Origin: Sulfurospirillum sp.
Lineage (GTDB): Bacteria > Campylobacterota > Campylobacteria > Campylobacterales > QNZT01
Direction of reading: 5' to 3'
Assembly (NCBI GenBank): GCA_024762875.1
Contig: JANTGR010000004.1
Coordinates: 1 to 40,728, forward strand
Length of the DNA stretch: 40,728 bases
The position numbers and the translations under genes are program-made. The notes under the pieces are model-generated. The model saw nothing but the letters and a program-made list of their open reading frames with translations, did not search any database and was not told the DNA's origin. Shown here piece by piece: positions 1 through 40,728 of the stretch. Every line of letters starts with the position of its first letter. The first letter of the stretch is position 1.

Positions 1-483
1 AGTGGATATACTGCAAAAGTGGCAGGAACAGAGAGAGGTATCACAGAGCCGGTTGCAACATTTTCTGCTTGTTTTGGAGAAGCATTTTTACCACTTCATC
101 CTACGGTATATGCAAAGCTCCTTGGTGAGAAAATTGAAAAACATAACGTCAATGTCTATTTGGTTAACACGGGTTGGACCGGTGGAGCCTATGGCGTAGG
201 TGAACGAATGAGTCTTAAAGCTACACGTGCCTGTATCGATGCTATCATGGATGGATCTATTTTAGAAAGTGAATTTGATACAACTGATAACTTTGGCTTA
301 CATTTTCCTACTACACTGCCGGGTGTAGATGCAAAGGTACTGAATCCAAAAAATGCCTGGAGTGATAAAGAGGCTTACATCAATACAAGAGATAATCTTG
401 CTAAGCTTTATATTGATAACTTCAAAAAATATCTCAAAGAAGATGCAGAATTTGATTATTCTGTAGCAGGACCAAAACTCTAA
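1..483 (+). CDS. pckA: Phosphoenolpyruvate carboxykinase (ATP), C-terminal part, truncated by window start
   Basis: Frame 1 open from base 1: [34 protein letters not shown]...[17 protein letters not shown], typical of ATP-type PckA C-terminus. Confidence 0.93.
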
Positions 484-499
484 TTAGAACAAACTTTAC

Positions 500-522
500 A
501 GAAGGTGCATACAGCGCCTTCT
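500..522 (+). terminator. Hairpin after pckA
   Basis: AGAAGGTGC-ATACA-GCGCCTTCT, 9-bp stem with one G.U; weak T-tract. Confidence 0.55.
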
Positions 523-590
523 GCCTCCTTTAAATTGCTTTTCATTAACCACATTTAGCTATAATTTCTTAAAAATTTGGAGTACAATTT

Positions 591-1976
591 ATGGCTAAAC
601 TTGCATCAGGACGTGTCAACGCGAAATCTTCAGAACTTTTAGATTTATTTAATGCTTCACTTCCCTTTGATAAAAAATTATACAAAGAAGATATTCAAGG
701 TTCTATCGCACATGCTGCGATGCTTTTTGCACAGGGAATTTTGAATGAGAAAGAGTATCAATCAATAGAAAGTGGTTTGAAAAAGATTGAAGCAGAGATT
801 CAAGAGGGTGATTTTGATTTTGTTATAGAAGATGAAGATATTCATATGGCTATAGAGAAAAAGCTGACTGAGATGATAGGAGAGAGTGGTAAAAAGCTCC
901 ATACTGCACGAAGCCGGAATGATCAAGTTGCACTGGATTTTAGGCTGTATGTGCAGAAGAATACACAGGTTTTGAAAGATTTACTGATTGCACTCGAGCA
1001 AGAGCTTTTAACAGTTGCATCCTATCATACAGAGACGATGCTGCCGGGTATGACACATTTGCAGCACGCACAGCCTATCAATTTTGCTTATCATCTGCTT
1101 GCTTATGTATCGATGTTTAAAAGGGATATTGAGCGGTTTGAGAGTTCCTATGAACGCAATAACATATCACCGATTGGTTGTGCGGCATTGGCGGGAACAC
1201 CTCACCATACGGACAGGTTTTTCATCGCTGAAAAACTGGGTTTTAAAGAACCTAGTGTTAATTGTCTGGATACTGTCAGTGATAGAGATTTTGCTTTGGA
1301 AATTCTTTTTAATATTGCCACATTGATGACACATATATCCAGGTTGGCTGAAGAGCTGGTCTTGTGGTCGAGTTCAGAATTTGGTTTTGTCTCATTGAGT
1401 GATGCCTACTCTACAAGTTCTTCCATTATGCCACAAAAGAAAAATCCTGATGTTCCGGAATTGCTACGGGGAAAAACCGGCCGGGTTTATGGTAATTTGA
1501 TTGCACTTTTTACTGTCTTAAAAGGTCTGCCTTTGGCTTATAACAAAGATATGCAGGAAGATAAAGAAGGAGTCTTTGATTCGGTTGAAACGGCCAAGAT
1601 ATCTTTGGAAATTTTACGAGAAGCTGTTAAAACGATGACAGTAAATGTGGAACGTATGGAAGAGGCCTGCAAAGTGGGGCACCTCTCTGCTACAGATTTG
1701 GCAGATTATTTGGTGCAAAAAGCTGGTATGGCATTTCGGGATGCTTATAAGATTACGGGTGCTACTGTTATTGCGGCTGAAAAATCTGGTGTTGATTTGA
1801 GTGAGATGCCTTTAGAAGAACTTAAAGCAGCCGATAGTAGGATAGAAGAAGATGTGTTGACATTTTTAAATTTACGCAACTCCATGAATGCGAGAAACTC
1901 TTATGGAGGTACTGCTACCGCATCTACCATTGGGCAGCTGGAGTATTATATCGGATGGATAAAAGGATTATCATGA
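591..1976 (+). CDS. argH: Argininosuccinate lyase
   Basis: 461 aa; signatures [17 protein letters not shown] and [22 protein letters not shown]. Confidence 0.97.
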
Positions 1977-1978
1977 TA
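1969..1978. repeat. TATCATGATA palindrome (argH stop / CAP gene start)
   Basis: Exact 10-mer. Confidence 0.97.
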
Positions 1979-2611
1979 GTTAAAAACATAACGCTGTTGG
2001 CGATAGTGGCTATATTGACAGCCGGATGCAGCAGTAGTGAAATAAAAGATTTTGTACAAGATACTAAAGATTTTGTCAATAATGACAATGGTGTTGTCAA
2101 TGATGCGGGAACGGTCACCCCGGGGTCAGAAGAGAACCTGACAATAACAGATGAAATCCAAGATGCTTTAGATCAGCATAATGATGCTAGAGCAGCAGTG
2201 GGTGTGCCGGTTGAACTTGGCTGGAGCAATCAGCTGGCTGTAGATGCGAAGTCCTATGCAGATACTTTGGCCAACAGTGGTGCATGGGAACACGATCCTA
2301 AAAACCATGCCGGCTATACCAACGGTCCCTATGGTGAAAATCTCTATACTTCAACTGCAAAACCGACACTCGCCACGGCGGTAAAAGCATGGGTTGATGA
2401 AAAAGTTTATTATCATTATGGTCCAGTGGGAGATAGTACAACTTGTGATGCAGGTCAGCAGTGCGGACACTACACGCAGGTGATTTGGGAAAATACAACC
2501 CAGGTTGGCTGCGCTATGAGCAAATATAAAACGGGAAACTTTAAAGATTGGTATGTAGTGGTTTGCAAATATAAAACACCAGGAAATTATATCGGTGAGA
2601 CACCATATTGA
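1973..2611 (+). CDS. CAP/SCP (PR-1-like) domain lipoprotein
   Basis: ATG at 1973 overlaps the argH stop; lipobox [58 protein letters not shown]. Confidence 0.88.
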
Positions 2612-2625
2612 TAAGATATGGTGTC
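2599..2625. terminator. Bidirectional hairpin between convergent genes
   Basis: GACACCATAT-TGATAAG-ATATGGTGTC, perfect 10-bp stem overlapping the CAP gene stop. Confidence 0.6.
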
Positions 2626-2631
2626 AAATAA

Positions 2632-2988
2632 TTACATAGATTCTTTTGGATTGTCGTGATGAAGATGAGTCCATTTTAGTCTGCCGCCGCCTAAAAGATG
2701 AAAATGCAGGTGCGGCACTTCCTGCCCGCCATCTGCTCCATTGTTTGTGACAAGTCTGTAACCGCTTCTATCCAGCCCCATTTTGGTAGCAACGTCCTGG
2801 ATAAAAGGCGTTATTGCTGCCATCATTTCGCCATTGACATCTTGAAAGCATTCTACATGTACTTTGGGAATGATGAGAATGTGCACAGGGGCAATTGGAT
2901 TGATATCATGAAAAGCCATAAAATGTTCATCTTCCAGGATTTTATTGGATGGAATTTCTCCATTGACTATTTTACAAAATATACACAT
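2632..2988 (-). CDS. HIT family protein
   Basis: MCIFCKIVNGEIPSNKILEDEHFMAFHDINP...VPHLHFHLLGGG. Confidence 0.93.
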   Translation of the reverse strand: MCIFCKIVNGEIPSNKILEDEHFMAFHDINPIAPVHILIIPKVHVECFQDVNGEMMAAITPFIQDVATKMGLDRSGYRLVTNNGADGGQEVPHLHFHLLGGGRLKWTHLHHDNPKESM

Positions 2989-3081
2989 TTTTTCTCCTTG
3001 GTTTGATTAGTATATTGTATTGCAAGTAGGCTTTAACCAACTTTGTATTACACTATCATAAAAAAATTATTAGGTGAAATA

Positions 3082-4074
3082 TTGCAAGAATATATCGAAA
3101 AAATAGAGTCTGCCAAGACACTGAAAGCACTAGAAGAGGTGCGGATAGAAATTTTTGGTAAAAAAGGTATTTTGGCAGAGCAGTTTGTCAAGATGAAAAC
3201 AATTCCAAATGAAGAGAAAAAAGAGTTTGCAAAAAATCTCAATATCCAAAAAGCAAAGTTGACAGCGCTCTTTGATAGTAAAAAAACGGCATTGATCAAA
3301 GCAGAGAGTATCGCCTTGATGAAAGAGCATGCTATCGATGTGACACTTTTTAATGGAGATAGTACAAGCGGAAGCCTGCATCCTATCAATGAAACGATGA
3401 ATAAAATGATCGACTACTTTGTGAGCATGAACTTTTCACTTGAAGAGGGGCCATTGGTTGAGGATGATTTTCATAACTTTGAAGCATTAAATCTACCAGA
3501 TTTTCATCCGGCACGTGATATGCAGGATACATTTTTTTTCAATGACAAAAAATTGCTGCGTACCCACACTTCACCGGTACAAATTAGAACGATGCTTTCA
3601 CAGAAACCGCCGATTCGGATGATTTGTCCGGGGACAGTTTTCAGGAGAGATTTTGATATCACCCATACACCGATGTTCCATCAAATCGAAGGCCTGGTGG
3701 TCGAAGAGGGTGACAGTGTCTCTTTTTCGCATCTCAAATATATCCTTGAAGATTTTTTAAAGTATATGTTTGGAGAAGTCAGTGTACGTTTTCGTCCCTC
3801 TTTTTTCCCTTTTACCGAACCGAGTACAGAAGTGGATATCTCCTGTATCTTTTGTAAAGGTGAAGGATGTCGGGTCTGTTCGCATACAGGCTGGCTTGAG
3901 ATACTGGGAGCCGGTATGGTTGATGTCAATGTCTTCAAAGCTGTCGGCTATAAAAATGTCAGTGGCTATGCCTTTGGTATGGGGATAGAACGCATAGCGA
4001 TGCTGATGCATCAAATTCCTGATTTGAGATCGATGTTTGAGGGTGATGTGAGATTATTGGAGCAGTTTAGATGA
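3082..4074 (+). CDS. pheS: Phenylalanyl-tRNA synthetase alpha subunit (probable TTG start)
   Basis: PheS motifs ([50 protein letters not shown]); AGGTG upstream of TTG 3082; ORF extends to 3043. Confidence 0.92.
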
Positions 4075-6338
4075 TAGTAACACGAAGTTGGTTAAATGAG
4101 TTTTTGGATTTAAAGGGAGTCACGACAGAGAAGATCTGTGAAACACTGAATGCCATAGGCCTGGAAGTAGATTCCATGCAGCGTATTTCTGTGCCGGGTG
4201 GTGTAGTTGTGGGAAAAATACTCTCCTGCCAAAAGCACCCGGATGCAGACAAACTCAACATCTGTCAAGTTGATTTGGGAAGCGAAACAAAACAGATTGT
4301 TTGTGGTGCCAAAAATGTTGCAGAGGGGCAGATCATTGCTGCTGCAACAGTAGGGGCAGATCTGGGCAATGGTTTTGTGATCAAAGAAGCAAAGTTACGT
4401 GGCGTTGATTCTCATGGGATGATATGTGGCAGCAGTGAGATAGGACTGCCAAAACTGGGTGATGGTATCTGGGTACTTGATGAGAGTATTGGTGCTTTGG
4501 AATTGGGTCGGGAACTTTCCAGCTATCCTCTGGTAAATGATGATGTGATAGAGATAGAACTGACTGCCAATCGGGGAGATTGTCTAAGTGTTTACGGTGT
4601 GGCAAGAGATCTTTCATCTGCGTTGGATATTCCCTTAAAGGCTGTGACGTATCCTCAGAGTGCAGGAGAGGAGTTGGATTGCAAGATTTATCATGACAGT
4701 CAGGACAGTGCACTGATCTATCAGGAAGCAGCACAAGAGCTCAAAGAGCAGGCTTTGTTAGATCTACGGCTTGGATTTGTGGACAATTATGATGATGATC
4801 TCAGATGTCGCTATCTCAACTATACGATACAGGCAACCGGCGTTTTGCTTCGTGCCTATCATGATAGCTGCCAAAAAATAGAAGTGAAACCGGATTTGGA
4901 AGGCCTGGAGTCAGTTTACTGTGATGATAAGATTATATCCCGTATCGGTATCAATCAAAGTAAAGAAGAGAAAAAGAATGCTGTCATGATAGAAGCCAGT
5001 TACATCAATCCAGATGTTGTATCCAAGGCAGTGATGGGTAAAAGTTGTGAAAAAGATGATCTTTTTTACCGCTCTTCACGAGGAAGTGAAAGTGACTTGA
5101 TGTTTGGTTTGGATTATCTGGCAAAACTGACCGGTAGTGAAAAACTGCCTACAGCAGCCACAAAGCAGCAGGAAAAATATGCAACCCAAATTGCCATTAC
5201 ATTTGCAAAAATAAATACTTTTATCGGACAGAATATCGCTGAGGAGAAAGTCATCTCTATTTTAGAGAAGCTGCGTTTTAAACTGCAGAGAGAGGAGATG
5301 GGATTGTCGATCGATGTGCCTACATTTCGTCATGATATTGTCAATGAACAGGATATCATCGAAGAGATAGTACGTATCGTGGGTATTGACAATATCCGCT
5401 CTGCGCCATTTGTTTTGGCAGAAAAGATGCAGATGAATGATGCCTATCGAAGCTATAAAAAACGTAACCACTTTAGAGCCAGGGCTGCAGCTGTTGGTTT
5501 TTTTGAAGCAGTGCATTATTTTTTCGATAATCGCCAGCGCATGGAGAAATATAATATGCCGGTTATTCCAGAGAATCTGGACGTGGCAAATCCAATTAAC
5601 AATGATTTAAATACCTTGCGTTCAACGCTCTTGCTGCATCTGTTGGAATCAAGTTCTACCAACCTCAAACATGGTAAAAATGCAGTGGCACTCTTTGAGA
5701 TAGGCCGGGTTGTTAATAGCAAAAGAGAAGAGAAACAAAAAATAGCATTTATTTTTTCTGGGGAGGCAAATCCGCCTTCATTGTTAAACCATGGTAAACC
5801 AAAAGCGATTGATTTCCTGAGTTTTGCATCAAAAGTGACAGCTGTATTGGGGAATATCAAAGTACAGCAGTGTCAAGAGGAAAATGCTCTCATCAACCCT
5901 TATGAGTATGCTTCTATCATGATAGGTGATCAAGTGTGCGGTTTTATAGGGCGGGTACATATCGATGTAGAGCGTGATTTTGATTTACCGGCTACCTACA
6001 TCTGTGAGGTCGATTTTGATGCATTGGTGTATGATAATATCATTGCCAAGGCTTATTCAAAATTTCCGGCACTTTCGAGGGATTTGAGTTTATTAATTCC
6101 AAAAGAGATGAAATTTTCTGATATCAGGGACTATTTGACTGGTGTATTGCCGGATGAAGTGGTACGTTTTTATCCGATTGATATCTATCATGATAACAGT
6201 TTGGAAGAAAAGGTGAGTCTGACGGTACGTTTTGTATTGCAGTCTATGAGTAAAACAATGGATGATCAAGATATCACAGCTATTATGGATCAGATATTAT
6301 TACTTTTGAAAGAGAAATTTTCATTGGAGATACGATGA
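4071..6338 (+). CDS. pheT: Phenylalanyl-tRNA synthetase beta subunit
   Basis: 755 aa; ATG overlaps pheS stop; tRNA-binding domain [14 protein letters not shown]5 and FDX-ACB regions. Confidence 0.96.
4857..4866. repeat. TATCATGATA palindrome (in pheT, YHD frame)
   Basis: Exact 10-mer. Confidence 0.97.
5915..5924. repeat. TATCATGATA palindrome (in pheT, IMI frame)
   Basis: Exact 10-mer. Confidence 0.97.
6186..6195. repeat. TATCATGATA palindrome (in pheT, YHD frame)
   Basis: Exact 10-mer. Confidence 0.97.
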
Positions 6339-7624
6339 GTAGTTTAATGGTTAAGCGTGCAGATAAGTTTGATATAGAGATCAATACAATTGCCAGTGAC
6401 AAATCGATTTCACATCGTTGTGCTATTTTTTCACTGCTTTCAGACAAGCCCTCTACTGTCAAAAATTTTCTACGGGCAGAAGATACTTTAAATACACTGG
6501 AAATTGTGAAGAAACTAGGTGCAACAGTCGTAGATGAAGGTGACACGATTCATATTACGCCTCCCAAAGAGTTGAAAGAGCCGGCAGATATATTGGATTG
6601 TGGCAATTCTGGAACAGCGATGCGCCTTTTTATGGGATTTTTAGCTTCTCAGGAAGGATTTTTTGTGTTGCATGGAGATCAGTATCTTGCTTCACGCCCG
6701 ATGCGAAGAGTGGCAGATCCTTTACGAAAAATCGGGGCGCATATCGATGGACGGGTCAAAGGAAATCTTTCGCCTATTGCCATACGCGGTGCAAAATTGA
6801 ATGGATATGAATATGACAGTCCTATCGCTTCAGCACAAGTAAAGTCTGCGATGATACTGGCAGCCTTACATGCCCAGGAGATGTCTATCCTGTCTGAACC
6901 ACGTTTGAGTCGTGATCATACCGAACGGATGCTGCTTGGTATGGGAGCAGAAATTATTGTAGAAAAAGGCAAAATAAAAATCCTGCCATTGACTTCGCCT
7001 TTGAGAGCACTCAATATTACTGTGCCAAGTGATCCTTCCAGCGGATTTTTCTTTGCTGTGGCAGCGGCAATCATACCGGAGTCACGGGTGGTTATTCAGG
7101 ATGTCTCTCTCAACCCCACACGGATAGAAGCTTATAAAGTACTCCAAAAGATGGGAGCCAATATAGCCTTTATCGAGAAAGAGGAAGTCTATGAGCCAAT
7201 CGGAGATATTGTAATTCAGTATGGAACATTGGAGGCTGTGGACGTCAAAGAAAATATAGCATGGCTGATTGATGAACTGCCGGCACTGTCCATTGCGATG
7301 GCTGTTGCCAAGGGTGTGAGTCGTGTCCAAAATGCGAGTGAACTACGTGTAAAAGAGAGTGACCGCATCAGTACGGTAGTTGAAAACCTGAATCTTTGCG
7401 GTATTGACGCCAAAGAGCATGAAGATGGCTATGAAGTTGTAGGTGGTGCATTTTTACAAGATACTGCTGTTAACAGTTATGGAGATCACCGCATTGCGAT
7501 GAGTTTTGCTATAGCGGGACTTTTAAACGGGATAAAGATAGAAGATACAGAATGTATCAATACATCCTTTCCTAATTTTATATCATTATTGCAGGAGATC
7601 AGTGAGGTGCAAAGTGGAAATTAA
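6335..7624 (+). CDS. aroA: 3-phosphoshikimate 1-carboxyvinyltransferase (EPSP synthase)
   Basis: [52 protein letters not shown]. Confidence 0.97.
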
Positions 7625-8444
7625 TTTAGCAAAAAATTATGGATTTTGTTTCGGGGTGAAACGTGCCATTGAAATAGCAGAAGAATCAAAAAATGCAACA
7701 ACAATGGGGCCTTTGATTCACAATAATGAAGAGATAAACCGCCTGAAACAGAATTTTAATGTCTCAACAGCACATACAATGGATGAAATAGGAGATGCAG
7801 ACAAGGTCATCATCCGAACACATGGAATTGTTAAAGATGACTTAAAAGAGTTAGAAAACTCCCATAAAGAAGTGATTGATGCAACCTGTCCTTTTGTAAC
7901 AAAACCGCAGGAAATAGTAGAAGAAATGAGCCAGCAAAAATATAAGATTATTATTTTTGGAGATGAAAACCATCCTGAAGTCAAAGGGGTGAAAAGTTAT
8001 GCTGTAAATGAGCCTATTGTGATTTTGAGTGTAGATGCATTAGAAGGGATGCACTTGGGGCCTAAGGTTGCCATTGTTTCCCAAACAACCAGAAAATTTG
8101 CAGAATTCATGAAAATAGTGACTTATTTGGTGGAACGGGTAGCTGAAGTACGTGTTTTTAATACGATTTGCAATGCAACGTTTGAAAATCAGGATGCAGC
8201 ACGGGAATTGTCTAAAAAATCAGATATCATGATAGTCATTGGTGGGAAAAATTCATCCAATACAAAGCAGCTTTTGAATATTTCTGAAGAGAATTGTCCT
8301 GCATGTCACTTGGTAGAGAATGAAAATGAAATTAAAAAAGAGTGGTTTTTAGGCAAAGAAAAGTGCGGTATTACCGCAGGTGCATCGACACCAGACTGGA
8401 TAATTGAAAAAATTATTACTAAAATAAGAGAATTTACGGTATAA
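7614..8444 (+). CDS. ispH: 4-hydroxy-3-methylbut-2-enyl diphosphate reductase (GTG start 7614 or 7602)
   Basis: [55 protein letters not shown]. Confidence 0.95.
8225..8234. repeat. TATCATGATA palindrome (in ispH, IMI frame)
   Basis: Exact 10-mer. Confidence 0.97.
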
Positions 8445-8495
8445 TCGAGCAATTTTTAGTGTTGGCAAAAATTAAATACAAATCAAGGAAGACGG

Positions 8496-10205
8496 ATGTT
8501 GAATGAGGCGAACGGAAAAGTTCATAGTAAAAAGGCCATTGAAGCAATGGATTTAGGGGAAGAAGACGCAGATTTTGCGGCAATGTTTGAAGCATCAGTA
8601 AAAGATGAAAAAAGCGGAGGTTTTGCAGAAGGTGTGATTGTCAGTATCAAAGATGATGAAGATGGAATCTTGGTCGATGTGGGCAAAAAACAGGAAGGTT
8701 TGTTATGGAAATCAGAGATCACTGATGAAAATGGTGAACTCCTTTTTAAAGAAGGTGACAAAATCACTGTTGCAATCACTGGTTATCGCAATGAAAGACC
8801 AGCGCTTTCTTATAAAAAAGCTTTAAGAGCAAAAAAAGTAGATACGTTTTTAGAAAACTATAAAGAGGGTGAAGATCTTTTGATAGATGGTGTGATTATC
8901 GGTAAAAATAAAGGTGGTTACATTGTTGAAGGAAAAGATGCCTATGATGGTGTTGAATTTTTCCTGCCTAAGTCGCAAGCCTATATGAAGGATACACCTT
9001 CTACTATAGGTAAAAAAGTACAGGCACAGGTCATTAAAGTGGACAAAGCAGCAAAGTCTATCGTTATCTCTAGAAAAGTACTGATTGAAGCAGAAAGAGA
9101 AAAGAAAAAAGAAGTGATTGATGCATTGTTGGCAAGTGATGATGTCGTTGAAGGTACAATCAAAAAAATCACCAGCTACGGTATGTTTGTAGATATTGGC
9201 GGAGTAGATGGTCTGGTTCACTACAGTGAAATTTCTTATAAAGGTCCTGTTAACCCTTCCAAACTTTATAGTGAAGGTGAAGTAGTGCCTGTCAAAGCTA
9301 TCAAATATGATGAAGAAAAAAGACACCTTTCACTTTCAATTAAAGCAGCAATGGAAGATCCTTGGGCAGATTTGAAAGATCAATTGGAAGTTGGTGATGC
9401 TGTAAGAGTGCAGGTGAGTAATATTGAACCATATGGTGCATTTGTTGATTTAGGTAATGATATTGAAGGTTTTTTACATGTTTCTGAAGTATCATGGGAC
9501 AAAAATATCAAACATCCAAAAGATTATATTACTATTGATGAAGAAATAGATGTTGAAATTGTTGAAATTGATTTTGATAAAAGAAAGTTGAGAGTCAGTC
9601 TTAAAAATGTACTGCCAAAACCATTTGAAACTTTTTTACATGAATATAGAGTAGGTGATATAGTCAAAGGAAAAGTAGCAACAATTACCAATTTTGGTGC
9701 TTTTATCAAAATTGGCAATATTGATGGACTTTTACATAATGAAGATGTTTCATGGGATCGTAGTATCAAATGTAAAGATGCTTTTGCCGAAGGTGATGAA
9801 GTAGAAGTGAAGATTATCAAAATTGACCGTGAAAAAGAGAAAATTTCACTTTCCAAAAAAGAGCTTGAAGAGAGTCCTATTGATAAGTTTGCAAAAACAC
9901 ATAAGAATGGTGATATTGTAAAAGCAACAATCAGAGATAAAAAAGAGTTTGGTATCTTTGTAAAACTGGATGATGGTGTAGATGCGCTGATAAGACTGGA
10001 AGATCTTGGAGAGAAAAAAGAAGACGAGTTAGAGATCGGTGAAGAAATTGAAGCAGCGATCGTCTTTATTGATACAGAAAAAGACAGAATCAGACTTTCT
10101 GTCAAACGTGTGGCAAAGATCAGAGAAAAAGCTGATTTAGAAGAGTACAATGACGACTCTAAATCAACATTAGGTGATATCTTAAAAGATCAATTAAAAA
10201 AGTAA
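8496..10205 (+). CDS. rpsA: 30S ribosomal protein S1
   Basis: 569 aa with repeated S1 domains (VVEGTIKKITSYGMFVDIGGVDGLVHYSEIS etc.). Confidence 0.96.
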   Translation: MLNEANGKVHSKKAIEAMDLGEEDADFAAMFEASVKDEKSGGFAEGVIVSIKDDEDGILVDVGKKQEGLLWKSEITDENGELLFKEGDKITVAITGYRNERPALSYKKALRAKKVDTFLENYKEGEDLLIDGVIIGKNKGGYIVEGKDAYDGVEFFLPKSQAYMKDTPSTIGKKVQAQVIKVDKAAKSIVISRKVLIEAEREKKKEVIDALLASDDVVEGTIKKITSYGMFVDIGGVDGLVHYSEISYKGPVNPSKLYSEGEVVPVKAIKYDEEKRHLSLSIKAAMEDPWADLKDQLEVGDAVRVQVSNIEPYGAFVDLGNDIEGFLHVSEVSWDKNIKHPKDYITIDEEIDVEIVEIDFDKRKLRVSLKNVLPKPFETFLHEYRVGDIVKGKVATITNFGAFIKIGNIDGLLHNEDVSWDRSIKCKDAFAEGDEVEVKIIKIDREKEKISLSKKELEESPIDKFAKTHKNGDIVKATIRDKKEFGIFVKLDDGVDALIRLEDLGEKKEDELEIGEEIEAAIVFIDTEKDRIRLSVKRVAKIREKADLEEYNDDSKSTLGDILKDQLKK

Positions 10206-10463
10206 ATGCAAAGTAGATATTTATATTCTATTTTTTTCTTACTTGCATGTAGTGTATGTGTGATGATATTTTTATCATACAGATACATTCATATTTCAAA
10301 AAAAACATTGTCAGCTGTTGAAGAGACAGCTGATCGTGTCGATACTACAAAAATACCAGAGACTACATTTACGCAAGATAGCTGGTTAGGCCAAATCAAA
10401 AAAAAGACCAATCAAAAAAGTTATTTTTATGCAGTATCTGAGATACAGTTAGAGTTAAATTAA
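10206..10463 (+). CDS. Small membrane-anchored hypothetical protein
   Basis: 85 aa; ATG directly follows rpsA TAA; one N-terminal hydrophobic segment. Confidence 0.65.
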   Translation: MQSRYLYSIFFLLACSVCVMIFLSYRYIHISKKTLSAVEETADRVDTTKIPETTFTQDSWLGQIKKKTNQKSYFYAVSEIQLELN

Positions 10464-10480
10464 ACCATATAGGGGATAAA

Positions 10481-12067
10481 ATGCAAAAAAAACGAATCAT
10501 AGTTTGTGATGCTATTCATCAAAGAGGCTTAGATATGCTTTCAGAGAGTGAAGATATTGAGTTTATTGATGCTTCTGCTGAGCCAAAAGATAAATTGTTG
10601 GAAATGGTAGGTGAGTATGATGTTGCTATCACACGTAGTTCTACAGATGTTGACCAAAAATTTATCGATGCTGCTAAAAACTTAAAAGCTGTTGTACGTG
10701 CCGGAGTAGGTGTGGACAATGTGGATATCGAAGGTTGTAGTAAAAATGGTATTATTGTGATGAATGTACCAACTGCCAATACAATTGCAGCTGTTGAATT
10801 AACAATGGCACATATGCTGGCTGCGGCAAGAAGCTTTCCAAATGCCAATAATCACTTAAAATTAGAACGGATTTGGAAAAGAGAGAAGTGGTATGGGATT
10901 GAATTAAAAGATAAAAAACTGGGTATTATCGGTTTTGGAAATATCGGTAGTCGTGTCGGAAAACGGGCACTGGCATTTGAAATGGATGTATTGGCTTATG
11001 ATCCCTATATCGATCCTTCCAAAGCAACAGATCTGGGTGTAGCTTATACCAATAATTTTGATGATATTCTGGCATGTGATTTTATCACAATTCATACACC
11101 AAAAAATACGGAAACAATTGACATCATTAACAGTGCGGAAATTGCCAAGATGAAAGATGGTGTAAGGTTGATCAATTGTGCCCGTGGCGGATTATATAAC
11201 GAAGATGCTTTATATGATGGTTTAAGCAGCAGTAAAATTGCTTATGCGGGTATCGATGTTTTTATAAAAGAACCGGCAATCAATAATAAACTTTTAGATT
11301 TGGAGAATATCTCAGTTACACCACATTTAGGAGCCAATACTAAAGAATCTCAGGAAAAAATAGCCACACAAGCTGCTGATCAGGCTATGAGTGCAGTTAG
11401 AGGAACAAGCTATCCCAATGCACTGAATCTTCCAATCAAAGAAAATGAGATGCCTGCTTTTGTCAAACCTTATCTTGAATTGGCACAAAAGATAGGCTAT
11501 TTGGCGGCACAAATCAATGTTGGATATATCAAATCTCTACAAATCGAAGCAGAAGGTGAAATTGCAGATTATTTAAATTCATTGACGACGTTTGCTTTGG
11601 TTGGCTCTTTAAAAGAATCTTTAGGCGAAAAGATCAATTATGTCAATGCTGAATTTGTAGCGAAAGAGAAGATGATTGATGTTTCAAATAAAAAAGTTTC
11701 AAATCTCAGTGAATATAAAAATAAAATAAAAATAAAATTGACAACGGATAAAGATACAATTGCTATTGGAGGAACAATTTTCTCTGATACAATTGAGAAA
11801 ATTGTGAGTATCAATGAAATTAAGTTGGACTTTAAACCTAAAGGCAAGATGGTATTTTTCTCGAATCAGGACAAGCCGGGTGTTATCGCAAAAATCACAA
11901 AAATTATGAGTGACAATGCTATCAATATAGCTGATTTTAGACTAGGCCGTGATTCTCATGGTGGGGCATTGGCAGTTGTATTAACTGATGAGACTGTATC
12001 AAAAGATCTACTTTCAACATTGAAAGCGATTGAAGAGTGTAACTGGGTATCTTACGCCAGTATCTAG
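10481..12067 (+). CDS. serA: D-3-phosphoglycerate dehydrogenase
   Basis: 528 aa; GVGVDNVDIEGCSKNGIIVMNVPTANT, LGIIGFGNIGSRVGKRA, C-terminal ACT domain. Confidence 0.96.
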   Translation: MQKKRIIVCDAIHQRGLDMLSESEDIEFIDASAEPKDKLLEMVGEYDVAITRSSTDVDQKFIDAAKNLKAVVRAGVGVDNVDIEGCSKNGIIVMNVPTANTIAAVELTMAHMLAAARSFPNANNHLKLERIWKREKWYGIELKDKKLGIIGFGNIGSRVGKRALAFEMDVLAYDPYIDPSKATDLGVAYTNNFDDILACDFITIHTPKNTETIDIINSAEIAKMKDGVRLINCARGGLYNEDALYDGLSSSKIAYAGIDVFIKEPAINNKLLDLENISVTPHLGANTKESQEKIATQAADQAMSAVRGTSYPNALNLPIKENEMPAFVKPYLELAQKIGYLAAQINVGYIKSLQIEAEGEIADYLNSLTTFALVGSLKESLGEKINYVNAEFVAKEKMIDVSNKKVSNLSEYKNKIKIKLTTDKDTIAIGGTIFSDTIEKIVSINEIKLDFKPKGKMVFFSNQDKPGVIAKITKIMSDNAINIADFRLGRDSHGGALAVVLTDETVSKDLLSTLKAIEECNWVSYASI

Positions 12068-12071
12068 TCAT

Positions 12072-12099
12072 TATCATGATAGGATCTCCTATCATGATA
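12072..12099. repeat. Inverted pair of TATCATGATA palindromes; candidate bidirectional terminator
   Basis: TATCATGATAGGA-TC-TCCTATCATGATA, perfect 13-bp arms between convergent genes. Confidence 0.85.
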
Positions 12100-12112
12100 G
12101 AGGGTGTATCAC

Positions 12113-12898
12113 TTACATTTGGACATGTAATTTAGCATACATCCCAGGAAATATTTCTTCATCTTTTAAATCAAATTTTACTCTTATAGTCATGGTATGT
12201 GTCATAGGATTTGCACTAGGCACAATAGCCTGCACTTCACCTGTTGTAATAAAATTGATTGAAGGGATTTCTACTTTCAGTTTTTTATGTTTGTGAATAT
12301 ATTTGAGATTGGATTCAGCGACAGATGCTTCAATGACCAAATCATGTAAATCTACCAATACCATTGCAAGCATACCCGGCATAATCATGTCACCCACTTT
12401 GATCCTTTTTTGGACAATCACACCGTCATTGGGTGCTTTCACTTCCAGATAGTTATATAAGCCGGTAAATTGTTTGATTTTAATCGTTGCCTGTTTGACG
12501 ACCTGTTTGGCTGCCTTTAGCATGGCCTTGGTATTTTCTGCAGCAATATCAAGATTTTCCAGGTCCAGTCTGGTTGTTGATTTGCGTTTTTTTGCGTTGC
12601 GCCTTTCTCTTTGAGCATTTGCCAAATGTGTCTGATACATCTCAACAAATATTTTTGCCTGTTCTAAACCTAAATCAGCCTGTGATTTCATTAAGTCAAA
12701 TTCTCCAGACTGCAGTTCAAACAGTACATCATCTCTTTTTACACTGTCACCCAGGTTGAAGTTGATTTTTTTAATATATCCCATATAGTGACTGCCTATC
12801 ATCTTCTGGCTGTCAGAAACAACGGTTCCAGGTACTGTCAGTGTGGATGCTTGCATGATGGATACAATAAAAAGTAATGCCATTAAAAGTTTGCTCAT
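12113..12898 (-). CDS. Periplasmic adaptor / membrane fusion protein (HlyD-like), not in an operon with a pump
   Basis: Signal peptide, lipoyl-like halves, VKAPNDGVIVQKRIKVGDMIMPG; clear paralog of 15611..16405. Confidence 0.85.
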   Translation of the reverse strand: MSKLLMALLFIVSIMQASTLTVPGTVVSDSQKMIGSHYMGYIKKINFNLGDSVKRDDVLFELQSGEFDLMKSQADLGLEQAKIFVEMYQTHLANAQRERRNAKKRKSTTRLDLENLDIAAENTKAMLKAAKQVVKQATIKIKQFTGLYNYLEVKAPNDGVIVQKRIKVGDMIMPGMLAMVLVDLHDLVIEASVAESNLKYIHKHKKLKVEIPSINFITTGEVQAIVPSANPMTHTMTIRVKFDLKDEEIFPGMYAKLHVQM

Positions 12899-13140
12899 TG
12901 ATTCCCTTATCCTATATTATATAGTTGTGTAATTTAGCTATTGATTTTAGCACTTAGTATATTAAAATCTGCATAAGCTGCAAAGGTGAGTATATTACTT
13001 TAACATAAGAATAGTTTATATTTTTAATTTTTAATTTAATTTATCAAATATAAAAATTACTTATCCTTTAAGGCCTATTTTAGGATATAAGTGTTATAAT
13101 TTTCTTTTATAAAACAAGTCTAAAGGAGAATAGAAATATT

Positions 13141-14007
13141 ATGAAAAGAGTTTTTATCGCAACAAGTTTGGCAGCATTATTAACAACGACGGCGTCAGCT
13201 GATTTTAGTTTTGGTGATATGTTCACTGATATGAAAGATGCAGTTACCGGCGTGAGTAAAGATATGAAAGAGAGTGTTGTTGAAACTGGTAGAAGTGCAG
13301 AAAGATCTGTAACAAATGTTAGTAAAGATCAAAAAGATACAATGACTAGTGTCAGTAAAGACGTGAGAGATTCTACAATTGAAGTAGCTGAAGATACAAA
13401 AGATACAGCAACAAATGCATCTGCAGATTTGAAAGCAAGTTCTCAGTCAGCTACAAAAGATCTTAAAGATTCAGCTATTACTGCTTCTCATGATACAAGA
13501 GACAGTGTGAAAACAGTATCTAATGATTCAAGAGACAGTGTAAAAGAAGTTTCTAACGATACAACTGACAGTGTAAAAACAGTATCAAATGATTCTAGAG
13601 ACAGTGTGAGTAAAGTTAGTGATGACACAAGAGACAGTGTGAAAACAGTATCAAATGATTCAAGAGACAGCGTAAAAGAAGTTTCTAATGATACAACTGA
13701 TAGTGTTAGAACAGTATCTAATGATACAAGAGACAGCGTAAAAGAAGTTTCTAATGATACAACTGACAGTGTAAAAACAGTATCTAATGACACAAGAGAC
13801 AGTGTAAAAAAAGTTAGTGATGATTCTAGAGACAGTGTCAATAAAGTAAGTGACAATGCTAGAGACAGTGCAAATACAGCTTCTAACAATACAAGAGAAA
13901 GTGTTACTAATGTCAGTAAAGATACTAGAGATAGTGTAAAAGAAGTATCAAATGACACAAGTGATAGCGTTAAAAAAGTCAGTGATGACGCTAAAGAAAC
14001 TAAATAG
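13141..14007 (+). CDS. Exported protein of gapless 11-residue repeats (LEA-like / hendecad helical repeat)
   Basis: Signal peptide MKRVFIATSLAALLTTTASA, then 23 repeats of consensus D-[TS]-R-D-S-V-K-x-V-S-[ND]. Confidence 0.85.
   Translation: MKRVFIATSLAALLTTTASADFSFGDMFTDMKDAVTGVSKDMKESVVETGRSAERSVTNVSKDQKDTMTSVSKDVRDSTIEVAEDTKDTATNASADLKASSQSATKDLKDSAITASHDTRDSVKTVSNDSRDSVKEVSNDTTDSVKTVSNDSRDSVSKVSDDTRDSVKTVSNDSRDSVKEVSNDTTDSVRTVSNDTRDSVKEVSNDTTDSVKTVSNDTRDSVKKVSDDSRDSVNKVSDNARDSANTASNNTRESVTNVSKDTRDSVKEVSNDTSDSVKKVSDDAKETK
13228..13986 (+). repeat. Tandem 33-bp repeat array encoding 23 x 11 aa
   Basis: Protein phases with no indel: 29 + 23x11 + 6 = 288 aa; strongest DNA-level repetition about 13490-13840 with a 66-bp higher-order unit. 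Confidence 0.9.
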
Positions 14008-14016
14008 TTTCAATTT

Positions 14017-14049
14017 TATACACTTTTGAGATCAAATCAAAAGTGTATA
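14017..14049 (+). terminator. Hairpin after repeat protein gene
   Basis: TATACACTTTTGA-GATCAAA-TCAAAAGTGTATA, perfect 13-bp stem. Confidence 0.75.
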
Positions 14050-14168
14050 ATATCCTCTTATTTTCCCCATTTTTTATCCTTCCTGATACCAAAAATACGA
14101 CTATAGAGATATAAGTAATTTTACTGTAGAATTAATGTTAAAAAACAATGAGACATTAGGGGTCTATA

Positions 14169-15614
14169 GTGAAAAAAATAATTTTGTCAATCTACGTATG
14201 TGTTTGTCATCTTGCCTATGCAAATGATATAAAAATATATGATAATTTATCTTTGGAAGATGCGGTAAACATCACTAAAAAACAAAATTTAGAGATCAAC
14301 ATTGCTAATTTTGACAAAGAAGTGAATGAGTTGGGAATACGTGTTGCAAACGGCTACAGTTTCGGTAAACTTGATGCTACATTGATGGGGCTTAGATCAA
14401 ATGATGCAGGTAATGTATTTGGTTTTAAACTGCAAAGCAGGGAAGCCAATTTTGGAGATTTTGGATTTGATCAGTTTTTGGGAGCTTTTGGTTCTGCTAT
14501 GACAAATAGTGCAGGTTTACCAGATTTTAATGCATTTGCTGCCAATATGGCAAATCCGGATGCCCAGGCACAATTACTTGGCATTCAACCTGATCAATTA
14601 AATTATCCAAAAGCGAGAAATCATTTTGATACCAAATTAACGTATATGATTCCTCTTTATACGGGCTGGAAATTAAAAAGTTATCGAGATATTGCCAAGA
14701 TGATGTCCAAAATGGCGGGGCTGGATAAAGAGAAAGTGGTAGCTGAAAAGCTTTTTCAGGTTGAAAAAGCCTATTATGATATCTCTTTGTTATCCAATTT
14801 TGAAAAAGATTTGAAAACAATTTATCACAATATGGAAAAATTGCGTAATACAACACTGGAAATGCGAAAAGAAGGCTATGCAAAAAAGAGTGATCTCCTT
14901 GAAGTAGAATCCAAGCTTGCAAATATAGAGCGAATGCTGCGTCAGACAGAGGCCAATACTGAACTCTCTTATCAGTTTTTGAGTTTTTTGTTGAATGCTG
15001 AAGTCAAATCAATCAAAACGATTGCTCTGGATGCTCCTGATTTTTCAATTAGTGTCAAAGAAGTATTGGCAAAAAATCTGGATATCAAAAAAGCAAAAAC
15101 AGGTTTGGCGATACAGTCTAAAATGGTAACAGTCGCAGGGTCATCTTTTCAGCCTCAAGTAGGGGCATTTGCTGAATACGGCAGTAGTGATAATAAAATT
15201 TTTAATGATTTTAAAGATCATGATAGATATACAGTGGGCGTCAAACTCTCTTATAACCTTTTTAATGGCGGGAGTGACTGGGCGACCTTGCAGCAGGAGA
15301 AGCTGAAAAAGCTCAAAGTTGCAAAGCAGGTGGAATTGGCCAAAAAAGGGATTGCTTTAAAATTTAGAAAAATCAAAACAGAGATTAAAAACTTTAATGC
15401 ACAAATTGAAAGTTTACAAAAAGAGGTTGAGCTTTCAAATGAGATATTTTTAAGTTATCAGGCACGCTATGATGAGGGATTGACTTCTATCAATGATGTA
15501 ATGATTAAAGAGGCATTGCAACTGGAGAAATTACTCGGCTTACAGCAAGTCCAAACGCGCAGAAATGAGAAGATTTTAGAATTGGCGAGATTAATATATG
15601 GAGAAAACAAATGA
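14169..15614 (+). CDS. TolC family outer membrane efflux protein
   Basis: 481 aa; signal peptide, LSLEDAVNITKKQNLEINIA, YDEGLTSINDVMIKEALQLE. Confidence 0.88.
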   Translation: MKKIILSIYVCVCHLAYANDIKIYDNLSLEDAVNITKKQNLEINIANFDKEVNELGIRVANGYSFGKLDATLMGLRSNDAGNVFGFKLQSREANFGDFGFDQFLGAFGSAMTNSAGLPDFNAFAANMANPDAQAQLLGIQPDQLNYPKARNHFDTKLTYMIPLYTGWKLKSYRDIAKMMSKMAGLDKEKVVAEKLFQVEKAYYDISLLSNFEKDLKTIYHNMEKLRNTTLEMRKEGYAKKSDLLEVESKLANIERMLRQTEANTELSYQFLSFLLNAEVKSIKTIALDAPDFSISVKEVLAKNLDIKKAKTGLAIQSKMVTVAGSSFQPQVGAFAEYGSSDNKIFNDFKDHDRYTVGVKLSYNLFNGGSDWATLQQEKLKKLKVAKQVELAKKGIALKFRKIKTEIKNFNAQIESLQKEVELSNEIFLSYQARYDEGLTSINDVMIKEALQLEKLLGLQQVQTRRNEKILELARLIYGENK

Positions 15615-16405
15615 AAAAAATAGTCATCACATTGTTGTTGGTAAGTAGTTATCTATTTGCCTTAAAAGTAGAATTATCCGGTACGGTCGTATCTGACAAT
15701 AAAAAGATGTTAACAAGCAGGTACATGGGCTTTATCAAAAGTGTGAATGTAGGTGAAGGTGATCGTGTTACCAAGGGGCAGCTTCTGTATGAGATTGATT
15801 CCAAAGAGATTGACAGTGCAAAGACACAAGTAGAGCTAGGTATCCAGCAGGCACAATTGTCATTGCAAATGTATCGTAACCAGCATACCAATCTTTTGCT
15901 CAATCTTGCAAGAAACAAAAGACTTTTTGCCAAAGATATGGTATCCAAATACCAATTGGAGAGCCTGGAGTTGGCTGAGAAAAATTTGGTTGATATGATC
16001 AAAGTTGCTAAAAAGCAGGTGCAACAGGCAAAAGCACGTTTGACAGAAGTCAATAACCAATACAATTATTTGAAAGTAAAAGCACCCAATGACGGTGTGA
16101 TTGTCCAAAAAAACATCAATGTCGGTGAAATGGCTATCCCAGGTATGCCAGCACTTGTTTTAACAGACCTGAGCAAATTGAAAATTATGACAGAAGTTGC
16201 CGAGAGCAACTTGCAGCATATGCGGATAGGGAAAAAAGTCAATATCGAAATTCCATCTGCTGGTCTCGTAACAGTAGGCCATGTCAGTTCGATTATACCA
16301 AGTTCAAACCCAATGACCCATACTTTTAAAATAAAAATAGATTTTGACAGAGGTGGGAAGTTGGTCTACCCGGGACTATACAGTAAAATATCATTTGAAG
16401 ATTAG
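15611..16405 (+). CDS. Periplasmic adaptor / membrane fusion protein of the RND system
   Basis: ATG overlaps TolC gene stop; signal peptide; VKAPNDGVIVQKNINVGEMAIPG. Confidence 0.9.
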   Translation: MKKIVITLLLVSSYLFALKVELSGTVVSDNKKMLTSRYMGFIKSVNVGEGDRVTKGQLLYEIDSKEIDSAKTQVELGIQQAQLSLQMYRNQHTNLLLNLARNKRLFAKDMVSKYQLESLELAEKNLVDMIKVAKKQVQQAKARLTEVNNQYNYLKVKAPNDGVIVQKNINVGEMAIPGMPALVLTDLSKLKIMTEVAESNLQHMRIGKKVNIEIPSAGLVTVGHVSSIIPSSNPMTHTFKIKIDFDRGGKLVYPGLYSKISFED

Positions 16406-16416
16406 GGAGCATTGAG

Positions 16417-18048
16417 ATGGAAGAAAAGGACATTGCTAAAATACCAGTGACGGATTATGCCGGGAAATTGGCAAAGACATTTATATACAACCCACTAACC
16501 CCTATCCTAGCTGTTTTCTTACTGGCAGTAGGGTATCTTGCCCTGGTAGTGATGCCCAGAGAAGAGGATCCTCAGATAGCGATCAGCGGTGGTACGATCA
16601 TGGTGGTCATCCCTGGATCCACACCCAGTGAGATCGAAAATGTTGTCGTTAAGCCGCTACAGAGAAAACTGCGTGAAATTTCAGGTTTGGAACATATATA
16701 TGGTGTTGCGGCCAATAATGTCGGCATCATTAATGTTATGTATAAAATCGGTGAAAACAGAGAAGATTCAAATTTGAAATTATATGACAAAGTGATGCAA
16801 AATATGAGTTTGATGCCAAAAGGTGCGATGCAGCCGATTGTGAAGCCGTTTGATATCGATATCGATGTGCCTATTGTGACTTTGGCCTTTTATGCGAAAG
16901 AGCATTCTTCTCTCTCTCAAACTGATCTTTTTAAGAAGGTACGGGATATTCAACAGGTGATGAATACAATCGACAATGTATCTAAAACAACACTTAAAGG
17001 TGAACATAAAGAGCAGTTTAATGTCAAAGTAGATCTATATAAGCTCTCTGGATACCATCTCTCATTGGGACAGTTAATGAAAGCAGTGCAGGCTCTGGCT
17101 GTCAATGTGCCTGAGGTCAAAGACCGTACAGCTGATGGTAAAATCGTGATGTTTGGTGTCAAAAATGCGATTAACAGTGTGGAAGATGTAAGAAATGTCA
17201 TTGTGGCGTCTTATATGGGGGCTCCTATTTATCTTAAAGATGTTGCTGATGTTGAAAGCAGTTATGATGTGCAAAACTACAAAGCTGCGGAAATTACACA
17301 ACGCCTGGAAAATGGCAAAATGAGTGACTTAAATAATCAAATAACCTTGTCTGTTTCCAAATTGAAAGGAACCAATGCAGTAAATGTTGCCGAAGCTGTG
17401 ATTGAAAAGCTTGATGAATACAAAGCTGAATTTCAAAAAGAGGGTATTGGCTATACTTTGACAAGGAACTATGGTGTAAGGGCTGATGAAGCAGTTAATG
17501 AATTGATGCATCACTTGATTATTACGATTATCATCATTGCTTTTGTTCTTGTGCTTGCTTTAGGCTGGAGAGAATCGGTCATTGTGACATTTACCGTGCC
17601 GGCTATTTTGGCAGTGACGCTTTTTATCGCTTATCTGACAGGACAGACGATCAACAGGATTACGTTATTTGCTTTTCTTTTGAGTCTGGGACTGCTGGTG
17701 GATGCTGCTATCATTGTTATCGAAAATATCCACAGACATATGCATGCACATGATGCAGCCGAGCGGGAAAAAGATGAGATCATGATAACGGCAACAGATG
17801 AGATTGGTGCTCCTACCAATGTTGCTACTCTGGCTATTATCTTGACGATGGTACCTATGGCATTTGTGGGAGGCATGATGGGTGAATTTATGAAGCCCAT
17901 ACCCTACAATGTGCCGGTAGCACTTTTTGCTTCTTTGATTGTGGCATATATCTTTACGCCTTATTTGGCAAATAAAATGTTAAAAAAACCAAAAGCACAT
18001 CATCATCAACACCATTTTCAAAAACAGAAGCAAGAAGGGGAAAAATAA
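16417..18048 (+). CDS. RND efflux transporter, N-terminal half (TM1-TM6)
   Basis: 543 aa; VMPREEDPQIAISGGTIMVVIPGSTPSEIENVV, LGLLVDAAIIVIENIHRH; ends with KAHHHQHHFQKQKQEGEK. Confidence 0.92.
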   Translation: MEEKDIAKIPVTDYAGKLAKTFIYNPLTPILAVFLLAVGYLALVVMPREEDPQIAISGGTIMVVIPGSTPSEIENVVVKPLQRKLREISGLEHIYGVAANNVGIINVMYKIGENREDSNLKLYDKVMQNMSLMPKGAMQPIVKPFDIDIDVPIVTLAFYAKEHSSLSQTDLFKKVRDIQQVMNTIDNVSKTTLKGEHKEQFNVKVDLYKLSGYHLSLGQLMKAVQALAVNVPEVKDRTADGKIVMFGVKNAINSVEDVRNVIVASYMGAPIYLKDVADVESSYDVQNYKAAEITQRLENGKMSDLNNQITLSVSKLKGTNAVNVAEAVIEKLDEYKAEFQKEGIGYTLTRNYGVRADEAVNELMHHLIITIIIIAFVLVLALGWRESVIVTFTVPAILAVTLFIAYLTGQTINRITLFAFLLSLGLLVDAAIIVIENIHRHMHAHDAAEREKDEIMITATDEIGAPTNVATLAIILTMVPMAFVGGMMGEFMKPIPYNVPVALFASLIVAYIFTPYLANKMLKKPKAHHHQHHFQKQKQEGEK

Positions 18049-19721
18049 TGAACTGGTTGGAAAATTTTGTTTTAACAGTCAATGCCAAAAAATCTAAAAG
18101 AAGAATGGTTATTTTGATTACGTTTCTGGCTTTGTTTGCAACTATCATGATGTTGCCTACCAAACTGGTTCTTGCACGTATGTTACCGGGTAAAAGTGCC
18201 AACACATTTTCTATATATGTAGATACACCGAGTGGCTCTTCTATCGAAGAGACCAAAAAAGTGACAAATTGTGTAGTCGATATCTTAAAAAAAGAGGATG
18301 AAGTAACAAATACAGAAATCTACCTGGGGCAGGGTGCACCACTTGATTATGCGGGGCTGGTAAAAGGTTCTACGTTGAAACAGGGTGAAAATGTGGCAGA
18401 AATGGTTATCAACCTTACTGATAAACATGAACGTGATGAGCCTTCATTTTTGATGATTCAACGTCTGCGTCCTGTGATTCAATCACATTGTGGTATCCTC
18501 AAAGAAGGGACAAACATTAAAATGATTGAGCAGCCTTCCGGACCTCCGACACTTGCTTCAATCGTTGTTGAAGTAACAACAGATGATTTGTATACCAATA
18601 GAAAAATATCTGAAGATGTTAAAAATATTTTGAAACAAACACCTGGTTTGGTGGATGTGGACATCATGGAAGAAGAGTTTTATGACCGTTATGAACTCAT
18701 CGCAGATACCGAAAAAATAAGTCGTTCGGGTATTTCATTGGAGCAATTAAACAAGATTTTGTATCTTGCTTTTGAAGGGATGAATATTGCGGTCAAAAAC
18801 TCACAACACTCTCCTGATCAGATTCCTATCTTTTTGTCTTTGAGTGATGGTACACGAAAAGTTGAAAATATGTCATCTGAAGCCCTGGAGGCCAAGATAT
18901 CTTCTTTGAAACTGATGAATCAAATGGGGATGATGGTTCCAGTCAGTGAGTTGGTGCATATTGAAAAGAAAAAAAGTTTTCCGGCAATCTTTTCCAAAGA
19001 TTTGCGCAGAAGCACGAATGTTTTGGCTGAAACAGACATGGTATCACAAGTCTATCCATTGTTAGAAGCAAGAGACAAGATGATTGCATTCTTTTCAAAG
19101 GATTACAATGTCACCAAAGAGGCTGGTATGTCAACCAATATGTTTGATTTGCATCTAAGCGATAAAAGAACAGGTGAAAAGATCTTACTGCGTTGGGATG
19201 GTGAGATGAAAGTAACACTGGATACTTTTAGAGATCTTGGTGGTGCATTTATTGCTGCTTTGATTTTGATTTTTTTACTACTGGTGATTTATTATAAGAG
19301 TTTTGCGATTTCCGGTATTATCCTAGGTGGTAGTTTTCTTTCTATCATTGGGGTTATATTGGGGCACTGGGTAGCAAACTGGTTTACTTCAGAAACATTT
19401 TTTCTCACAGCAACTTCATTGATCGGTTTTATAGCATTGATGGGTATCAGTTCAAGAAATTCGCTTTTACTGGTTGATTTTACGAAGTCTTTGATGGAAG
19501 AACATGGTATGGAAAAACAAAAGGCTATAGCGGTAGCGACAGCCACAAGGGCCAAGCCTATCATGTTGACAGCCGTGGCTATCATCCTGGGTTCTGCACT
19601 GCTTGCTTCTGATCCTATCTTTGGTGGATTGGGTGTTGCGCTGATTTCCGGTACCGTTGCAGCTGTTGCTGTTTCGCTGCTCTTTGTACCTGTCTTGATG
19701 AGTCAGACTAAAGCTATATAA
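18048..19721 (+). CDS. RND efflux transporter, C-terminal half (TM7-TM12)
   Basis: 557 aa; TAATG stop/start overlap with the N half; GISSRNSLLLVDFTKSLMEE, ATATRAKPIMLTAVAIILGSALL. Confidence 0.92.
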   Translation: MNWLENFVLTVNAKKSKRRMVILITFLALFATIMMLPTKLVLARMLPGKSANTFSIYVDTPSGSSIEETKKVTNCVVDILKKEDEVTNTEIYLGQGAPLDYAGLVKGSTLKQGENVAEMVINLTDKHERDEPSFLMIQRLRPVIQSHCGILKEGTNIKMIEQPSGPPTLASIVVEVTTDDLYTNRKISEDVKNILKQTPGLVDVDIMEEEFYDRYELIADTEKISRSGISLEQLNKILYLAFEGMNIAVKNSQHSPDQIPIFLSLSDGTRKVENMSSEALEAKISSLKLMNQMGMMVPVSELVHIEKKKSFPAIFSKDLRRSTNVLAETDMVSQVYPLLEARDKMIAFFSKDYNVTKEAGMSTNMFDLHLSDKRTGEKILLRWDGEMKVTLDTFRDLGGAFIAALILIFLLLVIYYKSFAISGIILGGSFLSIIGVILGHWVANWFTSETFFLTATSLIGFIALMGISSRNSLLLVDFTKSLMEEHGMEKQKAIAVATATRAKPIMLTAVAIILGSALLASDPIFGGLGVALISGTVAAVAVSLLFVPVLMSQTKAI

Positions 19722-19727
19722 TGTATG

Positions 19728-19754
19728 AATTAAGGCTTAAGATAAGCCTTAATT
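19728..19754 (+). terminator. Hairpin after RND operon
   Basis: AATTAAGGCTTA-AGA-TAAGCCTTAATT, perfect 12-bp stem then TTTC. Confidence 0.75.
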
Positions 19755-19859
19755 TCATATTGTATTTATTTATTAAATATTATTTATCTGCTAATTTTAA
19801 TCTATAAAAGCTATAATATCACTTTTACTTATATATATAAATTTAAAGGAGATAATATA

Positions 19860-21089
19860 ATGAAAAAAATCGTAAGTCTTTCACTTTTGGCAACAACAAT
19901 GTTGTTTGCAACTAATGGTGATAATTTAATAGGAATAGGCGCAGAGTCTCGTGCAATGGGTGGTACTGGTATCGGTATGAGTATGGGAACAGATGCGGTA
20001 TTTAAAAATCCTGCATGGGTTGTTGACAGTAAAGGGTTTAATGCTTCATTTGGTGCGACTGCTTTTATGCCAGATGTCAAAGCTACAGTTGCTGGACCAC
20101 AACTTGGTATGCCGGGTGAGACAAAAAGTAAAGCTGACTTTTCTATCATCCCTACCGTAGGTATCACAGATCATATCGATGAAAATTTAGCGTATGGTGT
20201 AGGTATGTTTGGTGTATCTGGAATGGGTGTTGATTACCGTAATGAAACCAACCCTGGCCTGGCAAATATGAGAACAGCATTTCAATATATGCGTTTTGTA
20301 CCTAGTATCTCTTATAAAATGGAAGATTTAAGAATCGGTGTAGGTTTAACAGTTGCGTATGGTGCTTTAAGTATGGCAGCTTATACGCCGAGTAATCCAC
20401 AAGATCCTACAACTGCAGCACCAAGAGGTGGTGGTTTGAGTGAAGATTTTGGTGTTGGTGCGCAAGTTGGTGTGGGGTATCATGTGACACCTGAGTTCAC
20501 AGTCGGTGCGACCTATCAAAGTGCTGTTGAGACAACATATGAAGATGTCTTTGACTTTGATGCAGGTAATATGAACAATGGTTATGATGATTTGAAACTT
20601 TCTCAACCTGCAGAAGCAGGTATCGGTTTTGGATATACTGATCCATGTAAACTTTATTCATTGACATTTGATTACCACCGTATTATGTGGTCTGATGCTG
20701 ATGGTTATGATGCATTCCAATGGGATGACCAGGATGTATTCTCAGTGGGTGGATCATACACTGCTACAGAAGATTTAGTACTTAGACTGGGGTATAGTTA
20801 TGCCAAGTCACCATTGCATGACAAGACATTCACAGCTGCTACCGTAGGTGGAGCACCATTTCAAGGCGCAAATATAGCGTATTTTAATACACTTGGTTTC
20901 CCTGCATACAGTGATTCACATATCACAGGTGGTCTCTCTTATCAAGTTTCCAAATCAACTGGTATTGATGTAGCATATGTCTATGCACCAAAAGTAACAG
21001 AAACATCCAATGCATTTGGTCCAAACAATACACTGAGCGCTTCTAACGAGCAAAATTCAGTCACAGTAGTTGTAAACTACGCGTTTTAA
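19860..21089 (+). CDS. OmpP1/FadL family outer membrane protein
   Basis: Signal peptide; NLIGIGAESRAMGGTGIGMSMGTDAVFKNPA; C-terminal aromatic residue (VVVNYAF). Confidence 0.88.
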   Translation: MKKIVSLSLLATTMLFATNGDNLIGIGAESRAMGGTGIGMSMGTDAVFKNPAWVVDSKGFNASFGATAFMPDVKATVAGPQLGMPGETKSKADFSIIPTVGITDHIDENLAYGVGMFGVSGMGVDYRNETNPGLANMRTAFQYMRFVPSISYKMEDLRIGVGLTVAYGALSMAAYTPSNPQDPTTAAPRGGGLSEDFGVGAQVGVGYHVTPEFTVGATYQSAVETTYEDVFDFDAGNMNNGYDDLKLSQPAEAGIGFGYTDPCKLYSLTFDYHRIMWSDADGYDAFQWDDQDVFSVGGSYTATEDLVLRLGYSYAKSPLHDKTFTAATVGGAPFQGANIAYFNTLGFPAYSDSHITGGLSYQVSKSTGIDVAYVYAPKVTETSNAFGPNNTLSASNEQNSVTVVVNYAF

Positions 21090-21133
21090 TCTATTGTGTT
21101 AGAGTAGGGAGTAGGGCTTTGCCCTCTCCTTAT

Positions 21134-21550
21134 TTATTTGTTGCAGCTTGACATTGCTATATCTGCAGCTTCGCTACTTCCACCTTCTTTTCCATCTGCA
21201 CCAAGAGAGAGAATATCTATAGTACCGTCATCATTGGTATAAATGTAAGGGTTTTTCCATGGATCAACAGGCTGTTTACCATCTAAAAAACCACCATTTG
21301 GATAAGATTTATATTTTTCTTCATCCGGGTTGGATACGAGTGCTTTGATGCCTTCTTCTGTACTTGGATACATGCCATTTTGCAACTTGAAGTTTTTAAG
21401 GGCATCTTTTATACTTTGCATTTGAATGCAGACTATCTTTCTTTTTGCCTGTTCCCCTTGTCCTAAAAGATTTGGCAGAACCAAACCGGCTAAAAGTCCT
21501 AGTATGATGATCACAATCATGATCTCAATCAGTGAAAAACCTTTTCTCAT
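21134..21550 (-). CDS. gspG: Type II secretion major pseudopilin GspG-like
   Basis: MRKGFSLIEIMIVIIILGLLAGLVLPNLLGQGEQAKRK...GGFLDGKQPVDPWKNPYIYTNDDGTIDILSLGADGKEGG. Confidence 0.93.
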   Translation of the reverse strand: MRKGFSLIEIMIVIIILGLLAGLVLPNLLGQGEQAKRKIVCIQMQSIKDALKNFKLQNGMYPSTEEGIKALVSNPDEEKYKSYPNGGFLDGKQPVDPWKNPYIYTNDDGTIDILSLGADGKEGGSSEAADIAMSSCNK

Positions 21551-21646
21551 GTATATCCTTAAGTGTTTATTGTATATGATTTACTTAAATATTTTACACT
21601 GTTTTAACTTTAGGGTACATCTATTAAACTTAGATAGGCATTGTAT

Positions 21647-21656
21647 TATCATGATA
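21647..21656. repeat. TATCATGATA palindrome (GspK-like start codon)
   Basis: Exact 10-mer. Confidence 0.97.
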
Positions 21657-22619
21657 AAAGAGAAGGATGATCTGTTGAGAGAGCATAAAGGGATTGTATT
21701 GTTAATGACACTGGGATTTATCGCGGTGATTACTGCACTGATCATGTGGTCAGTATCGATCTCAAAATCCCGTTTTGACAGTGTTGTCAGAATAGATGCT
21801 GAAAATCAGTTTGGTGTTGTTTTTAAAGATTTTAGCAAATTTATTACACAATTTGATATCAATAGCAGTGAGGGACTTGAAATGTTGCTCGCTTTTGATT
21901 TACCGCCTATTATGGAAGAAAAAACGCATATTGGTCTGGGTTTTCATCCTGCCTCTTTGATGGACAAACTCAATATCAATTATATTTTGGCAGCTTTGGT
22001 CAATCATGAAACCAATACGACCAAGAGAGGCGAAGATCCTTTTTTACTGCGTCCATTGGAGAAATTTTTCAGCCAGTATGAACTCTCCGATCCTGCTACG
22101 ATGATTGATTTTTTACTGGACACTGTGGATAAAGATGATTTTGAACGGGCAAGTTATTCGGAAATTGCAACAGATGATTTTGATTTTAGAGAGGGCAAGA
22201 TTTATGATTTTAACCATTTTAAAAAGATAAGAGCCTATTATTTTAAAAGTACACGTGATAAAAATGTTTTTAAGATTACCCGGGGAGAATTTGAGAAATA
22301 TTTTTATTTTGGTGAGCCTGAAGATAAGCCGTTGCTTGATTGTTCCTCACCCTATGTTGCGCCGGCTATGAGCTTGATAGTCGCTGATGAAATGATGATC
22401 AATAAAGAGAGTGATTTTTGCCATGAAGCCAATACAACCCAAATGCATACATTAAAAGAAATATATAATATTTCACAATTTGAAAATAAAAAGAAATATT
22501 TGGTAAAATGTATATTGAATTTAGATAAAGAAAATCGTATGAGAGAAATATCATTTGATTATGATATACATTCAAAGAGGATAAGCAACATTGACAAAAA
22601 TTTTCAAGAAGAAGAATAA
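21651..22619 (+). CDS. GspK-like minor pseudopilin/T2SS protein
   Basis: ATG 21651; REHKGIVLLMTLGFIAVITALIMWSVSISKSRFD; LSDPATMIDFLLDTVDKDD; position in gsp cluster. Confidence 0.65.
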   Translation: MIKEKDDLLREHKGIVLLMTLGFIAVITALIMWSVSISKSRFDSVVRIDAENQFGVVFKDFSKFITQFDINSSEGLEMLLAFDLPPIMEEKTHIGLGFHPASLMDKLNINYILAALVNHETNTTKRGEDPFLLRPLEKFFSQYELSDPATMIDFLLDTVDKDDFERASYSEIATDDFDFREGKIYDFNHFKKIRAYYFKSTRDKNVFKITRGEFEKYFYFGEPEDKPLLDCSSPYVAPAMSLIVADEMMINKESDFCHEANTTQMHTLKEIYNISQFENKKKYLVKCILNLDKENRMREISFDYDIHSKRISNIDKNFQEEE

Positions 22620-23526
22620 AGTACTTTTTGTCAGCAAAGCTGATCATATCCAGGAGCGGGGAAGTTACAGTGTTATACTTTCACCGGAGTTTTATTGGAT
22701 CAAAAAAGTTAAACTGCCTGTAAAAAAAGAAAAAGATGCCCTCAAACTTGCACCTTCAACTTTTGAAGGAAATCTGCCTGCCGGTGATTTCTCTTTTGCT
22801 GTGCGAAAAGTAGAAGATGCTTTTATCATGATAGCCTACAATAAAAAGCAGATAGCACAGGAGCTCGAAAAAGTATTGCCATACAAAAGTGATATAGCGC
22901 AGATATTTTTTGCACAGGATGCATTGGGGTCTATTACAGCGTGCACTGCGATCAATGACAAGGCAGCTTTGAGCAATTTAGACGGTATTATCATCCAGGT
23001 ACCGCGTGCCTGCACCGATACTGCCAACACTTTGGATGACATACTTCCACAGGCAGATGTGGCAAAACATGCAGTAAAACTGGGTTCTTTTGACAATGTA
23101 TTGTTATCTAGTCAGGATTTGATTTTGGCAGGGGTGCTTTTTGGCTTACTCTTTGTAGCACTGCTTGGAGAATATATCGTCTATAAAAGTGCAGTGCATC
23201 AATTGGATGAGCGCAAGATGGCTGTTATCAAAGAATATAATCTTCCACGTACTTCCATGCAGTTAAAAAGTATCAAAAAGTCCCTACTCAAAAAATTTGA
23301 AGCACAAAAGAAGCTGCGTGATCTGCTCTTTGCACTTTCAAATGTCAGATTGGAAAAAGGCGAATATATTGAGAGCATTGAAGCAACACCAAAAGAGACA
23401 ACCCTGCTGTTGCATGTTGCCTCCAAAGAGAGAGCTTCGGCGATACAAAAAATGTTTCCAAAGGATATGAAGATAAAAGATGCGAAGTTTCAGGATTTAA
23501 CGATGACGATAAAGATTGCTTCATGA
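22591..23526 (+). CDS. GspL-like T2SS assembly protein
   Basis: Cytoplasmic domain then a single TM (LILAGVLFGLLFVALLGEYIVY); position before GspM-like gene. Confidence 0.6.
   Translation: MTKIFKKKNKVLFVSKADHIQERGSYSVILSPEFYWIKKVKLPVKKEKDALKLAPSTFEGNLPAGDFSFAVRKVEDAFIMIAYNKKQIAQELEKVLPYKSDIAQIFFAQDALGSITACTAINDKAALSNLDGIIIQVPRACTDTANTLDDILPQADVAKHAVKLGSFDNVLLSSQDLILAGVLFGLLFVALLGEYIVYKSAVHQLDERKMAVIKEYNLPRTSMQLKSIKKSLLKKFEAQKKLRDLLFALSNVRLEKGEYIESIEATPKETTLLLHVASKERASAIQKMFPKDMKIKDAKFQDLTMTIKIAS
22824..22833. repeat. TATCATGATA palindrome (GspL-like gene, IMI frame)
   Basis: Exact 10-mer. Confidence 0.97.
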
Positions 23527-23918
23527 GCCAAAAAAACAGTATCATTATGTCAGCGGGTGTATTGCTGCTTCTGTTTGTGCTCTATATGATGGGTAATAAT
23601 GCCAAAAAAGCCTATGTTTCGCAAAAGAGTGCTTTGGAGCGTTTTGAATCCCAGGCACATTCACTTGCCACTTTGAAAGAAAAATTTGGTGACAAAAATG
23701 CGATGAATCGCACTTTAAAAACGCTGGAGAGGATAGCTCCTGTGAGTAAAGATCTGCAAAAATCATCCAGCCGTCTGTTGATGTATGACAATATTTCTGC
23801 TACAACGCTGGGAAATCTTTTGAGAAAGATAGAAAACAGTACTTTAAATATCAAAAAACTGGAGATTCACCGTATCAATGAAAATAGTGCATCCCTGCAT
23901 CTGGAGATCAAAAAATGA
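23523..23918 (+). CDS. GspM-like T2SS protein
   Basis: 131 aa, N-terminal TM, overlapping gene order L-M-N-C. Confidence 0.55.
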   Translation: MSQKNSIIMSAGVLLLLFVLYMMGNNAKKAYVSQKSALERFESQAHSLATLKEKFGDKNAMNRTLKTLERIAPVSKDLQKSSSRLLMYDNISATTLGNLLRKIENSTLNIKKLEIHRINENSASLHLEIKK

Positions 23919-24430
23919 AAAAGATCCTCTCTTTTATTGTGATGTTTTATATGGGTCTGATTCTTTTTATGCCCAAGATCAATCTCTATTATACACTGGA
24001 AAATTTTGCGAAGCAAGAGCATGTTTCTGTTCAGGAAGGGAGTATAAAAGACAGATGGATTGACCTTTTGATTACGGATGCAACACTCTTTTATGATGGT
24101 ATTGCCTCTGCAAAAGTGGCTTCATTGACATTCAAACCCTGGATTGTTTATAACCGCATATCCGCTACTGACATAAAGCCGGCAAAAGCCTTGGAAAAGA
24201 TGCTGGATGTCAAAGCAGAGAGTGTGGTTGTGACATATGCCATCTGGAACTATAAACAGGTCACTATTGAAGCGGTGGGGGATTTTGGCTTGATCCATGG
24301 ATTTATGGATATTTTGACGCAAACAGTACATCTTGTATTGGAGCCGAGTGCCAAATTCAAAAATAATACTTTGGTGAGACAGTATTTCAAAAAAGAGAAG
24401 GAGGGGTTGGTTTATGAGTCAAAGTTCTAG
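23915..24430 (+). CDS. GspN-like T2SS-associated protein
   Basis: 171 aa, N-terminal TM; weak GspN resemblance, position in cluster. Confidence 0.45.
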   Translation: MKKILSFIVMFYMGLILFMPKINLYYTLENFAKQEHVSVQEGSIKDRWIDLLITDATLFYDGIASAKVASLTFKPWIVYNRISATDIKPAKALEKMLDVKAESVVVTYAIWNYKQVTIEAVGDFGLIHGFMDILTQTVHLVLEPSAKFKNNTLVRQYFKKEKEGLVYESKF

Positions 24431-25229
24431 TAAGCAGTGGCGATTTATAGCAGGCTATGTGCTCCTGCCTCTCATCATCGCCAAAGTAGTGTGGAGTTTC
24501 TCCCTTTTCTTTTTGGAAAAAGGCAGTATAGAAGAGCGTAAGAGTGAGAATTACAGTTATCACTACAGGTTGAATCTGGCGAGTAAGATTATTGGCGGGG
24601 TAAATATGCCTGTAGAACCAGTACACCCTGGAGATGACGATGGCGAACAGATCAAAAATATGAAATTAAAAGGAACGTATCTCGGGGGAGATGCGAGTTT
24701 TATGATTATTGAAGATGGTGGCAAAAGTGATTTTATCTATATCGGAGAAGAGTACAAGGGGTATGAACTGGTCAAAGTTTCAGAACGTAAAGTCGGACTG
24801 AAAAAAAATGGCAAAAATTATTATGTTGTACTCTCTGATGAAGAAAACAGTCCATCTGCCAGCACCTATCATGATAGTCAGACAGAGATGCATCAGCAAA
24901 GAGCGCCTGGTGAACCTGCTGTCATTTCACACAGAGAGCTAAAAGAGTATATAAAAGATCCCAATAAAATCTGGAAAAATATCCGGATTCAGGAACAACG
25001 TAATAATGGACAGATCAGCGGGTTTCGTGTCAATTATGTCAAAAAAGGTTCTTTTTTTGATACGTCTGGTTTAAAATCCGGAGATGTGATAAAAAGAATC
25101 GATGGCAATGAAATAAAAAGTTTGGCAGATGTCATGCAATATTATACCAATGTAGACAGTTTGGACTCATTGAGTCTCACGGTAGAGCGTGGCGGCAATG
25201 AGCTGGAACTAGATTTTAGTGTAAATTAA
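24414..25229 (+). CDS. gspC: GspC-like T2SS protein with C-terminal PDZ domain
   Basis: N-terminal TM, LKGTYLGGDASFMIIEDGGKSDFIYIGEEYKGYELVKV, PDZ SFFDTSGLKSGDVIKRIDGNEIKSLADVM. Confidence 0.8.
   Translation: MSQSSSKQWRFIAGYVLLPLIIAKVVWSFSLFFLEKGSIEERKSENYSYHYRLNLASKIIGGVNMPVEPVHPGDDDGEQIKNMKLKGTYLGGDASFMIIEDGGKSDFIYIGEEYKGYELVKVSERKVGLKKNGKNYYVVLSDEENSPSASTYHDSQTEMHQQRAPGEPAVISHRELKEYIKDPNKIWKNIRIQEQRNNGQISGFRVNYVKKGSFFDTSGLKSGDVIKRIDGNEIKSLADVMQYYTNVDSLDSLSLTVERGGNELELDFSVN
24867..24876. repeat. TATCATGATA palindrome (gspC, YHD frame)
   Basis: Exact 10-mer. Confidence 0.97.
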
Positions 25230-25242
25230 CAAAAGGGTTAAA

Positions 25243-27411
25243 ATGAAAAGAACAGTACTGAGTTTAATACTGCTAAGTGCTTTAGCAACTTCGTCGATGA
25301 TGGCAAAAGAGGATACCTACAGACAGACGAATAGAGATGAAGTCAATATCAATTTTAAAGACCTCAAAATTGTTGATTTTATCAAAATGGTAGCTAAAAT
25401 AACCGGGAAAAATATCCTGATTTCACAAAATATTACAGGAACTGTGGATTATGTCTCTGTCAAACCAATCAAGAAGAGTCAGATTTTTACACTGCTTTCA
25501 GATATCCTCTCAACCAAAGGTTATACGATGCGGGATACCCAAAACGGTTTTTTAAAAGTGATTAAAAGTGCAGATGCTTCCAAATCATCACCGCCGATGT
25601 ATGGGCAAAGTGATATTGGTGAAGTACAGACAAGAATCATTCCGATATATAATTTAAATGTGAGAACTATTTTGCGTCAGGTTAACTTTTTGCTGAGCCG
25701 TTATGGCAAGATCTCACTTTCCAATGAAAACAATTCTATTGTGGTCACAGACTATCCCGGCAATATCCGCTCTATTGAAAATGTTATCCAGCAGCTGGAT
25801 CAGGACAGTGATACCAAAGTCAGGTTTGTGACACTGAACAATGCGCAGGCAAAAGGTGTTTACAACAAGGTAAAACAAATTGCCAATGCGATGTTTGATA
25901 ACAAAATAGCAACACAAAAAGTATCTGTCTTTTCTGATGATGCCAGCAATGCTATCATCCTTGTTGGCAAAAAGGAAAATATACGTACACTGATCCCGCA
26001 GATCCAGAAGATGGACAAATCTGACAATACAGTTGACAAACGTATGGAAATTTTATATGTGAAAAATGCTGATGCCTCTGAAATTGTGAAGACACTGGAA
26101 AAACTACTCTCAGACAAAAGCTTTGCCCAAGCCAAGGCACAAAAGGGTGAACCAAAAACGGTAACGACAAAGATACCGCAGAAATCAAAAAATGGCAAAG
26201 TCCTGCCTCCTATCGTCAAAACGGAGACAATTGCACCTTCTATCGTAGGAGACAAAGACAAGCCGACAGTCACTGTGGATACAGAACTGAATGCTATTAT
26301 CGTCTATGCGACAGAAAATGAGCTCAAAGAGATCCGTGCGGTCGTCAATAGTTTGGATACAGAAAGACAGCAGGTCTATGTTGTGGCCAAGATCGTTGAA
26401 GTCAGTGACAACAAAGCAAGACAACTGGGTGCCAAATATGAACTCTTTTCAGGAATCGCAGGCGGTGCAGGGCTTTATGGTATCTCTGGCAAATTAGGTG
26501 GTGTCCTGGATCCTGCCACTGCCCTGCTGGGTGGTACATTTGGAAGCGATAATTTTCAGATTCCAAATGTACAAAAAGCATTGGCAATGGGTGTCACAAT
26601 CTCACTTTTTGATAACAATGATGCGGCCAAGATTTTGTCAGAACCTTCCATCCTCTGTATAAACAACAAAGAGTCTTCTATCTATGTAGGACAAACAGAG
26701 TCCATTTTGACGCAAACCTCTATCGCAGCAACAACAACTGCCTTACCAACGCAAAATTTTTCACGTGAAGATATAGGATTGACACTCAAAGTAAAACCAC
26801 GTATCTCTTCAGATAATAAAGTCTCTTTGGAAGTGAGTGTCATTTCAGAAGATATCGTACCCAATGCCGGTGCTTCAACAGGGCAGCCGACAACAACAAA
26901 AAGAGAAGTGACAACTTCTTCTATCGTCATGAATGGTGAAACAGTGATTATAGGAGGACTTTCCAAAGATAAAGTCAGTGATACGGTGGTAAAGATTCCG
27001 TTGCTGGGTGATATCCCTATCCTGGGTATTCCATTTCGGCATACGGCTACCAATCATGATAAGACAAGTTTAATCATTATGCTGACCCCTTATATAGTTA
27101 AACGCAGTGAAGATTTAGCTGCTTTACGTGATGCGCTGGGTAAACTGGGTGTTTTGGAAAAAGAGATTGCATCTAACTTTGATGAAGATTATCATGATGG
27201 AAAATATACACCTACCATAGAGCCGCCAGTCGCAGCAAAACCACGGATTATCACGCATCAGGAAAATGCTGTGATTGCTGATGTTCAAACATCAAAACCT
27301 GTGAGTGAGATACAGATTGATGAACATAATCACTATTATAAAGTTTTTCTAGATGAAAATGGTCATGAAATCAGTAGAAAACGTATCAGCGCACATTCTG
27401 TTGGAGAGTAA
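25243..27411 (+). CDS. gspD: Type II secretion secretin GspD
   Basis: Signal peptide, N0/N1-3 domains, TKREVTTSSIVMNGETVIIGGLSKDKVSDTVVKIPLLGDIPILGIPFRHT. Confidence 0.95.
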   Translation: MKRTVLSLILLSALATSSMMAKEDTYRQTNRDEVNINFKDLKIVDFIKMVAKITGKNILISQNITGTVDYVSVKPIKKSQIFTLLSDILSTKGYTMRDTQNGFLKVIKSADASKSSPPMYGQSDIGEVQTRIIPIYNLNVRTILRQVNFLLSRYGKISLSNENNSIVVTDYPGNIRSIENVIQQLDQDSDTKVRFVTLNNAQAKGVYNKVKQIANAMFDNKIATQKVSVFSDDASNAIILVGKKENIRTLIPQIQKMDKSDNTVDKRMEILYVKNADASEIVKTLEKLLSDKSFAQAKAQKGEPKTVTTKIPQKSKNGKVLPPIVKTETIAPSIVGDKDKPTVTVDTELNAIIVYATENELKEIRAVVNSLDTERQQVYVVAKIVEVSDNKARQLGAKYELFSGIAGGAGLYGISGKLGGVLDPATALLGGTFGSDNFQIPNVQKALAMGVTISLFDNNDAAKILSEPSILCINNKESSIYVGQTESILTQTSIAATTTALPTQNFSREDIGLTLKVKPRISSDNKVSLEVSVISEDIVPNAGASTGQPTTTKREVTTSSIVMNGETVIIGGLSKDKVSDTVVKIPLLGDIPILGIPFRHTATNHDKTSLIIMLTPYIVKRSEDLAALRDALGKLGVLEKEIASNFDEDYHDGKYTPTIEPPVAAKPRIITHQENAVIADVQTSKPVSEIQIDEHNHYYKVFLDENGHEISRKRISAHSVGE

Positions 27412-27412
27412 A

Positions 27413-28936
27413 ATGCAGCTAGGCAATATCCCTGAATTTTCTGATCTGGATCTGTACCCTGAATATGTCGAGGGCATTGATATGGACTTGGCGGTGAAAA
27501 ATGCGCTGCTCTTTACCAAGATAGAAGAGCAGGTATATATCGTTTTAGATAAAGAAAAGATGGCGGAAGGATTTAATTTTCTCTCTAAAATTGAGACAGA
27601 TTTACCAATCGCATTTGTCGATAGAGATTCCTATCAGCGGCTTTATCATCGTTTTTTAGAGATTAAAACCGATCAGGAACTCTCTTCTACGATCAATGAA
27701 GAGTCTGAGAGTGAGTTATTGGAAGATGAGATTTCACTCTCTGAGTTTTTGCAGACAAGTTCGGATATTCTGACCAGTGAAGAGTCAGCTCCGATTATTA
27801 AATTTGTCAACTCTCTATTTTATCAGGCTGTTAAAAAAGGGGCTTCGGATATCCATATAGAAATGCATGAATTTAGAGGTGCTGTACGTTTTAGAATAGA
27901 TGGCGTACTGGTGAAACATGTTGATTTGGATAAAAATATCGTTGCGTTGGTTATCTCGAGAATCAAAGTCATCTCCAATCTGGATATCTCCGAAAAACGT
28001 ATTCCCCAGGATGGCCGTACACAGGTGAAAATCGCAGGCAAAGGGCTGGATATCCGTGTCTCGGTACTGCCGACATATTATGGTGAACGGATTGTTATGC
28101 GGATTTTGATGGAGTCATCAGATATACCAACACTCGAAAAACTGGGCTTCAAGGCAGATTTGACACAGCATTTTGAAAAACTGTTGGAACATGCTCATGG
28201 CATGATCCTTGTCACCGGTCCAACTGGTAGTGGTAAATCAACCACCCTGCATACTTTTTTGCAACTGGTTGCCACACCTGATAAAAATATCATTACGGTG
28301 GAAGACCCCGTTGAATATAAAGCAGACAATATCAATCAAATTCAGGTAAATACCAAAACAGGGTTGACCTTTTCTTCCGGTTTACGCTCAATTTTAAGAC
28401 AGGACCCAGATATCGTGATGGTGGGTGAAATACGGGATAAAGAAACAGCCGAGATTGCTATTCAGGCAGCACTGACAGGGCACTTGATGCTTTCAACCCT
28501 GCACACCAACAATGCAGCTGCAGCCATTACAAGACTCGTAGAGATGGGGATTGATGACTTTTTGATTTCATCTTCTTTGCTGGGGGTTTTGGCACAGCGG
28601 CTTGTCAGAAGATTGTGTGATGAATGTAAAGAAAAAGATAGCCTGCCGCCAGAGATTGCAGCAGAGTTCAACATAGACTCCAAGACAACCGTGTACAAAG
28701 AAAAAGGGTGTAAACACTGTAATTTTACGGGATATAACGGGCGTCATGCTGTTGGAGAGCTATTGTTGATGGATGATGAAGTCAAAGTGATGCTCAAAAA
28801 CAAAATGACTGATTTTGAGATCCGTGAAAACATGCGGAAAAAAGGTATGCGCACAATCTCTGAAAAACTCCTGGATTTACTCACTGAAGGTGAGACTTCT
28901 TTAAAAGAAGTTATCAGAGTAGGGCTTAAAGATTGA
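27413..28936 (+). CDS. gspE: Type II secretion ATPase GspE
   Basis: GMILVTGPTGSGKSTTLHTFL, ITVEDPVEYKADNINQIQVN, LRSILRQDPDIVMVGEIRDKETAEIAIQAALTGHL, CxxC zinc motif pair. Confidence 0.96.
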   Translation: MQLGNIPEFSDLDLYPEYVEGIDMDLAVKNALLFTKIEEQVYIVLDKEKMAEGFNFLSKIETDLPIAFVDRDSYQRLYHRFLEIKTDQELSSTINEESESELLEDEISLSEFLQTSSDILTSEESAPIIKFVNSLFYQAVKKGASDIHIEMHEFRGAVRFRIDGVLVKHVDLDKNIVALVISRIKVISNLDISEKRIPQDGRTQVKIAGKGLDIRVSVLPTYYGERIVMRILMESSDIPTLEKLGFKADLTQHFEKLLEHAHGMILVTGPTGSGKSTTLHTFLQLVATPDKNIITVEDPVEYKADNINQIQVNTKTGLTFSSGLRSILRQDPDIVMVGEIRDKETAEIAIQAALTGHLMLSTLHTNNAAAAITRLVEMGIDDFLISSSLLGVLAQRLVRRLCDECKEKDSLPPEIAAEFNIDSKTTVYKEKGCKHCNFTGYNGRHAVGELLLMDDEVKVMLKNKMTDFEIRENMRKKGMRTISEKLLDLLTEGETSLKEVIRVGLKD

Positions 28937-28946
28937 TATCATGATA
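28937..28946. repeat. TATCATGATA palindrome (gspF start codon)
   Basis: Exact 10-mer. Confidence 0.97.
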
Positions 28947-30161
28947 TATAAATATGCTGGATATGATACGCATGGAAAGCGTGTAAAAGCACGTATTGAG
29001 GCAGATAGCCTTGATGAAGCCAAAAAGAAACTCAAAGCACGCGGTATTATTTATGAAAGTATTAGCGAGAGTAGTGAAGGTTTTTTAAAAAAGTTCAAAT
29101 TCCAGCGTGCCCAGACTCTGCCGGCAAAAAGATTGGCTCAATTTTCTAAAAATATAGCGATTTATCTTCGCTCTGGTATTCCTATCGTGAATGTTGTCAA
29201 ACTTGCAAAATCCCAATACGAAAATGATGGTGCAATGGTTGATTTTCTTTCTGCCCTGGAAAACAGTATGAATGAAGGTAACAGCTTTTATACAGCGCTG
29301 GATACGCAGCATATTATAGCATTGCCCTCTTTTTACAAGCAATCTATCAAAGTAGCTGAAGAGAGTGGCAGTATGGCTGAAGTACTTTTTGAGATGGCGC
29401 GTTTTGTAGAAGAACAGGATAAGGTAGCCGGTAGAGTAAAGCAGGCTCTGGTTTATCCTCTTTTTATCGTTGTTATATCGATCTTTATGGTTGCTTTTAT
29501 GCTCACAACCGTGGTGCCAAAAATCACACAGATGTTTGATCAGCTGAAGCAGGAATTACCGGGAGTTACCAAGTTTGTTATCGCGATGGGAGATTTTTTA
29601 TCTGCTTATTGGCTCTTGATTGCTGTTGGCATTATCATGATAAGTGCATTATTTGGTTATCTGGTTAAATCAAGCCCCTCTTTTAAGTATAAATATCACA
29701 GTTTTTTGTTAAAATTACCCTTGTTTGGTAAAATAATTCAGACTTTTGAATTGGCTAGATTTTCTTATATCACTTCTGTTCTGGTACGTTCGGGTGTCAC
29801 TTTTGTGCATGCGGTGAAACTATCAAGCGGGATATTGGACAATGTAGCGTTAAGAGAACAGTTTGAATCAGCCTCAAAAGAAGTAGTAGAAGGGAAAAAG
29901 TTTTCTTCTGCACTGGCGAAGTATGGCAAGAATGTGGATAACTCTTTTATTCAGGCTGTTGCATTGGGTGAAGAGACTAGTGAAGTAGCATTGGTGATGG
30001 AAAACCTGGCTGATTTGTATTTTAATGAAAATAAGGGAAAAATAGATCTCTTTTTATCATTAATGGAACCCATGTTGATACTCTTTGTCGGTGCGACGAT
30101 TGGATTTATCGTGATTGCCATGTTATTACCAATTTTCTCTATGAATATGGGGAACTTATAA
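28941..30161 (+). CDS. gspF: Type II secretion inner membrane protein GspF
   Basis: MIYKYAGYDTHGKRVKARIEADSLDEAKKKLKARG; three-TM T2SSF architecture. Confidence 0.94.
   Translation: MIYKYAGYDTHGKRVKARIEADSLDEAKKKLKARGIIYESISESSEGFLKKFKFQRAQTLPAKRLAQFSKNIAIYLRSGIPIVNVVKLAKSQYENDGAMVDFLSALENSMNEGNSFYTALDTQHIIALPSFYKQSIKVAEESGSMAEVLFEMARFVEEQDKVAGRVKQALVYPLFIVVISIFMVAFMLTTVVPKITQMFDQLKQELPGVTKFVIAMGDFLSAYWLLIAVGIIMISALFGYLVKSSPSFKYKYHSFLLKLPLFGKIIQTFELARFSYITSVLVRSGVTFVHAVKLSSGILDNVALREQFESASKEVVEGKKFSSALAKYGKNVDNSFIQAVALGEETSEVALVMENLADLYFNENKGKIDLFLSLMEPMLILFVGATIGFIVIAMLLPIFSMNMGNL
29633..29642. repeat. TATCATGATA palindrome (gspF, IMI frame)
   Basis: Exact 10-mer. Confidence 0.97.
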
Positions 30162-30174
30162 AAAGGAAGTGCAT

Positions 30175-30819
30175 ATGATGCAAGTTGCGCCGAGTATATT
30201 ATCGGCAGATTTTGGGATTTTGGGTGATGAGGTAAAAGCCATTTGTGATGGTGGATGTGACTTGGTACATGTGGATGTGATGGATGGGCATTTTGTGCCA
30301 AATCTCACGATCGGGCCTGTTGTAGTTGAAGCAGTGGCAAAAGCATCGACAAAGCCTCTGGATGTACATTTGATGGTTGAGAATAATACTTTTTTTGTGA
30401 ATCTTTTTGCGCCCTTAAAACCAAAATATATCTCCTTCCACCTGGAGGAAGAGAAACATCCGCACCGTTTGATTCAGCATATTCGTTCATTGGGTATTTC
30501 CCCTGCTATTGTACTCAATCCCCACTCTCGTGTAGAAGATTTGGAGTATATCATCAATGATCTGGACATGGTGCTGTTGATGAGTGTCAATCCTGGGTTT
30601 GGCGGACAAAAATTTATCCCTTCAGTGATAGAAAAAGCAGCCCGTCTAAAAGAGTTGATTATCCAAAAAAATGCATCTGCACTGATAGAAGTGGATGGTG
30701 GTGTCAATGATAAAAATATTCATGCACTGAAAAATGCAGGTGTTGATGTCGTTGTTGCGGGTTCCTATGTCTATAACAGTGAGGACTATGCGGGCAAGAT
30801 CAGGAGTTTGCAGATTTGA
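30175..30819 (+). CDS. rpe: Ribulose-phosphate 3-epimerase
   Basis: MMQVAPSILSADFGILGDEV, VHVDVMDGHFVPNLTIGP, LLMSVNPGFGGQKFI. Confidence 0.96.
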   Translation: MMQVAPSILSADFGILGDEVKAICDGGCDLVHVDVMDGHFVPNLTIGPVVVEAVAKASTKPLDVHLMVENNTFFVNLFAPLKPKYISFHLEEEKHPHRLIQHIRSLGISPAIVLNPHSRVEDLEYIINDLDMVLLMSVNPGFGGQKFIPSVIEKAARLKELIIQKNASALIEVDGGVNDKNIHALKNAGVDVVVAGSYVYNSEDYAGKIRSLQI

Positions 30820-31412
30820 TGCGCGTTAAAATATGCGGTATCACCAATCTGGAAGATGCCATGTACGCGATTGAAGCGGGTGCCAGTGCATTGGGTTTTG
30901 TGTTTTATGAAAAGTCACCACGTTTCATCACGCCCCAGGCAGCAGGAGAGATCATCGCCAAGCTGCCTCCCTTTGTAGAAAAGGTAGGGCTTTTTGTAGA
31001 GTGTGATGCTGCTTATGTCAATCAGGTGTATCATGATATACATTTGAGTTTGGCGCAAATTCATTTTGAAGCTGATGATCTTTTTTTTCAAGCATTAAAA
31101 GTGCCTTTTATCAAAGTTGTTCGTGCCAAGAGTCGTGAAGAGATTATCATGATAGATACAAGTCATTATTGTCTGGTGGATGCATTTGTAGAATCATATG
31201 GTGGTGAAGGTAAACGTTTAAATCTTGAATGGTTTGCGGGACTTGATTGTTCAAAAATGATACTGGCAGGGGGATTAAACAGCCAAAATGTGCAAGAAAC
31301 GTGTCAATATGGCTTTTATGCTGTTGATGTAAGCAGTGGTGTAGAGAAAACTAAAGGCAAAAAAGATAGAATGAAGATAGAAAATTTTATGAAAGCGGTG
31401 CACTGTGATTAA
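30819..31412 (+). CDS. trpF: Phosphoribosylanthranilate isomerase
   Basis: MRVKICGITNLEDAMYAIEAGASALGFVFYEKSPRFI; AGGLNSQNV; VDVSSGVEKTKGKKD. Confidence 0.95.
   Translation: MRVKICGITNLEDAMYAIEAGASALGFVFYEKSPRFITPQAAGEIIAKLPPFVEKVGLFVECDAAYVNQVYHDIHLSLAQIHFEADDLFFQALKVPFIKVVRAKSREEIIMIDTSHYCLVDAFVESYGGEGKRLNLEWFAGLDCSKMILAGGLNSQNVQETCQYGFYAVDVSSGVEKTKGKKDRMKIENFMKAVHCD
31029..31038. repeat. TATCATGATA palindrome (trpF, YHD frame)
   Basis: Exact 10-mer. Confidence 0.97.
31145..31154. repeat. TATCATGATA palindrome (trpF, IMI frame)
   Basis: Exact 10-mer. Confidence 0.97.
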
Positions 31413-32205
31413 ATTTGATTCACTTATCAGTAAGTTGGAGCGGGGAACTTTATCAAAAAATGAATTTGAGATCTGTCTGTATAGGATGAAAACACACTAT
31501 GATTGTGATGTCAATACAGAAGTATTAAAGCATTATGGTCTGCCATTGGTGGAAGAGGGTGATACTGTCTGTTTAAGTACAGCAAAAAATGACTATGAAG
31601 ATGAAGTCTATTGTGTTGTTGATATTGAGACCAATGGTAATTCACCCATCAAAAATCAAATTATAGAAATCGGGGCAATCAAATACTGCAATGGCGAGAT
31701 ACTGGAGAAGTTTGAATCTTATGTCTATGCTGACTATATTCCTGATTCTATTGCAAGGCTGACAAAAATTCAAGTGAGTGATTTAGTGGATGCTCCTTCA
31801 TTGAAAGATGTATTGACGAAGTTCAAACTATTTTTGGGTGATTGTGTTTTTGTGGCTCACAACGTAAACTTTGATTATGGCTTTATCTCAAAGTCATTTC
31901 AAACGATAGGAGATGATGAATTGCTGAACAGAAAACTCTGTACGGTGGATCTCTCTAGAAAAACGATAGAAGCACCAAAACATGGATTGGGTTTTTTAAA
32001 AGAGTTTTTAAATATTGATGCCGGTGAACATCATCGCGCATTTGCAGATGCTGTCAGTGCTGCCAAAGTCTTGGATGCCTGCATGAAAAATTTACCGCCT
32101 GAGGTAAAAACTACAGAGGATTTGATTAAATTTTCTAAAAAACCACTTCCTCGAAAGAAAAAGCCAAAAGAGACAGAACCCTCAAAAAAAGAAGCGTCAG
32201 AATAA
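31405..32205 (+). CDS. 3'-5' exonuclease, DnaQ/DNA pol III epsilon-like (GTG start)
   Basis: YCVVDIETNGNSPIKNQIIEIGAIK, FVAHNVNFDYGFI, HRAFADAVSAAKVLDA. Confidence 0.9.
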   Translation: MIKFDSLISKLERGTLSKNEFEICLYRMKTHYDCDVNTEVLKHYGLPLVEEGDTVCLSTAKNDYEDEVYCVVDIETNGNSPIKNQIIEIGAIKYCNGEILEKFESYVYADYIPDSIARLTKIQVSDLVDAPSLKDVLTKFKLFLGDCVFVAHNVNFDYGFISKSFQTIGDDELLNRKLCTVDLSRKTIEAPKHGLGFLKEFLNIDAGEHHRAFADAVSAAKVLDACMKNLPPEVKTTEDLIKFSKKPLPRKKKPKETEPSKKEASE

Positions 32206-32223
32206 GACGCTTCTTTATATTGT

Positions 32224-32409
32224 CTAGTGGTGGCTTTTACCAACAACAACCAACATTTTAATGTTAATTGCGATAAAACGGATAAATTGCCAAATCACAC
32301 ATGTTCTAAAGAATTTTACAAATCCGGTTGGTACCATTGTTGTAAATTCATTAGAGTAGGGTGCGATATGATCAACGTGTTCGGTGTGTTTGTTTTCTTC
32401 TGCTGCCAT
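32224..32409 (-). CDS. Small single-TM protein downstream of the SQR-like gene
   Basis: MAAEENKHTEHVDHIAPYSNEFTTMVPTGFVKFFRTCVIWQFIRFIAINIKMLVVVGKSHH; TTAGGAGAAAAA SD before ATG 32409. Confidence 0.7.
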   Translation of the reverse strand: MAAEENKHTEHVDHIAPYSNEFTTMVPTGFVKFFRTCVIWQFIRFIAINIKMLVVVGKSHH

Positions 32410-32441
32410 TTTTTCTCCTAAATTATTATTTTTATTGTGGT

Positions 32442-32472
32442 TTCTATCATGATAGAACATATCATGATAGAA
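32442..32472. repeat. Paired TATCATGATA palindromes between SQR-like gene and small TM gene
   Basis: TTCTATCATGAT-AGAACAT-ATCATGATAGAA hairpin (12-bp stem); copies at 32445-32454 and 32460-32469. Confidence 0.85.
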
Positions 32473-32478
32473 GATTTT

Positions 32479-33948
32479 CTATTCTGGAATCATTGTCCAG
32501 CCCGGTTTGAGCTTCGCTTTGTAAAGGAACATATGATGCAGGATATGCTTGATCCAGTGACCTGCCAGACCAATCTCACCAAATGTATATTCTAAATCAC
32601 GACCAAGTCCTGGATATTTCTCAAAATCCGGAACAACAGGATAAACTGTCAATGCTGCTGCTGTACCATCAAAAAGACCTTTACCGGTAGAAGCAACACA
32701 GGCAGCACCCATTTCAGCCATAGAAGCGTGATGTGTTGGTTCTTTCGCACCTTCAATCATGTCTTTGATGCTCTCTGCTACGGCTTTACCGATGATACCT
32801 GAAGGCATACCCGTTCTTGGAGGTGTTGGATTGATTGGTGTACCATTTGGACTTGACATTGGTTTTGAAATCAAGTGCGGTGGTGCAAATGCGATACCAA
32901 CTGCAAAGATATTGCCATATTTTGGATTTTGGTAAGTACGAGGCCAGTCAGCTGCTGTCCACTCTTCGTAAGGTTTTGCTGTATAGTCTGCATCCACTTT
33001 CAAGAAACCGTTTGGTGCAAAAATCTCTGCAGTCATGTCTTCACCCGCTTTGTCATAAGCTTTCAGTCCTACACCCGCAAAAGGAGGGATGAGCATAGCA
33101 AAGTCAAATTCTTCAACACCGGTTGTTCCATCCAGCAGTTCATAGTGTGCTTTACCTTTTTCAACTTTGGAAACATGTGCTCCAATCAGCCATTTAACAT
33201 CTCTTTCTGCATAGATTGATTCAGCAAAAAGACGGCTTGATGCAGCGTAACCACCACGTTTGATATGAAGCCCACCGATACCAAAGTCTCCCAGAAAAGA
33301 CTCATTTGAGATCCATTTTATATCAGCCATATCACGGACACCCGCTTTATTTAGCTCATTTTCGATGTTAAAGATATACTCAAAAGCTGCACCTTGGCAA
33401 GTACACATACCATGACCTGTACCAATTAGAAACTTTTTCTTTTCACCTTTTTTCATCTGCTCAATAGTAGCCTGAAGTTCCTGGTTGGCATGCGTAGCGT
33501 GATCGGCTGTACAAACTGAAACAGTGTTTGGCCCTAATTGACCTTTTCCGTCGCCTAGGCCCGGAGTGGCATCGAAGTTAAGCTTTGGTCCGGTTGCATT
33601 GATGAGATAGTCATAGGTAACGACTTCACTCTCTCCTACTTTGTCTTGACCGGTGTATTCGATCGTGATATAAGGTTTTTCTTCATCGGCTCCACCTTCT
33701 GGATGGATTGAAACAGCTTTCGCCTGTCTATAATCAACACCAAGTTTCGCATAAACAGGTGCCAAATCAAAGACAACCTCATCTTTGGTCATTTGACCAA
33801 CACCAACCCATATATTTGATGGAATCCAGTTCCATTGACTATTTGGTGTAACAACTACTACTTCATGCTCGTCTCCAAGCCATTCTTTTAAAAATGTTGA
33901 AGAAGTATGTCCGGATACGCCAGCACCCATCACAACTACTCTTGCCAT
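32479..33948 (-). CDS. FAD-dependent sulfide:quinone oxidoreductase-like protein
   Basis: RVVVMGAGVSGHTSSTFL Rossmann motif; WNWIPSNIWVGVG; GTGHGMCTCQGAAFEY; GLAGHWIKHILHHMFLYKAKLKPGW C-terminus. Confidence 0.82.
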   Translation of the reverse strand: MARVVVMGAGVSGHTSSTFLKEWLGDEHEVVVVTPNSQWNWIPSNIWVGVGQMTKDEVVFDLAPVYAKLGVDYRQAKAVSIHPEGGADEEKPYITIEYTGQDKVGESEVVTYDYLINATGPKLNFDATPGLGDGKGQLGPNTVSVCTADHATHANQELQATIEQMKKGEKKKFLIGTGHGMCTCQGAAFEYIFNIENELNKAGVRDMADIKWISNESFLGDFGIGGLHIKRGGYAASSRLFAESIYAERDVKWLIGAHVSKVEKGKAHYELLDGTTGVEEFDFAMLIPPFAGVGLKAYDKAGEDMTAEIFAPNGFLKVDADYTAKPYEEWTAADWPRTYQNPKYGNIFAVGIAFAPPHLISKPMSSPNGTPINPTPPRTGMPSGIIGKAVAESIKDMIEGAKEPTHHASMAEMGAACVASTGKGLFDGTAAALTVYPVVPDFEKYPGLGRDLEYTFGEIGLAGHWIKHILHHMFLYKAKLKPGWTMIPE

Positions 33949-34042
33949 TTACTCTCCTTTAAAATATAATTTTGTCTAATAATTATAGTTTCTTTATGAT
34001 TAAAAACGGTTTAGTTTTTTTGAGTAAAAATGGAAAAGTTTT

Positions 34043-34078
34043 ATAATTATAATTAATGATAATCTTAATTATAATTAT
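34043..34078. repeat. A/T-only inverted repeat at carbonic anhydrase-like gene 3' end
   Basis: ATAATTATAATTAA-TGATAATC-TTAATTATAATTAT, perfect 14-bp arms. Confidence 0.7.
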
Positions 34079-34589
34079 TCTTGAATTTTACATAGCGGCT
34101 GGCGGAAGCATAAAGTTCTGCCACTTCTTCATCACTCAGTGTACGTACTACCTTTGCCGGTGAGCCCATTATAAGGCTTCTGGGCGGGTATATTTTGTTT
34201 TTAGTGACAAGAGAATTGGCGCCGACTATGGACTCTTCACCTATCACTGCACCGTCTAAAATGGTGCAGCTCATACCGATAAGGCATGCTTTTTTGATGG
34301 TACAGCCATGCAGCATGACCCTGTGTCCTATGGTAACATCATCTTCTATGATAGTTGGATTGCCATCACTTTTATCTGCCTTTTTATAGTGCGTGACATG
34401 AATCATACTCAAATCCTGTACATTGACACGGTCACCGATGACAATTTTATGCACATCGCCTCTTACAACACAGCCAAACCAGATAGAACAATCTTCTCCC
34501 ATTTTCACATCGCCGATAACATCTGCACTGGGTGCAATCCATGAGTCTTTTCCGATCGTAGGTGTTAAGTCTAAATAATTATGTATCAT
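34065..34589 (-). CDS. Gamma carbonic anhydrase-like hexapeptide-repeat protein
   Basis: [53 protein letters not shown], left-handed beta-helix repeats. Confidence 0.9.
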
Positions 34590-36685
34590 TTTATAATCTT
34601 TTTATCTTTATTTGACAAGGTATCAGCTGCCACTGTTTTGGTATTGCGTTTATATATTTTATTGATATAGTTTTCCAGGATGTATTGTGAATTGATATGC
34701 TCTTCATGCTCTTGAGGATGTAGCTCTTTATAGTGGTCATCTGCTTCGAGTTCCCAGGCGAGTACATTGTCTTTGAGCTGTAAGTGCATTGAGTCGAGCA
34801 GTTTTGTAGCAATCGCATCATCATAGATAGGAATCATCAGCTCAAAACGTTTTTCAAGGTTCCTTGGCATCCAGTCAGCACTGGATATAAAGACACCGGG
34901 TGTGGAATGTTTAAAATAAAAAATGCGTGAATGTTCCAGATATTTGCCAATAATGGAAATTACTCTGATATTGTCACTAACCCCTGCAATCCCCGGTTTT
35001 AAACAGCAGATACCACGGATGATCAAATCTATCTTGACGCCTTCTTTTGAAGCACGGTAAAGCGCTTTGATGATATCTTTGTCAACGAGTGAATTCATTT
35101 TGGCAATGATTCTTCCTTTCGCGCCTTCACGCATCTCGTTTTTAATCATGGCAAGCAGTGTCTCTTTGATTTGAAATGGTGACATTTTAAGATTGTTGAG
35201 TTTTTTATTTTTGGAAAATCCGGTAAGAATGTGAAAAAAGGTAATGGAGTCTGCCCTCAGCTCTTCTCTGGAGGTAAAATAGCCGATGTCTGTATAGAGT
35301 TTTGCGGTGGATTCATTATAGTTACCCGTTGAGAAGTGCTGATAAATCTTGAGTTTGTCATTGGACTTTCTAATAACCTGGGCAATTTTGGCATGCACTT
35401 TAAATCCAGGAATGCCATAGATAACATGGGCTCCTGCCTCTTCCAGTGCTTTGGCCCAGATGAGATTGTTCTCTTCATCAAAACGAGCTTTGAGTTCCAC
35501 CATCGCTGTAACCTGTTTGCCATTATTTGAGGCATCGATAAGGGCTTGAACGATGGGAGAGTTTTTCCCGACACGGTAGAGGGTCATGCGCAGTGAGAGG
35601 ACTTTTGGATCTTTTGCAGCATCCTGGATAAATTTGACAACCGGTGAAAAGGATTCATAGGGTTGCAATATCATCACATCTTCACGGTCAAGTATTTTAA
35701 ATATGGACTCATTTTTATCAAAGGGCGCCAGCACTTTGGGGATATTGGTAGGTGAGCACAGATGTGAAAAATGCTTGTTGGAGACGATACTCCACAAGGC
35801 ACCAAGATTGAGCGGGATGGTGTATTCGTAGATGTCCTCTTCCTGGATACCCAAGTGAGAATTGAGAAAGTCTATCAGCTCTTTGCTGGCATCTTTTTCG
35901 ACTTCCATCCGTACAAAGGCACCTTTTTTTCGCAGTCTGAGTCCCTGTTCAAGTATCTCCATGAAATCATCTGCTTCTTCTTCCTCGATAACGATATCGG
36001 CATTTCGTGTTACACGAAATGTTGCAGATGAGAGGATTTTGTAGCCTGGGAAAATTTTATTGATATTTTCACGTACCAGTGACTCTATAGGGACATAGGT
36101 GTTGTCTGCAAGTGCGATAAAGCGATCAAGCAGCCGTGGTATACGGATCATCGCGTGTTTGATATCTTCTTCATCACTCTCATCCTGCAGCGTGACAGCC
36201 AGTGAAAGGGAGAGATTGTTCAGTGGTGGAAATGGATGGGTGGCATCAACGGCGATAGGGATGATGACAGGGAAGATGTTTTCCATAAAAAAATCATCTG
36301 CACTCTGTTGGAGCTGGGGACTTAAGGCACTATAATCTTTGATAAAGAGTCCTTGCTCTTTTAATCCCTCTATGATTGCTTTATAACTGTTTTCGAGATT
36401 TTCTTTTTCATCATGCAGATAGGACGTGATGATACCCAGCTGCTCTTTTGGTGACATTTCATCCATACCGGATGTCGATACCCGTGCCGAAAAAAGCTGC
36501 TTGAGGCCCGCAACACGGATCATATAAAATTCATCAAGATTGGTAGAATAGATAGCGATAAATTTCAATTTTTCCAGTAGAGGATTGCTCTCTTTGGTAC
36601 TTTGGGCTAAGACTCTGGAGTTAAACTGCAGCCAGGAAAGCTCTCTATTGGTATAGAGGCTGGTGTCATTTAAGTCGTTTATCAT
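34586..36685 (-). CDS. ppk: Polyphosphate kinase 1
   Basis: 699 aa; [71 protein letters not shown]. Confidence 0.96.
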
Positions 36686-36727
36686 GATAAGCTGGCTCCT
36701 TGGGGTTGTAATGTTATTATCATGATA
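36680..36727. repeat. Paired TATCATGATA palindromes at the uvrB-ppk junction
   Basis: Copies at 36680-36689 (overlaps ppk start codon) and 36718-36727; arms TATCATGATAA / TTATCATGATA. Confidence 0.85.
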
Positions 36728-36750
36728 GCAAAAAACAGGCTGCTTGTAAA

Positions 36751-38724
36751 CTACATTTTTTTGATTTCATCAATTTTGTCACGATATTTTGCCGCTACTT
36801 CAAAATCGAGATTTTTGGCAGCATCCAGCATCTTTTTTTTGTACTCTTTGATGATTTTCTGTTTCTCCCCTTTGGGGATCTTCTCTTTTTTCTTTTTACT
36901 GTAGATATCAGCATAATCCTCTTCCCGTAAACTTTCATCCATATTTCTTTTGACTGAGGTTGGCGTGATGTTGTGGGCTTTGTTAAAGGTGATTTGCCGT
37001 TTGCGTCTGCCTTGTGTGGTGTCGATCGCGGCCTGCATGGAACGGGTGATTTTTTTGGCAAACATAATTACACGGCCATTTTCATTTCTTGCGCCCCTTC
37101 CCATGGTTTGAATCAGTGCCGTTTCTGAACGCAAAAATCCCTCTTTGTCTGCATCGAGTATCGCGACCAGACTCACTTCGGGAAGATCCAGCCCCTCCCG
37201 CAGCAGATTGATGCCCACCAGTACATCAAACTCTCCGGCACGAAAGGCCCGGATGATCTGGGTGCGTTCTATAGTGTCAATATCCGAGTGCATATACTTG
37301 ACTTTGATCCCCAGTTCGATGTAGTATTTGGTGAGTTCTTCTGCCATCTTTTTGGTCAAAACGGTCACGAGGATACGCTCATCTCTTTTGATGACTTCTT
37401 TGATTTCATCATGTAGTTTTTCGACCTGGTATTCGCTGTCTATGATCGTTACTTCAGGATCCAGCAGCCCGGTGGGGCGGATGATCTGCAGGGCGGTATT
37501 TTCTTTGGATAGTCCCAGCTCCAAATCCGCAGGTGTCGCAGAGACAAATAAAAAACTGGCATCTTTGTGGATATACTCATCAAAAGTCAAAGGACGGTTA
37601 TCCAGCGCTGAGGGAAGACGGAAACCATACTCCACCAGTGTCTCCTTGCGGCTTCTGTCTCCTGCATACATCCCCCGAAACTGCGGCAGTGAAACATGCG
37701 ACTCATCAACAATCACCAAAAAATCCTCATGCATAGCCTGAAAATAGTCAAACATCGAATAAGGTGTTTCTCCCTCTTTTTTTCCCGTTAGATGTCTGGC
37801 ATAGTTCTCAACGCCTTTACAGGCTCCAGTGGCTTGCAGCATCTCCAGATCAAATCCTACACGCTGCTCAAGACGCTGTGCTTCCACAAGCTTGCCTTCA
37901 CTTTTGAAAAAGGCCAAACGCTCTGCCAGTTCATCTTCGATCTGTTTGATTGCAATTTTGAGTTTGTCCTGGGTGACGATAAACTGATTGGCAGCATAGA
38001 TGATGACTTTTTGGGCTGTTTTACTTCTGGCGTTTGTCAGAGGATCAAAGTAGTAAATAGCTTCGACTTCATCTCCAAAAAACTCTACCCGTATCGCTTC
38101 TTCTTCACTGTAAGCCGGATAGATATCGATGATATCTCCGTTGACGCGAAAATCACCTCTGTCAAAGTAGGCATCGTTTCTTTTGTAGCCCATTTCGACC
38201 AGACGCAGCAGCAGCTCTTTTTGGTTGAGTTCGCTCCCTACCTCGATGATCTGCACCATCTCTTTGTATTCGGCGGGGTTACCCAGGCCGTAGTTGGCAG
38301 AAACAGAGGCGATACAGATGACATCATCATAAGAGAGCAGGGAAGCTGTGGCAGAGAGCCGCAGGCGTTCAAGTTCTTCATTGATAGAAGAGTCCTTTTC
38401 TATAAAGAGATCAGATCGCGGGATGTACGCTTCTGGCTGATAGTAGTCATAGTAGGAGATGAAGTATTCAACATGGTTGTCAGGAAAGAAGTGTTTAAAC
38501 TCACTATATAGTTGGGCAGCCAGCGTTTTGTTGTGTGTCATGATAAGGGTAGGGCGCTGGGTCTTTTCGATGACTTTTGCCATGGTGTAGGTTTTACCGC
38601 TTCCTGTCACACCGATGAGGGTTTGGTATTTGTTTCCTTTTAATATAGAAGAAGAAAGCTTTTCTATCGCCTGGGGCTGGTCGCCTGCTGGAGAAAATGG
38701 GGTTTTGAGGGTGAATTTTGCCAT
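36751..38724 (-). CDS. uvrB: Excinuclease ABC subunit B
   Basis: 657 aa; [52 protein letters not shown]-terminal UVR motif. Confidence 0.97.
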
Positions 38725-38725
38725 G
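38694..38725 (-). repeat. Direct repeat copy 1 (functional uvrB 5' end)
   Basis: AAAATGGGGTTTTGAGGGTGAATTTTGCCATG, matches 39420-39451 at 30/32 positions. Confidence 0.92.
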
Positions 38726-38726
38726 G

Positions 38727-39095
38727 TTACTCTGCAAAAGGATTTATCAAGTATGGATATAACTTCTCAAAATCCTTACAGTTACGTGTGACTATCTGTA
38801 ATTGCAATAGTTGTGCAGAAGCAAGTATGAAGTTGTCAGCCATCTTGATTTTTTTGATTTTACGATTTTCTAGTGCTTTGTGTATGATGTTTTGTGAGAG
38901 ATTGATGATTTCAAACTCTTCTAAAAAGCTTTTAACTACTTTTTCTTCTTCTGGAGTAAAGTCAAAGTTTAACACCTCATAATATGTAATCAAAGATATG
39001 AGTGATTCACTTTTATGACTGTGCAAGAAAGCGCGGATAGTTTCATCACCTTGAAGATAGTAGATGATGATATTTGAGTCTAAAAGGTATTTCAT
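38727..39095 (-). CDS. PIN-domain toxin, VapC family
   Basis: [18 protein letters not shown]..., [29 protein letters not shown]. Confidence 0.88.
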
Positions 39096-39326
39096 CTAGT
39101 AGGCGTCGCTGTCGTTTTCACTGCGTAATGACTGTTGCCACACAACTGGATCTACATCACTGTTTTTTAAAATCCCAAAAGCATTTGTGTGAGAAGTGTC
39201 CGTTTTGATAGGTTTTGTTTCATCTTCAGATGTCTCTTTGAGACTCTGTATAAGATTTTCGATGATGAGATACTGCTCTTGTGGCTTTAAGTGTAACGCT
39301 TCTTCTATGATTTCGTGTAAACTCAT
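39096..39326 (-). CDS. Cognate antitoxin-like protein of the PIN toxin
   Basis: MSLHEIIEEALHLKPQEQYLIIENLIQSLKETSEDE...GILKNSDVDPVVWQQSLRSENDSDAY; immediately upstream of toxin gene; longer ORF to 39410 likely not used. Confidence 0.78.
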   Translation of the reverse strand: MSLHEIIEEALHLKPQEQYLIIENLIQSLKETSEDETKPIKTDTSHTNAFGILKNSDVDPVVWQQSLRSENDSDAY

Positions 39327-39419
39327 GCTTGACCTTTCTTTTTTGATTATTATACCATAAAGGTGGTGCGTATCATAAAAAGAGCGCTTTTTTATCGCTT
39401 CTGGTTTCACCTACAGGAT

Positions 39420-39451
39420 AAAATGGGGTTTTGAGGGTACATTTTGCCATG
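39420..39451 (-). pseudogene. Remnant of uvrB 5' end (direct repeat copy 2)
   Basis: Reverse strand reads MAKCTLKTPFYPVGE... versus Uvr[16 protein letters not shown]... Confidence 0.82.
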
Positions 39452-39473
39452 AAACGCGCTATTTTTAAATACA

Positions 39474-39482
39474 ATTATAACA
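39474..39482 (-). promoter_or_regulatory. Candidate extended -10 (TGTTATAAT) upstream of the uvrB remnant
   Basis: Minus strand TGTTATAAT about 24 nt upstream of the remnant ATG. Confidence 0.45.
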
Positions 39483-39583
39483 AAATTGATAAAAAAGTTT
39501 AAAGTTTTTAACCGGGGTGTCGATTTAGTTGCAACGACAAACAAAAAGAGTCGGGAAAAATTTAAACTTTAAAGGAGTTTTTT

Positions 39584-40045
39584 ATGAAAAGAAGTGGTTT
39601 TACTATGATTGAGTTGATCTTCGTGATCGTTATTTTAGGTATATTGGCGTCTGTAGCGATTCCAAAACTGGCAGCTACGAGGGATGATGCGAAAGTGTCT
39701 AAGGCATTGTCTGAAGTAAGTACACTGGTGAGTGAATTAGGTTCATATTATACAGGTAGAGGTCAATTTAGTGCAACAGTTTCAGATATGTCAAATGTAT
39801 CAGATGTAAACTACACAACTGCTTTTAATACAGGTGCTGGTACAATGACATATTATACTCCGGATAATACAGGTGTAAAAGAGGCTTGTGTCACATTAGC
39901 AGTTAAAAATGCAGATGGGAATCTAACTGTTGCGTCTGTTGCAAATCCAACAGGTAATATATGTAAAGGTATTCAAGCTGCTGCTTCATACACTAAAGAT
40001 CTTGTAGGAACTAAATCATTCGGTGGTAGTAGAGTATCTTTCTAA
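39584..40045 (+). CDS. Type IV prepilin/pseudopilin-like protein 1
   Basis: MKRSGFTMIELIFVIVILGILASVAIPKLAATRDDA; AAAGGAG SD. Confidence 0.9.
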   Translation: MKRSGFTMIELIFVIVILGILASVAIPKLAATRDDAKVSKALSEVSTLVSELGSYYTGRGQFSATVSDMSNVSDVNYTTAFNTGAGTMTYYTPDNTGVKEACVTLAVKNADGNLTVASVANPTGNICKGIQAAASYTKDLVGTKSFGGSRVSF

Positions 40046-40061
40046 GCTATTTAAAATTTTT

Positions 40062-40083
40062 TTCCAGGCCTTGGGGCTTGGAA
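40062..40083 (+). terminator. Intercistronic hairpin between prepilin 1 and 2 (possible attenuator)
   Basis: TTCCAGGCC-TTGG-GGCTTGGAA, 9-bp stem with one G.U. Confidence 0.55.
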
Positions 40084-40105
40084 TAATTCTCAAAAAGATA
40101 AAAAT

Positions 40106-40546
40106 ATGAAATCTGCATTTACGATGATTGAGCTTATTTTTGTTATTGTGATATTGGGTGTTTTAGCATCCATAGCGATACCAAAACTAAACGCAACACG
40201 GGATGATGCAGAAAATGTCAAAATAGCTGCTGCCCTTAGAAACGGGACAAATGAGATGATAACCTATCTACTAGCACAGGGGCAAGTTGATAGTAATTTT
40301 TCTACAATGTCGAAAGTGTTAGCCACTCTTGAATCATCTGGTTTGGCTACTATGCATAACTACAACATGAAACTTATCAGTGGTACTGTGAGTGACTGTA
40401 TCCAGATAGATTTAAATGCAACAACATTAAATGAAATGTACATTACGTATGCCAATACATCCGATAGTAGTTGTAATGGATTGCAAGCGTTGATAAAAAC
40501 AACAAATTACAATATGAAAATAAGGGGTACCAATGTTATATACTAG
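40106..40546 (+). CDS. Type IV prepilin/pseudopilin-like protein 2
   Basis: MKSAFTMIELIFVIVILGVLASIAIPKLNATRDDA. Confidence 0.9.
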   Translation: MKSAFTMIELIFVIVILGVLASIAIPKLNATRDDAENVKIAAALRNGTNEMITYLLAQGQVDSNFSTMSKVLATLESSGLATMHNYNMKLISGTVSDCIQIDLNATTLNEMYITYANTSDSSCNGLQALIKTTNYNMKIRGTNVIY

Positions 40547-40728
40547 AAAAGCATTTACAATGATAGAACTCATTTTTGTCATCGTGGTATTGGGAATCTT
40601 ATCATCAATTGCTATTTCTAAAATGGCAGTAACCCGTGATGATGCACTGATAGTCAAAGGCAAGTCGCAGGTCAGTGCGATTCGTTCGGCCATTACGCTG
40701 ATGCGCAGCAAAAATATGATGCGGGGTA
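40533..40728 (+). CDS. Type IV prepilin/pseudopilin-like protein 3, truncated by window end
   Basis: ATG 40533 inside the end of prepilin 2: MLYTRKAFTMIELIFVIVVLGILSSIAISKMAVTRDDALIVKGKSQVSAIRSAITLMRSKNMMRG; absent from the ORF list because no stop in window. Confidence 0.85.
   Translation, partial: MLYTRKAFTMIELIFVIVVLGILSSIAISKMAVTRDDALIVKGKSQVSAIRSAITLMRSKNMMRG

Follow-up and report, generated by a model that had tools for sequence, protein, structure and literature searches.

The undecad gene and its product

The window, a 40,728-nucleotide stretch of DNA from Sulfurospirillum sp., encodes an exported protein built mostly of 11-residue repeats (undecads), next to genes of an efflux-type system (Table 1). 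The 288-residue product is composed of a 20-residue signal peptide, the box DFSFGDMFT, 23 undecads, and the tail DAKETK. Residues 30–282 phase as 23 undecads with zero indels. At a lag of 11 residues, identity reaches 0.53, whereas 500 shuffled sequences do not exceed 0.21 at any lag; lags 11 and 22 both give 0.53–0.54. TRF, which is independent of the protein phasing, detects 33-bp and 66-bp periods at 13485–13979 with 0% indels. The phasing, the lag identities, and the DNA periods bear out the architecture of the original prediction, namely a 20-residue signal, nine residues, 23 undecads, and a six-residue tail.

The signal peptide ends with ASA followed by D, judged by eye to be a signal-peptidase-I type site. 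The window protein contains neither a lipobox nor a cysteine. Homologues retain a signal of 20–21 residues, which is followed by DFSF. All aromatic residues of the mature protein lie in the DFSFGDMFT box. The consensus of undecads 9–23 is D-[TS]-R-D-S-V-K-[TEK]-V-S-[ND].

The hairpin downstream of the stop codon is likely to serve as a transcript end or stabilizer; a terminator scan did not call it as an intrinsic terminator, and no T run follows it. An antisense open reading frame of 156 residues (13488–13958, minus strand) runs through the repeats. We rejected it as a gene, since it is a by-product of repetitive codons and similar antisense frames recur in relatives.

Table 1 Features of the undecad locus in the window.
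Feature	Position	Strand	Basis or remark
HlyD_D23/CusB-like periplasmic adaptor, divergent	12113–12898	-	Pfam HlyD_D23 1.1e-28
Undecad gene	13141–14007	+	open reading frame
Sec signal peptide, 20 aa (MKRVFIATSLAALLTTTASA), not lipoprotein	13141–13200	+	signal-peptidase-I type site
Conserved N-terminal box DFSFGDMFT	13201–13227	+	D[FW]SFGDMF nearly invariant among homologues
N-terminal module, divergent undecads 1–8	13228–13491	+	mostly one-to-one orthology with L003; invariant SAER
Expandable tract, undecads 9–23	13492–13986	+	33/66-bp DNA periodicity; similarity between repeats exceeds similarity to L003 repeats
Six-residue tail DAKETK and stop codon	13987–14007	+	translation, repeat phasing
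Perfect 14-bp hairpin just 3' of undecad stop codon	14016–14050	+	fold z-score -6.9
TolC-like outer-membrane efflux protein, GTG start	14169–15614	+	Pfam OEP 1e-32
Second HlyD_D23 adaptor	15611–16405	+	above TIGR01730 RND_mfp cut-off
RND permease N-terminal half, separate ORF	16417–18048	+	ACR_tran positions 2–504
RND permease C-terminal half, separate ORF	18048–19721	+	ACR_tran positions 526–1016
FadL/Toluene_X-family outer-membrane barrel	19860–21089	+	also in several relatives, there 3' of undecad-DUF302 pair

A conserved module and an expandable tract

Comparison with the closest relative, L003, divides the array into two parts. Repeats 1–8 of the window protein are mostly best matched by the L003 repeat of the same number, with repeat 3 as the exception. 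Repeats 9–20 and 22–23 resemble their own neighbours more than any repeat of L003, and repeat 21 (NTRESVTNVSK) has a conserved L003 counterpart. Judged by this comparison, repeats 9–23 have expanded separately in each lineage. The first repeats had been described as divergent, and taken alone, repeats 1–8 reach an identity of only 0.30–0.35 at lags 11 and 22; yet within the family this is the part that is conserved.

The dN/dS between the window protein and L003 is ~0.09 over residues 21–117, an approximate value because dS is ~1 or somewhat less. Among repeats 9–23, pN/pS is 0.36 (mean pN 0.19, pS 0.53); the excess of synonymous over non-synonymous differences indicates that the repeats are kept at the protein level while their number changes. 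These substitution patterns mark the window gene as real and under purifying selection. Meaningless expansion, in which an open, exported DNA tandem repeat has no selected function, would fit a lineage-specific, slippage-prone tract whose antisense strand is open for 156 residues. It is contradicted by the selection acting on the module and, despite the synonymous divergence, on the tract, as well as by a conserved neighbourhood and by helix sectors kept in all 30 homologues (see below), and we regard it as extremely improbable.

Counted from the SAER box, the array spans 8 to 30 undecads, a range that includes proteins cut by contig ends; the length of complete homologues varies about two-fold. 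The MF box and SAER are 29 residues (22+7) apart in 28 of the 30 homologues and 22 apart in the window protein and L003. The seven extra residues sit between repeats 2 and 3; apart from this N-terminal difference, lengths differ by multiples of 11. Seven residues make two turns of 3.5 residues each, so the helical phase survives the indel. The array was predicted to be gapless, which is true of the window protein and its nearest relative but not of the 28 homologues with the additional seven residues. As the 29-residue form is present even in the most distant member, L038, the gapless state probably derives from a seven-residue loss.

Distribution and genomic neighbourhood of the family

The undecad family is previously undescribed and so far confined to Campylobacterota. 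A literature search returned no paper on the family and no experiment or expression data for it. A scan of GTDB contigs yielded 20 relatives, all in Campylobacterota records, and 19 of 59 related genomes contain a match. A profile of the N-terminal part detects the undecad gene in 12 of 298 well-assembled Campylobacterota genomes, belonging to 7 of 59 genera. We collected 30 distinct full or nearly full homologues, all from Campylobacterota. Some genomes carry three or four tandem copies of the gene (L015, L016, L018). Relatives of the undecad protein were found neither in viral contigs (IMG/VR) nor in PLSDB plasmids, and a mobile-element origin of the gene was rejected for this reason.

The surroundings of the gene were compared by tblastn of the locus proteins against 29 loci with an upstream flank and 27 with a downstream flank. 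In the window, the undecad gene is directly followed on its 3' side by the series TolC-HlyD-RND(N)-RND(C)-FadL. A divergent gene for a CxxCH protein of ~136 residues is present in 25 of the 29 loci. The divergent upstream HlyD_D23 adaptor is equally frequent (25/29), and three of the four remaining loci have a downstream adaptor. An exported DUF302 protein of ~380–1050 residues is encoded downstream in 20 of 27 loci. Within the retrieved flanks, many of which are incomplete, RND genes lie in 16 loci and a gene for a FadL-type barrel in several. Neither a CxxCH nor a DUF302 gene is present at the undecad locus of the window or of L003; weaker relatives of both proteins are encoded elsewhere in the window's genome. 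The adjacency to an efflux system that had been pointed out is thus part of a conserved association, but its constant partners are the HlyD-type adaptor and the CxxCH and DUF302 proteins, whereas RND genes are frequent without being constant.

The split RND permease of the window (16417–19721) recurs in many relatives, and loci L012 and L013 have a single RND open reading frame of ~1030 residues nearby. The ~136-residue CxxCH proteins (L005:5401-5814, minus strand, and homologues) are exported and carry CxxCH and ...RKW at the C terminus; this family has no convincing Pfam or NCBIfam match. The exported DUF302 proteins (L005:7317-10463 and homologues) have a duplicated N-terminal unit in some members. 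A distant DUF302 relative, G000:C84, shares a small contig with a SoxZ gene. In three related genomes (L009, L012, L013) the locus is adjoined by a phosphagen (arginine/creatine) kinase-like gene, recognized by eye from the motif STRIRVGRN.

Geometry of the undecad helix

The hydrophobic moment peaks at 98.2–98.4 degrees per residue in 30 of 30 homologues (98.2 in the window protein). A rotation of ~98.2 degrees per residue places 11 residues in three turns, as in a 3-11 helix. The mean moment of 33-residue windows, calculated with the Fauchere-Pliska scale, is 0.366 for the window protein and 0.118 ± 0.018 for its shuffles. On the helical wheel, the apolar positions 9, 2, and 6 are located at 65, 98, and 131 degrees and are flanked by Ser5 and Ser10, with serine at 85–90% on both borders of the stripe. 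The hydrophobic stripe at positions 6 and 9, noticed originally, is therefore present and is joined by a third, weaker position 2, giving a 3-4-4 spacing. Arg and Lys (positions 3 and 7) occupy one side of the wheel, and Asp and Glu (positions 4, 8, and 1) the other. Relative to the apolar direction (0), the mean basic direction is at 121–140 degrees and the acidic one at 186–233 degrees in 30 of 30 proteins. The three sectors persist despite residue changes, for example in a tract with DVKTSTTDISD instead of DTRDSVKTVSN.

The stripe is narrow. A hydrophobic residue stands at position 2 in 75% of module repeats versus 44% of the later ones, and in the expandable tract serine is frequent there. 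The hydrophobic fraction is 0.22 in the window protein and 0.19 in its repeats 9–23. The mean hydrophobicity is negative, charges contribute part of the moment, and the net charge is -13. The HeliQuest discriminant exceeds 0.68 in only 11 of 251 windows of 18 residues. Among the 30 homologues, proline is confined to the tails of two and cysteine occurs in none. A copper-binding metal buffer was set aside, as cysteine is absent and histidine and methionine are almost absent from the repeats.

AlphaFold places helices at residues 24–58, 69–169, and 175–286, with a pLDDT of 46 (very low confidence). The best Foldseek match of this model has an E-value of 7.7, and the model of the distant short homologue L038 contains helices only (pLDDT 52). 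We therefore abandoned fold comparison as a route to relatives. A sequence search for relatives of solved structure gave two chance-level matches only (E 0.62 and 0.74). At the level of sequence, the moment peak and the sectors lend good support to the long amphipathic helix of the original prediction, here of the 3-11 type. The AlphaFold model, at its very low confidence, speaks neither for nor against helix formation.

The spacing of positions 6, 9, and 2 also fits a hendecad register exactly. Two or more chains could pair via positions 6, 9, 10, and 2 (a, d, e, and h = V, V, S, and T) into a coiled-coil rod, a soluble periplasmic spacer that might, for example, brace or bridge the adaptor, RND, and outer-membrane parts, with the tract setting its length. 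Serines at positions 5 and 10 would permit close helix packing, the complementary basic and acidic sectors could form interhelical salt bridges, and the locus also contains genes for components of a trans-envelope machine. However, the V-V-S-T core is weak and lacks the Leu and Ile typical of stable coiled coils, in the expandable tract above all; the AlphaFold monomer model is uninformative on pairing. The two-fold length variation of complete homologues suits a fixed envelope width poorly, and no coiled-coil family passes its cut-off for the window protein or 20 homologues. We consider such a rod possible, if somewhat unlikely.

Resemblance to known protein families

The window protein scores below the cut-off of every Pfam and NCBIfam model, and no homologue belongs to a characterised family. 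The best Pfam resemblance is to Apolipoprotein A1/A4/E (PF01442), with 37.8 bits (E 2e-9) for the window protein, below the gathering cut-off of 90, and with matches at E<0.01 in 18 of 20 homologues. ApoLp-III (PF07464) scores 26.1 bits against a cut-off of 36.3; at the same E-value limit, it matches 15 of the 20 homologues. What the window protein shares with apolipoproteins is the 11/22-residue amphipathic periodicity and the moment peak; in contrast to its helix, those of apoA-I are punctuated by prolines. Synuclein (PF01387) follows with E 0.0028 (18.3 bits, gathering cut-off 23.3) and matches in 2 of 20 homologues. The synuclein motif has the residue phase T2, V6, V9, which the window protein shares. 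YtxH is a further weak resemblance. We attribute the Apolipoprotein, ApoLp-III, YtxH, and synuclein resemblances to repeat geometry; the scores do not support homology. The best NCBIfam match, the Ag473 family lipoprotein (NF047840), lies in the repeats (E 8e-8, 33.1 bits against a cut-off of 100) and differs from the window protein, which has no lipobox and no cysteine.

Kinship with LEA proteins, suggested by the 11-residue period, did not hold up: LEA_4 is absent from the profile matches of the window protein at E<1 and of 20 homologues at E<0.01, and membership was rejected. Group 3 LEA motifs are rich in Ala, Lys, and Glu; the window protein shares their 11-residue periodicity and hydrophilicity, but its motif is rich in Ser, Asp, and Val. 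A LEA-like protectant would be a mostly disordered periplasmic shield of envelope proteins or membranes under osmotic, redox, metal, or drying stress that becomes helical only upon crowding or dehydration. The 11-residue period, the very high hydrophilicity, the low sequence complexity, and the absence of cysteine agree with this, and the tandem extra copies in some genomes would suit dosage. The near absence of proline and the few glycines are unusual for disordered shields, and the failure to match LEA_4 also counts against this reading. The conserved N-terminal module and the specific neighbourhood point to a particular partner or surface and make such a shield less likely; we rate it as unlikely.

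In human Plin4, the amphipathic region consists of 29 x 33 residues in a long 11-mer array without gaps; its apolar face is weak and rich in V and T, its polar face is informative, and aromatics are nearly lacking (PMC5889406, PMC8064757). HeliQuest moments published for helices proven to act on lipid surfaces range from 0.257 in Plin4 through 0.30 in alpha-synuclein and 0.35 in Plin3 to 0.39 in apoA-I (PMC5889406). The window protein resembles Plin4 in its gapless 11-mer array, its T/V apolar stripe, and its moment (0.366 versus 0.257, an approximate comparison, made here with 33-residue windows). Plin4 is cytosolic and net positive, whereas the window protein is exported and acidic. The hydrophobic fraction of the window protein is lower than that of Plin4 (0.22 versus 0.35) and lies below the 0.35–0.47 of Plin3, Plin4, and synuclein, and its charged fraction is higher (0.37 versus 0.15 in Plin4). 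Homology to Plin4 is not detectable beyond repeat composition.

A putative surface-coating helix of the periplasm

We tentatively favour, at somewhat less than even confidence, the reading that the undecad protein is an exported amphipathic helix that coats a surface by a mechanism like that of perilipin-4, synuclein, and apolipoproteins, without being their homologue. The moment peak common to all homologues points to it, as does a moment approximately comparable with those of proven lipid-surface helices. The T2-V6-V9 pattern is of the synuclein and perilipin type. The three sectors are kept while the residues change, proline is nearly absent and cysteine absent, and the seven-residue indel preserves the phase. 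The purifying selection on the module and the envelope-type neighbourhood agree with this reading, and the best family resemblances are to lipid-surface helices, though below gathering scores. Against it stand the narrow weak stripe with its negative mean hydrophobicity, the net charge, which is unfavourable on anionic membranes, a discriminant mostly below threshold, and the low pLDDT. T-to-S changes abolish the binding of Plin4 to lipid droplets, which also counts against a coat, given the frequent serine at position 2 of the tract.

According to the surface-coat model, Sec exports the acidic, very hydrophilic chain, presumably unfolded. On a hydrophobic periplasmic interface, it would fold into one continuous 3-11 helix of up to ~38 nm that lies flat. 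Candidate interfaces are the inner face of the outer membrane, the outer face of the inner membrane, and hydrophobic particles or cargo. The V9-T2-V6 stripe would face the surface with Ser5 and Ser10 at its borders. The conserved N-terminal box and repeats 1–8, in which position 2 is mostly hydrophobic, may act as a specific anchor, and the variable tract may add avidity and coverage. Neighbouring helices could pack laterally, basic edge to acidic edge, and form a coat. We hypothesize that the coat serves an envelope function common to the HlyD-type adaptor, the CxxCH and DUF302 proteins, and the RND pump.

Extracytoplasmic particles of elemental sulfur or polysulfide in sulfur-metabolising Campylobacterota would be an attractive special case, with the protein as a coat or solubilizer analogous to sulfur globule proteins. 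Many Campylobacterota with the undecad cluster also carry Sox genes; SoxZ is present in 9 of 12 carrier genomes versus 60 of 286 others (Fisher p = 1.5e-4), an association confounded by descent, as carriers are concentrated in few families and 3 of the 12 lack SoxZ. In Acidithiobacillia, soxA and soxB flank a gene of DUF302, the downstream partner family (PMC5037610). In Sulfurovum indicum, HlyD-family and TolC genes, which may or may not belong to an undecad locus, rise on elemental sulfur (PMC10045233). SgpD of Allochromatium vinosum is Sec-exported and coats sulfur globules, and its gene adjoins a hydrophobe/amphiphile exporter gene (PMC10386293). The proposed coat would likewise be a Sec-exported structural protein on a hydrophobic particle with an exporter gene adjacent. 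SgpD is, however, unrelated: it has regularly spaced prolines, is almost confined to Chromatiaceae, and has no described undecads; the undecad protein, for its part, has no cysteine. The links to sulfur are all indirect, and we regard a sulfur coat as improbable.

The most familiar long 11-mer surface helices belong to eukaryotic proteins of the cytosol or plasma. Relative to known amphipathic 11-mer repeat proteins, the undecad protein is novel in being exported, acidic, modular, and bacterial. We speculate, with considerable doubt, that it is a bacterial periplasmic counterpart of perilipin: a modular, length-evolving three-sector helix that assembles into a coat on hydrophobic surfaces or particles, perhaps of elemental sulfur, within a dedicated adaptor/CxxCH/DUF302/RND system of Campylobacterota. 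If so, it would offer a convergent case in which to test how surface binding depends on length, weak hydrophobicity, and the pattern of the polar face; the family supplies a regular wheel sectored by charge and tracts whose length varies naturally. The undecad gene is also a first handle on an uncharacterised conserved envelope cluster of orphan adaptor, CxxCH protein, DUF302 protein, and split RND pump.

Related undecad proteins and locus variants

The search for a paralogue in the window's own genome gave a sole weak match, G000:C11, which was rejected because it is another kind of lipoprotein, with a fused cytochrome c domain. G000:C11 (L002:1243-2010, minus strand), L039, and L040 are predicted lipoproteins in which undecads of the KEAAxxAVEATK type are fused to a CxxCH cytochrome-c domain. 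They occur in the window's genome and its relatives, form a separate undecad family, and may tether an electron carrier.

Locus L068 (G240:C1, ~1252091) contains a near-perfect palindrome of ~1.4 kb per side centred inside the undecad gene. It yields two head-to-head truncated gene copies and is probably an assembly chimera. The undecad proteins of L017, L019, and L028 end in the C-terminal motif ISxDDYKEYxxLKAK. In L017 and L019, a small neighbouring protein ends with a similar motif, and a shared docking signal is possible.
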